Positions 1 through 64,000 of a stretch of 64,000 bases of DNA are shown in pieces. A program made the position numbers and the translations under genes. Origin of the DNA: Nostoc sp. LEGE 12450. GTDB taxonomy: Bacteria > Cyanobacteriota > Cyanobacteriia > Cyanobacteriales > Nostocaceae. The stretch spans positions 1-64,000 of the forward strand of contig NZ_JADEXU010000019.1 of the NCBI RefSeq assembly GCF_015206895.1. The letters run 5' to 3'. Position 1 is the first letter of the stretch. Each line of letters begins with the position of its first letter. A model generated the notes under the pieces. That model had not been told where the DNA came from. It was given only the letters and a program-made list of their open reading frames with translations, and searched no databases.

Positions 1-122
1 GGGGAATTGGGAACTTTACTGAGCGCAGTCGAAGTATGGAGAATTGGGAATTGGGCATTGGTTATTATCCTTGTCTCCCTCATCTCCACAATTCCTAACT
101 CCTAACTCCCCACTCCCTATTT
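1..122. repeat. Intergenic repeats at left edge
   Basis: This stretch is built of small repeats: GGGAATTG-type heptads, a unit ACTGAGCGCAGTCGAAGT at 18-35, and CCTAACTCC-type heptads up to about 115. The 18-35 unit recurs at 703-720 on the other strand, inside a coding gene near 3245, and in the palindrome at 46050-46104. No gene is seen here. Confidence 0.7.
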
Positions 123-635
123 TTAATGACCATTGTTTTGTATTAATTCAGACTTGGCTCTGCTTCTATAGCGTTTAGATACTTCTTGTTCCGGGTCGAT
201 ACCTTCAAAGGTAGGGGGTAGCCAAACTCGGAGAAATAGTAGTACTCCCAGGACTAATAAAAAGGCACAAGTTGCTAAAACTTGACTCCAACTTGTTTCT
301 AGAACACCTTTAACAATGACTTCTCGCAAAGCAGAAACGATGGAAACTTCAACAGCTACCCCAATAGATACTCGATGTTCTTGCAAGTAAATAATCAACA
401 ATCGGAATAGCTCAACTAATATGAGCAAAAAGAGAATATCGGCAGTAACAGCATGAAAATCTAAAGGTGGAAGTAAGGAGAGAAACATATCTCTCACCTG
501 AAGCACCATGAAGCTAAATAAACCGATACACAAACAAATCACAATCACATCTTGGATAAATTCCAAGGTTCGCACAACGCGCCCACGGTTGATTTCGTAC
601 ATCGTAATCGGAGTATTTTCAGCAGATTTATACAT
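123..635 (-). CDS. PsiE-family membrane protein
   Basis: Small integral membrane protein of 170 residues resembling the phosphate-starvation-inducible PsiE family, whose biochemical role is not established. Hydrophobic segments lie at about residues 28-47, 63-83, 94-110 and 117-138. They are separated by short charged loops (QEHRVSIG, RSRAKSEL), which fits a four-helix protein. The tail after residue 140 is polar and probably cytoplasmic. The start at 635 gives a short polar N-terminus; a second Met at residue 12 is possible. It stands alone, with repeat DNA on both sides. Whether phosphate controls it cannot be read from the sequence. Confidence 0.7.
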   Translation of the reverse strand: MYKSAENTPITMYEINRGRVVRTLEFIQDVIVICLCIGLFSFMVLQVRDMFLSLLPPLDFHAVTADILFLLILVELFRLLIIYLQEHRVSIGVAVEVSIVSALREVIVKGVLETSWSQVLATCAFLLVLGVLLFLRVWLPPTFEGIDPEQEVSKRYRSRAKSELIQNNGH

Positions 636-651
636 AATTTTTTGGGAGTTG

Positions 652-800
652 TAGAGACGCGATCCATCGCGTCTGTGTGGGGTAGGGGGCAGGGGAGCAG
701 CACTTCGACTACGCTCAGTGACCAGGAGCAGGGAGCAGGGGAGCAGGGGGAGACTAAGAAATAACTAATGACCAATGACAAATGACAAATGACCAATTAG
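652..800. repeat. Small dispersed repeats and heptad array
   Basis: This gap holds three repeat types. A palindromic unit around ACGCGATCCATCGCGT (near 657-680) recurs near 29650, 39480 and 60690. A purine-rich GGGAGCAGGGGAGCAG tract follows, with the CTACGCTCAGTG unit inside it. ATGACAA/ATGACCA heptads occupy about 766-795. The array ends at the stop codon of the flavodiiron gene. Confidence 0.7.
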
Positions 801-2527
801 TAATGATTGCCAATTTTGCGGTGATGGGCGGCGGTAAGTGCATCTAACTTGGAAACCCTTCCAGTTTGGACTGTGCTATAAATTACCCAATGATCTCCAC
901 AATCCATACGGCTAGTAATTTCACATTCCATGTAAGCCAGGGCTTCAGCTAAAACGGGCGATTCATTTTTAGCTGGATATGTTTTCACTCCAGCAAATCT
1001 ATCTGCGCCAGGAGCAAAACGCTTCAGGAAATGTTTCATTAATCCTTGATATTTGCCTTCTTCTAAAACGTTTAGAACGAAGCGATCGCCAACGTGCATC
1101 AAAGATTCAATTGCCCGATCCCTGGATACTGCGATCGCAACTCCTAAAGGCTCAAGACTCGCTTGTGTCACCCAAGAAGCCAACATTGCACTCTGAATTT
1201 CTCCTTTTTTGGCAGTGATAATATACAATCCTGTGGTAATCCGCCCTAAAGCCTTCTCTAGCTCAGTATTGATAGATTTGATTTGTTTAATGGTGCGATC
1301 GCGGTTCAACCATTGACCCAAATCTGTACCCGCTTCATCACAAAGCTGTTCCGTTGCTTGGGTAGGGATTTCCTTAACTAAAATAGGTGGAAAGGCTTCA
1401 GTTAATCCCAGTTCTTGAAACTTATTGCGTAAAGGATAAATAGGTTCATCTTCTCCACCTCCCGACTCTAATAAACCAATTGCCTGCTTTTTGTGAACAG
1501 CAGCTAAAATAGTGCTTAAAGAAGCTTGAGCCATCACCGAAGATTGGGGTGGCATTGCAATTACTAAACCAGAAGATTGTGCAACTAATTCTCGAACTTC
1601 TTGAGGTTCAGAACTATTGAGAGGAAATAATTCTACTGCTACGCCTGTTTTCGCGCATCCATGAGCTATAGTACGGACTAACTGCTCGCTATGCCCGTAA
1701 TCTTCAACATAAAATAGAGCCACTAAAGTCTCTGTTTTTGCTTGTTCTAAACTCCAGTTTTGATACCGTCCGAGCCATTCTGGAATATAGTGTTGTAATA
1801 AAGGCCCATGTCCCGTAGCAACTGTTCCTATTTCTAACTTTTCAATCCGCTTTAAAGCTGCCAAAACAGAACGGGCATTGGGACCCATGAGACAATCATA
1901 ATAATATTGAAAATCTTCCTCAAGTAAGGTGATATTTTCATCATAAGTGTGGTCATCACAATAGTGCATTCCAAACACATCACAGGTGTAAAGAGTGCTA
2001 GTTTTGTGGTCATAAGTAAAGATTGTGTCAGGCCAGTGTAAGTTAGGTGCAGAGATAAATTCTAATTCGTGTCCGTTACCTAAATCTAATCGCTCTCCAC
2101 TTTTCACCTGCCTTGAATTAAAGGGCTGGTGAACCATATTTTCTAAAAATTGAATAGCTACTTTAGCACCGACAACAGTAATGGAGGGAGCTAATTGCAA
2201 AATATTTTTTACTAAGCCACTATGATCGGGTTCCGTATGGCTAATAATCAAGTAATCTATTTTAGTCGGATCAATTAATCCCACAAGTATTTCAAGATAT
2301 AATTGCTCAAACTTACGGTGAGATGTATCAACTAAGGCAACTTTTTCTCCCTGAATTAAAAAAGAATTATAAGTCGTACCATTTCGTAAACCAAACTCGA
2401 CATCAAAACGTTCTCTATCCCAGTCTAAACAACGAATAGCAGTTGTTTGAGGAGCAATTTCAACAGTTTCTACTGTCAAACGTCCTGGGTTGGGAGTAAC
2501 TTGAGTGGGCTGTATGAGTGCAACCAT
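797..2527 (-). CDS. Flavodiiron protein, Flv3-like, three-domain
   Basis: Soluble flavodiiron protein that in cyanobacteria passes electrons from photosystem I or NAD(P)H to oxygen, forming water. Order of domains: metallo-beta-lactamase-like diiron domain (about 30-250), flavodoxin domain (about 265-405) and a C-terminal flavin-reductase domain (about 425-576) typical of oxygenic phototrophs. All canonical diiron ligands are visible: H97-x-E99-x-D101-H102, H164, D183 and H240. This places it with the Flv3/Flv4 side of the family; Flv1/Flv2 proteins have substitutions here. No partner flv gene is adjacent, so the exact paralogue cannot be fixed. The ATG at 2527 gives the usual MVALIQP-like N-terminus. 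Confidence 0.9.
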   Translation of the reverse strand: MVALIQPTQVTPNPGRLTVETVEIAPQTTAIRCLDWDRERFDVEFGLRNGTTYNSFLIQGEKVALVDTSHRKFEQLYLEILVGLIDPTKIDYLIISHTEPDHSGLVKNILQLAPSITVVGAKVAIQFLENMVHQPFNSRQVKSGERLDLGNGHELEFISAPNLHWPDTIFTYDHKTSTLYTCDVFGMHYCDDHTYDENITLLEEDFQYYYDCLMGPNARSVLAALKRIEKLEIGTVATGHGPLLQHYIPEWLGRYQNWSLEQAKTETLVALFYVEDYGHSEQLVRTIAHGCAKTGVAVELFPLNSSEPQEVRELVAQSSGLVIAMPPQSSVMAQASLSTILAAVHKKQAIGLLESGGGEDEPIYPLRNKFQELGLTEAFPPILVKEIPTQATEQLCDEAGTDLGQWLNRDRTIKQIKSINTELEKALGRITTGLYIITAKKGEIQSAMLASWVTQASLEPLGVAIAVSRDRAIESLMHVGDRFVLNVLEEGKYQGLMKHFLKRFAPGADRFAGVKTYPAKNESPVLAEALAYMECEITSRMDCGDHWVIYSTVQTGRVSKLDALTAAHHRKIGNHY

Positions 2528-2747
2528 TTGTTTTCTCCAAAAAGATTGTTATCTGAAGCGAGCGTTATGTCTCTTATATTTACCTGAAATACTCAATTAG
2601 TAAAATGCCAATTTCTAAAGCTAATCATCAGAAAGTTTTATTCATTATTTAGATGGATTTACCATTGAATTGCTCAATGTTTATCATTACTTTTATCTTC
2701 AATAATGAATGTGAGAAGATGTAAATAATCAGTTAGAATGATTTCGC

Positions 2748-3731
2748 ATGTCTGTAATATTTTTTCCACCTCCCATACAACAAATCAACAGCGAAATCAT
2801 CCGTAGCGCTGGTGTGGATGTGTATGTACTACGCCTGGATCTCATGCACCCGTGGGTTAACGGCAATAAGTGGTTCAAGCTGAAATACAATCTTTTAGAG
2901 GCCAAGGAGAAAAATTTCACAACGCTGCTTACTTTTGGCGGCGCTTATTCCAATCACATCTATGCAACTGCGGCGGCAGGTAATCTTTTCGGTTTTCGTA
3001 CCATCGGCATAATTCGTGGGGAGGAGAGGCTACCACTAAACCCGACGCTGAGTTTTGCTGTACAACAGGGTATGCAGCTTGTGTACATGAACCGCGAAAT
3101 GTATCGACAGCGCAACACACCAGTGGTAGAGGAATATCTGCAACAACGCTTCGGTGAAGTATTTATCATTCCCGAAGGCGGGAGTAATTTAAATGGTGTG
3201 CGCGGCTGTATGGAGATCATTGGTGATGCGATGTCTACTGCGGTCACTGAGCGCAGCCGAAGTGCTGGCTACGCCTACGCATTTGATCATATATGCGTAG
3301 CCTGCGGTACAGCTACCACACTGACTGGTATTGCCCTTTCATTGCATCAAGGACAAAGAGCGATCGCTTTTCCCGTTCTGAAAAATGGGGCATTTCTTGC
3401 ACAAGAAATCGAAAGTCTGCTGACAAATTACCTCGCCTCTGATTTACCCACACCATCTAACTCTCCCGCTTCCTGGGAATTGGTATGTGATTACCACTTT
3501 GGCGGCTATGCAAGGGTGAACGATGAGTTACTACTGTTCAGCCAACAGTTCACACAGGAAAATGGTATACTTCTTGATTACGTATATACCGCCAAAATGT
3601 TTTACGGAGTAATGGATTTACTAAAGCAGGGGTTTTTTGGTAAAGGCGATTCGTTGCTGTTGGTACACACAGGAGGCTTACAGGGCAACGTTGGCATGGA
3701 AGGAAGATTGCAGAGAGTTTCTAAAATCTGA
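2748..3731 (+). CDS. D-cysteine desulfhydrase / ACC deaminase-like PLP enzyme
   Basis: PLP-dependent fold-type II enzyme of the 1-aminocyclopropane-1-carboxylate deaminase/D-cysteine desulfhydrase family (327 residues). The PLP lysine is K41 in GNKWFKL; the GGAYSNH loop (64-70) and a glycine-rich phosphate loop (CGTATTLTG, 186-194) are present. Sequence alone does not separate the two activities; D-cysteine desulfhydrase (pyruvate, ammonia and sulfide from D-cysteine) is the commoner assignment for such bacterial proteins. Residues about 165-178 (TAVTERSRSAGYAYA) are encoded by copies of dispersed repeats inserted in frame at about 3241-3281. The gene is monocistronic and divergent from the flavodiiron gene. 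Confidence 0.82.
   Translation: MSVIFFPPPIQQINSEIIRSAGVDVYVLRLDLMHPWVNGNKWFKLKYNLLEAKEKNFTTLLTFGGAYSNHIYATAAAGNLFGFRTIGIIRGEERLPLNPTLSFAVQQGMQLVYMNREMYRQRNTPVVEEYLQQRFGEVFIIPEGGSNLNGVRGCMEIIGDAMSTAVTERSRSAGYAYAFDHICVACGTATTLTGIALSLHQGQRAIAFPVLKNGAFLAQEIESLLTNYLASDLPTPSNSPASWELVCDYHFGGYARVNDELLLFSQQFTQENGILLDYVYTAKMFYGVMDLLKQGFFGKGDSLLLVHTGGLQGNVGMEGRLQRVSKI
3241..3281 (+). repeat. Dispersed repeat inserted in frame
   Basis: ACTGAGCGCAGCCGAAGT at 3245-3262 matches the unit at 18-35 with one change, and is followed by GGCTACGCCTACGCA, part of another dispersed repeat seen near 60650. Together they add about 14 codons to the desulfhydrase without a frameshift. Confidence 0.7.
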
Positions 3732-3839
3732 GTTGCCACTTAATTAAATATCAGCTAGCTTTGTATGGAATTTTACTAAAATCAGTTAAATTCACACGCC
3801 AGTCTTGATATTTACTCAAAGTTAGGTAAGGTTAATTCT

Positions 3840-5627
3840 ATGTTTACATCTACTGAACGTATTAAACCGGACGCTCAAACTATTGCTCTTTATTTGGAAA
3901 ATCTTCTATTAAACAAGTATCAAATTCCAACTTTCCAAAGAGATGTTGTCTGGGAGAAAGAAAATGTTAAAAAACTTTGGGATAGTATCTATAAGTTTTA
4001 CCCTTTAGGAAGTATTCTAATTTGGAAAACTAACACTAAGTTAGAGAGTCATAGGGAAATAGGTGGTATAAAATTTGCTGACAATTTTCACTCTAATGAA
4101 TACCAATACATTTTAGATGGACAACAAAGAACAACTTCTCTATTAACATCAATACATGGGGGTAAGGGTAAAATTTCTAATAACGAAAACTTTGATTCAA
4201 CACTATATATAGACTTAACTGTTCAACTTACTGATGCAACTGATGACACAAGCTATGCAAAAAGGTTTTTGTTTTGGGACGAAATCGATGATAAAGATGG
4301 TCAGCTAAAAACAAATATTGGTAAAAAACAACGTTATCAAGATAAACTAATTATCAAGTTAATAGATATAATTAAAGATTATGGGAAAATAGAAAGAAAT
4401 ATTTATGTAAGTGTTAATGGAGAATTTGATCATCCTTACATGCAACAATTGAGGAGAATTAGGGAGGTTTTTGCTAATTACAAAATTTCCTTTATTGAAT
4501 TACGGGGTATTGAAGTTGCGGAAGTTTGTCAAATATTTGAGCGGATTAATCAAGCTGGCAAACCCTTGGATATCTTTGATATTGTAGTTGCAAAGACTTT
4601 TCGTTCTGAAGATAAGACAAATAATATCCCTGGGTTCTATCTTCGTGAATTATTTGATAAATTTAAAAAAACTATTTCTAGTAGTCAATATGCCAGTATT
4701 GATAATTGGACATTACTCCAAATGCTAGCTGTAGTGGTAAAACTTGAATTTCTTGAAGCTGGGATACAAAATATTACTGATATGTATTTTAATAAACTAA
4801 AAACAGAACATATTGAAGCTGTATGGTCTAATTTTAAAATAGCCGTTGCTAAAACTTTTGATTTCTTTGATAATATTTTGCATATTAAAGGTGGAAGATT
4901 AATCCCTTACCGATATTTATACCTGACTATTACAGCATATTTTTATCGGAATGATAAACCAGATTATAGTTTTTTAAATAAATATTTTTGGTATTATAGT
5001 TTTCATAATGCAGATTTACTAACAAACACTACTCACCTCTGGGAACATATATACTTTGTTAATCAACAAAAGGCTAATACTACTTACTCATTCAATAAAT
5101 TTGATATTGATAAGAATTCGATAAGAAAATCTTTCTACAGTTATAGAGGTCGCTTATCCAGAGCAATACTATCACTTTATGCAAACCACAAGCCGCAAGA
5201 TTGGGCAAAACCTCATAGAGATGTTTTGTCTAATGTTTATTATTTGCTAACAGATAAACCTAACTTGCACCATATATTTCCAGTTAACTTTATTAAACAG
5301 AGTGGTATTGCTAGTCAAATAGAATGTGACAGCTTGATGAATATTGCCTATCTTTCTCAAATAACTAATTTGAAAATTAGCGATAAAAATCCATTAGATT
5401 ATCTCAAAGAATATGACGATCCTACTTTAGAAGCAGTGCTACGCTCTCATCTTATACCAACTACTATTCTTGAATGGTCAAGGGCCGATGCACTTCCTGA
5501 AAATGCCCTAAGCATTTTTATTGAAGAAAGGATAAACCTCTTATTAGAGGCTTTGAGGTTGAAGTTAGAGGGGATTGAATTTAATGTTTTTGATATGGGC
5601 AATCGCACCGATAATATTTATCCCTAA
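3840..5627 (+). CDS. DUF262/DUF1524 (GmrSD-like) protein
   Basis: 595-residue protein with an N-terminal DUF262 (ParB/Srx-like NTPase) region and a C-terminal HNH-type DUF1524 region. Visible motifs are IPTFQRDVVW (about 29-38), DGQQRTTS (93-100), FERINQAGKPLDIFDIV (about 230-247) and the nuclease motif HHIFP starting at H477, followed by an asparagine-rich NIAYLSQITN stretch. This architecture is that of single-chain GmrSD-type type IV restriction enzymes, which cut modified DNA; that role is inferred. The gene is visibly AT-richer than its neighbours and has few HIP1 sites, which suggests horizontal acquisition. No methyltransferase or other defence gene is coupled to it. Confidence 0.8.
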   Translation: MFTSTERIKPDAQTIALYLENLLLNKYQIPTFQRDVVWEKENVKKLWDSIYKFYPLGSILIWKTNTKLESHREIGGIKFADNFHSNEYQYILDGQQRTTSLLTSIHGGKGKISNNENFDSTLYIDLTVQLTDATDDTSYAKRFLFWDEIDDKDGQLKTNIGKKQRYQDKLIIKLIDIIKDYGKIERNIYVSVNGEFDHPYMQQLRRIREVFANYKISFIELRGIEVAEVCQIFERINQAGKPLDIFDIVVAKTFRSEDKTNNIPGFYLRELFDKFKKTISSSQYASIDNWTLLQMLAVVVKLEFLEAGIQNITDMYFNKLKTEHIEAVWSNFKIAVAKTFDFFDNILHIKGGRLIPYRYLYLTITAYFYRNDKPDYSFLNKYFWYYSFHNADLLTNTTHLWEHIYFVNQQKANTTYSFNKFDIDKNSIRKSFYSYRGRLSRAILSLYANHKPQDWAKPHRDVLSNVYYLLTDKPNLHHIFPVNFIKQSGIASQIECDSLMNIAYLSQITNLKISDKNPLDYLKEYDDPTLEAVLRSHLIPTTILEWSRADALPENALSIFIEERINLLLEALRLKLEGIEFNVFDMGNRTDNIYP

Positions 5628-5650
5628 ATAAACGATTTTCCATAAAAGAG

Positions 5651-5730
5651 GCATTGCTGGGTGAAAAAATGAATTTGCTCGACACACTCGCTCATCTGTG
5701 CGAGATATTCATACTTTTATTCAGCAACAC
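5651..5730. repeat. Imperfect inverted-repeat element
   Basis: GCATTGCTGGGTGAAAAA on the left is mirrored by TTTTATTCAGCAACAC on the right. The inner arms are also mirrored: ATGAATTTGCTCG against CGAGATATTCAT. The roughly 80-nt foldback looks like a MITE or the remnant ends of an insertion sequence. It lies between the DUF262 gene and the methyltransferase gene. Confidence 0.55.
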
Positions 5731-5743
5731 CTAAAGAGTTATT

Positions 5744-6403
5744 TCACTTTGTTGCTACGCCGATAATATGAGGACTGACGATCGGCAATTGTGCATCAAA
5801 TCGCTCATAGTTCACGCTAGAAAAACCAGCATTTTCTAAAGCAATCAAGGTTTCTCTATCTGGATGACAACCATCACCTATCACTTTCCAAATCGGACAA
5901 ATTGCGCTTTGTACTTCTCGCAATACAGTTCCTTTAGATGCAGCGACATGTTCAATAAATAAGAAGCGTCCACCTGGTTTGAGTACTCTTAAAATTGCCT
6001 GTAATGTATAATCTATATTCGGCACCGAACACAAAACTAAGGTACTAACAACAGTATCTATGCTGTTATCTTCAGCATCTAACCATTCAGCATTACCAAT
6101 TCTGAGATCGATATTTAAGCCTAGTTTTTTAGCTTGTTTTTGAAGATAGGAGTGCATGTGGGGGTTTGGCTCGATTCCTATCCAGTGAATATCTTTAGGG
6201 TAGTAGGGTAGGTTAGGGCCTGTTCCTGGGCCGATTTCTAATACTTTACCTTGGAGATTAGCAAAAAGAGAACGTTTGCGATCGCCGACGATTTTATCAT
6301 ACGTGCTGCTACTTTGAGCTATTATCCAGGCAAAGAAACGTTTATCAAAGTTGGCATAAATCTGATTTGGTGAATCTCCAATAATTTGGTTTACAGTCAT
6401 CAT
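5744..6403 (-). CDS. Class I SAM-dependent methyltransferase
   Basis: 219-residue Rossmann-fold methyltransferase. Motif I is VLEIGPGTGPNLPYY (about 51-65), the acidic end of strand 2 is IGIEPNPHM, motif II/III lies around NAEWLDAEDNSIDTVVSTLVL, and LRVLKPGGRFLFIEHV is the usual post-I segment. The C-terminal part (AGFSSVNYERF...PHIIGVATK) resembles the METTL7-like/UbiE-related group. Those proteins act on thiols, lipids or quinones, so the substrate here is unknown. The start is one of two adjacent Met codons (6403 or 6400). Confidence 0.8.
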   Translation of the reverse strand: MMTVNQIIGDSPNQIYANFDKRFFAWIIAQSSSTYDKIVGDRKRSLFANLQGKVLEIGPGTGPNLPYYPKDIHWIGIEPNPHMHSYLQKQAKKLGLNIDLRIGNAEWLDAEDNSIDTVVSTLVLCSVPNIDYTLQAILRVLKPGGRFLFIEHVAASKGTVLREVQSAICPIWKVIGDGCHPDRETLIALENAGFSSVNYERFDAQLPIVSPHIIGVATK

Positions 6404-6802
6404 CTACTTCCTAAATTTTGAGGCTATAAATTAGTGTGGCAAGCAACTATTTATAGTCTTAAGGTACGATAATTTATGCTTCTTTTACCTCACCCATTTG
6501 ATTCACCTGATTGGGTGATTTTAATCAGTATACATAGGTAGCAACTTACCGCAACCTACCACAGAAATAGGAAAAGTGCAGAACAGAAGTAAAATTTGCT
6601 ATATAGCAATCCTAAATGAATGAGTCGTCAAAATGTCCAATTATTCTCTCTGCATTCTCTGCGCCTCTGCGGTTAATTTCTTTTTATAAATAATTTATGA
6701 ATACAAAAATAGCAAAAAGCGTTCCGCAATTGGGAACGCTATCTTTTAGTAAATTCTGTTAAGGTAATATGAATTAGAGTTGAAAATTGCTAGTTGATAA
6801 AA
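6404..6802. other. Intergenic region with no gene
   Basis: Contains the upstream region of the methyltransferase gene, a dispersed-repeat fragment (CTGCGCCTCTGCGGTT near 6658-6674) also seen near 33640 and 58320, and the terminator at 6713-6740. No coding potential was recognised. Confidence 0.6.
6713..6740 (-). terminator. Rho-independent terminator
   Basis: Read on the minus strand, AGCGTTCC pairs with GGAACGCT (8 bp) around a 7-nt loop and is followed by a T run. It lies about 60 nt past the stop of the minus-strand gene ending at 6803, which supports that small gene as a real transcription unit. Confidence 0.75.
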
Positions 6803-7063
6803 TTAGGCATGAAGATTTGCTTGTTCCTGTAACCAAGGATCTACAGGTTGTCCATCTTTGCGGCGTAATTCAATTTCCACTACCATCACTTCTTTTGAAC
6901 CTGGAGGTGCGGGTTTTTTATGGAAAAGAATGTCATAATCTTCTGGATTATGTTTGCGTTCTTTCAACCATTCTTGTACCTTGGTTGTGGCGAAAAATGA
7001 TTGCCCTTGCTCAAACATTCGGGTAATCTGCAATTGCAGTGTATAAGGATTTAGCCTACCCAT
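6803..7063 (-). CDS. Conserved hypothetical protein, 86 aa
   Basis: Small soluble protein with no recognised domain. The sequence begins MGRLNPYTLQLQITRMF and ends with a charged tail; it contains a helical stretch (TKVQEWLKERKHNPEDY) and a strand-rich part (EVMVVEIELRRKDG). Codon use and the good terminator downstream (6713-6740) favour a real gene. Neighbours give no functional clue. No signal peptide or membrane segment is seen. Confidence 0.65.
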   Translation of the reverse strand: MGRLNPYTLQLQITRMFEQGQSFFATTKVQEWLKERKHNPEDYDILFHKKPAPPGSKEVMVVEIELRRKDGQPVDPWLQEQANLHA

Positions 7064-7127
7064 TTTCTACCACCTTTGTTAAGTAAATTTTAGAACAAGC
7101 AATCTGTTTACTTTAGATAATCTAATG

Positions 7128-7271
7128 TTAGTGCGAAGTACGCACACCTGACACTTCACCTATAGGTGCAAATTCCAGTTTCAACACCCTAGCATCTGTA
7201 GCAACAAAGCCCGAAGGTATTTCGGTATATGGTCTAATAAAGTCTTGATACTCCTGCAATCTGTCTTCCAT
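7128..7271 (-). CDS. Possible small protein, 47 aa
   Basis: An ATG at 7271 opens a 47-codon frame with protein-like composition (MEDRLQEYQDFIRPY..., ...VLKLEFAPIGEVSG). An in-frame stop lies just upstream, at 7275-7277. It has the same orientation as the gene at 6803-7063. It could be a small protein or a decayed fragment; no family was recognised and no clear ribosome binding site is visible. Confidence 0.3.
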   Translation of the reverse strand: MEDRLQEYQDFIRPYTEIPSGFVATDARVLKLEFAPIGEVSGVRTSH

Positions 7272-7543
7272 AGGTTAATAAATTCTTATTTGTGTTGCTT
7301 TAGTTCTCGCCGTCTTTGGCAGTAGTTTGACCTTAGTAATGTTATAATAGTACTTCACAAAAAATAATGTTAAAAACTTGACTGCACCCCAGCACTAAAG
7401 TTTTACGTACACGAAGAGACGAGGGAATAGATTAGTTAAGGATTATTCAGAATTTCCCAGTATCTCTATAACATTTCACTACTTAATTCTGTTATAGATT
7501 GGAAAGAGGCACGCCGCTTCAAAAACTGACCAACAGACTGAAA

Positions 7544-9628
7544 ATGGTTGTTATGAAGAGCAAAAATCAAGCTGTTTTCGCTTTAATTGTAAAAAGTACT
7601 ATTGTTTTTTTACCCTTATTATTACCCGTTGGAATTGCCAGTGGGCAATCTGCACCATCACCTTCCCCAGCGCTAACCCAGACTTCGGTGTTGTCGAATC
7701 AGGAACGGGAAGAATTAACACGACTACGAGCAGAAAAGCGAATTCAACAGCAAGTCCAATCTGATTTTAATAGCGCTTTTAGTCGTACAACTATTTTACT
7801 CAATGTCTGGCTAGTTATATTAAGCCTATTTCCAGTCGCAATTATTGCTTTATTTTGGCTACTGCGACGGGTGATAATCCGTGAAATTGTTGATAGAGCG
7901 ATGCAACAATTACAGGGAATGGAAAAATTACAAAATCAGCTATCCACCGTTAAACAAGAGGCTGAAAATGTTATTCAAGATGCTAAAAAAATAAATTATG
8001 AACTAGAACAGGAAACGGTTAGCTTACAACAAAAGATTAAAAGCGAACAAGAAAATTTATCTACCCTAAGATCGGAACTAGATTTAGCTAAATCACAGGT
8101 ATTAAGTAGATTAGAAACTCAACTCAAAAAATCTCAAGAAAATATAGAAAGTTTAGAGTCACATTTTGCTACTGTTGTATCTAAATTAGAGCTTGATGCT
8201 CAACAACAAAGAGATGTAGCGCTGGAAAATCTAGGAAATTTAGCATCCGTTCTGACACAAGAATTGTCTAATTTAAAGTTAGGCGTACAACAACAGCAAG
8301 AGCTAGCCGTTGCTGATTTACAAGGATCAAGGTCTGAGTTCATATCTCAACTTTCTGGATGGCAGTCTGATGCTCAAAAGCAAAAGGATATAGTTTTTGA
8401 AAATTTGGCTAATTTGCAGTCAGAATTTGCCAATCAATTATCAGAATTGCAAGTAGATACTCACGACAAAAAAGAGAACGCATTTGAGAGTTTAGGAAAG
8501 TTAGATAATGAATTGAAATCTCAGTTATCAGAACTACAGGCGGATGCTCAGGAGCAAAAAAATAAAATTATTGAAAGTTTAGCAGCATTACAGTCAGAGT
8601 TTGCTGAACAACTATCTGAATTACAATTAGATGCTCAAAAGCGCAAAGAGTTAATTATTGAAAATTTAGAAAAATCTGGTTCTGAATTTAATTCGCAATT
8701 TTCAGAATTACAATGGAATGCTCAACAACAAAAAATTCTCATTTTGGAGAAGTTAGAAAGATTAGAAACTGAGTTTGTCTCTCAACTCTCTGAGTTACAA
8801 TTGGATGCCGAAGAAAGAAAGGATCTTATTCTTCAAGAACTAACTGAAATTACACCTGAATCTATCTTAGAGGCGGTGAATCATGAAGTTAAGGAAGAAA
8901 AAGAAATAGAGGAACAGCCACAACAACCAGATTTGACTGCTGAGGAGTATGTAAAAGAGGGAGATGAGCTGTTTTCTAAAAGGCGCTATGAAGATGCGAT
9001 CGCAGCTTACAACCAAGCGGTTAAAATCCAACCTGATGAACCTGTGGCTTGGTTAAAACGAGGTCTAACTCTCGGAAGGTTGAAACGCTACAAAGATGCG
9101 ATCGCATCCTACGAGCGAGCTATTCAGATTCAACCAGATTACCATCAAGCTTGGTGCGATCGCGGCGTTGCTTTTGGGAAATTACAACAGCATCAGCAAG
9201 CCTTTGCTTCATTTGAGAAAGCTACACAAATCAAGCCTGATGATGCAGTTGCTTGGTTAAATTGCGGTCTTTCTCTCGTAGCATTGGAAAAATACGAAGA
9301 GGCAATAGTGCCTTTTGATAAAGCGCTGGAATTCCAACCCAATTCTCCCAAAATCTGGGATAAACGCGGTTATACCTTGGTAAGATTGGGACGCGATGAT
9401 GAAGCGATCGCTAGTTTTAACAAAACTTTAGAAATTAAGCCAGATTATGCCAGTGCCTATTACAACAAAGCAGCCTGTTACGCACTACAAAGACAAGTTG
9501 AACTATCTCTGGCAACTCTGAAACAAGCAATTGAACTTGATCCCAGGTATAAAGAAGACGCAGCAACTGACCTAGATTTTGATGATATTGCCGATGATGA
9601 GCGCTTTAAGCAGTTAGTTGCAGAGTAG
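7544..9628 (+). CDS. Membrane-anchored coiled-coil TPR protein
   Basis: Envelope-associated protein with an N-terminal signal-like segment (AVFALIVKSTIVFLPLLLPV), a second membrane helix (TTILLNVWLVILSLFPVAII, near 7790-7860), a long coiled coil and a C-terminal block of about six tetratricopeptide repeats (about 8940-9560; YEDAIAAYNQAVKIQPDEP-type units). The coiled coil carries eight consecutive 29-residue repeats encoded at 8159-8854 (consensus SEFxSQLSELQLDAQQRK). TPRs usually bind partner proteins, so a scaffold role is inferred. An upstream TTG at 7499 is in frame, but the ATG at 7544 or 7553 gives a proper signal segment and is preferred. Confidence 0.8.
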   Translation: MVVMKSKNQAVFALIVKSTIVFLPLLLPVGIASGQSAPSPSPALTQTSVLSNQEREELTRLRAEKRIQQQVQSDFNSAFSRTTILLNVWLVILSLFPVAIIALFWLLRRVIIREIVDRAMQQLQGMEKLQNQLSTVKQEAENVIQDAKKINYELEQETVSLQQKIKSEQENLSTLRSELDLAKSQVLSRLETQLKKSQENIESLESHFATVVSKLELDAQQQRDVALENLGNLASVLTQELSNLKLGVQQQQELAVADLQGSRSEFISQLSGWQSDAQKQKDIVFENLANLQSEFANQLSELQVDTHDKKENAFESLGKLDNELKSQLSELQADAQEQKNKIIESLAALQSEFAEQLSELQLDAQKRKELIIENLEKSGSEFNSQFSELQWNAQQQKILILEKLERLETEFVSQLSELQLDAEERKDLILQELTEITPESILEAVNHEVKEEKEIEEQPQQPDLTAEEYVKEGDELFSKRRYEDAIAAYNQAVKIQPDEPVAWLKRGLTLGRLKRYKDAIASYERAIQIQPDYHQAWCDRGVAFGKLQQHQQAFASFEKATQIKPDDAVAWLNCGLSLVALEKYEEAIVPFDKALEFQPNSPKIWDKRGYTLVRLGRDDEAIASFNKTLEIKPDYASAYYNKAACYALQRQVELSLATLKQAIELDPRYKEDAATDLDFDDIADDERFKQLVAE
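8159..8854 (+). repeat. Eight tandem 87-nt protein-coding repeats
   Basis: The translation falls into eight units of exactly 29 residues. Later units share SEF-x-x-QLSELQ-x-DAQ-x-x-K-x-x-I-x-E-x-L, and the first two are degenerate. The period of 29 is not a multiple of seven, so it is not a plain heptad coiled coil; 7+11+11 fits. DNA identity between units is modest, which points to an old expansion. Confidence 0.8.
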
Positions 9629-9632
9629 AAAG

Positions 9633-9660
9633 TTATTTGTCATTTGTCATTTGTTATTGA
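9633..9660. repeat. ATGACAA-type heptad repeats
   Basis: Tandem TTTGTCA heptads lie between two convergent genes. The same heptad family appears near 780, 21400, 25420, 45040 and 62170. Confidence 0.7.
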
Positions 9661-10457
9661 TTCTTCTCCCTCATCTCTCCACTCCCCATATCTGGCGGAT
9701 TTGGTTCGCTAGACATCGCTTTGAGTTTAGATGTAAAAGACTCAGAGCGATCGCTTTTTTCTGGGGTAAATTGACCAATCGGGGCATGAATAGCAGCAGG
9801 TGGAAGCAGTTTTGGCTGTCGTTGATGATGGTTTGGTGGTGAGGGAGGCGATGAACTTTCTTGTAAAGTTTGCCTTTGGCTAACAGCAGAGGATAGCTGA
9901 AGGGTTGCCGAAGAAGCAAATTTTCCAGAAAGGGGAGATTTGAGAACAGTTTTATTGTCCCTAGCTTCCTCTTTGGCTTCTTCTTCAACTAAAGATGTCT
10001 TTTGTTCGTAACTTTTCAGTTGTAGAGTTGCAGTATTGCTTTTTTGATAGCCATTACGAATCTTCGCAGGTGGTAATTGAGGACTCGTGACTCTCTCTAC
10101 AATGGGGTTTTTCTTGACTAACGGTAGGCTGGGAGCAGGCGATGAGGTTAAACTTTGGGGAAATTTGCTACAAATCATGCGTTCAAATTCCATATTGAAA
10201 TGATATGTAGCTTGATCCCGGCGCTGCCAAAATACTAAAATTTGCTGCACCGAAACTGCTTTATAACGGCCTTGATATAGTGCCTCAATTACTGCCAGGT
10301 GTAGCCAATTCAGAGGGTATTGCGTTTGCCAACGTTCAACTAGCTCATTGGCACTATAGCCACTGAGATCAAAACTATAATTAATTAATAAAGCGATCGC
10401 CAAGTTGGCAGAAGTATCTGGGAGTGTTGTTAACATGGGGCTATTAGCTTTCGGCAA
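9654..10457 (-). CDS. Hypothetical cyanobacterial protein with low-complexity C-terminus
   Basis: 267 residues. The N-terminal third (about 15-110) looks like a compact helical domain (LAIALLINYSFDLSGYSANELVERW...LNWLHLAVIEALYQGRYKAVSVQQILVFWQRR). The rest is Pro/Ser/Gln-rich and probably disordered. A second Met at residue 8 (10436) is an alternative start. No domain name or function is recognised. It converges on the TPR gene, with only about 25 nt of heptad repeat between them. Confidence 0.6.
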   Translation of the reverse strand: MPKANSPMLTTLPDTSANLAIALLINYSFDLSGYSANELVERWQTQYPLNWLHLAVIEALYQGRYKAVSVQQILVFWQRRDQATYHFNMEFERMICSKFPQSLTSSPAPSLPLVKKNPIVERVTSPQLPPAKIRNGYQKSNTATLQLKSYEQKTSLVEEEAKEEARDNKTVLKSPLSGKFASSATLQLSSAVSQRQTLQESSSPPSPPNHHQRQPKLLPPAAIHAPIGQFTPEKSDRSESFTSKLKAMSSEPNPPDMGSGEMREKNQ

Positions 10458-10567
10458 TAGGTCTTAAGATTCTTCACCCATCGCATATTAGCCTAGCGTG
10501 CTTTTAACTACATGGTTTTTTTTCCAATGAGTACAAAGCCGATAAGCAGTGTTTCCTATTCTACTTG

Positions 10568-12100
10568 TCAACTTCTAGAATGCAACCCTACATAGAATGA
10601 TTTAATCGCAGATGTTCGTCCAATGGCAACTAATGCTTGATAAACCATTGCTGCAACTTCGCCGCGTGTAGCCAAACGTAAAGGTGCAAGTAGTTGGGGA
10701 TCTGGGTAATTAACGATGATTTTTTGTTGTGTAGCAGTGGCTACGGCTTTTCGGGCGTAGTCGGGAATGGTATGCCGATCGCTATATATTTCTAAAATAT
10801 CGCTATCAATAGCTGCTAGTCCCAGTCCGTTTACTAGGGAGACAATCACCTGTAGCCGTTGGACATGTTGATCGGGGCGAAAAGTGCGATCGCTAAATCC
10901 GCCAACAAAGCCACCGCTAGCCGCCACTTGGATAGCGCTATAAGCCCAAAAATCCTTGGGTACATCCGTAAAATCGGGTGCTGAGATTTTGGGAAATGGG
11001 TTAAAGGCGATCGCTACCAGAGATGCATACTGGGCACGAGTCATGGGTTGATCTGGCTGGTAGCTACCATCGGCAAAACGATGAGTTAAATCCATGCTTA
11101 CTAATGCCTGGATAAATGGTTCTGCCCAATGTGCATCTAGTTGAACAGGCGCGGGGAGTTTTTGAGATGGGGATGGTGCCGGAGCGTCAGATAAATTAGT
11201 GCTAACCGCTACTGGATTGGCTGGGATCAATTCTGCCAAGCCCTTGACTAGAGAAGGATTCAAATGATTACCTACGGAAATTAGCTTTTGTTTAGTAGCA
11301 TTATACAAATCAAATTCACTATTATCACGAAAAATATTATCAGCAGAATCTTGGGTATTGCCTAAGTCAGGAATTGCATTGCCATTGACTAATAGACCAC
11401 CTTGGGTATTTTTAGTAATGAGATTTTGACGCAGCACGGGTTGGGCGTTGCGAGAAAGTGCGATCGCGGTACGATTTTCTGATAACTTGTTATTTGCGAT
11501 CGTCGGAGTAGCAAAGTCACTAATTGCTATACCTAAAGGGTTTCTTTCAAATAAATTCCGCAGTACTTCTCCCTGGCTATGACCTGCTATCACCAACCCG
11601 CTAGCAGTATTTTGCACAAATATGTTATCTAAAATTTCGGGTTTGGCAGTGCCAGTGGTAAACACACCTTCCCGCCCACAGTCCCTCAAAGTATTATTTG
11701 CTAAAGTAGGTACAGCCGATTCAATCCAGATACCAGTACCTTTAGCTGAGGGATTAGTGACAGTCACACCTAAAAGACTGGCATCATCTAGCAAGAGCAG
11801 CGTAATATTTTGTATACCAAAGCTGGGACTTTCATACTCGCCACTCCCGGAAATTACAATCCCTGCACCTTTATTAGCTTCGTTACCCACCAATGTTGCT
11901 CCTTCAGGGATAATCAGTGGGAACACCTCACCATTAGCAGCGCTGTAAGTCCCCGGCTCAAGATGAATTATCGTCGGGATTTTGGTTATTTTTAAGGCAC
12001 GGGTGAGGCTTTTAAACGGACTCAACCGTGAACCAGTATTGGTATCATTCCCTGTCATAGGGTTGATATAGAGTGTGACGACGAGGGTAGAGTTCACCAT
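10568..12100 (-). CDS. DUF1565 beta-helix plus SLH-domain surface protein
   Basis: Predicted cell-surface protein. From the ATG at 12100 it starts MVNSTLVVTLYINPMTGND, the standard opening of DUF1565 right-handed beta-helix proteins. The following 280 residues show repeated short strands (ANNTLRDCGREGVFTTG, LDNIFVQNTASGLVI, ANNKLSENRTAIALS). The C-terminal 190 residues carry S-layer-homology modules (DLTHRFADGSYQPDQPMTRAQ, FVGGFSDRTFRPDQHVQRLQ and a weaker third), which bind cell-wall polymer. The open frame extends upstream to 12256 through hydrophobic, poorly conserved sequence, so the true start and any export signal are uncertain. Confidence 0.78.
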   Translation of the reverse strand: MVNSTLVVTLYINPMTGNDTNTGSRLSPFKSLTRALKITKIPTIIHLEPGTYSAANGEVFPLIIPEGATLVGNEANKGAGIVISGSGEYESPSFGIQNITLLLLDDASLLGVTVTNPSAKGTGIWIESAVPTLANNTLRDCGREGVFTTGTAKPEILDNIFVQNTASGLVIAGHSQGEVLRNLFERNPLGIAISDFATPTIANNKLSENRTAIALSRNAQPVLRQNLITKNTQGGLLVNGNAIPDLGNTQDSADNIFRDNSEFDLYNATKQKLISVGNHLNPSLVKGLAELIPANPVAVSTNLSDAPAPSPSQKLPAPVQLDAHWAEPFIQALVSMDLTHRFADGSYQPDQPMTRAQYASLVAIAFNPFPKISAPDFTDVPKDFWAYSAIQVAASGGFVGGFSDRTFRPDQHVQRLQVIVSLVNGLGLAAIDSDILEIYSDRHTIPDYARKAVATATQQKIIVNYPDPQLLAPLRLATRGEVAAMVYQALVAIGRTSAIKSFYVGLHSRS

Positions 12101-12256
12101 TGATAGTTGAGAGTCAATTGTTTTAATTATGACAATCATAAATAACACTACTTGTAGCAAACTTTTTGAAAGTAGTATGACTGTGTATAGAAAATATATC
12201 CACGTTACTTTTTCTTGCAAGCAGATAATCTCTACACACAAGTTATAGACTCTCAT

Positions 12257-12645
12257 GCAACATTCCGAGTTCTCATCTCGGTCTTTGGTATTCCTAGGTT
12301 AAAAGACCACGTTTATCACCCTGAACATCTGAGGGAGGAGTTAAAAGACTTCTTGCAGAAGTCGGGAAAAGGGGAAGGGGAAAGGGGGAAAGGTTTTGTA
12401 TTTTCCCCTTCCCCTTTAACCTTTTCCCTTTTCCCAGCTCTTGCAAAAAGCACTTTTGCAAGAGGTCAAAAGAAGGTTTATCCTCAAAAATCAGGTTTGA
12501 ATTTTTGGCACAACGATTCTATTTGGCACTACTAACTCTATAACTGCGTCAAGCGTCTTGCAGCTAAATTACTGTATCAGTTTTCCTGGTGTAGCAATTT
12601 AACGTTTATATGGAATGAAATTTAAGCAATTAGTAACCAGAAGTA
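12257..12645. other. Intergenic region with foldback repeats
   Basis: No gene is seen. A foldback of AAAGGGGAAGGGGAAA against TTTTCCCCTTCCCCTTT lies near 12370-12420. It is followed by a hairpin with an 11-bp stem (CTCTTGCAAAA / TTTTGCAAGAG) near 12438-12466. The region holds the promoters of the two divergent genes. Confidence 0.6.
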
Positions 12646-14946
12646 ATGACAACTCAGTTTTGGGAAAAAAGCATAGGAATTAATGCGACTCTAACCAACT
12701 TACTATTAAACCCTGTGCGTAGATGCTTACTTTTATGCCGCAGCAAGTTACGTAAAGCGCCTGATGGAGTTGCGCCTAGTCGCCAGACATCGCCTTTCAT
12801 TCATCAAGGTTGGTGGCTTTTAAGGAAGCGTCTGCTGCCATTATTATTTTTGATATCATTCGTTGCTGTATTCCTACTCAACAGCTTTGCTCCTGCTATT
12901 GCCCAACTGCCTCCTCAACCTCGTCAAGAAATTCGGGGGGTGTGGCTCAGTGGTAACGATTTTAGCGTTTTCCGAAATCGCTCCAAGGTGCAAGCAGCCA
13001 TGAGCCAACTACGAAAGTTAAACTTTAACACTGTTTATCCAGTGGTGTGGAACGATGGCTATACACATTACCCCAGTGCCATCATGCAAAAAATGGGTAT
13101 TCCCTTCTTCTTCAAGGGAGCAGATGGACAAGATGTGATTGCAGACATTATCAGCCAAGCCCGCAGAGAAGGACTACTAGCAATACCTTGGTTTGAATTT
13201 GGTTTCATGGTTCCCTTAACTTCAGAACTTGCATCCCAGCATCCAGATTGGCTGACACAAAAGCGGGATGGGACTCAAACTTCAATTAGTGCTGCGGGTG
13301 AAGTAGCGTGGTTGAATCCGTTTCACCCCGAAGTGCAAAAGTTGCTCACCGAACTCGTGATGGAAGTCATTACTCAATACGATGCTGATGGCGTTCAATT
13401 TGACGACCATACGAGTTTACCTGTGGATTTTGGTTACGATAAATACACAATTAATTTATATACCCAAGAAACCGGTAATCCTCCTCCACCTAATCCCCAA
13501 GCTCAAGCATGGAAAAGATGGCGGGCAGATAAAATCACTGCATTCATGGTAAACCTCTACCAAACCGTGAAAGCTCAAAAACCGAACGCTATCTTCTCAG
13601 TTTCTCCTGTTGATTCGGAATACGCCTATAAGGTGCAACTGCAAGACTGGCTCAACTGGGTAAGGTTGGGTATTGTCGATGAGTTAGTTATGCAGGTGTA
13701 CCGTAATGATTTGGCAAGTTTTATCAGTCAAATCACCCGCCCAGACATTTTAGAAACCCAAAAAATGATCCCAACAGGTATCGGTATTTTAGCGGGGTTA
13801 CGAAATCGCCAAGTTTCCATATCACAAATCCAACCCCAAGTAGAAGCAGCGCAACAACGGGGTTTAGGTATTGGCTTTTTCTACTACGAAAGCCTTTGGG
13901 ATATTGCGCCTGAACCAGCAGCGCAAAGACAGTCAGCATTTGCGACTCTTTTCCCAAACCCAGCGTTGCGCGATATCTCGCAAAATACACCCCGCCAGCC
14001 AACTTTTGATACCATATCCTTACCTTTGTACACAAAACCTTCCCTCGGTCAACGTGTTCGCGGCTATTTTCTGGAAATGGCGATCGCAAATGGTCAACCA
14101 AGACGTATCTTATTAGATACAGGTTCAGCAGGGCTGCGAGTTCCCAAAGAGTTTTTAGGTAATGCTCCTATCCGCAGAACGGGACAAAATATCAAGGAGG
14201 TATTAAGTGATGGGACTATCCTTGAGGGAGAATTAGTTTATGCTAACATACGATTTGGTTTGCTCCCCGCCGCAGAACCCGTTCCGGTACAGATTGTTAC
14301 CAGTCGCCAATGTACTGCCCAAAAGCCTAATTGTTCAGCAAAGAATGGTGTGCCATTTTCCGGTATTATCGGTGTCAACTATTTTGAAAAGTCACTTCTC
14401 TATAATCCGTTGAGAAAATTACCAGGCAATTTGAGTAACGGATTTATTGTTACGGGAAATGGTGGTAATAACAATAATGGCAGCCTAATTCTCGGTTTAA
14501 CTGCTGAGAATCAAGCAGGTTTCAAAATGGCCCCTTGGAATAAACAAAGTGAAATTAGTGGTGTACCCGGTAACAGATGGGACTCTCAAGTGAGCAAAGT
14601 TTGTTTAACTATTGCTGGGAGTTCTGCTAAAAATCTTTGTAACGGCAAAATGATTACTGATACTGGAAGTATTAATGGTTTAACTGAATTCAAGTCAGCT
14701 TCTACAGCAGGTAAGCTCAAACCAGGAGTATTACGTTCAGCGAATGCTGTAAAAGTAGCAATTAATGGCATTTTTGATTACAGCCTGACACCAGGAACCC
14801 GCGACGGATTTAATCGCTGGAATTTAAGTATTTCGCCACAATCAGAACTTCCTACATTTGTAAATACTGGCATCGCCTTTTTTGATAAATACGATGTCCT
14901 CTTTGACCAAGTTAATGGAAGACAGGGTTTTCGCAATCGGCGGTAA
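12646..14946 (+). CDS. GHL10/DUF187 glycosyl-hydrolase-like protein fused to aspartic-protease-like domain
   Basis: 766-residue exported protein. A hydrophobic signal segment (LLPLLFLISFVAVFLLNSFA) lies near residues 63-83. Residues about 95-430 are a TIM-barrel glycosyl-hydrolase-like domain of the DUF187/GHL10 group (EIRGVWLSGNDFSVF, YPVVWNDGYTHYPS, DGVQFDDHTSLP, SVSPVDSEYAY), probably acting on polysaccharide or peptidoglycan. The C-terminal 300 residues are separate and contain two aspartic-protease-type motifs, LLDTGSAG at D491 and ITDTGSIN at D672. That spacing suits a two-lobed pepsin-like fold. The N-terminal 58 residues before the signal are unusual and may include repeat-derived sequence. 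Confidence 0.78.
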   Translation: MTTQFWEKSIGINATLTNLLLNPVRRCLLLCRSKLRKAPDGVAPSRQTSPFIHQGWWLLRKRLLPLLFLISFVAVFLLNSFAPAIAQLPPQPRQEIRGVWLSGNDFSVFRNRSKVQAAMSQLRKLNFNTVYPVVWNDGYTHYPSAIMQKMGIPFFFKGADGQDVIADIISQARREGLLAIPWFEFGFMVPLTSELASQHPDWLTQKRDGTQTSISAAGEVAWLNPFHPEVQKLLTELVMEVITQYDADGVQFDDHTSLPVDFGYDKYTINLYTQETGNPPPPNPQAQAWKRWRADKITAFMVNLYQTVKAQKPNAIFSVSPVDSEYAYKVQLQDWLNWVRLGIVDELVMQVYRNDLASFISQITRPDILETQKMIPTGIGILAGLRNRQVSISQIQPQVEAAQQRGLGIGFFYYESLWDIAPEPAAQRQSAFATLFPNPALRDISQNTPRQPTFDTISLPLYTKPSLGQRVRGYFLEMAIANGQPRRILLDTGSAGLRVPKEFLGNAPIRRTGQNIKEVLSDGTILEGELVYANIRFGLLPAAEPVPVQIVTSRQCTAQKPNCSAKNGVPFSGIIGVNYFEKSLLYNPLRKLPGNLSNGFIVTGNGGNNNNGSLILGLTAENQAGFKMAPWNKQSEISGVPGNRWDSQVSKVCLTIAGSSAKNLCNGKMITDTGSINGLTEFKSASTAGKLKPGVLRSANAVKVAINGIFDYSLTPGTRDGFNRWNLSISPQSELPTFVNTGIAFFDKYDVLFDQVNGRQGFRNRR

Positions 14947-14987
14947 AATGAAAGTAAAGACTTGTTCCCTCATCTAATGTTCAAAAG

Positions 14988-15163
14988 TAGTGGTCTGTCC
15001 CATTAATGCTGATAGGTTAATCAGCTTTTCAATTATTTCTTGTTTACCTCTTCCTTCTCTGCGAGGCGCTGCGCGAATGCGCTCTTTGCGTCCTTCTCTA
15101 ACGAGACGCTGCGCGATGGCGGTTCGTTCTCTTATCTCTCAAAATTAATGAAACAGACCACTA
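14988..15163. repeat. 176-nt element with 11-bp terminal inverted repeats
   Basis: TAGTGGTCTGT at 14988-14998 is the exact inverse of ACAGACCACTA at 15153-15163. ATTAAT follows on the left (after CCC) and on the right, inside the termini. The interior holds a dispersed repeat (GAGACGCTGCGCGATGGCGG type) and no coding frame. The right end supplies the TAG stop of the minus-strand gene beginning at 16048. Confidence 0.7.
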
Positions 15164-16048
15164 GTTTTCCTGAACCAGCAAAACTGACTTCACAGGACGC
15201 TTGATAGGATTTCCCTCCAAATCAACCTTCCCGTAAAAGGCTTTGCCATTGTAATAAAGCGAAGACGAACTCCCTCCATCCAAATTCATCGCTTTATCAG
15301 CACCAAGAGTTTTCATAAAATTAGCTAGTGCTGGTAAGGATATCCCATTAGCAGAAGCAGAGGGTTTTTGAGCTACCATAACTAAAACAACACTGCCATC
15401 ACGAGTAATGCCTACCGCAGTTCTGGCATTGGGTTGCTTGCTGCCAAGTGCATCTCGTTTATTGGCATTATCTACAAAGCCTTCTTTTTCTAAAGTGAGT
15501 TCTGGCAATAGGCTTGGGCCTGCGCCTATGGCATCGACTAACTGACAACTGGCTGGCTGTGACGCACTGTGCAGGACAATATCATAGCGAACGGTCTGTC
15601 CACATGAGTAACGGCGAAATTCTGTGCGATTGAAAATTTGACTTAGGTAAGATTTTAAGTTGGGATTGTTCACTAGGCGATCGTTTTCCTTGGGGTCAGC
15701 CACCACCTTTCCTTGTATGACAACATAAGATGTAGTTTTTTGGTTGGCTGGGTCAAAAAAGCCTGCGTTCAAGATAGCTACAGCTCGATGCTTTTGGGCA
15801 AATTCCTCTACTGTGGCTACCTTTTGTGATAGTGCAGGAGTTACCAAAAATTTGCTATTAGCTGGAATCAACAAAATATGAGCGATGCCTTGGGGCAAAG
15901 TGCGCTCGAAGTAGCGGATAGTTTTTGGAGGTGAAGATGCAACAGTCGATATTAACGGTGTTGAGGAATGCCAATTAAACCATAACGCAATTGTCAAGCT
16001 AATTAATCCCAAACTCAGTATTTTAATTTTTCTCACATTTAAATTCAC
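15161..16048 (-). CDS. NAGPA (DUF2233) phosphodiester-glycosidase-family protein
   Basis: 295-residue protein with an N-terminal signal anchor (ILSLGLISLTIALWF, residues 10-24) and a phosphodiester-glycosidase (NAGPA) domain. Typical motifs are AVAILNAGFFDP, SYVVIQGKVVADP, NARTAVGITRDGSVVLVMV and the C-terminal MNLDGGSSSSLYYNG. Family members hydrolyse or bind sugar phosphodiesters in the cell envelope; the substrate here is unknown. The stop codon lies in the end of the inverted-repeat element at 14988-15163, so the extreme C-terminus may have been altered by that insertion. Confidence 0.82.
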   Translation of the reverse strand: MNLNVRKIKILSLGLISLTIALWFNWHSSTPLISTVASSPPKTIRYFERTLPQGIAHILLIPANSKFLVTPALSQKVATVEEFAQKHRAVAILNAGFFDPANQKTTSYVVIQGKVVADPKENDRLVNNPNLKSYLSQIFNRTEFRRYSCGQTVRYDIVLHSASQPASCQLVDAIGAGPSLLPELTLEKEGFVDNANKRDALGSKQPNARTAVGITRDGSVVLVMVAQKPSASANGISLPALANFMKTLGADKAMNLDGGSSSSLYYNGKAFYGKVDLEGNPIKRPVKSVLLVQEN

Positions 16049-16119
16049 TTGCAGTTAATTTAGTTGAAATACTTTAAGCTGAAAAATAAGCGATTAACTT
16101 GAATTAGATAAGGAATCAG

Positions 16120-18321
16120 TTAGCCATCTTTTATAACTGATTCCAATTCTGGAGATATCAAAGATGTGTCTCTAAATGTTGAGGCAGGTAAGTACACTGT
16201 AAATTGAGTTCCTCTGCCTACCTGACTGTAAACATTAACAAAACCACCGTGATTCTTAATGATACCCAACGCTGTGGAAAGTCCTAAACCTGTACCTTTG
16301 CCTACCTCTTTGCTGGTAAAAAACGGTTCAAAAATCCGTTTCTGGACTTCCGACGACATCCCCATTCCAGTATCTGTCACCACGATCGCAACATAAGAAC
16401 CCACTTTAGCATCAATATTGATCTGAGCAGAATGTTCACCAATCACCAGATTTTCTGCCGCAATCCTCAATATACCGCCATTGGGCATGGCATCGCGGGC
16501 ATTGACTACTAAATTTATCAGCACCTGATGTATTTGAGTTATGTCTCCACGAACGTACCACAGGTTTTTAGGGATATCTGCCTGACAGATAATCGATTTG
16601 GGGAATGTTTGAGCGATAATTTGCTCAATTTCTGCCATCAAAGGCTGAAGTTGCACAATTGTCCGTTTGCCTTCAATACCCCGTGCAAAAGACAACACTT
16701 GCTTGAGCAAATTAGCGCCGCGTTTCACATTATTTTCTAAAGTTTGCAGTATTTGCTGACTCTGCGAATCGGGCAACTTCTTCTGCAACAGTTGAACTGA
16801 CATTAAAATTGGGGATAATATATTGTTGAGATCGTGGACAATACCGCCAGCTAACGTACCAATACTCTCCAAACGTTGCGATCGCAGAAGTTGAGCTTCT
16901 AGTTGTTTCTGCTGCGTAATCTCGGTATTCACACTCAAAATGGACTTAGTTTGTCCACGATCATCTCGGATCAGTATCCACCGACTTTCAACGATAATTA
17001 CTTTACCTTCCTTTGTCAGTTGATGCAACTCACCCCGCCACTCACCTGTATTCATCACCTTCAAGTAAGCATCTTCTAGCTGTGGTGAAATACCTTTATA
17101 CAAAAGTTGCAAAACATTCTTACCCACAACTTCCTCAGACTTCCAGCCGTAAAGACGTTCAGCACCTTGATTCCAAAACAATATTTGGTTGTAGATATTT
17201 CGTACCAAAATACCCTCAGTTGATACATCCAGCAGTAATCCTTGTTCACGGATTTTCTGTTCTGCCTGTTTTTGCTGGGTTATATCTCGCATCAGTGCCA
17301 AATGAATGAATGTACCATCAGATTCGTTACGCAGTGGTACAGCATAAGTTTCTATGTAGCGACGAGTACCTTTAAATCCGACAATTTCAAACTCCAAAGT
17401 CCCCTTATTACCTTGACAGATACTTTTATGCAAGTCGGCAAAAGCTGCTCTATACTCTGGCACAATTACAGCATCAATTGGTTTACCAATCAATACATCA
17501 GGACTTTCTACTTCCATCATTGCCAATCCTTCGGCATTAATTTCTAAAAGGGTGCCATCCCTAGCAATTAACTTAATACATTCTGGTTCTGCATCTATCA
17601 TGGCTCGTAAACGGTTTTCGCTTTGGCGTAGAGCCAGTTCCGTCTGCTGAAGTTGTCTGATATAACGCCATAACAAATCATACAGCAGCGCCACCAGCAC
17701 CAAATCCACAATCGCAGCGATAAAAAATGTCACTATCGCCTTTTGGGAAATTGCTTGCGACTGCTGCATTCCCTGCTGTAATAAATTTTGCTCTATCTCT
17801 AAAGAGTCGTGAATCAGCTGTTGAATTTCTTTGCTACTTTGGTTATCTTTATCAGATAATATTCGCTGCTGAACTGCTGCAAATCCTTGGTTTTGTCTGA
17901 GATAAATCTCTTGTTGCAGAATGTTGAGCCTACTGGTAATTTTCGGCTCCAACCAAGAAATCCACTGCTGCTTTTGATAGTTTTCGGCAGTTAATTTACT
18001 AAGAATCTGAATATTGCGATTAGTTTGTTGATAAGCTGCAAGATAAGTTTTTAGATCATCTGCATCTGCTGTAATTAGATAATTACGTTGTGCAGTTTCA
18101 GTATCTTTGAGTAGAGATTGGATACTTTCAACTTGGGTAATAACTTTATATGAGGATGTCACCCATTGCTGGTTGTGAATCAGCTTAACAGTGTTGTTAT
18201 AAGAGACTACAGCATTAGTAAATACAACTGCCAATGCTAAAACGAATATTGCTTTTAGTTTTTGAACTCTATACCATTTTTTGACCATGCGTTCGCCCTT
18301 TCTGCCGCAGATGCCCTCCAT
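16120..18321 (-). CDS. CHASE3-PAS-PAS sensor histidine kinase
   Basis: Membrane sensor kinase of 733 residues. Order: TM helix (about 22-40), periplasmic CHASE3 domain (about 41-185; VESIQSLLKDTETAQRNYLIT is diagnostic), second TM helix (about 190-217), two PAS domains (about 232-352 and 358-475), a HisKA-type phosphoacceptor region with GGIVHDLNN (H496), and an HATPase domain with VNARDAMPNGG, DTGMGMS and GKGTGLGLSTALG. The phosphoacceptor box has V before H where most have A. An alternative start is Met12 at 18288. No response regulator is adjacent, so its output is unknown. Confidence 0.88.
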   Translation of the reverse strand: MEGICGRKGERMVKKWYRVQKLKAIFVLALAVVFTNAVVSYNNTVKLIHNQQWVTSSYKVITQVESIQSLLKDTETAQRNYLITADADDLKTYLAAYQQTNRNIQILSKLTAENYQKQQWISWLEPKITSRLNILQQEIYLRQNQGFAAVQQRILSDKDNQSSKEIQQLIHDSLEIEQNLLQQGMQQSQAISQKAIVTFFIAAIVDLVLVALLYDLLWRYIRQLQQTELALRQSENRLRAMIDAEPECIKLIARDGTLLEINAEGLAMMEVESPDVLIGKPIDAVIVPEYRAAFADLHKSICQGNKGTLEFEIVGFKGTRRYIETYAVPLRNESDGTFIHLALMRDITQQKQAEQKIREQGLLLDVSTEGILVRNIYNQILFWNQGAERLYGWKSEEVVGKNVLQLLYKGISPQLEDAYLKVMNTGEWRGELHQLTKEGKVIIVESRWILIRDDRGQTKSILSVNTEITQQKQLEAQLLRSQRLESIGTLAGGIVHDLNNILSPILMSVQLLQKKLPDSQSQQILQTLENNVKRGANLLKQVLSFARGIEGKRTIVQLQPLMAEIEQIIAQTFPKSIICQADIPKNLWYVRGDITQIHQVLINLVVNARDAMPNGGILRIAAENLVIGEHSAQINIDAKVGSYVAIVVTDTGMGMSSEVQKRIFEPFFTSKEVGKGTGLGLSTALGIIKNHGGFVNVYSQVGRGTQFTVYLPASTFRDTSLISPELESVIKDG

Positions 18322-18570
18322 CAGTTAAAATTAAACATTAAAAACAAATACTGAGAATAATTTAAGGATTTTAATAACACAAGTAAGAAATTAAAATCTG
18401 TTATAGTCGTAAATATCTGGATTTTTTGGGATGATGATTTATACATAATAGTCACAAATAAATCCGCTAATTTTTAAGATAAATTCATTTTTACAGTAAT
18501 TTGGGTAATGCAGTTTAACCAGATAAGTTTTCTATTAACAGAGAGTAGGCAATAATACCAAAAATGGCTA

Positions 18571-19741
18571 ATGACCAAACTACCACGTTGCATTGTCTGC
18601 AAGACAACTTTTTTACAGGGTCATGGCTTTTACACTGGACTCTGTGTTGAATGTGGAAATCTTAACTTCAGCAAGCGTCAGCAAAGTGCTGATTTACGGG
18701 GTATGATTGCCGTTGTCACAGGAGCCAGGGTAAAGATTGGTCATGGGGTAGCGTTGAGGCTGTTGCAAGATGGTGCGACTGTGATTGTAACAAGCCGTTT
18801 TCCCCATGACGCGGCAAAAAGGTACGCAGCAGAGCCAGATTTTCGAGAATGGCAACATCGGTTGCAAATTTACGGACTCGATTTGCGCCATCTCCACAGT
18901 GTTGAGCAATTTACCCAACACATTTGTAAGTTTTACCAGCAACTCGACATTATTATCAATAATGCGGCACAAACAGTGCGTCGTCCGCCAGCGTTTTATC
19001 ACCATTTAATTGAGTTTGAATCACTACCTTTTGGGGAACTACCGCCAGAAATACAGGTGTTAGTAGGCCATAATCATGCGGTGAACACTGAGAATTCTGC
19101 ACTATTAGCTAGTACAGAAGAAAAACAAGCCACATTTACCAAAAATTCTGCTTTCCTGTCCCAAATTCCTTTGATTCCCGAAGACATCGGCGATAATTTG
19201 GCTTTTTTCCCTCTAGAAGGGTATACCGATGATGAGCAACAACTTGACTTGCGTCCCTTTAATAGCTGGCTGATGAAGGATGATGAAGTCAGTATTTTAG
19301 AATTATTGGAAGTGCATATAATTAATGTGATCGCTCCATTTGTCATTAACAGTAGACTCAAGCGATTAATGAGCAACTACAAAAAAACTAATAAATACAT
19401 CATTAAATGTTTCTTCAATGGAAGGGCGATTTAACGATGTTGACAAACCTTGGCGACATCCCCACACCAATATGGCCAAGGCTGCTCTCAATCAAATGAC
19501 CCGTACCTGTGCCAAAGAATACGCCAAATATCGTATTTTTATGAATGCGGTAGACCCTGGATGGATTAGCTTCCAACACCCCTATCATCAAGCAAAATCC
19601 ATGCAAGAACGTGGCGTTTATCCCCGCTTTGATGTCAATGATGCTGCTGCACGCATTTGTGACCCAATTTATCTAGGAATTAACCAAGGTAAAACACCCT
19701 TTGCGAGATTATTTAAAGACTATACAGAAGTAGCCTGGTAA
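18571..19741 (+). pseudogene. Frameshifted short-chain dehydrogenase with zinc-ribbon N-terminus
   Basis: One SDR gene split into two frames (18571-19434 and 19418-19741). The N-terminus has a CxxC...CxxC zinc-ribbon-like motif (CIVC, CVEC), then a Rossmann domain with VVTGARVKIGHGVALRLL, TSRFP and the IINNAAQT motif. The reading then goes out of frame at about 19404-19407. Removing one A from ATTAAATGTT restores NVSSMEGRFNDVDKPW and continues to the end. The usual catalytic Tyr position reads HPHTNMAKAALNQM, so Thr replaces Tyr. The break is either a recent single-base insertion or a sequencing error; the rest of the protein is intact. Confidence 0.75.
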
Positions 19742-19746
19742 TTTAT

Positions 19747-19817
19747 GGCAGTGTAGCTTAATGGTAAAGCGTCCGCCGTTCAACGCGAAAGACAGCCGTT
19801 CGATTCGGTTCGCTGCC
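19747..19817 (+). tRNA. tRNA-like sequence 1 (degenerate anticodon arm)
   Basis: A cloverleaf can be drawn. The acceptor stem is GGCAGTG with CGCTGCC, the D arm is GCTT-AATGGTA-AAGC, and the T arm is AGCCG-TTCGATT-CGGTT. The anticodon stem is broken (TCCGC against CGCGA; three of five pairs fail) and U33 is absent, so no anticodon can be assigned. It is probably a decayed or non-canonical tRNA. Confidence 0.5.
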
Positions 19818-19819
19818 CC

Positions 19820-19890
19820 AGCAACGTAGTTCAAAGAGTAGAATTCCTTGGAGTATACCAGGAGATACGGGTGCAATTCCCGTCGTTGCC
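19820..19890 (+). tRNA. tRNA-like sequence 2 (degenerate)
   Basis: It starts two bases after the first unit. Acceptor AGCAACG pairs with CGTTGCC except at the first pair; the D stem is GTTC/GAAT; the T arm is a perfect ACGGG-TGCAATT-CCCGT. The anticodon region CCTTG-GAGTATA-CCAGG has a mismatch and no normal U33. It is followed by CTTTTTG. Probably the same kind of decayed tRNA as unit 1. Confidence 0.45.
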
Positions 19891-20040
19891 CTTTTTGCGA
19901 GAGTAGAATGGTGAGTCTTTTTTGTAATCAAAAATCTAAAACCCACCCCTAAATACCCCAATAAGTTGGCAGATTTTAATTCTTGACACGATCCACATAA
20001 TATGTTAATAATTATAGTTTGTGGAAACTTTACTTCTTAA

Positions 20041-21393
<1,353 letters not shown>

Positions 21394-21394
21394 A

Positions 21395-21494
21395 TTAGTC
21401 ATTGGTCATTAGTCATTGGTCATTAGCAAATGACAAATGACAAATGACTAATGACTAATGACAACTGACAAAGGACAACTGACAAAGGACAACT
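21395..21494. repeat. Tandem heptad repeat array
   Basis: About fourteen 7-nt units between purA and rplY. GTCATTG/GTCATTA units come first, then the inverse ATGACAA/ATGACTA units, then GGACAAC/TGACAAA variants up to the rplY leader. The two orientations could form a hairpin. Confidence 0.8.
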
Positions 21495-21497
21495 TTT

Positions 21498-22097
21498 ATG
21501 GCTATTACAGTCGAATCTCTAAAACGTCCAGAAGGAAGCAAGCCAAGAGCTTTGCGCCGTTCTGGATTGATACCTGCCAATTTGTATGGTCATAAGGGTA
21601 CAGAGTCCATTTCTTTGACCATTGAGGCTAAAACTGTTGAACGTTTGCTCAAAAGAGTTTCAGTCAACAATACCTTAATTGAATTAAACATTGCTGATGC
21701 ACCTTGGCGCGGCAAAGCCCTACTGCGGGAACTTCAGATCCATCCAGCAAAAGGTACGCCTTACCACCTCAGCTTTTTCGCGGTTGCTGGTCACGGCGAC
21801 ACAACTGTAGAAGTGCGCCTCCGTTTTGTGGGAACTTCTGTTGGTGTTAAACAAGAGGGTGGTGTGTTAGACACCGTAATCACCGAATTGCAAGTAAGTT
21901 GTGCGCCAGAAAATATCCCAGATGTAATTGAAATCGATGTCACTAACCTGCAAATTGGAGACAGTTTGAGTATTAGTGATATACCTTTTCCTGAAGGTGT
22001 AACACCTCTAGCTGAATCGGAGCGACTTGTAGTGAGCGTTTTGCCACCGCAAATTAGTGCTGAAGATGCTGGCACAGAAACTGAAACAGCTTCTTAA
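21498..22097 (+). CDS. rplY: 50S ribosomal protein L25 (general stress protein Ctc form)
   Basis: 199-residue long-form L25/Ctc protein that binds 5S rRNA. The N-terminal L25 domain (about 4-92) has the conserved [23 protein letters not shown] and [10 protein letters not shown]. The TL5-like C-terminal beta domain (about 100-190) includes [38 protein letters not shown]. The ATG at 21498 follows the heptad array closely. A strong terminator lies 30 nt after the stop, so the gene ends its transcript. Confidence 0.93.
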
Positions 22098-22127
22098 GCT
22101 AAGTAAACTGTGTAATAATTTCTGATG

Positions 22128-22155
22128 AAACCAGGGGGGAACCCCTGGTTTTTTT
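22128..22155 (+). terminator. Rho-independent terminator of rplY
   Basis: AAACCAGGGG pairs perfectly with CCCCTGGTTT (10 bp) around a GGAA tetraloop and runs into four further Ts. It sits between rplY and the next gene. It overlaps an upstream TTG at 22154, which is therefore an unlikely start for that gene. Confidence 0.9.
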
Positions 22156-22180
22156 GTATTTGAACCGCAAAGGAATAGAA

Positions 22181-23710
22181 ATGACAGAAGCAACTCTTCC
22201 AGTCTTAATTGAGCAAATGTTGCAGCCTGGATTTTATCCTCATGCGGTAACAGAACCCATTGAACTAATTCAAACTCACGTTTCTTATGTGCTGCTGACT
22301 GGGGATTACGCTTATAAGCTGAAAAAACCTGTGAATTTTGGCTTTTTGGACTTTTCCACCTTAGAGAAGCGGCAGCATTTTTGTCACGAAGAGTTGCGGT
22401 TAAATCAGAGGGGTGCTGGTGAACTATATTTAGAAGTTTTGCCCATAACTTTGGTAGGAGAGCAATACCAGTTAAGGGGAACAGTTGAGGCTGTAGAATA
22501 CGTGCTGAAAATGCGGCAGTTTCCTCAAGAGTCACTATTGAGTACGCTTTTTGAACAGGGTAAATTAAATGAGACACGCCTAGATGAGTTGGGACGGGTA
22601 GTGGCTCAATATCATGCCGAAGCACAGACGAATGATTACATTCGCAGTTTTGGTGAAGTGCCAAAAGTTCGGGCTGCCTTTGATGAGAATTATCAGCAAA
22701 CTGAAAAGTATATTGGTGGCCCCCAGACTCAGGAACAATTTACAGAAACAAAGCAATATACAGATAAGTTTTTTGCTGAACGTCCAGAATTATTTGCTAG
22801 CAGAATTCACAATAATTATATTCGTGAATGTCACGGGGATTTACACCTGAGAAATATTGCCCTGTGGAACGACAAAATCTTGCTGTTTGATTGTATTGAG
22901 TTTAATGAGCCGTTTCGCTTTGTCGATGTAATGTATGATGTGGCGTTCACGGTGATGGATTTGGAAGCGCGGCAACGCAAAAACTTGGGTAATGCGTTTT
23001 TGAATGCCTATATAGAGCAAACTGGAGACTGGGAAGGTTTACAGGTGCTGCCTTTATATTTAAGTCGTCAGGCTTATGTCAGGGCGAAGGTAACTTCATT
23101 TTTGCTAGACGATCCGAGTGTACCCGCGACGGTAAAGGAAGAGGCGACAAAAACCGCCAGTGAGTATTATAAACAGGCTTGGGAGTACACTAAACCAAAA
23201 GTTGGAGAGCTAATTTTGATGTCGGGGTTGTCGGGTTCTGGTAAAAGTACCACAGCAAGGCATTTAGCTCGTCAACAGGGAGCGATTCACCTGCGTTCTG
23301 ATGCGGTGCGGAAACATTTAGGAGGAATTTCCCTGTGGGAAAAAGGTGGCGATGATTTGTATACGCCTGAGATGACTGAGAAAACCTACACAAGGCTGCT
23401 GGAATTGGGAATTATCCTGGCTAAACAAGGTTTTTCAGTGATTTTGGATGCTAAGTATGATAAACAGCATTTACGGCAAAAAGCGATCGCTCAAGCTACA
23501 AAATACGAAATTCCCCTTCAAATTATCCAATGCACAGCACCGCTAGAAATTCTAAAAGAGCGGCTGAACAACCGCACTGGTGATATTGCTGATGCCACCG
23601 CCGATTTATTAGCCTCACAAATCAAACAAGCCGAACCTTTCACTGAAGAAGAACAAGCCTACGTAAAGATTTTGGATACAACTCAATCACAAGAGGCACA
23701 ATTAAAATAA
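22181..23710 (+). CDS. APH-like kinase fused to P-loop ATPase
   Basis: Two-domain cytoplasmic protein of 509 residues. The N-terminal part (about 10-330) is an aminoglycoside-phosphotransferase-like kinase domain; it includes HGDLHLRNIALWNDKILLFDCIEFNEPFRFVDVMYDVAF, with the catalytic loop HGDLHLRN and the metal-binding DCIEF. The C-terminal part (about 340-505) is an AAA_33/gluconate-kinase-type P-loop domain, with Walker A GLSGSGKST at residues 349-357. Substrate is unknown; the family is widespread in cyanobacteria and is not in itself an antibiotic-resistance gene. The ATG at 22181 with AGGA upstream is chosen. Confidence 0.85.
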   Translation: MTEATLPVLIEQMLQPGFYPHAVTEPIELIQTHVSYVLLTGDYAYKLKKPVNFGFLDFSTLEKRQHFCHEELRLNQRGAGELYLEVLPITLVGEQYQLRGTVEAVEYVLKMRQFPQESLLSTLFEQGKLNETRLDELGRVVAQYHAEAQTNDYIRSFGEVPKVRAAFDENYQQTEKYIGGPQTQEQFTETKQYTDKFFAERPELFASRIHNNYIRECHGDLHLRNIALWNDKILLFDCIEFNEPFRFVDVMYDVAFTVMDLEARQRKNLGNAFLNAYIEQTGDWEGLQVLPLYLSRQAYVRAKVTSFLLDDPSVPATVKEEATKTASEYYKQAWEYTKPKVGELILMSGLSGSGKSTTARHLARQQGAIHLRSDAVRKHLGGISLWEKGGDDLYTPEMTEKTYTRLLELGIILAKQGFSVILDAKYDKQHLRQKAIAQATKYEIPLQIIQCTAPLEILKERLNNRTGDIADATADLLASQIKQAEPFTEEEQAYVKILDTTQSQEAQLK

Positions 23711-23846
23711 TTCGTAATTCGTAATGACGCTCTCTAGGAGACGCTGTGCGTATCTTGCTTCCTCATAGGGGTCGCGGACTTGCTAGCGCTATGCTAACGT
23801 AATTCGTAATTGAATCGAAAATCACGAACTACGAATTGGTATCTAG
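23711..23846. repeat. Composite dispersed repeat
   Basis: TAATTCGTAAT units lie on both sides of a small dispersed repeat (GACGCTCTCTAGGAGACGCT followed by CGCGGACTTGCTAGCGCTA). The pattern suggests one repeat inserted into another. Nothing coding is seen. Confidence 0.55.
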
Positions 23847-23867
23847 TTGATAGCCTTTTTTTACTAT

Positions 23868-24374
23868 ATGGCAGATAAAAAGAACGACTTTTTGAGTATT
23901 TCTCCCAGCTTTTTTTCTCAGTTGTTATTTGGGGCATTTTTAACATTTATATTAATAATGACCGGCTCCGCACCAGCCCTAAGCATTTTCTTAGGAATCA
24001 TGGGCGGTTTCATCCTCAGTTGGATCACCAATGTAACCGATAATAGCCCCCAAGCACCAAATGTAGCCTCCTCTGATGGTGTTGATACAGGACTAAAATA
24101 CTGGTTATTTTTTATGCTTGGCTTTGTATATTTGGGGTATCCAGCACCCACGAGCATCTTGCTGGGTGGAATAGGCGCTTTAGCTGGAGGCTGGATTACT
24201 GCTTGGTGGGGAAGTAAGGAAGAAACTAGAACTCAGTTGCAAGTTGAAGAATTAGAAGAGGGCGAAGTTGAACCAACAAACGACAGAATCAACAAACGGC
24301 AAACGAGAAGAAACACCCGCCGTTACCGTCGCGCTCCTGGAAGTAGTATCAATTTCAAGTTTTGGGAAAGGTAG
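23868..24374 (+). CDS. Hypothetical membrane protein
   Basis: 168 residues from the ATG at 23868 (MADKKNDFLS). It has two hydrophobic blocks, FFSQLLFGAFLTFILIMTG...LSIFLGIMGGFILSWI and YWLFFMLGFVYLGYPAPTSILLGGIGALAGGWI, giving three or four helices. The cytoplasmic tail is first acidic (EELEEGEVEP), then strongly basic (RQTRRNTRRYRRA). The two hydrophobic blocks look like an internal duplication (GSAPALSIFLGIMGGFILSW against GYPAPTSILLGGIGALAGGW). The frame continues seven codons upstream but lacks an ATG there. No family name recognised. Confidence 0.7.
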   Translation: MADKKNDFLSISPSFFSQLLFGAFLTFILIMTGSAPALSIFLGIMGGFILSWITNVTDNSPQAPNVASSDGVDTGLKYWLFFMLGFVYLGYPAPTSILLGGIGALAGGWITAWWGSKEETRTQLQVEELEEGEVEPTNDRINKRQTRRNTRRYRRAPGSSINFKFWER

Positions 24375-24400
24375 TAATTTGGGAATCCCTTCGGCTTCGC

Positions 24401-24531
24401 TCAGGGCAAGTGGGAATTGGGAATTGGGCATGGGGTATTAGTCAATAATCAATAGTTATCTTTACCCTGCTTCCTTCTCAGTTCTTATTGCCTATTGCCT
24501 ATTGCCTATTCCCCATTCCCCATTCCCCACT
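24401..24531. repeat. Heptad repeats before ydcF-type gene
   Basis: GGGAATT units (24412-24430) and later GCCTATT/CCCCATT units (24487-24528) run right up to the ATG at 24532. The frame is open through them, which would give a spurious MPIPHSPFPT N-terminal extension. Confidence 0.75.
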
Positions 24532-25323
24532 ATGTTTTTATATCTTTCCAAATTACTGCCACTATTTTTTTATCCACTAGGATTAGCCTGTGTAAGTTTG
24601 GTAGTCGCATTAGTCACCTTGTGGAAACGACCGCGCACTGCCGCGATCGCAATTGCTTTTGCCCTAACTTTATTGCTATTTTGTAGTAACGCTTGGATTG
24701 CTAAATCATTAGTGCGATCGCTAGAATGGCAAAATCTGCCACTCGCCCAAATACCAGTTGCAGAAGCGATTGTGGTTTTGGGTGGCGCAACTAAATCAGC
24801 TTTTCCCCCAAGACCTACCGTCGATTTGAGTGAATCGGGCGATCGCGTGATTTATGCCGCCCAACTATATCGCCAAAAAAAAGCGCCTATAATCATTCTT
24901 AGCGGGGGTCGCATTGATTGGAGTGGTGGCGGTTCACCAGAGTCGGCAGATATGGCAACAATACTCACATCTATTGGTATTCCATCTGAGGCAATTGTTC
25001 AGGAACCTGAATCTCTCAATACTTATCAAAATGCTGTAAATGTCCGAAAAATTTTAGAATCTCGTGGCATCAATCAAGTATTATTAGTTACTTCGGCAAT
25101 GCACATGCCGCGATCGCTTAACATTTTTCAGCGTCAAGGAATTAATGTTATTCCTGCACCCACAGACTTTTTAGTTAGTCAGGGTGAACTGCAAGAACTT
25201 GGTGGCACTCCCAAAGCCGCTATACTAAATTTATTACCTGATACCGACAACTTGCACCAATTTACCAGCGCTTTAAAAGAGTACATTGGTTCTTTGATTT
25301 ATCGCTTACGCGGTTGGCTTTAA
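24532..25323 (+). CDS. YdcF-family (DUF218) membrane protein
   Basis: 263-residue envelope protein with two N-terminal TM helices (LLPLFFYPLGLACVSLVVALV and TAAIAIAFALTLLLFCSNAW) and a DUF218 domain. The domain starts at EAIVVLGGA and includes YRQKKAPIIILSGG, ESLNTYQNAVNVRKIL, LLVTSAMHMPRSLNIFQ and VIPAPTDF. Related proteins (SanA, ElyC, YdcF) affect envelope integrity or lipid-carrier metabolism; the exact substrate is not known. The start is placed at MFLYLSKLL because the in-frame sequence upstream is heptad repeat. Confidence 0.83.
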   Translation: MFLYLSKLLPLFFYPLGLACVSLVVALVTLWKRPRTAAIAIAFALTLLLFCSNAWIAKSLVRSLEWQNLPLAQIPVAEAIVVLGGATKSAFPPRPTVDLSESGDRVIYAAQLYRQKKAPIIILSGGRIDWSGGGSPESADMATILTSIGIPSEAIVQEPESLNTYQNAVNVRKILESRGINQVLLVTSAMHMPRSLNIFQRQGINVIPAPTDFLVSQGELQELGGTPKAAILNLLPDTDNLHQFTSALKEYIGSLIYRLRGWL

Positions 25324-25450
25324 TAATGTTAGGAGTTGGGAATTATGAGTTATGAGTTATTAATTATAAAATACGGTAATTGCCTGAATTCCAAAGTTTT
25401 AACTTCAAACTCTTAATGACAAATGACAAATGACTAACTAAATTAACTTT

Positions 25451-25672
25451 ATGTCTAAAAACTTACCTTATATTATGCCATCGCCTCAACCCCAAGTTGA
25501 GGAAGCTTTTGCTGCTTACCAAACAACTCACCAGTTCTACCACGAAGTTCGCTCAAGGTCAGAGTTTCAGCGTTATTGTGAGTGGTATTATACAACAGCA
25601 GAGCAGAACCGCCAAGAGCTAAAAAGAATGCGCGGCGAACTGAATATTTTTCAGTGGTTTCGCCGCCGATAA
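25451..25672 (+). CDS. Small conserved hypothetical protein
   Basis: 73-residue hydrophilic protein, Tyr/Gln/Arg-rich (VEEAFAAYQTTHQFYHEVRSRSEFQRYCEWYYTTAEQNRQELKRMRGELNIFQWFRRR). It is predicted helical, with a basic end. No known domain, signal or membrane segment. It converges with ftrV, only 5 nt apart. Composition and compact fit argue for a real gene. Confidence 0.6.
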   Translation: MSKNLPYIMPSPQPQVEEAFAAYQTTHQFYHEVRSRSEFQRYCEWYYTTAEQNRQELKRMRGELNIFQWFRRR

Positions 25673-25677
25673 GTGAT

Positions 25678-25920
25678 TTAGATGACTTCTAACTCATTTT
25701 CACGTAAATGGGCTTTAAACTTTTTACTAAACTGGACTACAATCGGCAAATTAGCGCTTACTGGTCTGTCTCGCCATTGGGTGGCAATACCTACTACATC
25801 ACCTTCCGTACCTTTGATGTCAAAAGCCTGATTCCGATGTTCAGGGTGATGATACACTACTACCGAATCTTTAACGCGGACGCGATCGCCAACTTTCATA
25901 ACAACATTTACACCTAGCAT
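25678..25920 (-). CDS. ftrV: Ferredoxin-thioredoxin reductase, variable chain
   Basis: Small SH3-like beta-barrel subunit of ferredoxin-thioredoxin reductase. It pairs with the catalytic FeS chain to pass electrons from ferredoxin to thioredoxin and so light-regulate enzymes. The sequence VGDRVRVKDSVVVYHHPEHRNQAFDIKGTEGDV...RPVSANLPIVVQF..KFKAHLRENELEVI is the full family signature. Met codons at 25932, 25920 and 25899 are all possible; the family usually begins close to MKVGDRVRV, so 25899 may be the true start. The catalytic chain gene is not in this window. Confidence 0.92.
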   Translation of the reverse strand: MLGVNVVMKVGDRVRVKDSVVVYHHPEHRNQAFDIKGTEGDVVGIATQWRDRPVSANLPIVVQFSKKFKAHLRENELEVI

Positions 25921-25932
25921 TTGCTTTTCCAC

Positions 25933-26250
25933 AAGTATCTGCTACAAAATATATGATTAAATCGGTTAAAATTCTATTTAATCAGCTATTTCTTGACGCT
26001 TCACAGGGGTGCGACGGCGCATTTAACCCTCTTCTGCGTCCAGGCACGTTTTAGCAATCCGTGCATAGTTTTCTAACTTTTTTGCCGCGTTAATAAATAT
26101 TACCCTCACCCTCCGTTTTGCCCCAAAGCCAGGGAAACAAAAGAAAATAAAGCAATACTCAGATGTGCTTAGTACTTTGGCAAGAGATATAACCCTTTTA
26201 CCTTCAGCGTAACTGAAAGTTTTCGGGGCATTCTAAAACCCTTCATTTGT
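25933..26250. other. Intergenic region with no gene
   Basis: This is the upstream region of ftrV and of the small gene at 26251. I see no gene, clear hairpin or repeat beyond a GTGCGACGGCGCA motif near 26009. Confidence 0.5.
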
Positions 26251-26496
26251 ATGACGGATATTAACATCTGGTCAGGAGAACATTTTACACAATTCCTGGA
26301 ACAACAGGTTCATGACTTTACCGAAAAACTGTTTCTAAAGACCTGTTCTGACTTCGACAGGTTAGAATTTTCGTTAGAAAATTGGGTACAATTTTTCGAA
26401 AACACCGTATGGGTAATTCATGAATTACTCGTAAATCAGAATAGATTGCTCAATTATATACAGATGCGCTTGAGGCGAATCTCAACTTCATTATAA
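26251..26496 (+). CDS. Hypothetical protein, 81 aa
   Basis: Small acidic, Phe-rich protein (MTDINIWSGEHFTQFLEQQVHDFTEKLF...LENWVQFFENTVWVIHELLVNQNRLLNYIQMRLRR), predicted helical. No domain recognised. Its middle (LKTCSDFDRLE) is encoded by a small palindrome, CCTGTTCTGACTTCGACAGG near 26342-26361, which may be another in-frame repeat. The stop TAA coincides with the first bases of the mobile-looking element at 26494-26615, so the C-terminus could have been trimmed. Confidence 0.5.
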   Translation: MTDINIWSGEHFTQFLEQQVHDFTEKLFLKTCSDFDRLEFSLENWVQFFENTVWVIHELLVNQNRLLNYIQMRLRRISTSL

Positions 26497-26615
26497 GTAA
26501 GTGGGCATAAATAACTGTCTTTGGGATAAGGCAATAGGCAATAGGCAATAAGTACAAGGGTTTTAGCCTAGTTCATTTTTTTACATAGTTTTATTTTATT
26601 GTGCCAACTTACTTA
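26494..26615 (+). repeat. MITE-like element, family 1 copy A
   Basis: 122 nt bounded by TAAGTAAGT and ACTTACTTA. The interior includes GGGATAAGGCAATAGGCAAT, GTACAAGGGTTTTAGCCTAG and ACATAGTTTTATTTTATTGT. It is closely matched by an inverted copy at 41798-41920, more distantly at 52447-52585, and partly near 62200-62246. No coding capacity. The left end overlaps the stop codon of the preceding gene. Confidence 0.75.
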
Positions 26616-26632
26616 AAATTAGTTGTCAAAGC

Positions 26633-27421
26633 TCAAAATGTGCCCTGAATAGCTCCGCCATCTACTTGCAGCATAATTCCATTCACAAAGGATGCGGCTG
26701 GTGAACTCAGAAAGACAGCAACATTGGCAAACTCTTCTGGTGTCCCAATACGACCTAAAGGAACTGTCGCACTAACTCTAGCAATTTCTGCTTCTTTTGT
26801 TTCACCACTTTTAGCAATCCGCGCGTTTATTAATTCTTCCACCCGTTCTGTATATGTCCAGCCTGGTAGAATGCTGTTGACGCGAATTTTATCGCTACCC
26901 AGTTCTTGGCTGAGAGTTTTAGTTAAACCAATCACTGCTAATCGAATGGAATTAGACAACACAAGATTTTCGACTGGTTGTTTAGTTGAGGTTGAGGTGA
27001 TGGTCAGAATCGCTGGTGCGGTAGATTGGCGTAAATAAGGTAAAGCGTACTTTACCAAACGTACAGCACTCAGCAAAGTCAAGTTGATCGAAGTTTCCCA
27101 AGTTGCCAAATCGATATCGTCAAAAGTACCTGCGGGTGGGCCTCCGGCGTTGGTAACGAGGATATCCAACCCACCAAATCTTTCCACTGTAGTATTAACT
27201 ACCGGCTCAATATCTACTTGACTGGTAACGTCTGCACGCAGAGATAGCACTTCTGTACCTGTTTCGCTTGCAATCTCCGCAGCAGTTGTGTCAATTAATT
27301 CACTACGGGCGCAGATGGCAACTTTTGCACCTTCACGGGCAAATTGCCTTGCTGTAGCTTTGCCCAAACCTTTACTAGCAGCAGTTATTAAGGCGACTTT
27401 GCCACGGAGTTGCAAATCCAT
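26633..27421 (-). CDS. Short-chain dehydrogenase/reductase with altered active site
   Basis: 262-residue Rossmann-fold oxidoreductase resembling FabG-type SDRs. The nucleotide-binding loop TAASKGLGKATARQFA (about 14-29), LRADVT and NAGGPP (91-96) are present, as is the C-terminal PLGRIGTPEEFANVAVFLSSPAASFVNGIMLQVDGG. The catalytic Y-x-x-x-K is absent: the segment reads ENLVLSNSIRLAVIGLTK. A subgroup of SDRs shares this change, so the reaction may differ from ketoreduction. It is the last gene of the minus-strand organosulfur-like block and lies about 20 nt after the nitroreductase gene, so it is probably cotranscribed. Confidence 0.82.
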   Translation of the reverse strand: MDLQLRGKVALITAASKGLGKATARQFAREGAKVAICARSELIDTTAAEIASETGTEVLSLRADVTSQVDIEPVVNTTVERFGGLDILVTNAGGPPAGTFDDIDLATWETSINLTLLSAVRLVKYALPYLRQSTAPAILTITSTSTKQPVENLVLSNSIRLAVIGLTKTLSQELGSDKIRVNSILPGWTYTERVEELINARIAKSGETKEAEIARVSATVPLGRIGTPEEFANVAVFLSSPAASFVNGIMLQVDGGAIQGTF

Positions 27422-27439
27422 AATCTTGATTTTTGTTAT

Positions 27440-28261
27440 TTACAGTAGCTTGAAGCCAAGGTGATTGAGAGCTTCCCGCAAGCGATCGCGTCCTCTCAAT
27501 GACTCAACAGTTGCGATCCTTTGGGCTGAGTGTTCTGACCAATCACCTGGGACATTCATCTTTTGTTCAGTATAGAATTCTTTGATGATCTCGTTGTAAT
27601 GAGCGATCGCTTCTTCTTGCTCTGACAATTTATAAGTTTCGCGGTGCAACACGGCTGATTGTGGCAATCTTGGCTTAATCGCTGCTTCTACCTCTGGATT
27701 CGGATAGCCTACACACAACCCAAATACAGCATACACAGAGGAGGGCAAATTCAATATTTCTGCTACCTCTTGCGGGTGGTTCCTGATTCCGCCGATATAC
27801 ACTGTTCCTAAACCGAGTGACTCGGCTGCGGCTGTTGCGTTTTGCGCCGCCAAAGCTGCATCAATTGTTGCCATCACAAACATTTCCAAGTATTCCAGCG
27901 CATCATGAGATATGCCGCGACTGTCAGCAACGTAACTTAGACGCGCCAAGTCTGCCAACCAAACCAAGAATAAAGGAACCTGCTTAATATGTGCTTGGTT
28001 TCCCGCTAATTTAGATAATTCTTCTTTGCGTTCTCGATCTTCAACTGCTACCACACTCCAGGTTTGTAAATTAGAGGAAGTAGATGCAGATTGGGCGGCT
28101 GCAATTAACAACTCCAGAGTTCCCTCTGGTAAAGGATCGGATAGATAAGACCGGATGGAACGATGAGATAATAGTGCCGTCAGAGAATCATTCCATTCAA
28201 TTTCGGGATTGAAGGGAATTTCACCGTAGCGCGATCGCAGTAGTTCTATAGGATTAGTCAT
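27440..28261 (-). CDS. NADPH-dependent nitroreductase-family flavoprotein
   Basis: 273-residue FMN enzyme of the NfsA/FRP nitroreductase family. It shows the N-terminal HRSIRSYLSDPLPEGTLELLIAAAQSAS, the central WLADLARL and the FMN/substrate segment AESLGLGTVYIGGIRNHPQEVAEIL...YAVFGLCVGYPNPE. The start at 28261 is chosen because GGGAG lies about 8 nt upstream; the frame is open further up. It is next to SDR and ssuA genes. A flavin reductase is needed by SsuD monooxygenases, so supplying reduced FMN is a plausible but unproven role. Confidence 0.85.
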   Translation of the reverse strand: MTNPIELLRSRYGEIPFNPEIEWNDSLTALLSHRSIRSYLSDPLPEGTLELLIAAAQSASTSSNLQTWSVVAVEDRERKEELSKLAGNQAHIKQVPLFLVWLADLARLSYVADSRGISHDALEYLEMFVMATIDAALAAQNATAAAESLGLGTVYIGGIRNHPQEVAEILNLPSSVYAVFGLCVGYPNPEVEAAIKPRLPQSAVLHRETYKLSEQEEAIAHYNEIIKEFYTEQKMNVPGDWSEHSAQRIATVESLRGRDRLREALNHLGFKLL

Positions 28262-28367
28262 AATCAACTCCCAAATTTTCCGATATTTTATTACTAACAC
28301 CAATTCCATCTGTAAAGGCATACATCTACACATGGTTATGCCTCTACAGCAAATTTATGATTCTGGT

Positions 28368-29489
28368 CTAAATCTTTGGTGAAAATGCGGCATATTGCTC
28401 TTGCGTTAGTACTCCATCTTTGACATTAACTTGTTTAGGAATCAGCTTCAACTGATAATATGTATCTGCAACCTTTTGTTGTAAAGCTATCAGATTATCA
28501 TCAATTGGCACAATTCCAAAAGTTCGCCTATTAGTAGCTTTTCTCATTGTTGCTATGTCAATAGCTAGCACAGATGATAGAGTTTGGGCTACCTCTTCTC
28601 TATGCTGTTTAGACCATTCTTCTAAGCTTTGAATTTCTTCTAAAACTGCCTTGACAGTTTGAAGATTTTCAGTGACAAATTTACGGGTTCCCAAATAATA
28701 TCCTCCCTGTTTATTAATTCCTGTCCCATCAATCAGAACTCTGGCTTTAGTAGCCTCTTGAGCGGCTGCATAGAACGGGTCCCAAATTACCCACGCATCT
28801 ATACTACCCTTGACAAATGCAGCGCGGGCATCAGCAGGTGGTAAATATTTCGGTTCAATATCTGTATATTTTAATCCCGCTTTTTCTAAAGCTTGGACTA
28901 ACAATAAATGGGCACTAGAACCCTTTTGAAAAGCAACTTTTTTACCTTTCAAGTCAGTAAGTTTTTGAATTGAGGAATTCTGGGGAACAAGAATTGCTGA
29001 ACCAGCAGGACTAGAAGCAATACCAGCGACGTAAGTTAATGATGCTCCTGCTGCTTGGGCAAATATTGGTGGCGATTCTCCTACGTGTCCGAAGTCAATA
29101 CTACCCACATTCATGGCTTCTAGCAATTGTGGTCCCGCCGGAAATTCGATCCATTCTACAGATATTCCATCTGGTGATAAACGCTTTTCTAAGACACCTT
29201 TGTTTCTCAGCAATATATTCGATTTCTGATAGCCAAATCTTAATACTGTGGCTTTACTGGAAGCAGAATTACTAACAGATGTCGCACTAGGATTAGAAGA
29301 ACTAACAGTCGATGGTGATGAACAGGCAGCAAAGAGTACGCTCAGACACAGCCCTGTAACAAAAGCCCCCGTAATTGGCAAAGGAGAAGAAAAGAATAAT
29401 TTGTGCTGGTTGTTAAATGGGATATTCCTGATTTTTACCAACGATATCCACTTGGCAATGAAACGGCGAAAGATTAGGTTAATCATCAA
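28368..29489 (-). CDS. ssuA: Aliphatic sulfonate ABC transporter substrate-binding lipoprotein (SsuA-like)
   Basis: Periplasmic binding protein of the SsuA/TauA/NrtA type. A lipobox (LSVLFAAC, C56) follows an unusually long N-terminus of about 35 residues. The mature part has VLRFGYQKSNILLRNKGVLEKRL, FPAGPQLLEAMNVGSIDFGHVGESPPIFAQAAG, KGKKVAFQKGSSAHLLLVQALEKAGL and AWVIWDPFYAAAQ, all typical of sulfonate binders. Matching permease (SsuC) and ATPase (SsuB) genes are not in the window, so it must use components encoded elsewhere. It lies in the same orientation as ssuD-like and cysteine-dioxygenase-like genes. Confidence 0.88.
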   Translation of the reverse strand: MMINLIFRRFIAKWISLVKIRNIPFNNQHKLFFSSPLPITGAFVTGLCLSVLFAACSSPSTVSSSNPSATSVSNSASSKATVLRFGYQKSNILLRNKGVLEKRLSPDGISVEWIEFPAGPQLLEAMNVGSIDFGHVGESPPIFAQAAGASLTYVAGIASSPAGSAILVPQNSSIQKLTDLKGKKVAFQKGSSAHLLLVQALEKAGLKYTDIEPKYLPPADARAAFVKGSIDAWVIWDPFYAAAQEATKARVLIDGTGINKQGGYYLGTRKFVTENLQTVKAVLEEIQSLEEWSKQHREEVAQTLSSVLAIDIATMRKATNRRTFGIVPIDDNLIALQQKVADTYYQLKLIPKQVNVKDGVLTQEQYAAFSPKI

Positions 29490-29595
29490 AATGATTTCTC
29501 TGAGCTATATCAATACTATAAACTCATAGGTTTACCGGAGTATATAAATAAATTCAGGTAAATTTGACCAACCGTTGGTCGAGCTAACAGGCATT

Positions 29596-29629
29596 GTGTT
29601 GGACGATGTTTTAAATCCCCGTCCAACAC
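29596..29629. repeat. Hairpin repeat
   Basis: GTGTTGGACG and CGTCCAACAC form a perfect 10-bp stem around a 14-nt loop, just outside the element at 29637-29759. It could be a transcription stop or a repeat; no T run follows. Confidence 0.55.
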
Positions 29630-29636
29630 CCAATAA

Positions 29637-29759
29637 GGTTCGGTTAAGGCAAGAGACGCGATAAATCGCCGTCTCTACAAAGGACTGATTATTGTAAAGA
29701 CGGCGATTTATCGCGTCTTTGCGATCTAGGGTGTGTCATCAAAAAACCTTATCCGAACC
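29637..29759. repeat. MITE-like element, family 2 copy A
   Basis: GGTTCGGTTAAGG on the left and CCTTATCCGAACC on the right form terminal inverted repeats. Inside are two inverted copies of a palindromic unit (AGACGCGATAAATCGCCGTC and GACGGCGATTTATCGCGTC) flanking ACTGATTATTGTA. Most of the interior is repeated at about 39461-39567. It lies between ssuA and the aldolase gene. Confidence 0.75.
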
Positions 29760-29875
29760 GTATTGATCCAACACCTGCCCTGTTGCCTATTGCCTGTTGC
29801 CTTTAATAAAAAGAATGGAAAGTGGAAAAACTAATACTTCCTCTGCTTATTATCCTAATATCAAAAAATATATTA

Positions 29876-30637
29876 CTAATTCAGCAAATCAGGTTCTTCA
29901 CGTACAATTCTGTCGTAAAGCGGCTGGAAACTGAACCACCCACTGATACGTGACCCCACTTGGGTTTGTGTCAAACGGGCTGTTTCGTGTTTGATAATAG
30001 TAGGTCTACCCGCAGCTTCTGCCAGCAGTTGGGCTTGGCACGATCGCTCTAAACTAATGTACCAAAAGGCTGCTTCATCTACCGTCTGTCCCACAGTTAA
30101 AATGCTGTGGTTACGGAGAATTATGGCTTTCTTTGGCCCCAAAGTTTGCGCCAGTCGTTGACCTTCAGAAGTTTCTAAAACCACACCTGTGAAATCGTCA
30201 AACAGCGCATGATCTTCGTAAAAAGCACATGAATCTTGTGTCAAGGGGTCAAGGAGACGACCTAAACTAGACCAGGCTTTACCATAAATTGAATGGGCGT
30301 GAGCCGCCGCGATGACATCAGGTCGAGCTTCATGGATTTGAGAATGGATGGCGAAAGCAGCTTGATTCACTTCAGCATCGCCTTTAACCACCTCACCTTC
30401 TTTGTTAACTAAGATCAGGTCAGAAACTCGGATATGACCGAAGTATGTTCCTAATGGATTGACCCAGAAATGGTCTGTAAACTCAGGATCGCGAGCCGTA
30501 ATATGGCCTGCGATTCCTTCACTGAAACCAAATTTACCAAATAGGCGAAAGGCTGCGGCTAGGCGTTGCTTGCGGTGCAGGCGTTCGTCTTCAACTCGCT
30601 CGAATACAGGGATTTGTGGTCTACTATACCTGGACAT
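29876..30637 (-). CDS. Class II aldolase/adducin-family protein
   Basis: 253-residue zinc-dependent class II aldolase-fold protein. The zinc ligands are H113 and H115 (AAHAHSIYGKAW) and a later His in ILRNHSILTVGQTVDEAAF; the substrate-side segment SEGIAGHITARDPEF is typical. Family activities include sugar-phosphate aldol cleavage, decarboxylation and dehydration; the substrate here is not known. The ATG at 30637 is chosen because GAGGAAAAAG precedes it; the frame is open upstream to 30811, but that part overlaps the cupin gene. The 14-nt overlap with the upstream gene suggests translational coupling. Confidence 0.85.
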   Translation of the reverse strand: MSRYSRPQIPVFERVEDERLHRKQRLAAAFRLFGKFGFSEGIAGHITARDPEFTDHFWVNPLGTYFGHIRVSDLILVNKEGEVVKGDAEVNQAAFAIHSQIHEARPDVIAAAHAHSIYGKAWSSLGRLLDPLTQDSCAFYEDHALFDDFTGVVLETSEGQRLAQTLGPKKAIILRNHSILTVGQTVDEAAFWYISLERSCQAQLLAEAAGRPTIIKHETARLTQTQVGSRISGWFSFQPLYDRIVREEPDLLN

Positions 30638-31295
30638 GTTCTTTTTCCTCTTCCTCTTTGCAGGGAGCGTTGGAATATCCAGAGCGAAAGGATTTGACGC
30701 TATCAGATTCTGGAATGAACTGGTGACGCAAGATACAACCAGTATCATTACCCAAAATATGAATAGATACAGATGCGCTCTGGGATGTAGTTTTGACGGC
30801 GTGGATATCACCGTCTGGGGGGAGAAGGCGGTAAATATCGCCTGGTTGAAGCCTACGCACTTCAGTTACTTGTAATTGTGCATGTCCTTCAGTATCGCCG
30901 TTATCTACACGGCGGTAGACTGTTTCTTCTTGATTGCCTTTGTATAAACCAATCAATCCCCAGGCTAAATGATCGTGGACGGGAGTCGTAGAAGCAGGGG
31001 GAATCACCAAACTGAAGACTGACAGAGAACGATCTTTGGCGCGATAAAGTAGCCACTGACCTATACCACCACCCATCTTGCTTTCGGGATTAATTTGGGC
31101 AAACTTTTCAGGTAGCCATTGCTGTTGGGCAAGCAGCTCTTGAAAATAGGGTTCTAATCTAGCGAGAGTTTGTGTGCGATCGCCAGCAGTGATAGCGCTA
31201 ATTTCTAGCACTGTTGCTACAAAGGATCGTAGTTCCTGACTCTCAATAAACCATTGGTCTTCTGGCAATGGTTCCAAGATAGTGTGGTTCGTCAT
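30624..31295 (-). CDS. Cysteine-dioxygenase-like cupin protein
   Basis: 223-residue cupin of the cysteine dioxygenase type I superfamily, which oxidises thiols to sulfinic acids with a mononuclear iron. The three-His site is visible: H107 and H109 in TPVHDHLAWGLIGLY and H165 in DGDIHAVKTT. Substrate could be cysteine, 3-mercaptopropionate or another thiol; the protein lacks enough features to decide. It sits between a sulfonate monooxygenase gene (with the IscB fragment between) and a class II aldolase gene that it overlaps, which argues for an organosulfur substrate. Confidence 0.83.
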   Translation of the reverse strand: MTNHTILEPLPEDQWFIESQELRSFVATVLEISAITAGDRTQTLARLEPYFQELLAQQQWLPEKFAQINPESKMGGGIGQWLLYRAKDRSLSVFSLVIPPASTTPVHDHLAWGLIGLYKGNQEETVYRRVDNGDTEGHAQLQVTEVRRLQPGDIYRLLPPDGDIHAVKTTSQSASVSIHILGNDTGCILRHQFIPESDSVKSFRSGYSNAPCKEEEEKEHVQV

Positions 31296-31359
31296 CTATA
31301 AACTCCTCATTTAGGGAGGCGACTAAGATTAACTAATTCGTAATTCGTAATTAAGTAAT

Positions 31360-31566
31360 TCAATTACGAGTGATTTTAATATTAGGGTGAATTTTGAAGC
31401 CAAGTTGCTCCAGTTTTAAATTAGATAAAGACTCCTTCAAAATGATAGTAAAGGGATATCGCTGGAATACGGTAGCTTTACCTTGTGACAATAGCAGCCT
31501 AGCATGGCTGATGCGTACTGGATACAATGGTTCTTGGTTGGCATCGAGAATCAATACTTTAGTCAT
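31360..31566 (-). pseudogene. Truncated IscB-like (RRXRR/PLMP domain) fragment
   Basis: 68 codons starting MTKVLILDANQEPLYPVRISHARLLLSQGKATVFQRYPFTIILKE. This is the N-terminal PLMP/RRXRR region of IscB-type HNH nucleases (consensus PLxPxxxARxLLxxGKAxVxRxxPFTI). The frame ends with LGFKIHPNIKITRN where the first RuvC motif (KxDPGSKTTG) should begin, with the catalytic Asp replaced by His. The HNH and remaining RuvC parts are missing. TAATTCGTAATTCGTAATT repeats begin right after the break. Non-functional as a nuclease; it could still encode a short protein. Confidence 0.72.
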
Positions 31567-31729
31567 GCAATTTTGAAATAATCAAATTATTTACAGCAGT
31601 CTTCAAATATTTGAGGCAGAGAATGGGGAGTAGTTAAATTACTTGAAAAGATTCTACGTACCTACTTTGTAGGAAGGCAAAGCGCATCTACGTTTCAAAA
31701 CACTAAGGTATTAATTAGGCAAAGCTGTA

Positions 31730-32851
31730 CTAAGCAATGACAGCTGCTTGTCGCTCCCGCCGTTGCACTTCTGCCCGGACTAGGGGAATCACATCACGAC
31801 CGTAAGCGATCGCATCTTCTAATGGATCAAATCCCCGAATCAATAAAGTCGTTACTCCAGCATCATAGTAATCCACAAGGGACTCTGCTACTTGCTCCGG
31901 CGTACCAACCAGGGCGGTAGTATTACCATAAGCACCAGTAGCGGCAGCTATTGGAGTCCACAAGCGCTTATCGAAAATTTCGCTTTCTTGAGCAAACTGT
32001 AATAAACGGCTGGAACCCACTGCTTCGGTACGTGCTGAATTCAAGTAGGGAGTTAAGGGTGGTTGATTGTCTGTTTTTGCCGCTCGAATTTCTTTAATAC
32101 GCGACAGAATTGAATGTGCCCGTTGCCAAGCCTTTTCCTCTGTATCACCCAAGATTGGCCGCAAAGATACACTGAACCGGGGCGATCGCTCCGGTGGTGT
32201 TACAGCTTTTACTTCACGTATCCGTTCTTTAATTGCTGCAATCGGTTCTCCCCACATCGCGTAAACATCACTGTGCTTTGCACCCACAGGTACTGCTGCA
32301 CCAGAAGCACCCCCAAAGTACACAGGTATATGGGGCTGTTGCAGAGGCTTCACATCTGAGTAAGCATCTTTCACCCGATAGAATTCGCCCTCATAATCGA
32401 AGGGAGTTTCATCTATCCACACTCGGCGCACAATGTCAAGATATTCATCTGTACGGCGATAGCGAGTATCATGGTCAAGCCAATCACCATCGCGTTGTTG
32501 TTCAGCATCGCTGCCACCTGTAATAATGTGTACGGCGATGCGACCATTAGTAAAATGATCCAAAGTTGCTGTCTTGCGTGCAAAGAGCGTAGGAGCCACA
32601 AAACCAGGGCGATGAGCGATTAAAAACTTCAACCGTTCTGTTGCAGCCGCCGCAAATGATGCCACAGTTAAGCTATCAGGGCCAGTTGAACCATAACCAA
32701 CCAGCACGCGATCAAAGCCACCATCTTCATGTGCTTGAGCAAACTTGCGAACATAAGCGGCATCTATGGAACCCCCAGTGATTGCAACTCTCGGCCCATC
32801 TAACTCAGATATTTGTCGCGTTCCAATCATTCCAATAAATTCAATCGGCAT
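31730..32851 (-). CDS. ssuD: LLM-class flavin-dependent monooxygenase (alkanesulfonate monooxygenase-like)
   Basis: 373-residue TIM-barrel monooxygenase of the bacterial luciferase family, closest to SsuD, which uses reduced FMN and oxygen to release sulfite from alkanesulfonates. Seen: [101 protein letters not shown] and [30 protein letters not shown]. Related enzymes can take dialkylsulfones or other sulfonates, so the substrate is provisional. It begins the minus-strand block; its start is only 19 nt from a 12-unit heptad repeat lying in its leader. Confidence 0.87.
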
Positions 32852-32870
32852 GGTGCATCTCTTTTTACAT

Positions 32871-32954
32871 TGGGAATTGGGAATGGGGAATTGGGAATGG
32901 GGAATTGGGAATGGGGAATTGGGAATTGGGAATTGGGAATTGGGAATGAGGAAT
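32871..32954. repeat. Twelve-unit heptad repeat
   Basis: Exactly twelve consecutive 7-nt units: TGGGAAT (8 copies), GGGGAAT (3) and GAGGAAT (1). It lies just upstream of the ssuD start codon and so probably in its leader or promoter. Confidence 0.9.
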
Positions 32955-33612
32955 TGTTCTCCATTTACCCTTTCTACTTAAATAGTTGGAGGTAAGAAGA
33001 CATAGTGAAATTTCTGTTTCGGAATATTCTTTTTTCCAATACTTTTAATAACAGATCCTTGCCTGCACCAACCAGATTAAGAGCAAATTTTTTACATACA
33101 AGTTGGGCAGGTTTACTCTTAGAGTAATCGCTATACATTGACCCGAATAGCGTTAATTAATAAGCTATGAAGGGATTTGATTGAGTGTTGTGGCAATAAA
33201 AATAATAACTTTTTGAACTGGATCAACAACTTTTTTACTACTCCTTTGATTAAAGAAAAGATAAGAATGAGAGTCTAAAAGTAAACTCTAGAACTCTCGT
33301 TCTTACCACTCACTAGGGATTTTCAAGGATAGATCAGGCAATCTTGTGAAGTAATCTCACAATAATTCGTTGGATAGGTTTATTGTGCAGTTTTTTAGCT
33401 GTGATATTGATTTCCGTAAATACGGCAAGTCGGTCGGATAACCGTTGAATTAACTACAAGCAAAAATTATCACATACAAATTAAAAAAGCAATGGGCTAG
33501 CCTTTTCAAAGTGAGTAAAATTTTGGTCAATAAATTCCTCTTTCAGCTCTATACTCTGTGTCCTCTGCGCGGCAGTCGCTCATGGGGGAAACCCCCAAGA
33601 CCGCGCTGCCTT

Positions 33613-33651
33613 GCCTCTGTGGTTTAAAAAATACTTTTAAACCGCAGAGGC
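33613..33651. repeat. 17-bp perfect-loop hairpin repeat
   Basis: GCCTCTGTGGTTTAAAA pairs with TTTTAAACCGCAGAGGC (one G-T) around a 5-nt loop. The CCGCAGAGGCGCAGAGAG part is a dispersed repeat also seen near 6660 and 58320. Confidence 0.75.
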
Positions 33652-33749
33652 GCAGAGAGCGCTGAGAAAAGATAAGAGATTTTACGAGTTACCTTGAAAG
33701 GGCTACTGTTAGGGCAGACAAAGCTATACTTTGATTCTTGGGAGTTCCG

Positions 33750-35417
33750 TCAAAAGGGCGTAATTGCTTTTAAATACAAGGTTTTTTTTAACTGTGGATG
33801 CTCAAAATGAAGTTCTCTAGCGTGTAGATGTAAGCGACTGGTAACTGCATCGCATCCATAAAGGCGATCGCCCAAAATAGTTATCCCAAGTCCTCGTACA
33901 TCAGCTGCATGAACCCTCAATTGATGGGTGCGTCCTGTTAGCGGCGTAAATTCTAAGCGGGTGTAATCTTGTTCTCTCGATATTACTTGGAATTGTGTCA
34001 AGCTGGGTTTACCGTTTTGCCAATCAACTTTTTGATAAGGGCGATTTTCAGGATCTCCCCATAATGGCAAGTCAATTACACCTTGTTCAGCGATCGCAAC
34101 ACCTGAAAGTATGGCTTCATAAACCTTGTGAACTTGACGTTGCTGAAACTGCTGGCTAAGTTGCCGATGAGTTTGGCGATCGCGTGCTAACAACAAAATC
34201 CCAGAAGTTTCCTGATCTAGGCGATGCACAGATGCAAGCGCCATGCCATCTGGTAACAGATGACGTAAGCGGCTCAAAACACTATCTTGGCGATCGCGAT
34301 AACGTCCAGGTACGGAAAGTAACCCAGCAGGTTTGTTTACCGCAATTAACCATTCGTCTTCATAAATAATCGGTAAAGTGACATCTCCCCCTTCCCTTGC
34401 AGGGAAGGGGGCTGGGGGGTTAGGTTTCAAACCAGATAGCAAAAACCCCATCAATGGCTGACATCGTTCGATACACGCTCCATAAAATTCTCCCGGAATT
34501 TTATCCTGATTTACTGAAGACGCACCCCACCAAAACTCTGCCATTGCCAGTGGTTTTAAATTATGTGTTGCCGCATAATGCAGTAATTTTGGGGCACAAC
34601 AATCACCTGTGCCAGTAGGCGAACCTCCTGGTATCAATTGCTGTAATGATAGCGATCGCCCGGAAAAATTAGTCAGGCTGTAGCTAGCGTGCATCTGAGC
34701 TTGTAATTGACGGGATAGGGCTTTACGCTGTTGTTTCAATTCACTGATTCGCGCATCCGTTGCTGCAATTAACTGCTGGAGAGGCTGTAATACTTCATTT
34801 TGCTGGCGTTTAAGTTGTCGTCGCTCAATTCCTTGCTGACGACTTTCTTCGTCGAGTTGTTCAAGGGCGATCGCGAGTGCTTCTGGAGGGAGTGTATTGC
34901 AGATTTGTTGACGTTTTTCCTGTCGTTGGTGTTTGCAATGACGATGGCGATCGCTCATTTCTTGCAACTGTCGCTCAAATTCATCAGATAGGGTTTCATA
35001 CTGCTGACGTTCGGTTAGTTGCTTCAAGGTAAGGATTTCCTGTTTAATCGCGTCCAACTCAGCTAAAGTGCGGGCTTCCTCTAAAGCAACTTCGTCCCGT
35101 CCTGGAATTGGTGGAACCCAACCTGTAACCAAACTACAACCATTCAAAAGACCGGAAAAGGCTTTCAATACCCGTTGTTCGCCATTAGGCAGTTCAACCA
35201 ACAGTATTCCATACATCTTACCTTCACGAGAATAACAGTCATTCTTTGCAAGTTGTTGCATTAGTCCGTGAGCGATCGCTTCGGACATTGAGGTGCGGGG
35301 TAATCTTAAGCGCTCGCCACTTTGGAGACAACGCCCTTCGTACCAATAACTCGGAGATAAATCTCTGACAGCAAAATCGGAGTCGATGAAATCTGAAAGT
35401 GCGTGCAGAACTACCAT
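33750..35417 (-). CDS. RluA-family pseudouridine synthase with long N-terminal extension
   Basis: Large RluA-type enzyme that isomerises uridine in RNA. The C-terminal 210 residues hold the catalytic domain: IIYEDEWLIAVNKPAGLLSVPG, the catalytic Asp in HRLDQETSG (codon at 34215-34217), and LTGRTHQLRVH. The N-terminal 320 residues are an extension with a Gln/Arg-rich coiled coil (about 34700-35080) and no named domain; such extended forms occur in cyanobacteria and some proteobacteria. Between the parts, SGLKPNPPAPFPAREGGDVT is encoded by a dispersed repeat (34385-34426) inserted in frame. Start at Met10 of the open frame is preferred; 35444 is an alternative. Confidence 0.82.
   Translation of the reverse strand: MVVLHALSDFIDSDFAVRDLSPSYWYEGRCLQSGERLRLPRTSMSEAIAHGLMQQLAKNDCYSREGKMYGILLVELPNGEQRVLKAFSGLLNGCSLVTGWVPPIPGRDEVALEEARTLAELDAIKQEILTLKQLTERQQYETLSDEFERQLQEMSDRHRHCKHQRQEKRQQICNTLPPEALAIALEQLDEESRQQGIERRQLKRQQNEVLQPLQQLIAATDARISELKQQRKALSRQLQAQMHASYSLTNFSGRSLSLQQLIPGGSPTGTGDCCAPKLLHYAATHNLKPLAMAEFWWGASSVNQDKIPGEFYGACIERCQPLMGFLLSGLKPNPPAPFPAREGGDVTLPIIYEDEWLIAVNKPAGLLSVPGRYRDRQDSVLSRLRHLLPDGMALASVHRLDQETSGILLLARDRQTHRQLSQQFQQRQVHKVYEAILSGVAIAEQGVIDLPLWGDPENRPYQKVDWQNGKPSLTQFQVISREQDYTRLEFTPLTGRTHQLRVHAADVRGLGITILGDRLYGCDAVTSRLHLHARELHFEHPQLKKTLYLKAITPF
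34385..34426. repeat. Dispersed repeat in frame in pseudouridine synthase
   Basis: CCCCCTTCCCTTGCAGGGAA followed by GGGGGCTGGGGGGTTAGGT. A near-identical unit lies inside cobG at 63117-63150. Encodes NPPAPFPAREGG on the minus strand. Confidence 0.75.
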
Positions 35418-35596
35418 ACAAAGTATGATTGCAAATTTAGCCAATCCTAATATTTTAAATTATTGCTTTCACTAAAATGTATTACGAGTCGTGATGCGTA
35501 AAGAGTAAGTGCGATCGCCCTAATTTGTAGTATTTATTAGTTGTTATTCAGTAACATCTATTTGAGCGATCGCAGCTAGAAATTCAACCTTGAATG

Positions 35597-35736
35597 CAAT
35601 ACAGTTCAGTTAAGCATTTCTTTCTTCTCTTTCTTTTCTACGAGACCCTACGCGTAGCTTGCTTCCCTGTAAGGGTAGGCGGTTCGTTAAAAAAATAACT
35701 TTGACAAAAAGTTTTAAGCTTAACTGAACCGTATTG
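35597..35736. repeat. MITE-like element, family 2 relative
   Basis: CAATACAGTTCAGTTAAGC on the left is the inverse of GCTTAACTGAACCGTATTG on the right, with one mismatch in 19. The interior holds a dispersed repeat (ACGCGTAGCTTGCTTCCCTG). A single end is found at 60799-60817, and the right flank of the 29637-29759 element (GAACCGTATTGAT) looks related. Confidence 0.75.
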
Positions 35737-35765
35737 ACCTTTAATGAACCAAATGACTCTAGATT

Positions 35766-37094
35766 TTAGCTATTAGGAATCGATGAATCGCCCTCCGGTG
35801 GATTATCTTGTGCTGGTGGAAGCGGTTGTTCAGATGAGTTATCTTCTATGGTTGTGGATTCTGGCTCTTCTGTCATACCATGCTGCTCTTGCCCTCTAAG
35901 CCCAAGATATGTTGCAGCACTGATTCCTTGTAGTGTCAAAAGTGTTTCATCAAAATCTGGCATTGCCAGATTTTTAATTACCTCCCAAACAAAGAATAAT
36001 CCAATTGCAACTGTCCAAATAAATGTTTGGAAGCGATGAAAGTTAACTCCATTAATATCCGATAATATATCATAGAAAAAACCTTCCGAAATGCGTTGAC
36101 TACCTTTTTTCTTTCTCTCATTACCCTGCCCATCAATTAAGGAAGTACCAAACGCAGTTATAGAATTGATTCCCAATAATATTAGTGATTGTTGAGTCAA
36201 AATATTAGTATAATCCCCTGTTATGCCATAGATAATCAGGTAAGAACCAAAAATTAGAAATGTCCAAAAAGCAAGTTGAGATATTGATAAACTGAACGGG
36301 TTTTTGTTTAGTTTTTTTCTACCAAGAAAAAATTGAGCAATTCTAGTTTTTCGATCTTCTTTTTCAAGTTCCGCCTTTTCTGGAATCAACAGTTCTTGGC
36401 CATCAATCACCTCTTTTTTAGAGTAAACCCCTTCTATTCCAGGGCTACGAAGAGTGCTTCGGCAATACCTAATGAATATTAATACAACAGACAGCACTAT
36501 AATCAGACACAACCAAAATCGCCAGGATAACAGAACTATTTTTAATTGAGGAGGTGATAGAGGATTGCTCACCGGAATCGCCAGTTTTCTGGGACACCCT
36601 ACCCCCGCTATTACGTTAATACTGTATCTATTTGCCTGGCCAAGAAGCGTATTCCATGCAGCTTGAGACGAGTCGGTACGTTCAAGCCGAAAAGCTAACC
36701 AATTATCATCAACAATTTTTTGTTGATCTTTACCCGGAACCATAACGATGACTGGTTCTCCGTGAATATCCTCTAGTTCATAACCATCAAGGTACAACAC
36801 TAATTGTCGAGGATCGAATGAATTGCTGCCATTAGCTGTTGTATTTTTGGTGGCTGCTGATAATCCTTCAACTCTTACCCTGATGCGATCGCCCATCTTA
36901 ACTAGATTACGACCATTGTCGGCAATAACTTGTTGAGTTTTCAGACCAGGAGGCACTGAACATATCTGAGGCGATGCAAAATTTACAGAAGGCCCATCTG
37001 AACTATTTTGAGCAATTGCTGCAAAGTTGATAGAAACAATCAACAGAAAGACCAACAGAAAAATAGCAGTAAATCTTTTAACATTTTTATACAT
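35766..37094 (-). CDS. Hypothetical exported/membrane protein with four TM helices
   Basis: 442 residues from Met7 (MYKNVKRFTAIFLLV...). Signal peptide (about 1-28), an extracytoplasmic beta-rich region with RIRVRVEGLSA and LDGYELEDIHGEPVIVMVPG, then TM helices: WRFWLCLIIVLSVVLIFI, AFWTFLIFGSYLIIYGI, a weaker LILLGINSITAFGTSLI, and FIWTVAIGLFFVWEVI. A charged cytoplasmic loop follows the first TM helix; the C-terminus is acidic and proline-rich. LQGISAATYLGLRGQE near the end may be a conserved motif. No family recognised. It is isolated, so context gives no role. Confidence 0.7.
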   Translation of the reverse strand: MYKNVKRFTAIFLLVFLLIVSINFAAIAQNSSDGPSVNFASPQICSVPPGLKTQQVIADNGRNLVKMGDRIRVRVEGLSAATKNTTANGSNSFDPRQLVLYLDGYELEDIHGEPVIVMVPGKDQQKIVDDNWLAFRLERTDSSQAAWNTLLGQANRYSINVIAGVGCPRKLAIPVSNPLSPPQLKIVLLSWRFWLCLIIVLSVVLIFIRYCRSTLRSPGIEGVYSKKEVIDGQELLIPEKAELEKEDRKTRIAQFFLGRKKLNKNPFSLSISQLAFWTFLIFGSYLIIYGITGDYTNILTQQSLILLGINSITAFGTSLIDGQGNERKKKGSQRISEGFFYDILSDINGVNFHRFQTFIWTVAIGLFFVWEVIKNLAMPDFDETLLTLQGISAATYLGLRGQEQHGMTEEPESTTIEDNSSEQPLPPAQDNPPEGDSSIPNS

Positions 37095-37365
37095 CGCTCG
37101 GTATTCCACCAACAGTGATTACTATGTCGGTAGTGTAACCATACTTGAGTCATTCCGTATATTAAAAAATTTGTCTGAAAAATAATACCTCTGCTAAAGA
37201 GAGGATCAAGAGAAAGGAACCGGCACTTTTGTCTTTTTGTGTGATTGTATGGCGGCAGTCACACATCATAAAAGGTATTTATTATTACTAGTGTGTAGAC
37301 AGCCTCTTTGGATTAAGGGGAAAAGGTTTGAATTTACCCCTTCCCCAAGCAATATGTTGCCAAAT

Positions 37366-37527
37366 TTAAACCGTCAATGTAAAACCCTTGAATGTCGCAT
37401 CCAGAATATTATTACCTAGAAGCTTAACTTGAATTCCTCCAATGAGTACCGCCATAACTGCCTCAGATACTTCGCGTTCTTCAACTTGATTGTCAGGCTG
37501 CAAGTCAACAATTGCGATCTTGGACAT
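37366..37527 (-). CDS. Possible small peptide precursor with double-glycine leader, 53 aa
   Basis: ATG at 37527. The first half resembles cyanobacterial leader peptides (MSKIAIVDLQPDNQ...VSEAVMAVLIGG), ending in Gly30-Gly31. The following 22 residues (IQVKLLGNNILDATFKGFTL plus TV) would be the core; it has no Cys. Known double-glycine leaders are cut by C39-protease ABC exporters, but no exporter or modification enzyme lies in the window. No Shine-Dalgarno sequence is visible. The rest of the 37113-37678 gap appears empty. Confidence 0.42.
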   Translation of the reverse strand: MSKIAIVDLQPDNQVEEREVSEAVMAVLIGGIQVKLLGNNILDATFKGFTLTV

Positions 37528-37678
37528 ATTTTTTTGCTTAATATTTTCTAAATTCCAGCAAAATTTTCATCTAATTAACTAACAAGCTCATCAACCAAAA
37601 GTTATAAGTCCAATGTTTCCAAGTTTTTTAAACAGACATTAGTGTTATTCAAATATAAAGCTAAGGAAGGTCAAAATT

Positions 37679-38704
37679 ATGGCTGGTACATGCGGACTCA
37701 CGCTAGGCAAATACGCACCTCTCCACAAAGGACATCAATTGGTGATTGAAACTGCTTTAGCAGAGATGGATGAAGTATTTGTGATGATTTATGAGTGTCC
37801 AGAGGTGACTGCTATTCCTTTAAGCATTCGAGCTAACTGGCTGCGGAAAATTTATCCCCAAATCCAGGTGATTGAAGCTTGGGATGGTCCAACTGAGGTT
37901 GGGGACACTCCTGAGATTAAGAAAATGCACGAAGATTACATCCTGAAACAACTGGAATCAAAAAAAATTACCCACTTTTACTGTAGTGAATTTTACGGTG
38001 AACACGTAAGCCAGGCACTAGGAGCAGTTAATCGACTTGTGGATTGCGATCGCAAAACTTTTCCAATTTCAGGAACGCAAGTCAGAACAGACACTTACGC
38101 AATGCGGGAGTATTTACATCCTGATGTATACCGCGATCTGATCGCTAACATTGTTTTTCTGGGCGCTCCTTCAACTGGTAAAACCACCATTGCATCACAA
38201 TTAGCTAAAGAGTACAACACTGTATGGATGCCGGAGTACGGGCGCGAGTATTGGGAAAAAAATCAAATCAACAGACGACTTTCGCTCTTGCAACTTGTGG
38301 AGATTGCCAAAGGGCATTTAGAACGTGAAGAAGCCTTATTATTGCAAGCAAACCAGTACTTATTTACAGATACTAATGCCTTGACAACCTATCAATTCTC
38401 GTTGTATTACCACAAAACTGTTGCCCCATTAGCAGAACTGGCTCATCAAGCCGTGTCGCGCTATGATTTGGTGTTTGTTTGCGATATAGATATACCTTAC
38501 GATGATACCTGGGATCGCTCTGGAGAAGCAAACCGCAGCATATTTCAAAAACAAATTGAGAGCGATTTAATTGTGAGAAAAATTCCATTTTTTCGCTTGT
38601 CTGGCAACCTCATGACACGTATTAGTATTGTTAAAAAAGTCTTGTCTTGTTACCAGAAGTATGCCAACTTAGGAGAGCTATTTTTCAATAAAATTATTTT
38701 ATAA
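37679..38704 (+). CDS. nadR: Bifunctional NMN adenylyltransferase / ribosylnicotinamide kinase (NadR-like)
   Basis: 341-residue NAD salvage enzyme. The N-terminal nucleotidyltransferase has GLTLGKYAPLHKGHQLVIETAL (HxGH motif) and ISGTQVRTD (the ISxTxxR motif). The C-terminal kinase domain begins with Walker A GAPSTGKTT (G162) and includes MPEYGREYW and DTNALTTYQFS. It lacks the N-terminal DNA-binding domain of enterobacterial NadR, so it is not expected to act as a repressor. PnuC follows 11 nt downstream, making a compact nicotinamide riboside/mononucleotide uptake and conversion unit. Confidence 0.92.
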   Translation: MAGTCGLTLGKYAPLHKGHQLVIETALAEMDEVFVMIYECPEVTAIPLSIRANWLRKIYPQIQVIEAWDGPTEVGDTPEIKKMHEDYILKQLESKKITHFYCSEFYGEHVSQALGAVNRLVDCDRKTFPISGTQVRTDTYAMREYLHPDVYRDLIANIVFLGAPSTGKTTIASQLAKEYNTVWMPEYGREYWEKNQINRRLSLLQLVEIAKGHLEREEALLLQANQYLFTDTNALTTYQFSLYYHKTVAPLAELAHQAVSRYDLVFVCDIDIPYDDTWDRSGEANRSIFQKQIESDLIVRKIPFFRLSGNLMTRISIVKKVLSCYQKYANLGELFFNKIIL

Positions 38705-38715
38705 AGTGCATCAAT

Positions 38716-39357
38716 ATGCTGGAATTTTGGAGCGTAAATACTATAGCATTCAATCTGATAGGATATCCCATGAGCTACATAGAACTCTTGGGAACTGTCT
38801 TTTATTTATGGTCAGCTTGGCTAATTTCTCAAAGGAAAATTCTGACTTGGCCTGTTGGGATAGTAAGTGTATTGCTATATATGGCACTTTTCTATCAAAT
38901 CCGTTTGTATTCGGATATGTTAGAACAAATCTACTATTTAGTTGTTAGTATATATGGCTGGTGGCGATGGAGTATACCTGATTCTGGTAAAGTTTTGCAG
39001 ATTCGATATAGTCCACCGCGTAAAATTGTTTTGATTGCGGCAATCACAGTAGCAATTTCGTTTGCGACAGGAGCTTTGATGAGTCAAATTCACCTGTTAC
39101 TCCCTGCAATATTTCTAGAAAAAGCTTCTTTTCCTTACTTAGATGCACTCACAACAATCATGAGTTTTACTGCTATGTCGCTCATGGTCCAAAAAAGGAT
39201 TGAAAGCTGGTATTACTGGATCATCGTTGATGTTATTGGTATTTGGTTGTACTACGTTAAAGAAGTTAAATTTATTGCTTTTTTGTATGTAATTTTGCTA
39301 TTAATCGCAATTAACGGTTCAATATCTTGGCTAAAGACAGCTAAAAGACAGGATTGA
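38716..39357 (+). CDS. pnuC: PnuC-family nicotinamide riboside transporter
   Basis: 213-residue membrane protein with about seven helices. It shows the PnuC signature SYIELLGTVFYLWSAWLISQRKILTWPVGIVSVLLYMALFYQIRLYSDMLEQIYYLVVSIYGWWRW and a later SWYYWIIVDVIGIWLYYVKEV. PnuC transporters move nicotinamide riboside by facilitated diffusion, trapped by NadR kinase inside. Its gene lies 11 nt after nadR in the same orientation, as expected for an operon. Confidence 0.93.
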   Translation: MLEFWSVNTIAFNLIGYPMSYIELLGTVFYLWSAWLISQRKILTWPVGIVSVLLYMALFYQIRLYSDMLEQIYYLVVSIYGWWRWSIPDSGKVLQIRYSPPRKIVLIAAITVAISFATGALMSQIHLLLPAIFLEKASFPYLDALTTIMSFTAMSLMVQKRIESWYYWIIVDVIGIWLYYVKEVKFIAFLYVILLLIAINGSISWLKTAKRQD

Positions 39358-39418
39358 AAACACCTATATATATTTTCTATTTCGTAGTGTCATGGCACAG
39401 TTAAAATAGTGCATTAGA

Positions 39419-39583
39419 TGTAGGTTGGGTTGAGCAACACGAAACCCAATATTGATCTGATCGGTTAAGGCAAGAGACACGATTCATCGTCGTCTCTACA
39501 AAATACTGATTATTGTAGAGACGGCGATTTATCGCGTCTTTGTAATTTAGAATTTTCATCAAAAAACCTCAACCCAACCTACA
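39419..39583. repeat. MITE-like element with 16-bp TIRs and nested family 2 core
   Basis: TGTAGGTTGGGTTGAG (39419-39434) is perfectly inverted at 39568-39583. Between them, from about 39461, lies a close copy of the interior of the 29637-29759 element (CGGTTAAGGCAAGAGAC, ACTGATTATTGTA, GACGGCGATTTATCGCGTC, TCATCAAAAAACC). The arrangement suggests either nesting or a composite family. Confidence 0.8.
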
Positions 39584-39630
39584 AATTTTTTGCAACAATT
39601 TAGCCTCGCTATGCCACTACAAAAGTATTT

Positions 39631-40470
39631 TTAAAGAGTGTTAATTCTTTGCAAACCAGTGTAAATATTGAATCGTTCTCCCCGCAGAAATCCAATTAAG
39701 GTAATCCCAAATTCCTTGGCTACAGATACCGCCAAACTACTGGGAGCAGAAACAGAACAAACAATGGGAACTCCAGCAGTTGTAGACTTTTGCAAAATCT
39801 CAAAACTAGAGCGTCCGCTTACTAGGACAATACAATTATTTAAAGGCAATTCGTCACTGAGAAAAGCTGTACCAATCAATTTATCCAAAGCATTGTGTCG
39901 TCCAACATCCTCCCACAGGTTTAACAAATTACCTTGAGTATCGAAGATAGCCGCAGCGTGCAAACCTCCTGTAGCTGTGAAGATACCTTGAGCAGCCCGG
40001 AGCTTATCAGGTAGGCTGTATACGATCTCAGGTGTTACTGTCGGGCCAGAAGGAATCACTGGACATCCCCGCAGACGCAAAGCCTCAAGACTAGCTTTAC
40101 CACACACCCCACAGGCGCTACTAGTATAAAAATGACGCTCCAAAGGCTGTAAATCTGGAATCAACCCATCCCGCAATTCTACATTTACAATATTATGTCG
40201 TTGCTCACCATCTACTAATTCATCAACGCAGTAGCTTATACGTCGGATATCTTCTCTGCGGCTAACGACTCCTTCACTGTAGAGGAAACCAGCTGCTAGT
40301 TCAAAATCTGCCCCTGGTGTCCGCATTGTTACAGCTACCGTCTTCTGGAAAGGAACAAGACGAATTTCTAAAGGCTCCTCAGTAGTGAGATGATCTAAAC
40401 GAGGCCGTACTTGACCTTTTTCCACTACCCAAACAGTGGCTTTGGTTTTGCTTTTAGTTGGTATTGTCAT
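39631..40470 (-). CDS. fdhD: Formate dehydrogenase accessory sulfurtransferase FdhD
   Basis: 279-residue sulfurtransferase that passes sulfur from IscS to the molybdenum cofactor so that formate dehydrogenase becomes active. The catalytic CxxC is C120-G-V-C123 (SSACGVCGKASLEAL). Other family segments seen are AVTMRTPGADFELAAGFLYSEGV, GGLHAAAIFDTQGNLLNLWEDVGRHNALDKLIG and VSGRSSFEILQKS. No formate dehydrogenase gene is adjacent; it either serves a molybdo-enzyme encoded elsewhere or has another client. Confidence 0.93.
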   Translation of the reverse strand: MTIPTKSKTKATVWVVEKGQVRPRLDHLTTEEPLEIRLVPFQKTVAVTMRTPGADFELAAGFLYSEGVVSRREDIRRISYCVDELVDGEQRHNIVNVELRDGLIPDLQPLERHFYTSSACGVCGKASLEALRLRGCPVIPSGPTVTPEIVYSLPDKLRAAQGIFTATGGLHAAAIFDTQGNLLNLWEDVGRHNALDKLIGTAFLSDELPLNNCIVLVSGRSSFEILQKSTTAGVPIVCSVSAPSSLAVSVAKEFGITLIGFLRGERFNIYTGLQRINTL

Positions 40471-40615
40471 ATTTATGTAAGAGTTAGTAAATCGAAATTT
40501 TGATACTAATCTGGCAATAGAGTCATGCTATTTGTATATCAGATGTCTCTTTGATACTCACCAACTACTTTGTGCAGTCGATTTAAATCGGGTAGGTTTC
40601 TATTTAGGAAGTAAA

Positions 40616-41797
40616 ATGAACCTAATATTTTTGGCTTTCAGAAAAATTTTATTTGCAATAGTCTTTGTGATTTCCCTTAGTTTTGCAGGATATCTAGTGA
40701 GTAATAACATTAGTCAAAGGGTAATTGAAAAATCTTTTGCTAAACAAGTCATATCTACCTCCACCGTTGGAAAAAGTTCTCAGCTACAGACACTTTTAAA
40801 TGAGATAGTTGCAGAAGAAAAAATCCCCGGTGCCGTAATGTATATTTCTACACCTCAAGGTTCTTGGATAGGAGCATCTGGTGTCAATGACTTGTCAACT
40901 AAAACTCGGATGAAACCCACAGATGGCTTTTCCATTGCCAGTATGAGTAAAACTTTTATGGCGGTGGTTGTGCTGAAATTAGTGGAGCAAAGGAAAATCG
41001 AATTAGATCGTGCGATCGCAACCTACTTACCAAGAGACATCACTCCTCATATTGTCAACAGCGACAAAATTACAGTTCGTCAACTACTCAACCATACCAG
41101 TGGTGTTGCTGAATACCTGAATACAAAAGAGTTTATTCAAGCTACTGCCAAAAGAAGCCGCTCACAGCCTTGGACAGCCAGAGAAGCTATTCAGTATATG
41201 TACCAAGAACAACCGCAGGCAAATCCTGGAGAAAAATTTATTTATACTGATTGCAACTACATTCTTTTGGAACTGATCGTTGAAAATATAACTAGGGAAA
41301 CTCTCGCACAAGCAATCCGCAGTCAGATTTTAAAACCATTAGGATTAAAACACACCTTCACGGAACTGCGCGAACCAACAATTGGAGAAGTAGCTACAGG
41401 TTATAGCGATCGCAATAAGGATGGTAAGCTAGATAGCTACGCCGAAGTCAATGATGGTAACGGTTTAGGAGATGGTGGATTGGTTTCAACAGCAGAGGAT
41501 TTAGCCAAGTTTGCTAAAGCGTTATTTGTCAAAAAAAGCTTACTTTCCTCGAAGATGATGAAAGAAATGCTGAAATTTAAAGATAATGGCAAAAGTTATA
41601 GTTATGGGTTAGGTATAGAACGCTTCTCATCTCCTCTGGAAACAGCAATTGGCCATAGTGGTATAGCTTATGGCTTCACAACATTGCTGGCATATCTCCC
41701 CAATCAAAATACCACTATAGTAGTGCTGCTAAACGATCAGGGTGTTGATATTAAATCAATAGCTAGGACAGGTTTAGAAGTTATTAGTAATAAATAA
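40616..41797 (+). CDS. Serine hydrolase, beta-lactamase/D-Ala-D-Ala carboxypeptidase family
   Basis: 393-residue exported or membrane-anchored serine hydrolase (class C beta-lactamase/PBP4-like fold). N-terminal hydrophobic segment ILFAIVFVISLSFAGYLV (about 11-28). Catalytic SxxK is S109-M-S-K112; the second motif reads YTDCNY where lactamases have Y-x-N; HSG occurs in GHSGIAYGF. These features fit a D-aminopeptidase or carboxypeptidase-like esterase rather than a true lactamase. The ATG at 40616 with AGGAAG upstream is chosen over the open frame from 40532. A MITE-like element begins directly after the stop. Confidence 0.85.
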   Translation: MNLIFLAFRKILFAIVFVISLSFAGYLVSNNISQRVIEKSFAKQVISTSTVGKSSQLQTLLNEIVAEEKIPGAVMYISTPQGSWIGASGVNDLSTKTRMKPTDGFSIASMSKTFMAVVVLKLVEQRKIELDRAIATYLPRDITPHIVNSDKITVRQLLNHTSGVAEYLNTKEFIQATAKRSRSQPWTAREAIQYMYQEQPQANPGEKFIYTDCNYILLELIVENITRETLAQAIRSQILKPLGLKHTFTELREPTIGEVATGYSDRNKDGKLDSYAEVNDGNGLGDGGLVSTAEDLAKFAKALFVKKSLLSSKMMKEMLKFKDNGKSYSYGLGIERFSSPLETAIGHSGIAYGFTTLLAYLPNQNTTIVVLLNDQGVDIKSIARTGLEVISNK

Positions 41798-41920
41798 TAA
41801 GTAAGTTTGTACAATAAAATCAAACTATGTAATATTAATGAACTAGGCTAAAATCCTTATGTCTATTGCCTATTCCCTATTGCCTTATCCCAACGACAAT
41901 TATTTACGCTCACTTACTTA
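41798..41920 (-). repeat. MITE-like element, family 1 copy B
   Basis: 123 nt, bounded by TAAGTAAGT and ACTTACTTA. Its reverse complement matches copy A (26494-26615) over almost its full length, including GGGATAAGGCAATAGG, GGATTTTAGCCTAGTTCAT and ACATAGTTTGATTTTATTGTAC. It starts at the base right after the TAA of the serine hydrolase gene. Confidence 0.78.
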
Positions 41921-42151
41921 ATGGGGCTGATCATTAAGAGAGTGAAAAATTGCCTTTTGTTTCTTCTCTGGCTCTTGACAATACCAAAACTACTATCCAG
42001 CAGACGGGGGTCAGGGGGAGCATCTCAATGAGTGTAAAAACACGTCTGTCCTAGCGAATGGAATAGAGCCTCCGGCACGCTGACGCGTAGCTTGCTTCTT
42101 TGCAGGAGTACGCGGCTATATAGACAATAAAATTGCTGATTACCAATAGCA

Positions 42152-42343
42152 TCAGTATTCATAATTATTGGTAAGCAAGTATGGTAATTTAATAATGACT
42201 TCCGTTTTTCTATTTAATTGCGAAATAACTTGAATACTTCCTTGATGATTTTGGATAATCTGATAGCAAACAGTTAAACCTAAGCCTATATCTTTACCAA
42301 CAGATTTAGTAGTGAAAAAGGGTGATGAAAAAGAGCGGGAAGG
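42152..42343 (-). pseudogene. Histidine kinase C-terminal remnant
   Basis: Minus-strand translation reads SPFFTTKSVGKDIGLGLTVC, then YQIIQNHQGSIQVISQLNRK and EVIIKLPYLLTNNYEY-stop. This is the G1/F/G2-box end of an HATPase domain (normally FEPFFTTKxxGxGTGLGL). Nothing upstream continues the domain. It is a decayed fragment in the 41921-42648 gap; no parent kinase gene lies next to it, and the window's intact kinase (16120-18321) differs in this part. Confidence 0.7.
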
Positions 42344-42648
42344 GGAACCACATATTTAAAAACAGGGGTTTCAAGACATAGACCTTGCTAAGTTATCGCA
42401 CTACGTTTCTCAAAAATCTTCTTTTCTGTTGTTTCAAGAAAGTCGGTACACTTTTTTGAAGAAAGCCTGATTAGTTTACAGGCTTTTTCCAAGACAAATA
42501 TGGGCTATTGGAGTGATGAGTTGGTGGCAAATCTGGCGTGAAGATTCGGTCTATCAGTTCCTTTTGTTAGAAAAGTTGCTGCTGAGGGAAAACTTAAAAT
42601 AATATTCTAATTTATCGAGTTTTTTGTCAGTTAGTAACCTCAATCAGC

Positions 42649-43122
42649 ATGAAAGTATTACCTCACGATAGCTTTACGATTTTGACACCTGATGCACTGC
42701 CTATAGTTATACAACGGCTGAATGCAAAAATTGAACCTCAAAAAGCATTTAGATTCTCTAAGAAACACGTCCCTTATCAAGGAACAATTTCTGAAGAAGG
42801 CTTTCAAATCAGCCGGATAATTCACTATCGCAATTCATTTTTACCAGTGATTCAAGGACGTTTTGAAGTAGAGGCGCACCAAACAATTATTCATGTACAA
42901 ATGAGCATACATTTTTTTATTATGGCATTTTTAGGATTCTGGTTTTTATTTTGGTATAGCGCAGTTGTCCCTATAATATTGACAGGTGCGATGCCTAATT
43001 ATATGGCTGCCCTCTTTGTGGGAATGCCTATGTTCATGCTATTTATATTTTGGATATCTTTTTGGTCAGAAGCAAATCGTAGCCGCAGTGAATTGACTCA
43101 AATTATTCAGGGACAAATATAG
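42649..43122 (+). CDS. Hypothetical membrane protein, 157 aa
   Basis: A soluble N-terminal half (about 1-85; LPIVIQRLNAKIEPQ, GTISEEGFQISRIIHYRNSFLPVIQGRF) is followed by two TM helices (HFFIMAFLGFWFLFWYSAVV and AALFVGMPMFMLFIFWISFW) and a short charged tail. The EGFQISRIIHYRNSFLPVIQGRF stretch resembles small cyanobacterial membrane proteins of unknown function. No domain name is assigned, and neighbours give no clue. Confidence 0.68.
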   Translation: MKVLPHDSFTILTPDALPIVIQRLNAKIEPQKAFRFSKKHVPYQGTISEEGFQISRIIHYRNSFLPVIQGRFEVEAHQTIIHVQMSIHFFIMAFLGFWFLFWYSAVVPIILTGAMPNYMAALFVGMPMFMLFIFWISFWSEANRSRSELTQIIQGQI

Positions 43123-43742
43123 TTAAGCTATTTTTAAATATTAGAAGAAGTATATGCTCACATTTACTTAATTTGAATAAATATCTTGCTTGGAAAGGCA
43201 ATAGGCAATAGGAAAGAAGGCTTTTTTAGTTGTACGTAGGTTTTTCAAAAACCAAATAAATATGAGTCTTATATTACTATATTTATTGATCATTCAATAC
43301 GCTTGGGTTAGCCATAAAACCCTTAACCTATGTAGGTTGGGTTAAGGAACAAAACCCAACATCAAGAGTTAATTGTTGGGTTTCGTTCATCAAGCCAACC
43401 TACGATTATTTTTAATCCAGGCGTATTTATTTATCATTGCAATAATTAATGTCCTAAAGCCTCGGCTTTTTTCCAGCCGTACATATACTCCGCTCTCTCA
43501 TTGTGCCCTTATACCCTCTCTATAGGTATTTTGTTTGAAGGTAGCACGCGGTAAATTTACATCTAGTAGCCCACTACACTAACTTTAATAGATGAATAAC
43601 TTCCTAGTCAGGGCTTTAGTGATTGATCTGAACGCTAAAGTGCTTACTACGATCCTAGTTAAACTTGTCTTGATAGACTCTATTTATGTTGTGCGATCGC
43701 ATTAGCTTGAGTACATAAGTTAAATTAATAAAAAAGCTTGTA
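43123..43742. other. Intergenic region with repeats, no gene
   Basis: The region contains a CACATTTACTTAA fragment near 43155 that may be an end of repeat family 1. GGCAATAGGCAATAGG heptads near 43196-43213 and the palindrome at 43331-43405 follow. The last 300 nt precede the AbrB-type gene and show no clear coding frame. Confidence 0.6.
43331..43405. repeat. GTAGGTTGGGTT palindromic repeat
   Basis: About 75 nt forming a long imperfect hairpin. TGTAGGTTGGGTTAAGGAAC and AAAACCCAACATCAA on the left are mirrored by TTGTTGGGTTTCGTTCATCA and AGCCAACCTACGA on the right. The tip sequence is the same as the terminal repeats of the 39419-39583 element. Confidence 0.8.
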
Positions 43743-44930
43743 TTGATGAATCAAAGCCTAAGTGTTGCTCCCAGCCGAGAAGAACACACTCATGAAAATC
43801 CTGTTGTTAGCAAACAACAGCTATTTACGAAGCAATTAATTGTCCTTGTCTTGGAAATGCTTCTGGCATTACCTCTAGGTTTACTCCTCGCCAAGTTCCA
43901 AATTGGCAGGATTGCCTGGATATTTGGCGGGATTGCTGCTGGTACGGTAGTTCTTCAAGGGTGTCGAATTTTTTATCAATATTCTCCCCAACCTAACCGC
44001 ACTGCTAGAAAAGTGGGAATGGCACTTGTAGGCTTAACTGTCGGCGCTTCCAATACCCACGGTAATCTAGCTAGTGTTGCTTCTGGTATTCCCATATTTA
44101 TTTTTCTGACCTTGTTTCTGCTGCTGAGTGGAAGTTGTATTGGTTATATGTATGCCCGACTCAGCAAAACCAACCTATTGACAGCAATGCTGGCTACTGT
44201 TCCTGGTGGTGTCGGAATTATGGCAGCGATCGCAGCCGATTACAATAAAAATGTCAGCTTAGTTGCCCTAGTTCAGGCGATTCGCGTCACTTCAGTAGTT
44301 GTTTTGATCCCCTTCATCGCTAAAACATCAGCTGGTAATTACTATCCACAAACGCTCCCAATCAACGCTGATTGGCTCAATCTCGATCCATCTCAACTAG
44401 AATTACTCTTGTTAATACTCCTAATCACTGCATTAGTAGTTTATCCAGCTATATTATTTAAAATTCCCGCTGGGGATTTCTTTGGTGCATTGTTGATTGG
44501 TATCGGGTTTAATCCTTTGCTACATTGGCTGCCTTTTGTGGGTGATATTAGTTTTAGTCCGCCGCCAATAATAAACTTATTGGGTCAAATGCTCCTGGGA
44601 ATTACCATTGGTGAGTATTGGGGAGATAAACCCAACTTTCAGAAACGGACTGTTGGCTATGCCTTGATGTCTGTAGGGATGACCCTCATAGCCGGAGCGA
44701 TCGCTGCTATACTTGCGATGCAATTCACCTCTTGGGATTGGTTAACCTGTTTACTAGTCACAGCACCAGGAGGATCGGCAGAAATGATTTTAGTTTCCCT
44801 AGCATTAAATCATAATGTTGAAATTGTCACAACTGGTCATTTAGTGCGACTAATTGCGATTAACAGTTCCTTACCTCTTTGGGTGTTTTTGTTTCGCCGC
44901 CTGGATGAGCAACTTTCTGAATCAGTTTAA
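43743..44930 (+). CDS. AbrB-family membrane protein (putative permease)
   Basis: 395-residue polytopic membrane protein of the AbrB duplication family (sometimes labelled ammonia monooxygenase), with about ten TM helices in two similar halves. Repeated motifs are TAMLATVPGGVGIMAAIAADYNKNVSLVALVQAIRVTSVV in half one and CLLVTAPGGSAEMILVSLALNHNVEIVTTGHLVRLIAINSSLPL in half two. Function is uncertain; it is unrelated to the AbrB transcription factor. The start is one of two adjacent Met codons. Confidence 0.85.
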   Translation: MMNQSLSVAPSREEHTHENPVVSKQQLFTKQLIVLVLEMLLALPLGLLLAKFQIGRIAWIFGGIAAGTVVLQGCRIFYQYSPQPNRTARKVGMALVGLTVGASNTHGNLASVASGIPIFIFLTLFLLLSGSCIGYMYARLSKTNLLTAMLATVPGGVGIMAAIAADYNKNVSLVALVQAIRVTSVVVLIPFIAKTSAGNYYPQTLPINADWLNLDPSQLELLLLILLITALVVYPAILFKIPAGDFFGALLIGIGFNPLLHWLPFVGDISFSPPPIINLLGQMLLGITIGEYWGDKPNFQKRTVGYALMSVGMTLIAGAIAAILAMQFTSWDWLTCLLVTAPGGSAEMILVSLALNHNVEIVTTGHLVRLIAINSSLPLWVFLFRRLDEQLSESV

Positions 44931-45026
44931 TTGATGAAGGTATTAAGAATTGGAAATTGGGAATTGGTACTGAGTGCAGTCCTACTCCTTTGGAGAAGCA
45001 TAGCCTCTCGTAGAGAAGTATGGGGC

Positions 45027-45076
45027 ATTAGTTTTTGACAAATGACTAATGACTAATGACAAATGACTAATGACAA
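45027..45076. repeat. ATGACTA/ATGACAA heptad array
   Basis: About seven consecutive heptads upstream of the DUF1838 gene. GGGAATT heptads and a dispersed repeat (TTTGGAGAAGCATAGCCTCT) lie just before it, at 44955-45015. Confidence 0.8.
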
Positions 45077-45120
45077 AATTAGCTTATCCTTTTGTTATCC
45101 AAACACTAAGGATGCTTTAG

Positions 45121-45936
45121 ATGGTTGCTCAAATCCAAGAACTTGAAGCGCAGCACTGGGTTAAAACTCGTTCTTCCCTCGACCCTAACGAATCCACTTT
45201 CCTGATTTGGAAAGGTAAGATTTATGCCTTTATCCCCGGCGAGAAAAGACAACTCTTGTTTAAAATGCTGGGATTGAGTGTTAGCCGATGTATTCCCACA
45301 GCAGAGGGTAGCTGGGATTTTACTTCTAGAGAACTGACTTATTACCTCAACCCAAAAACCGATGAAGTCTTACGCAAGTGGGAGAATCCTTGGACAAGTG
45401 AGACAGTTCCGGTAATCCACGTCGCCAATAATCCAGTGCAGGGTAAGTTTGAGGGAAATTTCCCTGCACAAGTAGATGGTGACAGCACAACCTTCGTTTT
45501 TGACATATTTCCCTATTACCCCAATCCCCTAGCAGACGATCCCAAATTTGCCGAATACAGCCCAAATCCAATTTATCAGGCAGCAGAATTGTTTAAATTA
45601 ACTGTGCCAACCGCAGATTTATTTAACTCAGCGCTTCCCTCAGTTTCTGAACTCAAACTAAGTTGGGATCGGATTGGTCAATGGCTTCCCTGGATGAAAA
45701 TGGGCGATCGCCCCGGTCAACTAATCTACAGTGCTGTTGGCAGCAAAGTCAATGGTTTAACAGAACTGCCTCCACTGCTGCAAGACGAAATTAATAACCG
45801 TATTCCTCTATATAAACAAGCCCCAAAAGCATTGATAGATGGAGAAGATATGACTTCCTGGTTGTACTTTCAAAAGCACTTTCAGTCTTATTTAGCTGGT
45901 GAAATCTTCCCGCTTCCCCAAGCAGAAGAATTGTAA
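45121..45936 (+). CDS. DUF1838 family protein
   Basis: 271-residue soluble protein of the DUF1838 family, common in cyanobacteria and present in plants; function not established. Typical segments are SSLDPNESTFLIWKGKIYAFIPGEKRQLLFKMLGLSVSRC, RELTYYLNPKTDEVLRKWENPWT, DSTTFVFDIFPYYPNPLADDPKF and APKALIDGEDMTSWLYFQKHFQSYLAGEIFPLP. No signal peptide or TM helix. The leader holds heptad repeats. Nothing adjacent suggests a pathway. Confidence 0.78.
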   Translation: MVAQIQELEAQHWVKTRSSLDPNESTFLIWKGKIYAFIPGEKRQLLFKMLGLSVSRCIPTAEGSWDFTSRELTYYLNPKTDEVLRKWENPWTSETVPVIHVANNPVQGKFEGNFPAQVDGDSTTFVFDIFPYYPNPLADDPKFAEYSPNPIYQAAELFKLTVPTADLFNSALPSVSELKLSWDRIGQWLPWMKMGDRPGQLIYSAVGSKVNGLTELPPLLQDEINNRIPLYKQAPKALIDGEDMTSWLYFQKHFQSYLAGEIFPLPQAEEL

Positions 45937-45973
45937 ATTACAGTATTTTTCATGTATTTGAAGCACATCTGTC

Positions 45974-46001
45974 GTAGGGGCAATTCATGAATTGCCCCTA
46001 C
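45974..46001. repeat. 28-nt perfect palindrome
   Basis: GTAGGGGCAATTCA followed directly by its exact inverse TGAATTGCCCCTAC. It lies 38 nt after the DUF1838 stop. A perfect palindrome of this kind is a common dispersed repeat in cyanobacteria and could also act as a transcription stop. Confidence 0.85.
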
Positions 46002-46049
46002 AGCGTGGTCTCTTTAGGGAGCTACGGGTTAATAGTATCCCAACCAGAC

Positions 46050-46104
46050 GGGTTTCGACTGCGCTCAACCCTCAGCCATCGAGAGTTGAGCGCAGTCGAA
46101 ACTC
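46050..46104. repeat. Palindromic GTCGAAAC/TTGAGCGCAG repeat
   Basis: Arms of 24 nt (GGGTTTCGACTGCGCTCAAC plus CCTC, and its inverse) with only G-T differences, around a 7-nt loop. The arm core GAGCGCAGTCGAA is the unit found at 18-35, 703-720 and in frame at 3245-3262. Confidence 0.85.
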
Positions 46105-46374
46105 GGTTTACTGGTACTTTATTTTCACGCAAGTCCGTTACCTGAAAATAGCTGTAACTGGAGGACACGCAAAGAGAGATAATTTAGAGTTTGGTAACTA
46201 TATCTATATATAGATAGATAAACGAGAGTTAGATAAACTTTTCCTGCTTTAATCTTGTGTTCCAATTTTTCCCTCTCCGCCTCGGAGAGGGACAGGTTTT
46301 GCCTAGCAAAACCAGGGAGAGGTCTTTTTATTAGTCTGATTAGACAGCAACTATATGACCTGTCGAACTGTCCT

Positions 46375-47388
46375 TCAATCAAATTTCGCCTCTTGTCCTG
46401 AACAATCAAATAGATGTAAACCTAACCGTTGGGAAAGTTCTTCACACACCTTCACGCCTCGCACACTATTACCACGCACATCTAGCAGGGGCGAAAAAAC
46501 CCCAATACCCATCTTGTTGGGTACAACCGCGATAATCCCACCACAAACTCCGCTTTTTGCCGGAATCCCAATTTTGTAAGCCCACTCACCTGCAAAGTTG
46601 TACATTCCGCAGGTGTACATCACACTCAGAATATCTTTGATGTAACGCTTATCTACCGCCTGTTCTTTGGTGATGGGGTTAATACCTCTGTTAGCCAGGG
46701 TAGCCGCCATCACTGCTAAGTCTTCGCAATTCACTATCACAGCACACTGCTGGAAATAAAGATCCAGCGCCTCTTCTATATTCCGGTCAATCATGCCAAA
46801 GTTGAGCATCAGATGCGCCATTGCACGGTTGCGATGTCCGGTACTGCGTTCTGAGGTAAAAACTGAAATGTCAACGAACACATCCCGGCCGATATATCGC
46901 TTGTACATATCCAGCATTCGGTTAAGACGTTCTGTTGGGCCGGAACCTTTGATTAAGCTAGTGGTTGCGATCGCACCAGCGTTTACCATTGGGTTATAAG
47001 GTCGCTTCGATTGTTCATCTAAAACGATCGCGTTGAATGCATCGCCTGTCGGTTCTACGCCAACTCTAGTTAAAACGTAATCCAGCCCATGATCTTCTAA
47101 GGCAAGTCCATAAGCAAACACTTTGGAAATCGACTGAATGGTAAAGAGTTGGTCGTAATTGCCAACTTTGTAAATCTGACCATCTACTGTGACAATGCAA
47201 ATGCTGAACAAATCCGGGTTTACCTTTGCTAATTCTGGAATATATTTCGCTACTGCACCCTCCCGCAGTAACTTGTACTGAGAATGCAATTCCTGAAGAA
47301 CAGCTAATAATGGCGATGAATCTATTTCTAAATCTCTTTGATTTACTTGGCTTGTCATCACGCTGGTAGCACTCCCCAAAATACTCAC
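46375..47388 (-). CDS. glsA: Glutaminase A
   Basis: 337-residue serine-dependent beta-lactamase-fold glutaminase that converts glutamine to glutamate and ammonia. The catalytic SxxK is in [16 protein letters not shown], with other active-site segments [57 protein letters not shown] and [12 protein letters not shown]. An N-terminal extension of about 20 residues precedes the usual start; Met11 is a possible alternative. Monocistronic. Confidence 0.93.
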
Positions 47389-48247
47389 TATATATAGTAG
47401 GGGTGCAGCCGTACATCCCTACAGCCGCAAAGATTTTGAAAAAGACAGCTTGCTCTAAAAAATCATCTTTGAGCAATTACTTAGTACCAAAAATTGCTGT
47501 TGTTGTTTTTGATACCACCAAAAATTTATCTACAAGCGATCGCGAAGATTTCCTAATTTTTTCATCATTAATCACGAAAAATATTAAGTTGAGTATACTT
47601 CTTTATTTTATACTCAGTAACACGGAGATTAAAGGTAATATTAATCACTTGTCTACGTTGACTTATGGGGAATAAAAGTCATGATTAATCTAAGTAGAAA
47701 AAACATCTTAAACTTAAACTAATTTGCATAATTATTGTAGATGTAACTCATATCACGACTTATTCATAGGGAAATCTAAATATTTGATTAAATAAACGAT
47801 TTTAAGTATTTATGCCGATGCCATTTAATTAAAGTTATATTATCTTCTTATAGGAAATAGTGAAAATACATGTTATCTAGAATACACGAGTAGTAGTGAG
47901 CCTTTAGAACAGAAGTCAACAGGGTGCCCTCACTTCGGCGTGCAAGAAGCGTAAAGTTTTTTGAAGAAATTTTTGAGTTGCAGAAAAAAGCGTTACATAG
48001 CCAAAGTCCGCCTTTGAGAAAGGTTTCAACCTTAAATTTGGAACTTTAATTTGATTAAGCAGTCGATAATTACGCTAAAACCCTGATCCCCAAGCCAAAA
48101 GGTTCGTGTTAGTCTGTTGCGAGTTATAAATAACAAAGTGAAAACGGAACGAGTTCGAGTTTTTCAGAAGGGAAATCACTTTTACGAGTGAAAAATCCCG
48201 CAATTTATAAAACTTAAAGTTCTACAGTCGCTTTCAAAAACGGACGC
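47389..48247. other. Long intergenic region, no convincing gene
   Basis: About 860 nt upstream of glsA and rlpA. The first 290 nt hold a weak 90-codon frame with poor composition, which I reject. The rest is AT-rich, with scattered short dyads (GTGAG...CTCAC near 47897-47933) but no repeat family or RNA that I recognise. Confidence 0.5.
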
Positions 48248-49357
48248 ATGAATCAAAGACATTTGTGGATTATTGTTGCCCTGTCTATGGCTGTTTTGGG
48301 CATACCTTCAGTCGGTTGTACTCAAACCACCAAGGGAAATGCTCTAGCATCCCAAAAATCACCTGCCCCTGATGTGGTTAAGGTGGGAGAGTACCAATCC
48401 AGAACAGGGAGACAAACCTTGGATGCTGTGATTACAGAAATTCATCCTCACAACATTAGAGGACGTAAGGCGGCAACCCTTTTTATCAGAAATATACCTG
48501 TTCTCACCTTTTTGAGTTCTGTATCAAATACGAATTTTGAATCTAAAAAAGTTGGTGCAATTGGAAATACTGGGGGCGTACAAGGGTACGCCCTTATTGC
48601 TAGCAATTCACCAAAGGCACTGAATGCTGACGACGTAACAGATGTGAGTAACCAGATTAGCTCCTCTGACAATGACCCAGTTCAGATAGCTGGTGTAGTA
48701 GCAGCTAAGATCAACCAGTTGAATCGGGAAAGTGTAGACGGCAGTAAAATTACCGTCAGTTGGAAAGCAGGGGAAAAATCTAATGCCAATCAAGCACAAA
48801 ACAAAAGCGCTCCCTCCCAGCAAGATGGCGATCGCTATGTAATCAAAATTAATGGCGAAGAATTGGTCGAAATCAATGAAGCTACACGACTAGCACAGAC
48901 CAATCCCACCAAAAATTTGGCAGAAGATGCATTGCAAGCAACTAATCGCCTGCGGAGACTTCTAGGCAATGCATCTCCCCTAAAAGAAATTGCTAATTTA
49001 CCAGTCCGTCAACCAGTCTCAATACCAAAGCTGCCTCAACAGATTGCCGTTGGAGTAGTGCAAGCCACTTTGAGAGGCATGGCTTCTTATTACGGCTATG
49101 ACGGTTCTGGTACTCAGACTGCAAGTGGTCAGAGATTTAACCCAGAAGCAATGACTGCCGCTCATCGCAGCTTACCCTTTGGTACGCAAGTGCGTGTAAC
49201 CAACACCCGCAACGGTCGTTCTGTAGTGCTGCGAATTAATGACCGAGGCCCATTCATTCGGGGTCGAGTCATTGACGTATCTGCTGGCGCGGCTCGAATT
49301 TTGGGAATGATGGGTAGTGGTGTTGCACCAGTACATATTGAAGTTTTGGGAAAATAA
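48248..49357 (+). CDS. rlpA: RlpA-like septal/peptidoglycan lipoprotein
   Basis: 369-residue exported protein. A signal peptide ends in a lipobox-like PSVGC (C24). Residues about 30-260 are a cyanobacterial extension rich in Asn/Gln/Lys. The C-terminal 100 residues are a double-psi beta-barrel: RGMASYYGYDGSGTQTASGQRFNPEAMTAAHRSLPFGTQVRVTNTRNGRSVVLRINDRGPF followed by RVIDVSAGAARILGM. RlpA proteins bind or cleave denuded glycan strands at septa; the conserved Asp in NDRGPF and the His in AAHRSLP are present. Transcribed toward panC/cmk but separated from it by heptad repeats. Confidence 0.88.
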   Translation: MNQRHLWIIVALSMAVLGIPSVGCTQTTKGNALASQKSPAPDVVKVGEYQSRTGRQTLDAVITEIHPHNIRGRKAATLFIRNIPVLTFLSSVSNTNFESKKVGAIGNTGGVQGYALIASNSPKALNADDVTDVSNQISSSDNDPVQIAGVVAAKINQLNRESVDGSKITVSWKAGEKSNANQAQNKSAPSQQDGDRYVIKINGEELVEINEATRLAQTNPTKNLAEDALQATNRLRRLLGNASPLKEIANLPVRQPVSIPKLPQQIAVGVVQATLRGMASYYGYDGSGTQTASGQRFNPEAMTAAHRSLPFGTQVRVTNTRNGRSVVLRINDRGPFIRGRVIDVSAGAARILGMMGSGVAPVHIEVLGK

Positions 49358-49366
49358 TTATTAGGC

Positions 49367-49438
49367 AAGAGGCAATAGGCAATAGGCAATAGAGGTTTTC
49401 CCAATGCCCAATGCCCAATGCCCAATTACCAATTCCCA
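49367..49438. repeat. GGCAATA and CCCAATG heptad repeats
   Basis: GGCAATA units (49374-49392) are followed by CCCAATG units (49400-49425) between rlpA and panC/cmk. The frame stays open from here into panC/cmk, which would add a false N-terminus. Confidence 0.8.
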
Positions 49439-49536
49439 GTTCCGTATCACTTAATTCCCCTAGTTCAATCAACTCTTCCCTCTGTTTCAGATATAAACTA
49501 ACGGGGGAGGGATCGATAAGAACTAGGGGTATTTTT

Positions 49537-51144
49537 GTGCGCCTGCTGACAACAGTCGCAGCTTTACGCTGCTATTTAACTAAACGCTGCTCAGAAAACA
49601 AGCTGATTGCGGTTACTGAGGATCTAAGACTAGATGAGATAACTGGCTGGTATCAGACGGCAGTCGGTCTAGTACCAACGATGGGGAATTTGCATCAAGG
49701 TCATTTAAGCTTGATCCAACGGGCGCGGCAAGAAAATTCTACGGTGATTGTAAGTATTTTCGTCAATCCCCTGCAATTTGCTCCTAACGAGGATTACCAA
49801 CGCTACCCCCGGACTTTAGAGCAAGACCAAAAACTTTGCGAACAAGCTGGAGTAGATGCCATTTTTGCACCGACTCCTGAAGAGATGGCAGTTCCGCAGA
49901 AGAGTATACAAGAATCAAAGGTTACACAAGTTATACCCCCATCTGCTATGATGACAGGCTTGTGTGGTCGTTCTCGGCTGGGTCACTTTCAAGGTGTCGC
50001 TACGATTGTTACCAAGCTTTTCAACTTGGTACAGCCTGACCGTGCCTACTTTGGTCAAAAGGATGGTCAGCAACTGGCAATTATTAAACGCTTAGTAGCT
50101 GACTTAAATTTGCCAGTAGAAATTGTTGCTTGTCCAACAGTGCGGGAAGCGTCGGGTCTTGCCTTCAGTTCTCGTAATCAATATTTGACTGCAACGGCAA
50201 AAGAACAAGCGGCAGCATTATATCGCGGCTTGCAACGGGCTGAAGCTGCATTCATTGCAGGCGATCGCAATAGCAACCAGTTGATAGCAGTAGTGCAGCA
50301 AGAAGTGGTAATAGTCAGCACGATTTTAGTGGAATATATTGAATTAGTTGATCCGGCTACGTTGATGTCTTTAGAAAAAGTTGAGGAGGAAGGAATGTTG
50401 GCGATCGCAGCTCGTCTTGGTTCTACACGTTTGATTGACAATATCATCTTGCGCGATCGTCAACCCATCATCGCCATTGATGGCCCCGCCGGGGCGGGAA
50501 AATCCACAGTGGCGCGGCAAGTGGCAGCAAACCTGGGTTTAGTCTATTTAGATACAGGAGCAATGTACCGTGCTGTCACTTGGCTTGTACTGCAAAAGGG
50601 GATTGCTATTGATGATGAGTGTGCGATCGCTGAATTAACTAATCTGTGTAAAATTGAACTTACTCCTACCCAGGATTTACAATCGTCCGTGCGGGTTTGG
50701 ATTAACGGTACTGATGTTACCCAGGTAATTCGCACCATTGAGGTAACATCTCAAGTATCTGCGATCGCAGCCCAAAGCGCTGTCCGCCAAGCACTGGTTA
50801 AACAACAGCAAAGTTGGGGTAAAAAAGGTGGTTTAGTCGCAGAAGGGCGAGATATTGGTACTCACGTTTTCCCCGATGCCGAAGTGAAAATCTTCTTAAC
50901 TGCTTCTGTGAGTGAACGTGCCCGTCGCCGCCAGGAAGACTTTCACAAACAAGGCCAATCCGCAATCAATTTAGAGCAGCTAGAACGGGATATTGCCGAA
51001 CGTGACTGGAAAGATAGTACACGTAAAGTTTCGCCTTTGCAAAAAGCAGCAGATGCCATTGAAGTTCAAACTGATGGTTTGGATGTGTCTGAAGTCACGG
51101 CACAAATTGTTAACTATTACCAGCAGCGTTTATCTCAGTCCTAA
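49537..51144 (+). CDS. panC/cmk: Bifunctional pantoate-beta-alanine ligase / cytidylate kinase
   Basis: 535-residue fusion found across cyanobacteria. Residues about 1-285 are pantothenate synthetase (VPTMGNLHQGHLSLIQRAR, VSIFVNPLQFAPNEDYQRYPR, LCGRSRLGHFQGVATIVTKL, YFGQKDGQQLAIIKR, SSRNQYL), which joins pantoate and beta-alanine. Residues about 305-535 are CMP kinase, with Walker A GPAGAGKST at 316, YLDTGAMYRAVTW, VAEGRDIGTHVFPDA and RDWKDSTRKVSPL. I place the start at GTG 49537 because AGGGG lies upstream; the frame is open to 49411, but that part is heptad repeat and poorly conserved. Confidence 0.93.
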   Translation: MRLLTTVAALRCYLTKRCSENKLIAVTEDLRLDEITGWYQTAVGLVPTMGNLHQGHLSLIQRARQENSTVIVSIFVNPLQFAPNEDYQRYPRTLEQDQKLCEQAGVDAIFAPTPEEMAVPQKSIQESKVTQVIPPSAMMTGLCGRSRLGHFQGVATIVTKLFNLVQPDRAYFGQKDGQQLAIIKRLVADLNLPVEIVACPTVREASGLAFSSRNQYLTATAKEQAAALYRGLQRAEAAFIAGDRNSNQLIAVVQQEVVIVSTILVEYIELVDPATLMSLEKVEEEGMLAIAARLGSTRLIDNIILRDRQPIIAIDGPAGAGKSTVARQVAANLGLVYLDTGAMYRAVTWLVLQKGIAIDDECAIAELTNLCKIELTPTQDLQSSVRVWINGTDVTQVIRTIEVTSQVSAIAAQSAVRQALVKQQQSWGKKGGLVAEGRDIGTHVFPDAEVKIFLTASVSERARRRQEDFHKQGQSAINLEQLERDIAERDWKDSTRKVSPLQKAADAIEVQTDGLDVSEVTAQIVNYYQQRLSQS

Positions 51145-51180
51145 TCACCGCTATTGACTGTTAACTTTTTAGTTTTAAAG

Positions 51181-51214
51181 GGTGGTGGGTGAGTGATTAT
51201 TCACTTACCATCCT
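51181..51214 (+). terminator. Terminator-like hairpin after panC/cmk
   Basis: GGGTGAGTG pairs with CACTTACC, with one G-T, around a 6-nt loop, and further C-G pairs lie outside. The T run after it is poor. It is a candidate stop for the panC/cmk transcript. Confidence 0.4.
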
Positions 51215-51478
51215 CTAAAGAGTGTTTAAAAAAAATATAATTTTGTTACTGTATTTATTAAGCCTTATTTAGAAATAATTATATTATTTAAGTATTAAAT
51301 CATCTAGCTTTCGACTGATTTACCACATCGCAATTAATCCTACTAAAGATAGAAGTATTAAAGCTTTAATTGCTAAATGCTAATTACAGATTGGGCTTTC
51401 GCTACGAGATATTAGCCATTTTTATTTATAACTGTGAATTCATAGCGATTTGACTTATCACCGAAGTACTTTCTTTTC

Positions 51479-51511
51479 ATCTTCACTTTATCTTCACTTT
51501 GGTAGTAGAAT
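51479..51511 (+). promoter_or_regulatory. Candidate direct-repeat operator and promoter of sodB
   Basis: ATCTTCACTTT occurs twice in perfect tandem (51479-51489, 51490-51500), i.e. CTTCACTT-TAT-CTTCACTT. It is followed after 5 nt by TAGAAT (51506-51511), a possible -10 box, about 120 nt before the sodB start. The 11-nt period is typical of OmpR/PhoB-family operators, and cyanobacterial PHO boxes use 8-nt repeats with 3-nt spacers; the match to CTTAACCT is only partial. Confidence 0.4.
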
Positions 51512-51633
51512 GACGATGTTAAGTTTTATGTTCCATCATTAAAGACATAAAACCTTAAAAATAAAAGCTGTTAATTTTCCAAGCTTCTGCAATAGCTTGA
51601 AACTGGAAACCGGTAAAGAGAGGATTTCACACA

Positions 51634-52236
51634 ATGGTATTTGTACAGCCCCCGCTACCCTTCGACAAGAATGCTTTAGAGCCAAATGGCATGAAAGCTG
51701 AAACTTTCGAGTATCACTATGGTAAGCATCACAAAGCTTATGTAGACAACCTCAACAAGCTGACTGAAGGTACAGAACTTGCTGATAAGTCTCTGGAAGA
51801 AGTGATCAAAATTTCCTTCCAAGACTCCTCTAAAGCGGGAATCTTCAACAACGCTGCTCAAGTTTGGAACCACACCTTCTTCTGGAATTCCTTGAAACCA
51901 AATGGCGGCGGCACACCCACTGGTGATCTCGCAGCTAGGATTGATAAAGATTTTGGTAGCTTCGACAAATTCAAGGAAGAGTTCTCTAACGCAGCTGCGA
52001 CTCAATTTGGCAGTGGTTGGTCTTGGCTGATTGATGATGGTGGTACGCTGAAGGTGATCAAAACACCAAATGCAGAAAACCCTCTAGCTCATGGTAAGAA
52101 GGCACTCCTAACCTTGGATGTTTGGGAACATGCCTACTACATTGACTATAGAAACGCTCGTCCAGCGTTCATCAAAAATTTCCTAGATAACTTGGTTAAC
52201 TGGGACTTTGCTGCTGAAAACTTGGCTAAAGCTTAA
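51634..52236 (+). CDS. sodB: Iron superoxide dismutase
   Basis: 200-residue cytosolic Fe-SOD that dismutates superoxide. Metal ligands are H28 (EYHYGKHHKAYVDNL), a His in QVWNHTFFWNSL, and the Asp and His of LDVWEHAYYIDYRN. The iron-type signature AAATQFGSGWSWL, with Gln at the diagnostic place, separates it from Mn-SOD. No signal peptide, so it is the cytosolic form. The gene has its own leader with a candidate operator and its own terminator. Confidence 0.95.
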   Translation: MVFVQPPLPFDKNALEPNGMKAETFEYHYGKHHKAYVDNLNKLTEGTELADKSLEEVIKISFQDSSKAGIFNNAAQVWNHTFFWNSLKPNGGGTPTGDLAARIDKDFGSFDKFKEEFSNAAATQFGSGWSWLIDDGGTLKVIKTPNAENPLAHGKKALLTLDVWEHAYYIDYRNARPAFIKNFLDNLVNWDFAAENLAKA

Positions 52237-52319
52237 TCAACTGTCAGTCTTAAATTGGTTGTGGCTTTTAATAGCTGTGTAAAGCAAAGATAACCAGTTA
52301 ATTTATCAATAATTACCAG

Positions 52320-52348
52320 CAGTCACGAGTAGTATCGTGGCTGTTTTT
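52320..52348 (+). terminator. Rho-independent terminator of sodB
   Basis: CAGTCACGA pairs with TCGTGGCTG (9 bp, one T-G) around a 6-nt loop and is followed by TTTTT. It is about 85 nt past the sodB stop. Confidence 0.8.
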
Positions 52349-52446
52349 GATTGGCTAGGCATATAGCTGATCTGGTGGGATATTCTGAGTAAGTCCGCAG
52401 CAACACTGGTTTAGATTAAAAAATTAATTGTAAAAAAAATTTTACT

Positions 52447-52585
52447 TAAGTAAATGGGCATGAATAATAAAAGGTTTGTACTAAGGGTTTCAGATATCAA
52501 AATAGGGCTGAAACCTTGACTCATAGCTAATTTGATTATTTTATATTGCGTAACATAGTTTGATTTATTCCTGCCTACTTACTTA
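52447..52585 (+). repeat. MITE-like element, family 1 copy C
   Basis: 139 nt bounded by TAAGTAAATGGGC and GCCTACTTACTTA. It shares with copy A the order TGGGCAT-AATAA, GTACTAAGGGTTT, ACATAGTTTGATTTATT and GCC-ACTTACTTA. It has an extra internal hairpin (AAGGGTTTCAG / CTGAAACCTT). A more diverged member than copies A and B. Confidence 0.65.
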
Positions 52586-52784
52586 AGTATAAAAAACCTG
52601 ATATTTTAACGTCTATGTGTCACGAGATACAAAAAAATTCAAATTCGAGAGTGGAGCAGTAATGCTTCAACTCTTGAGAAGATTAACATTCATATAAAAC
52701 ATGAGGAAAATCCAACTTTGCACCATCTTTATGGCTGCTGTCTTAGCCAGACTTATTGATTTGGCATCAAGGTTGTCAAGGAAA

Positions 52785-54779
52785 ATGAAAAGCGGTGTGA
52801 CGATCGCAGCATTTGTAGCGATCGCAGTGCTAGCCGGACATACTGTATCAGCGCAAGTACTACCCCCAACTTTATCTTCGCTAAAGACTGTCGCAATTCC
52901 AGAGCCTGACAATTATGGAGAATTTATCAAAGATAAGAGCAAAGCGATCGCCTTAGGAAAGGCTCTTTTCTGGGATATGCAGGTTGGCAGCGATGGCAAA
53001 ATGTCTTGTGCTACTTGCCATTTTCATGCAGGAGCAGACAACCGGGCTAAAAACCAACTCAGTCCGGGGATATTGCGCGTGAATGCAGATAAAAGTCCAA
53101 ATCCGGATAATACTTTCAATATCGGTCAGCCGAACTACACACTCAACCCAGGAGATTACCCATTCCACAAACTGGAAGATCCAAATAACCGTCTCTCAAC
53201 AGTTCAATCCGACAGTAATGATATTGCCTCCTCCCAAGGGGTCTTTAATTCAAAGTTCGTTGCTGCCGTTCCGGGTAGTCCCGAGGATACAGTGACTCAA
53301 CTCGACGATCCGGTTTTTAACGTCGGAGGCATCGAGACCCGCCGGGTAGAGCCGCGCAACACACCAACCGTGTTCAATGCGGTGTACAACTTCCGCAACT
53401 TTTGGGACGGACGAGCACAGAATATCTTCAATGGGGTAGATCCGTTTGGGACAAGAAACCCCAATGCGAAGCTGTACAAAGCAGCAACCCTCTTAAGTCC
53501 GCTACAAGCAGTTAGTGTCAAACTCAAAAATTCATCTCTAGCTTCGCAAGCAGTGGGGCCACCGCTCAGTGCCTTTGAGATGTCCGCAGATGGTCGCACG
53601 TTCCAAGATATTGGTGACAAATTTGAGTTTAATCTGCTTGACAACATATTAAACATTGTCAAGAGCGGGAAGCTCCCTCTCCCTAGAGAGCTTGGTAAAA
53701 AGTTACTTCCTCTGAGACCGCTTGGGAAGCAGATCGTACATCCTGAAGACAGTGTACTAGGTCAGTACAGCAGAGCGCCAGAAAAGGGCCTAACAACGCT
53801 TACCTATGGGCAGATGATCAAGGCTGCCTTCAAGCCTGAATGGTGGCAATCCACTCAGTTAATCCAGGTTGATAAAGCGGATGGAAATAGCCGGAAAGTT
53901 GTCCTCCTACCGGATCTCTCGAATAGCACTGAGGAGTACACACAAATAGAGTACAACTGGTCGCTGTTCTTCGGGCTAGCTATACAACTGTACGAGTCAA
54001 CATTAGTATCCGACAATGCGCCTATTGACAAGTTCTTAGAAGGAAATACTAGCGCTCTAACTGCCCAGCAGCAACAAGGTCTCACTCTTTTTAAAAACAG
54101 CGGTTGCATCTTTTGCCACGGTGGAGCAGAATTCACTGCTGCTTCGGTTAGAAATGTGCAGAATAGGGGGCGACTCACACGTTCGCCAGCACCTGGAAAC
54201 CCTATTGAAGATACCGGCTTTTTCAAGATTGGGGTTACACCCGATCTTGAAGATGAGGGTGTGGGCGCTGATGACGGGCTGCAACCTGTATCACGTCCGT
54301 TATCGGAGGCGCGACTAGCCCAGCAAGGAAAGTTCCAAGAAGTCTTTGGTGAAGCGCCCAATATCACGCCTGGTCTAGTAGAAGCAGATGGAGTTTTTAA
54401 AGCTCCGGGACTCCGTAATGTAGATATGACTGCTCCCTATATGCACAATGGTGGAATGTTGACCCTGCGGCAAGTAGTCGATTTCTACAGTCGGGGCGCG
54501 GCGGACGACACTCCAAATACACCTCGCCTTCCTGTGCTAAATCTGAGCGACGAAAACAAGGAGGCACTAGTGGCCTTCTTAAAGGCACTCACTGATGAGC
54601 GAGTTCGTTACGATAAAGCACCCTTCGACCATCCGCAGTTGTTCATCCCTAATGGACATCCAGGGAACCAAACCTCTGTCACCAATGATGGTACTGGTAA
54701 AGCTACCGATGCTTTAGTGGAAATCCCATCTGTTGGTCGTAATGGTCGCAGCAGTCCCAGCCCCAACTTTCTTGAGTAA
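52785..54779 (+). CDS. Di-haem cytochrome c peroxidase / MauG-family protein
   Basis: 664-residue exported dihaem protein. A clean signal peptide (MKSGVTIAAFVAIAVLAGHTVSAQ) follows the ATG at 52785, which has AAGGA upstream; an earlier in-frame ATG at 52701 is less likely. Haem sites are C75-A-T-C-H79 (CATCHFHAG) and C441-I-F-C-H445 (CIFCHGG). Other segments: GKALFWDMQVGSDGKMSC, RNTPTVFNAVYNFRNFWDGRA and APGLRNVDMTAPYMHNGGMLTLRQVVDFY. It is about twice the length of classic bacterial cytochrome c peroxidase, with a long insert between the haem domains. It could be a peroxidase or a MauG-like oxidase of another substrate. Confidence 0.88.
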   Translation: MKSGVTIAAFVAIAVLAGHTVSAQVLPPTLSSLKTVAIPEPDNYGEFIKDKSKAIALGKALFWDMQVGSDGKMSCATCHFHAGADNRAKNQLSPGILRVNADKSPNPDNTFNIGQPNYTLNPGDYPFHKLEDPNNRLSTVQSDSNDIASSQGVFNSKFVAAVPGSPEDTVTQLDDPVFNVGGIETRRVEPRNTPTVFNAVYNFRNFWDGRAQNIFNGVDPFGTRNPNAKLYKAATLLSPLQAVSVKLKNSSLASQAVGPPLSAFEMSADGRTFQDIGDKFEFNLLDNILNIVKSGKLPLPRELGKKLLPLRPLGKQIVHPEDSVLGQYSRAPEKGLTTLTYGQMIKAAFKPEWWQSTQLIQVDKADGNSRKVVLLPDLSNSTEEYTQIEYNWSLFFGLAIQLYESTLVSDNAPIDKFLEGNTSALTAQQQQGLTLFKNSGCIFCHGGAEFTAASVRNVQNRGRLTRSPAPGNPIEDTGFFKIGVTPDLEDEGVGADDGLQPVSRPLSEARLAQQGKFQEVFGEAPNITPGLVEADGVFKAPGLRNVDMTAPYMHNGGMLTLRQVVDFYSRGAADDTPNTPRLPVLNLSDENKEALVAFLKALTDERVRYDKAPFDHPQLFIPNGHPGNQTSVTNDGTGKATDALVEIPSVGRNGRSSPSPNFLE

Positions 54780-54848
54780 CCTTAAATAGCCACAACCCCT
54801 TTTGGGTGTGGCAGTTGACCTTGATAAATCTTGTAAATAGGTTTCATC

Positions 54849-54872
54849 CCCGCTTCTTCGAGGCGGGTTTTT
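54849..54872 (+). terminator. Rho-independent terminator of the dihaem gene
   Basis: CCCGCTTC pairs with GAGGCGGG (8 bp, one T-G) around a 3-nt loop and runs into TTTTT. It lies 70 nt after the dihaem gene stop. Confidence 0.8.
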
Positions 54873-54930
54873 AGTACCCTTAACTGCCTTCTGTATCCTA
54901 AAAGTAGTAGCATAAAAATTAAAATACTAT

Positions 54931-55137
54931 ATGGATAGCAAAGAACTAGCGCAATACATCGAAGCAACGAATAGCATCACTAAACCTTGGGTATTGGTAC
55001 AACTGCGCCTCAAGAAATTGCAAGAGCGCCGAGCCACCCTCACAAACGATGTCTACACCAAAGAATTAGAAGATATTTACCAAGACTTGATGAATTTGGG
55101 TGAATGGTGGCGCGGTATTGAAGATGAGGTATTTTAA
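54931..55137 (+). CDS. Small conserved hypothetical protein, 68 aa
   Basis: Charged, mostly helical protein (MDSKELAQYIEATNSITKPWVLVQLRLKKLQERRATLTNDVYTKELEDIYQDLMNLGEWWRGIEDEVF). It looks like a short helical hairpin or coiled coil. No domain name or localisation signal. It lies between the dihaem gene terminator and the AIR-synthase-like gene. Balanced composition and a good start support it. Confidence 0.62.
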   Translation: MDSKELAQYIEATNSITKPWVLVQLRLKKLQERRATLTNDVYTKELEDIYQDLMNLGEWWRGIEDEVF

Positions 55138-55224
55138 AGTGAGGAGTTATGACTTCTCCTAATTTTTAACTCTTGCACAAACGCGATTAATCGCGTCTCC
55201 ATTCCTAACTTAAAACGCAACCTG

Positions 55225-56361
55225 ATGGCTCAAGCTCTCGATCAAGTCGATTACGATACTCTCGATGCCGCAAAAAGACGCTTCATCGAAGCTGCAAAAC
55301 GCACACTTACCTTTGCAAGTGCCTATGGTACCGTCCCCTCGTCCGGTCTTGGAGCAAGTGCTAACGCTTTCAGCTTCAATCTCGCTCCATTTATTCAAGC
55401 GGGCGCTCCAGAACTTTCTCTAACACTCGTCCCCGAAGGACTAGGAACGGCAGACGATACCCGCCCTGATGACCTTTCTGAAGAAGAACTTCGACGATTT
55501 TGGTGGAATATCGGTATCAAGATGATCTCGTGTTTGACAAACGACGCGGCAACATCAGGGATGCAGACTCTACTTCTTGGTCTTTATCTGCCATCAAGTA
55601 CTCCTGAAACTATCTTTACCCCCGCTTTCCTTGATGGGTTTCTGGATGGAGTCGTTGAGGGGTGCAAACGAGTAGGGTGTGTCTATCTCTCCGGGGAAAC
55701 TCCTCAACTAAAAACTAAGATGATTCCAGGTCGACTCGACATTGCAGGCTCGGTTTTTGGCGTGATGCCGCCTGGTGTCGCTCCTATTGATAGCTCGCGT
55801 CTTGATGCCGGAAATACTATTGTTCTTGTTGAGAGTTCTGGCCCTCATGAGAACGGGTTTACTCCACTGCGAAAGCTCACTGAGTCTCTTCCTGATGGCT
55901 ATAGAACAAAACTTCCGAGTGGGCAGGAGTTTTGGGAAGCGATGAATGCTGCGTCGTATCTCTACACGCCACTTGTACAGGCGGTCCTTGGCGAGGGAAT
56001 TCGCCCCACCGCGATGGAAAATATCACTGGTCATGGTTGGCAGAAGCTGATGCGGTCGGTGAAGCCACTTCGGTACGTCATCGAAACAATGCTCCCAGTG
56101 CCGGAGATATTTACTTTTGTCGAGGGTCATCTTGAGGGCGGGGCAGAGACGATGCTTTCCGTGTTCAATTACGGAGCCGGATTTGCATTTTATACTGAAT
56201 CTGAGCAGGATGCAGAAAGGATTGTCATCCTCGCAAGAGAACATCAGCTAACGGCTGTGATTGCCGGTAGAGTTGAAGCATCCCTTAGCCGCGAGGTGGT
56301 AGTAGAACCGCTTGGGGTGACGTTGAAGGGAGATTCTTTTGGAATTGCGCGGGGAGTATAG
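55225..56361 (+). CDS. AIR-synthase (PurM)-related protein, divergent
   Basis: 378-residue protein with the PurM/AIR-synthase fold. C-terminal family marks are SSGPHENGFTPLRKL (the SxGxHxNGxTL loop), ENITGHGWQKLMRSV (for ITGGG) and MLSVFNYGAGFAFYT. The N-terminal metal/ATP region differs from true PurM: there is no VDGVGTK motif, and the strand reads LTLVPEGLGTADDTRP. It is therefore unlikely to be the purine enzyme, and its substrate is unknown. Base composition is somewhat richer in GC than neighbours and HIP1 octamers are absent, which hints at horizontal origin. Confidence 0.72.
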   Translation: MAQALDQVDYDTLDAAKRRFIEAAKRTLTFASAYGTVPSSGLGASANAFSFNLAPFIQAGAPELSLTLVPEGLGTADDTRPDDLSEEELRRFWWNIGIKMISCLTNDAATSGMQTLLLGLYLPSSTPETIFTPAFLDGFLDGVVEGCKRVGCVYLSGETPQLKTKMIPGRLDIAGSVFGVMPPGVAPIDSSRLDAGNTIVLVESSGPHENGFTPLRKLTESLPDGYRTKLPSGQEFWEAMNAASYLYTPLVQAVLGEGIRPTAMENITGHGWQKLMRSVKPLRYVIETMLPVPEIFTFVEGHLEGGAETMLSVFNYGAGFAFYTESEQDAERIVILAREHQLTAVIAGRVEASLSREVVVEPLGVTLKGDSFGIARGV

Positions 56362-56371
56362 TTAGCCGCAA

Positions 56372-56462
56372 GCGTAGGCATAGCCCGTTGTAGACATCGC
56401 TAGTTTTTGGAGAGCTATTATAAACTCACTTATGCGATGCCTGCGGCTGGCTTTGCCTACCC
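56372..56462. repeat. Foldback of GCGTAGGCATAGCC-type dispersed repeat
   Basis: A 29-nt arm GCGTAGGCATAGCCCGTTGT...CATCGC is mirrored imperfectly by GCGATGCCTGCGGCTGGCTT...CTACCC after a 33-nt AT-rich loop. The same unit occurs near 60642-60669. The rest of the 56362-56847 gap is AT-rich leader of the PHP gene, with no gene seen. Confidence 0.65.
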
Positions 56463-56847
56463 TGAAGTCATTACTAGATGAAATAAAAGTTAGTATAATT
56501 ACTGGGATTTGTATTTTTTTAATACGTAAAATATATTTAAATCTCAGACTGATTCGAGAAAATTATTCTCCTAAGCCTTTAAAAACAAGCTATTTAGCAT
56601 AAATAATATAGGCGTATTTATAAAATTTTATATGCAATATTTTTTACTACTTATATTTAAAGTAGTTCAAACTACCCATGACTACTGAGGTTAAGATTTG
56701 CTAACGTAGTCTTAACATATTGAAAAATTTGCTGAAAAAGCTGAGAAAGTAGCCACCAATAAACTAATTTACAGTGTTGGAAATTTCTCATCTGTAAATA
56801 GGGCGTTTTAGTGTGTTAAGAATATATATTTTTATTCAGAGGGGGTT

Positions 56848-57534
56848 ATGGCTGTAAATTTGGCCCGGACTACTGCTTCGGCAGAACTTTTGAAGCAAGT
56901 ATTCCAGAACATTGATGCATACAGTTGTCCAAGGTTATTCAACTTTCACATGCACACTGTCCACTCAGATGGCAGGTTGCAGCCGAGTGCATTGATGGAG
57001 CAGGCGATCGCTATTGGACTAAAAGGATTAGCGATCACTGACCATCATGGCATTATCGGCTATCAAGCAGCCCTTGCTTGGTTAGAAGATTGGAAGTGGA
57101 GTAATCCTGGTGCAACAACTCCTTACCTGTGGAGTGGCGTAGAAATCAATGCTAACCTTCTGGATATAGAAGTTCACATTTTGGCTTACGCTTTTGCTCC
57201 AGAACACCCTAGCATGAAACCCTATCTGCAAAGAAGGCCGACTACAGGCCAAGAATATCAGGCAAGTAACGTGATTGCCGCTATTCATCAAGCTGGGGGA
57301 TTGGCAGTTCTGGCTCATCCAGCCCGTTATAAGCGATCGCATTTTGACTTAATTCCAGCTGCATCCCAAAAGGGTATCGATGGTGTGGAAACTTTCTACG
57401 CCTACAATAACCCTAACCCTTGGAAACCCAGCGTATTGGAATCCGAACAAGTGCAAAAGTTGGCTGATGAATACTTTCTTTTCAATACCTGTGGTACTGA
57501 CACCCACGGTTTGAGCCTGCTACAACGCTTGTAA
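56848..57534 (+). CDS. PHP-domain metal-dependent phosphoesterase
   Basis: 228-residue PHP-fold protein. Metal-binding motifs are FHMHTVHSDGRLQPS (HxH, HSDG), ITDHHGI, the Glu of SGVEINA, LAHPARY and CGTDTHG. Related proteins hydrolyse nucleoside 3',5'-bisphosphates or small oligonucleotides; the substrate here is not fixed. A purine-rich GAGGGGG Shine-Dalgarno region precedes the ATG. The gene is followed by its own terminator. Confidence 0.85.
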   Translation: MAVNLARTTASAELLKQVFQNIDAYSCPRLFNFHMHTVHSDGRLQPSALMEQAIAIGLKGLAITDHHGIIGYQAALAWLEDWKWSNPGATTPYLWSGVEINANLLDIEVHILAYAFAPEHPSMKPYLQRRPTTGQEYQASNVIAAIHQAGGLAVLAHPARYKRSHFDLIPAASQKGIDGVETFYAYNNPNPWKPSVLESEQVQKLADEYFLFNTCGTDTHGLSLLQRL

Positions 57535-57556
57535 AGATGAATCAATTTTTTTAAAT

Positions 57557-57592
57557 CTCCTGGTTCAATCTGCCAGGAGGTTATCTTTTTTT
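57557..57592 (+). terminator. Rho-independent terminator of PHP gene
   Basis: CTCCTGG and CCAGGAG form a 7-bp stem around a 9-nt loop, followed by GTTATC and seven Ts. It separates the PHP gene from the convergent arsH. Confidence 0.75.
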
Positions 57593-57605
57593 GGATGTCC
57601 AATAG

Positions 57606-58271
57606 TTAATTTATTTTAGAGTTAATTTCAAGAGATTGAGAAGCTATCTCGATTATCTCTTTGGCAGCTTTTTCTTTACGTTCACTATAGCGGTCTGTGA
57701 GATAATCAACTTTGTCACGCAATAGCAAGGAAAACTTGTAAAGTTCTTCCATTACATCTACAACGCGATCGCGATAGGGTGAATCTTTCATCGTGCCGTC
57801 TTCATTAAACTCTTGATATGCTTTAGCCACTGAAGATTGATTGGGGATAGTAAACATCCGCATCCAGCGCCCAAGAATTCTTAATGTGTTGACAGCGTTG
57901 AAAGACTGCGATCCGCCGCTTACTTGCATGACAGCCAAAGTTCTGCCTTGAGTCGGGCGAACGGCTCCGATACTGAGCGGAATCCAGTCAATTTGGTTTT
58001 TCATGATGCCAGAAATCTGACCGTGCAGTTCTGGGCTAGACCAAACTTGGCCTTCTGACCACAGGCTTAATTCACGTAACTCCTGCACCTTTGGGTGGGT
58101 GTCAGGTACGCTACCATATATTGGCAGTTCGCGGGGATCGAAAAACTTCACTTCTGCCCCAAATTCTTCAATAATGCGTGCTGCTTCTTCTGCTAAGAGA
58201 CGGCTATAGGAACGCTCACGCAAGGAGCCATACAAAAACAAAATTCTGGGCGGATGGTCAAATGTCGTCAT
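57606..58271 (-). CDS. arsH: ArsH NADPH-dependent FMN reductase
   Basis: 221-residue flavodoxin-like FMN protein. ArsH oxidises trivalent organoarsenicals and reduces quinones or iron. Family marks: [89 protein letters not shown] and the [23 protein letters not shown] tail. It is the last gene of the ars cluster, 182 nt after arsC; that gap holds dispersed repeats (58320-58440), so cotranscription is likely but not certain. Confidence 0.93.
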
Positions 58272-58453
58272 GGTAATTGCTTAGGGATTTCCAAGAAATA
58301 AGTATCCAATAAAAGGAACCACAGAGGCGCAGAGAAGCCAGTGCGTTGGGGAGACAGCGCCGTGGGAGGGTTTCCCGACTTGAGGCGACTGTCGTCGGGT
58401 TCCCCGACTTGTAGCAACTGGCGCGACACGGAGAGATGAAGAAGTTGCAATCT

Positions 58454-58867
58454 TTATTGAGCAGGTGTAATTTCTTTATTCACAGACTCAATCAATTGAG
58501 TCACCCGTTCTTTAATCTCATCGCGGACTCTAGGAAAAATTTCTGGTTGTTCTGCTGGATCGTCTAATTGCCAATCTTCAAATACTTCCTGCATAACCCA
58601 CTCTGGCGGTAAATTCACGCCACAGCCACACAAAGAAATCACTACATCAAAGTCTTGTGCTTGGAAATCACTGAGGGGTTTGGAGTGTTGATCGGTAATG
58701 TCGATACCAATTTCTTTCATGGTGGCGATCGCTTCTGGTCTGACTTGACTTGCTTCTAATCCAGAGCTAATCACTTCAATTTTTCCCTTACCAAGGGTTT
58801 TAGCAAAGCCTTCCGCCATTTGAGAACGGGCAGAATTCTTTTTGCAGACGAACATTACACGTTTCAT
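58454..58867 (-). CDS. arsC: Arsenate reductase, Synechocystis-type ArsC
   Basis: 137-residue arsenate reductase of the low-molecular-weight phosphatase fold. Active-site loop C8-K-K-N-S-A-R14-S, with the two further Cys C80 and C82 (ISLCGCGVNLPPEW). This C8/C80/C82 set matches the glutathione/glutaredoxin-dependent cyanobacterial form. It reduces As(V) to As(III) for export by the neighbouring Acr3. Its start is 36 nt after the acr3 stop, in the same orientation. Confidence 0.94.
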   Translation of the reverse strand: MKRVMFVCKKNSARSQMAEGFAKTLGKGKIEVISSGLEASQVRPEAIATMKEIGIDITDQHSKPLSDFQAQDFDVVISLCGCGVNLPPEWVMQEVFEDWQLDDPAEQPEIFPRVRDEIKERVTQLIESVNKEITPAQ

Positions 58868-58903
58868 GGTTCAACTCCTCCGAATAATTGTGGACTAAAC
58901 TTA

Positions 58904-59965
58904 TCAGGCTCTCGATTTTGGTGTTGTGAAATAACGTTTTTCAAACCAGAAAGCAACATTAACCAGACCAATCAACACAGGCACTTCCACCAGAGGCCCG
59001 ACAACGGCGGCAAAAGCAACACCCGAATTAATCCCAAACACTGCGATCGCAACTGCGATTGCAAGTTCAAAATTATTTCCTGCCGATGTAAATGCTACAC
59101 TTGCGGCTCTAGAATAGTCCGTCTTAACGCGCCAAGCCATATAAAAGCTGACCAGAAACATGATGATGAAGTAGACGATCAAAGGAATTGCAATCTTCAC
59201 CACATCTAAGGGGATCTGAACAATCAAATTCCCTTTCAAGCTGAACATAACGACGATTGTAAATAACAGAGCAATCAGCGTGATCGGGCTGATTTTAGGC
59301 ACAAATTCCTCATGATACCACTGCTTACTTTTCACCTTTACTAAGAAGAAACGAGTGAAAAATCCTGCTAAAAAGGGAATACCAAGATAGATAAATACAC
59401 TTTCAGCAATTTCGGCAATACTGACATCCACAACACTGCCTTGTAAGCCAAATAGTGGCGGTAATATAGTGATGAAAAACCAAGCGTAAGGACTATAAAA
59501 AATGACTTGAAAGATGCTGTTGAAGGCAACCAATCCAGCCGTGTATTCTGTATTGCCTCGTGCCAAATCACTCCACACAACTACCATTGCAATACACCGG
59601 GCTAATCCAATCAAAATCAATCCCGTCATGTATTCTGGGTAATTATGTAAGAAGATAGCCGCCAGAGCAAACATCAAAATTGGCCCAATAATCCAATTTT
59701 GAATTAGTGAAACACCAAGAATTTTTCCGTTGCAAAATACATCCCCTAATTCTTCGTATCGCACCTTGGCTAGGGGCGGGTACATCATCAGAATTAACCC
59801 GATGGCGATCAGTATATTAGTTGCTCCCACCTGGAACTGATTGATAAACGCTTCTACTCCCGGAAAGAAATAGCCTAGACCAACACCCATGGCCATTGCT
59901 AAAAAAATCCACAAGGTTAGAAAGCGGTCAATAAAAGAGAGGCGTTTTCCAGTTTTTTTGTTCAT
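58904..59965 (-). CDS. acr3: ACR3-family arsenite efflux transporter
   Basis: 353-residue (from Met6) ten-helix permease that exports arsenite. Family marks are [28 protein letters not shown], the conserved Cys in [19 protein letters not shown], and the second-half [20 protein letters not shown]. It lies between arsR and arsC. Upstream, at 60087-60102, is a 16-nt motif nearly identical to one at the arsR start, which suggests ArsR control of both. Confidence 0.94.
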
Positions 59966-60086
59966 TACAATTAACCCCATACATAAATGCAGGAGCTTAG
60001 AGCAGGAATTTCAGATTATTCAATCCAACATCCAAAATTGAAAATCTAAAATTCGGTGAGTTATATCAAGAGTATATATCCATCAT

Positions 60087-60102
60087 TTCAAAAAAAGTTG
60101 AT
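60087..60102 (+). promoter_or_regulatory. Candidate ArsR operator upstream of acr3
   Basis: TTCAAAAAAAGTTGAT, about 120 nt upstream of acr3. It matches the arsR-start motif (60487-60502, other strand) at 15 of 16 positions. The TTCAA-N6-TTGAT layout is an imperfect dyad of the kind used by ArsR/SmtB repressors. Confidence 0.5.
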
Positions 60103-60161
60103 TTGTAAATACCTATAAAAGTAAAATTAAACAAAATATTATAAAAAAAATTGATGAATAT

Positions 60162-60488
60162 TTAAGTTTCGCAGGGGGGACGGATAGGTAATATTGGGCT
60201 AAAGCGGCGGAATTCTGCTAGATACTGCTCTAGGGCAACAAATTGCGGCAGATTGAGGCTGTAGTAAATCCAGCGCCCTTCTTGACGGGCGCGAACTAAA
60301 CCAGCTTCTTTCAAGGTTTTGAGGTGAAAAGACAGTTTAGACTGAGTTGTTCCCAGGTGGTCGCATAGGTCGCACACGCATAGTTCTTGAGAGCGTAAGA
60401 GTTCTAAGACCTGAATTCTTAGGGGATCGGATAGGGCATGAAAGCCAGCAGCGATCGCATCAGGAGTGAAGGTGCTATTAGGAGCCAT
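60162..60488 (-). CDS. arsR: ArsR/SmtB-family repressor
   Basis: 108-residue winged-helix repressor from the ATG at 60488. It has the E. coli-type arsenic site in helix 3, ELCVCDLCDHLG (C37, C39, C42), and the recognition helix TTQSKLSFHLKTLKEAGLV; the wing is ARQEGRWIYYSL. As(III) binding to the Cys triad should release DNA. It is first in the arsR-acr3-arsC-arsH order, and a candidate operator overlaps its start codon, as expected for autoregulation. A TTG one codon upstream is an unlikely start. Confidence 0.93.
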   Translation of the reverse strand: MAPNSTFTPDAIAAGFHALSDPLRIQVLELLRSQELCVCDLCDHLGTTQSKLSFHLKTLKEAGLVRARQEGRWIYYSLNLPQFVALEQYLAEFRRFSPILPIRPPCET

Positions 60489-60502
60489 CAATTTTTTTTG
60501 AA
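60487..60502 (-). promoter_or_regulatory. Candidate ArsR operator at arsR start
   Basis: On the minus strand it reads TTCAAAAAAAATTGAT, overlapping the first two bases of the arsR ATG. It is paired with the near-identical motif at 60087-60102. Confidence 0.48.
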
Positions 60503-60826
60503 GTATTTATTTATGGTAAAGTCTAAATCATCGCAAAGCAATTGGCATTATTGCATCCTGAATGATGCCTACTTGTTGGTCATTATGCGAACGCGGTTTT
60601 CGGCATTTACGCCAATTAATATTGTTTGCAGAATCGGAATGCGTAGGCGTAGCCCGCCGCAGGCATCGTTTTTTGATCCCCCTTGTAGAGACGCGATGAA
60701 TCGCGTCTTGTATTTATCAGTTTTGTACGTATTATAAATTTATCCAAATCCAGCAAATCTGATCGCTAAAATTAAAAAAAGCAAGATAACGAAGAAATGC
60801 TTAACTCAACTGTATTGATTTTTGGT
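60503..60826. other. Intergenic region with three repeat fragments
   Basis: No gene. It contains GCGTAGGCGTAGCCCGCCGC (near 60642-60669), GTAGAGACGCGATGAATCGC (60684-60707) and a single family 2 end GCTTAACTCAACTGTATTG (60799-60817). These lie between the divergent upstream side of arsR and the 3' end of cobI. Confidence 0.65.
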
Positions 60827-61534
60827 TTATAGTCGATTCTTAGTTGGGATCACAATCATTGAGAAATAGGGTACTTTATCTGGATCAACTTCATCCAAGG
60901 GTATGATGCGTTGCTGTGATGTTGATGCCCGCTCAATATATCTTGCCCGTGATGCTAGCCCTAATTTATGCAGAATATCTCGTACTTTAGTAAAGTGACG
61001 ACCTAGCTTCATAATTGCTGCTGCATCAGTCATCAACAAATGTGTAGTCAGTTCTTCTGCTGGCAATGGGGCGGGTAAGACTGTGAGAATATCGGTGTAG
61101 TAGGTGAAAGGTATACCCAAGGCTACCGGACAAGCCATCAGCGAGGAAACTCCGGGGATAACTTCTGTTGGGTACTCTTCAGATAACCGCGTGAAAACGT
61201 ACATGAATGAACCATAGAAAAATGGATCTCCCTCGCATAGCACCACCACATCTCGACCTGCGGCTAAATGGTCGGCGATTGGTTGAATTTCGTTGTCATA
61301 AATAGACTTGGCCTTTTCTGGTTCTAAAGCGCGGGGGAGATGAAACAACACCTCGATTTGATTACCAGGAAGATATTGCGCCACGATCGCTCTAGCAACA
61401 CTTTCTTTATCTGTGGCTGATTGATAAGCTACCACAGGAGCCGCACGTAATAGCCGCAATGCTTTCAGAGTCAATAATTCGGGATCGCCGGGGCCTACAC
61501 CAATTCCATAGAGACGACCTTTGATTTTGCTCAT
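60827..61534 (-). CDS. cobI: Precorrin-2 C20-methyltransferase
   Basis: 235-residue SAM-dependent tetrapyrrole methyltransferase that methylates C20 of precorrin-2 on the way to cobalamin. Seen: the N-terminal GRLYGIGVGPGDPELLTLKAL, the SAM loop VVVLCEGDPFFYGSFMYV, and IPGVSSLMACPVALGIPF, which are specific to CobI/CbiL. Its ATG overlaps the cobH stop by one base (ATGA), so the two are translationally coupled. Last gene of the cobG-cobH-cobI series. Confidence 0.93.
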   Translation of the reverse strand: MSKIKGRLYGIGVGPGDPELLTLKALRLLRAAPVVAYQSATDKESVARAIVAQYLPGNQIEVLFHLPRALEPEKAKSIYDNEIQPIADHLAAGRDVVVLCEGDPFFYGSFMYVFTRLSEEYPTEVIPGVSSLMACPVALGIPFTYYTDILTVLPAPLPAEELTTHLLMTDAAAIMKLGRHFTKVRDILHKLGLASRARYIERASTSQQRIIPLDEVDPDKVPYFSMIVIPTKNRL

Positions 61535-62163
61535 TATTCTTCCTCCGTTGCCAGGGCGTTAACTGCGGCGGCTGCGATCGCACTTCCACCGCGCCGACCG
61601 TGTAATGTTAAAAATGGTACATTCCTGCTATCTGCTGCCAGCGCCACTTTCGATTCGGCTGCACCGACAAATCCCACTGGAAAGCCTAAGATAATCGCAG
61701 GTTTGTTAGCTCCCTCATCGAGCATTTCTAAGAGTCTGAATAGTGCTGTGGGCGCATTACCAATTGCAATTACCGATCCCCCCAGGTGCGATCGCCATAA
61801 TTCCAAGGCTGCTGCCGACCTTGTAGTACCCAGACGCTTGGCCATTTCTGGGACTTCCGGCTCGTTGAGGGTACAGATAACTTGATTGTTTGCAGATAAC
61901 CGCCGCCTGGTAACGCCATCAGCAACCATCCGGCAATCGCATAAGATTGGCGCTCCTGCTGCTAGCGCTGCCCTTGCGGATTGCACTGCTGTTGGTGAAT
62001 ATCCCAAGTCAGTAACAATATCCGTCATCCCACAGGCATGAATGAGACGCACGGCAACTTTTGCTACATCTGGTGGCAGCACATCTAGGTTTGCTTCTGA
62101 CCGGATGATTGCAAAAGAATTACGGTAAATTTCGTTGGCATCTCGGATATAGTCATTTGTCAT
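61534..62163 (-). CDS. cobH: Precorrin-8X methylmutase
   Basis: 209-residue CobH/CbiC enzyme that moves a methyl group from C11 to C12 of the corrin ring. Characteristic parts are RLIHACGMTDIVTDLGYSP (with the catalytic His), ILCDCRMVADGVTRRRL, and AIILGFPVGFVGAAESKVAL. It lies 94 nt after cobG, with heptad repeats and a family 1 repeat fragment between, and overlaps cobI by one base. Confidence 0.93.
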   Translation of the reverse strand: MTNDYIRDANEIYRNSFAIIRSEANLDVLPPDVAKVAVRLIHACGMTDIVTDLGYSPTAVQSARAALAAGAPILCDCRMVADGVTRRRLSANNQVICTLNEPEVPEMAKRLGTTRSAAALELWRSHLGGSVIAIGNAPTALFRLLEMLDEGANKPAIILGFPVGFVGAAESKVALAADSRNVPFLTLHGRRGGSAIAAAAVNALATEEE

Positions 62164-62250
62164 CGGTCATTTGTCATTTGTAAGGGCTTTAAGTCTATTT
62201 ACGTTGCGTAACATACTTGGTTTTTTTTCGCGCCAACTTACCTAAGTGTT
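62155..62250. repeat. Heptads plus partial family 1 repeat between cobG and cobH
   Basis: TTTGTCAT heptads (62157-62181) abut GTAAGGGCTTT and GTTGCGTAACATACTTGG, ending in GCGCCAACTTACCTAAG (62231-62247). The latter half matches the right end of element copy C. The left end is missing. Confidence 0.6.
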
Positions 62251-62257
62251 TATTGAA

Positions 62258-63883
62258 TCACAGTTGCAATTGAGCGATCGCACATCGATTGCTAAATTCC
62301 CTGAAGGATTCATCGAGATTCAAGCGTTGAATTTTATATACATCTAGCATCCGCTTTATTAATGCAGGTAGTTCCGCAAAAGTCACATATTGATATATTT
62401 GCCGTCCAAATTTATGCTCGTTGTCACCAACATAAACGTGATAGCCTTCTACAGTTCTATTGCCATCCTCAATGCTGACACCGAGCAAAGTAATATCACT
62501 CTTGCTATGCTGGGCGCAGGATTTTTCGCAGCCAGTAAAGTGGATATTAACTGGGCAATCCAGAGTAACGCGAGTTTCAAGATACTCTGCTAATGCCAAC
62601 GCATGACTTTTGGTGTCCGTAGCAGAAGAGGCACAACCTTTGTTTCCAGAACAGGCAATTAACGCACTCTTTATATTAGTTGCTGAGGTATCTAATCCTA
62701 AGAAAGCAATTTTACTTTGGACATCACCAACCCATTGCTGAGGAATATCTGTTAGCAGCAAATTTTGCCAGGGGGTTAACCGAAGAGTGCCACTACCATA
62801 TTTTGCTGCTAAATCTGCCAAACCCTTCATCTGCTTAGTCTCCAACCGTCCAAGAGGTAACACCGCACCAATGTAAAATAAGCCTTGCTGACGTTGGGGA
62901 TGCATGCCAATATGCTGATATTTAGCATCTGACCGCTCCCCCAACCCCTCTCCTGCAAGGCTACCGTGTACACACAAATCGGAGTTACTTTGAGATCCGG
63001 GTTTTACCCCCCTTAATCCCCCCTTTCCAAGGGGGGAAAGAAAATCTAGTTCCCTCCCCTTTCCAAGGGGAGGGTTAGGGTGGGGTAATTCGATAACTTG
63101 TGTGTACACCGTAGCTTTCCCTGGTAGGGAAGGGGGTTGGGGGGTTAGGTCACTGCATAAAAGAGGGAAAGGTAAGCGCTGCTGAACTTCTTGGAGATAA
63201 TTTTCACAACCCAAAGTATTCAATAACTCTAAGAGACGTAACCGACGCTTATTTGTAGTATTAGTATGAGCTAGATAGACCTCTGTTAAAGCTGCTAAGA
63301 CGGGTAAACATTGCTCTGGTGTTAACAAAATCCCCGTATCGCTAGGCGGTTGACCCTTTGCCCCGACACTGAGATAAAGACGGAAGTAAACATCAGCATC
63401 GACTAAGACAGCAGCAAATAGGATATCATTCAAGCGATCGCACACCCGAATAATTCCACCACCATCAAAACAAACGCTAAATTTTGCCGAGAGTCCTGAA
63501 AGCACCGGATGTGCGGCAATATAATTATCCCAACCTTGGACAAAAGGGCGGGTGTCGATTAATTCTTGCGGGTCAATACCAGCAGTTGGGCTGGTCATAA
63601 TATTACGGATGTGGTCTACAACCGAATTGCGAGAACCCAATCCCATATCCTGTAAATGCTGCAAAACCTCACTATTGATCCCCGTGCGAATTTCGCGGAC
63701 TTGTAGGTTAGCTCGATTAGTGACATCAACATAGCCACCACCATGCTGGTCTGCTATATCTGCGATCGCACGGCACTGCTGACTACTAATAATTCCGCCT
63801 GGTATTCTAATGCGAGATAATATACCATCGGCGGCGGGTGTAGCATAAAACAAGCCAGGACAAGTGGCAAATCCAGAAAGCAA
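62258..63883 (-). CDS. cobG: Precorrin-3B synthase with repeat insertion
   Basis: CobG-type monooxygenase with two ferredoxin-like half-domains and a siroheme/4Fe-4S site, related to nitrite/sulfite reductase. It makes precorrin-3B by ring contraction chemistry. Seen: FATCPGLFYATPAADGILSRIRIPGG, GGGYVDVTNRANLQVR, LTPWQNLLLTD, ACSGNKGCASSATDT and IHFTGCEKSCAQHSKSDITLLG, with the four FeS Cys. The frame is open to the window edge, but that part is riboswitch, so I place the start at TTG 63883, with GGAAGGAG 8 nt upstream. About 75 codons (62929-63152) are composite repeat DNA without a stop. Confidence 0.88.
   Translation of the reverse strand: MLSGFATCPGLFYATPAADGILSRIRIPGGIISSQQCRAIADIADQHGGGYVDVTNRANLQVREIRTGINSEVLQHLQDMGLGSRNSVVDHIRNIMTSPTAGIDPQELIDTRPFVQGWDNYIAAHPVLSGLSAKFSVCFDGGGIIRVCDRLNDILFAAVLVDADVYFRLYLSVGAKGQPPSDTGILLTPEQCLPVLAALTEVYLAHTNTTNKRRLRLLELLNTLGCENYLQEVQQRLPFPLLCSDLTPQPPSLPGKATVYTQVIELPHPNPPLGKGRELDFLSPLGKGGLRGVKPGSQSNSDLCVHGSLAGEGLGERSDAKYQHIGMHPQRQQGLFYIGAVLPLGRLETKQMKGLADLAAKYGSGTLRLTPWQNLLLTDIPQQWVGDVQSKIAFLGLDTSATNIKSALIACSGNKGCASSATDTKSHALALAEYLETRVTLDCPVNIHFTGCEKSCAQHSKSDITLLGVSIEDGNRTVEGYHVYVGDNEHKFGRQIYQYVTFAELPALIKRMLDVYKIQRLNLDESFREFSNRCAIAQLQL
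62929..63152. repeat. Nested composite repeat inside cobG
   Basis: Outer unit: CCGCTCCCCCAACCCCTC on the left and GGAAGGGGGTTGGGGGGTTA on the right, alike in type to the repeat in the pseudouridine synthase gene. Inside it lies an element with 18-nt terminal inverted repeats, GCTACCGTGTACACACAA (62960-62977) and TTGTGTGTACACCGTAGC (63098-63115), one mismatch. Inside that lie two CCTTTCCAAGGGG-type units. All are in frame. Confidence 0.82.
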
Positions 63884-63891
63884 ACTTGGAA

Positions 63892-64000
63892 CTCCTTCCC
63901 CGTGCAACGCAGGGAGTAGATGGTGAGTGTGACATCTTGAGAGTTGGCATTCTGACTTGGGTGATCCCATCACAGCTGCGGCACAGTCCCGGAATTTCAC
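63892..64000 (-). promoter_or_regulatory. Cobalamin riboswitch, 3' part
   Basis: Minus strand from 64000: GTGAAATTCCGGGACTGTGC, CGCAGCTGTGATGGG, then the B12 box AAGTCAGAATGCC, all close to the AdoCbl riboswitch consensus. The following ACTCC...GGAGT can pair to hide the GGAAGGAG ribosome binding site of cobG, which suggests translational control. The 5' half lies outside the window. Confidence 0.82.

Follow-up and report, generated by a model that had tools for sequence, protein, structure and literature searches.

The question raised by this locus is how a metabolic gene can carry mobile repeats, one inside another, in the middle of its reading frame, and whether the protein encoded across them still works. 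The gene encodes precorrin-3B synthase (cobG) and lies at the end of a 64,000-nucleotide stretch of DNA from Nostoc sp. LEGE 12450, the whole of which we call the window. We regard it as highly probable that CobG is an active enzyme with a long disordered linker, which was seeded by one repeat, hit by a MITE and kept under frame selection without acquiring a new function.

The cobG gene and the anatomy of its hinge

The cobG open frame lies on the minus strand (62258..64000), encodes 580 amino acids without a stop codon and runs beyond the end of the window; the contig holds an open frame of 590 codons, so that any start assigned to the gene is provisional. Its product scored 352.2 bits against the curated model TIGR02435 (cut-off 234.8) and contains both NIR/SIR domain types, arranged as two half repeats. 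Four cysteine columns (421, 427, 462 and 466 of alignment A1), which we take to be iron-sulfur/siroheme ligands, are invariant in 53/53 aligned CobG proteins, the alignment covering 53 of the 91 distinct genes collected. The genome holds a single match at the level of CobG, the next long match, on contig 163, being a paralogue with 31-32% identity. Two genes oriented like cobG follow it downstream, a cobH-like precorrin-8X methylmutase gene (61534..62163, minus strand; NF006136, 354.1 bits, cut-off 276) and a cobI-like precorrin-2 C20-methyltransferase gene (60827..61534, minus strand; NF004647, 281.2 bits, cut-off 271). As separate observations, the CobG of genome G002 (L140) lies within an 827-codon open frame, longer than the other CobG frames listed, and the window holds heptamer tandem repeats at 32869-32956, 21394-21492 and 49362-49443 (for example ATTGGGA repeated 12.6 times).

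The two NIR/SIR halves are separated by a Pro/Gly/Leu-rich, stop-free hinge of 261 bp, or 87 codons (62924..63184, minus strand), measured from the anchor GCENYLQEV to the anchor KYQHIG. As a single strand the hinge folds into concentric hairpins with -122.1 kcal/mol, compared with -89.7 +/- 5.3 kcal/mol for shuffled sequences (z -6.1), and 0/200 shuffles were equally stable. An earlier note on this DNA had described an open frame running through a Pro/Gly/Leu-rich stretch with nested inverted repeats between the two catalytic parts of CobG, and all of this holds, the repeats being real multi-copy families. Its boundaries for the insert (62929-63152) do not: they enclose 224 bp, which is not a multiple of 3, and their removal would shorten the 261-bp hinge to 37 bp and break the frame, instead of giving the clean join of the flanks that had been predicted.

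Repeat-derived DNA occupies about 62930-63149 and is built in layers. Layer 1 is an 85-bp double-hairpin repeat whose complete form occurs in relatives (L020 and L021, for example), and in the window it is split into a 5' part with the outer arm and hairpin 1 (63115..63149, minus strand) and a 3' part with the remnant of hairpin 2 and the other outer arm (62930..62960, minus strand). Between them, inserted into layer 1, lies layer 2, a Tn5/IS50-like MITE of 154 bp (62961..63114, minus strand) bounded by the 19-bp terminal inverted repeat CTACGGTGTACACACAAGT (63096..63114, minus strand) and by its counterpart (62961..62979, minus strand), which has two mismatches in the 15-base core. Within the MITE lies layer 3, a further member of the layer-1 family of double-hairpin repeats (63007..63088, plus strand; covariance model 47.2 bits, E 2.8e-10), with hairpins at 63052-63074 and 63018-63036. 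The window MITE is flanked by hairpin 1 at one end and by hairpin 2 at the opposite end, and it lacks a matching target duplication (4/11), so its history has to be inferred from relatives.

These unequal flanks, in a draft assembly of 415 contigs, would fit an assembly artefact at repeats, a possibility that the earlier note had allowed for. We consider this hardly credible, because comparable insertions flanked by duplications occur in genomes assembled independently (Desmonostoc muscorum FACHB-395, Nostoc sp. KVJ20 and others) and because the 30-bp deletion that we propose below for the window strain keeps the frame.

The Tn5-like MITE and its palindromic targets

We made a covariance model of the layer-1 family from 15 copies and, at a threshold of E <= 0.01, found 72 strand-wise matches in the window's genome, corresponding to 50 distinct places, since the repeat is palindromic and is often matched on both strands. 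A literature search that covered few subscription journals returned no account of this repeat family in Nostoc genes, nor of repeats in cobG.

The MITE end is likewise a dispersed element, with 35 sites in the genome at no more than one mismatch and 0 for the reversed pattern. The end pairs collected, among them nested ones, extend over 100-354 bp and differ in their interiors, and the form with exact ends and a core of 95-125 bp was found in 19/53 genomes of the genus. On visual inspection, 28/31 listed MITE copies contain the C/G-rich double hairpin seen in layer 3, and layer 3 therefore most likely arrived together with layer 2. On this comparison of copies, the three layers need not represent three hits on cobG, and the three successive insertions into the gene proposed in the earlier note are not borne out.

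Its end sequence and a related transposase connect the MITE with the IS50 (Tn5) subgroup of the IS4 family. By eye, CTACGGTGTACACACAAGT fits 7/7 specified positions of the subgroup end consensus CW------Y---CA-A--W-, which is given together with direct repeats of 8-9 bp in the available text of PMC2266710. Counted from CTAC, perfect duplications in the flanks are most often 10-11 bp long (7 at 10 bp, 6 at 11 bp and 1 at 9 bp, among 46 end pairs in which some ends occur in more than one pair, and less than 1% for mismatched pairs), and they equal 8-9 bp if the ends are taken as GCTAC/GTAGC. Between such ends, a relative (genome G017, locus L190) carries a 474-codon Tn5-like open frame with PF14706, PF02281 and PF01609, that is, with Tn5-type DNA-binding, DDE and Tn5 dimerisation domains; the L190 ends have several mismatches and their flanks no clear duplication. 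Fragments also adjoin such ends in L188 and L214. A profile search with PF14706, the Tn5-type DNA-binding domain, gave 0 matches in the window's draft genome (G000) and matches in 23/59 genomes searched. The Nostoc element differs from IS50 in being non-autonomous and 154 bp long, and its duplications, 10-11 bp from CTAC or 8-9 bp from GCTAC, compare with 8-9 bp in the portion of PMC2266710 consulted. A TA-duplicating (IS630-type) MITE, suggested by the TA beside the ends, was rejected in view of duplications 10-11 bp long and a transposase of Tn5 type.

The positions of the MITE copies also show a bias. We scored the inverted repeat around the insertion point in the flanks of 43 MITE insertions, a set that contains the six CobG copies and in which some entries are nested alternatives of a single element, and 18/43 reached a score of at least 8, compared with 38/2000 random positions of the fetched loci. 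Mismatched flank pairs reached this score in 315/1806 cases (17%), so a common target consensus makes up some of the excess; the remainder is specific pairing of the two flanks. Among the CobG carriers, the window scored 11, L010 9, L011 7 and L012-L014 4-5, against a random mean of 4.8, and the threshold was passed individually by the window and L010 only. For L012-L014 the target is a palindrome only as read, by eye, from MITE-free relatives (L065: CTCCCC...GGGGAG). The MITE thus has a tendency to lie in dispersed palindromes, of which layer 1 in CobG is one, and this bias may be a property of the transposase. The tendency of a Tn5-like MITE to enter palindromes would account for repeats lying within repeats.

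Hinge evolution and selection across CobG relatives

To compare hinges we took CobG from 123 loci, which gave 91 distinct genes after removal of identical ones; the sample draws on 52/53 same-genus genomes, 33/65 same-family genomes and a further 38 loci, many of them with identical genes, and reaches across the family and a few nearby genera. Genome G040 gave no CobG-level match (best E 3.0e-28). Relationships were taken from a FastTree tree of the gene halves, in which supports inside the Nostoc group are partly low, and the names used for L010, L011, L012 and L014 come from identical CobG regions in named contigs. Every one of the 91 hinges is a multiple of codons and free of stops. Hinge length takes 28 values between 20 and 102 codons, and parsimony requires no fewer than 49 changes of length on the tree.

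This regularity bears on whether the hairpins are translated as written. Bypassed elements are expected as concentric hairpins, which is the form the hinge takes, and ribosomes might bypass it, or the hinge might be a break point from which two half-proteins arise through re-initiation. Neither bypass nor two products would need stop-free hinges in codon multiples, and both properties are kept in 91/91 genes, so we judge such a scheme to be extremely unlikely.

Layer 1 is much the more widespread component. The family was detected in 37/91 hinges (E <= 0.01), divided into 33/52 same-genus hinges and 4/39 others, and it occurs in 27/46 same-genus hinges without the MITE; the six MITE carriers are among the 33 positives, their match being mainly layer 3. 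Inspected by eye, the 19 same-genus hinges without a match comprise five with worn copies (L031, L033, L035, L036 and L138), five with a short remnant of the LLPQ type and nine that are seemingly repeat-free. The hinge has a median of 42 codons with a layer-1 match and 24.5 without one. The 54 unmatched hinges range from 20 to 58 codons and are variable in sequence, and this variation leaves no exact empty site for layer 1.

Layers 2 and 3 were found in 6/91 CobG genes, all from the same genus: the window gene, L010 (CobG as in Desmonostoc muscorum FACHB-395), L011 (Nostoc sp. KVJ20), L012 (Nostoc sp. NMS4), L013 and L014 (Nostoc cf. edaphicum LEGE 07299). Whether the same loop occurs elsewhere, a point raised in the earlier note, thus has a divided answer within the family and the few nearby genera sampled, with layers 2 and 3 confined to the genus and the layer-1 family extending beyond it. 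The MITE occupies three positions in the hinge, namely hairpin 1 (L010), hairpin 2 (L011) and a shortened element (L012-L014). L017, the sister of L010, has no MITE, and L013, the sister of L011, has it elsewhere (both supports 1.0). A single ancient insertion of the MITE into CobG was ruled out by these differing sites and by the sister gene without it.

Close relatives supply the target site of the MITE in the hinge, and lengths could be reconstructed from them by hand, with the relative chosen by eye. In 4/6 carriers the hinge equals the relative plus the element and an 11-bp duplication (L010, 105 + 165 bp; L012, 75 + 171; L013, 75 + 177; L014, 75 + 165), and the other two need deletions that are themselves codon multiples (window, 126 + 165 - 30; L011, 138 + 186 - 18). 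The 11-bp target duplications match at 11/11 positions in L011, 10/11 in L010, 9/11 in L012 and L013 and 8/11 in L014.

The window gene (L001) and L010 carry MITE copies that differ at 1/154 bases, against 73 of about 1425 positions (about 5%) in the gene halves. Such near-identical elements between halves diverged by about 5% make separate recent insertions, or exchange of a hinge allele, likelier than shared descent, and a hinge allele may have passed from one strain to another by recombination. In a sliding comparison L010 was nearest to L017 on both sides adjacent to the hinge, which argues against exchange of a long stretch; further along (309-489), L010 is identical to L001 in two 90-column windows. 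By eye, the L010 hinge is nearer to layer 1 of L018 than to that of its sister L017, a hint of hinge-allele exchange that is not repeated in the flanks.

The frame of the carriers is not a property of the element. A codon-multiple design of the MITE was set aside, since only 8/16 of its non-CobG copies in the genome are codon multiples (a 9-bp duplication being assumed), and it follows that the frame in CobG is kept by selection at the site. The idea that all lengths of the repeats kept the frame therefore fails as a statement about the repeats, while the part of the same claim that had them entering an intact gene in frame stands. Any open frame is present in 3/16 non-CobG copies and in 6/6 copies in CobG, these six carriers not being six independent events. 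Nor did we find a general habit of the MITE to sit in frame: 0/38 other copies, four of which lie near contig ends, have at least 60 open codons on both sides, a rate that is not comparable with that in CobG, where copies were sampled through CobG itself.

The CobG halves are still under purifying selection. The dN/dS ratio was 0.127 between L010 and L017 and 0.13-0.24 between the window and L016, L018, L017 and L010, and private changes were 10 synonymous and 6 nonsynonymous in the window gene, 6 and 1 in L010 and 18 and 6 in L011, counts that span whole branches and so include time before the insertion. These data bear on the possibility that the gene is dying, with strong mRNA hairpins blocking expression, or the insert blocking activity, and the frame open by chance. 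The very high stability of the hinge RNA would fit such a course, but in-frame hinge events recur in six carriers, substitutions are still mostly synonymous, and the genome has no second CobG-level match, and we think this outcome very unlikely.

An AlphaFold model based on the 53-protein alignment (mean pLDDT 77.9) shows two folded halves with a low-confidence hinge. Stretches of at least three residues with pLDDT below 50 are limited to model residues 1-20 and 262-329, the latter within the hinge. The best solved matches to the model are plant nitrite reductases, and the sequence alignment of CobG with nitrite reductase breaks at a short linker in the same place as the hinge. The model suggests that the hinge is probably a floppy, disordered linker, and the added surface loop of the earlier note is in that sense probable.

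A loop of this kind could be adaptive, the repeat-derived linker binding a partner or regulating CobG and being retained for that reason. The persistence of the layer-1 family in the 37 hinges, albeit mainly as layer 3 in MITE carriers, is in keeping with such a role. Against it, hinge sequence and length vary freely among close relatives, the hinge is predicted to be disordered, and an unrelated 9-bp tandem repeat, CCCTCATCC, fills part of the L015 hinge, so that we hold an adaptive loop to be unlikely. That repeat encodes an SSP array in the L015 hinge (L015:2260-2565) and is thus a third repeat type grown in the same CobG linker; a short stretch similar to it is present in Amazonocrinis (L060:2936-3151).

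The reading that we favour, a linker built from mobile repeats under frame selection, would unfold as follows. The 85-bp double-hairpin repeat would have entered the CobG linker, or replaced part of it, early in the Nostoc clade, and would have been tolerated because it can be read without stops. Layer 1 would then have served as a landing site for the palindrome-prone Tn5/IS50-like MITE. In the window lineage the MITE would have landed at hairpin 1, and a 30-bp in-frame deletion would have taken away what was left of hairpin 1 together with part of hairpin 2; alternatively, recombination with a hairpin-2 insertion could have produced the 87-codon hinge. The sequence of these events in the strain is reconstructed from its relatives. 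Selection on the enzyme would discard versions that break the frame, so that the linker would change only by multiples of codons. CobG would be translated whole and be working.

In-frame repeats beyond CobG and what they mean

The layer-1 family lies in frame, with at least 60 open codons on each side, in 5/50 places in the genome, CobG (through layer 3) included. The other four are an RluA-like pseudouridine synthase gene, a U32-family gene (L238), a SNF2-type helicase gene (L263) and a worn copy in L301. The RluA-like gene is located in the window (33750..35444, minus strand; PF00849, 118.1 bits; TIGR00005 below its cut-off, 177.5 vs 192.7), and its half element (34352-34424 by the model, with a blast match at 34385-34424) is read in frame as PNPPAPFPAREGG and precedes the catalytic domain. 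The U32-family gene spans L238:637-3084 (PF01136) and the helicase gene L263:2-3034 (PF00176). A further in-frame copy, close to the N-terminal end in an asparagine synthase gene (L242:1396-3081, copy at C149:6746-6832; PF00733), was excluded from the five as too close to the start of the frame.

For the RluA-like and U32 genes we examined the best matches among 59 genomes each, which is not a random sample, and the linker between the anchors lay in one open frame in 30/30 loci of either gene. The repeat peptide motif was present in 17/30 RluA-like loci (PNPPAPFP type) and 16/30 U32 loci (PNPLTPFP type), the rest being different or shortened. The repeat is read in two forward frames, as LTPQPPSL in CobG and as PNPPAPFP in the RluA-like gene.

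Small dispersed mobile repeats occur in Nostocales, and layers 1 and 2 resemble them, and Nezha-type MITEs, by description only. Nezha is named in PMC3733652. By analogy, the nearest precedent for in-frame selfish palindromes is provided by the Rickettsia palindromic elements (RPE) and intragenic REPs, which the consulted parts of PMC10969869 and PMC3733652 describe as multi-copy palindromes lying in frame in unrelated genes and read through. The likeness is one of mode of working, a palindromic repeat family in frame in several unrelated genes. The Nostoc case differs in its host phylum, in that the palindrome inside the gene has itself been hit by a second, Tn5-like element, and in that the insertions are concentrated in one interdomain linker that can be followed across 91 orthologues. 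Insertion sequences that target REP palindromes, such as ISRm22 of the IS4 family (as treated in the accessible portion of PMC1525189), share the insertion into palindromic repeats; REPs are by name extragenic, whereas the target in Nostoc is a palindrome inside a coding linker.

Rickettsia offers the best-known in-frame selfish palindromes, and in-gene REPs have been reported from several other bacteria; here the same outcome occurs in free-living cyanobacteria and in a metabolic enzyme. Insertion into palindromes suggests a mechanism for the nesting of repeats. The stages are alive in relatives, from no repeat through one repeat and a repeat within a repeat to partial deletion, and their preservation makes the acceptance of mobile DNA by a protein directly testable. 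We tentatively propose, while leaning slightly against it for now, that linker building in Nostoc is self-reinforcing: a repeat open in at least two frames would seed linkers, and a palindrome-seeking MITE with its own double hairpin would land on the seed, so that linkers of CobG and of other proteins of the genus would grow while selection preserved the frame. If this is true, each landing of the MITE would bring new hairpins, and linkers could keep growing, repeat on repeat.
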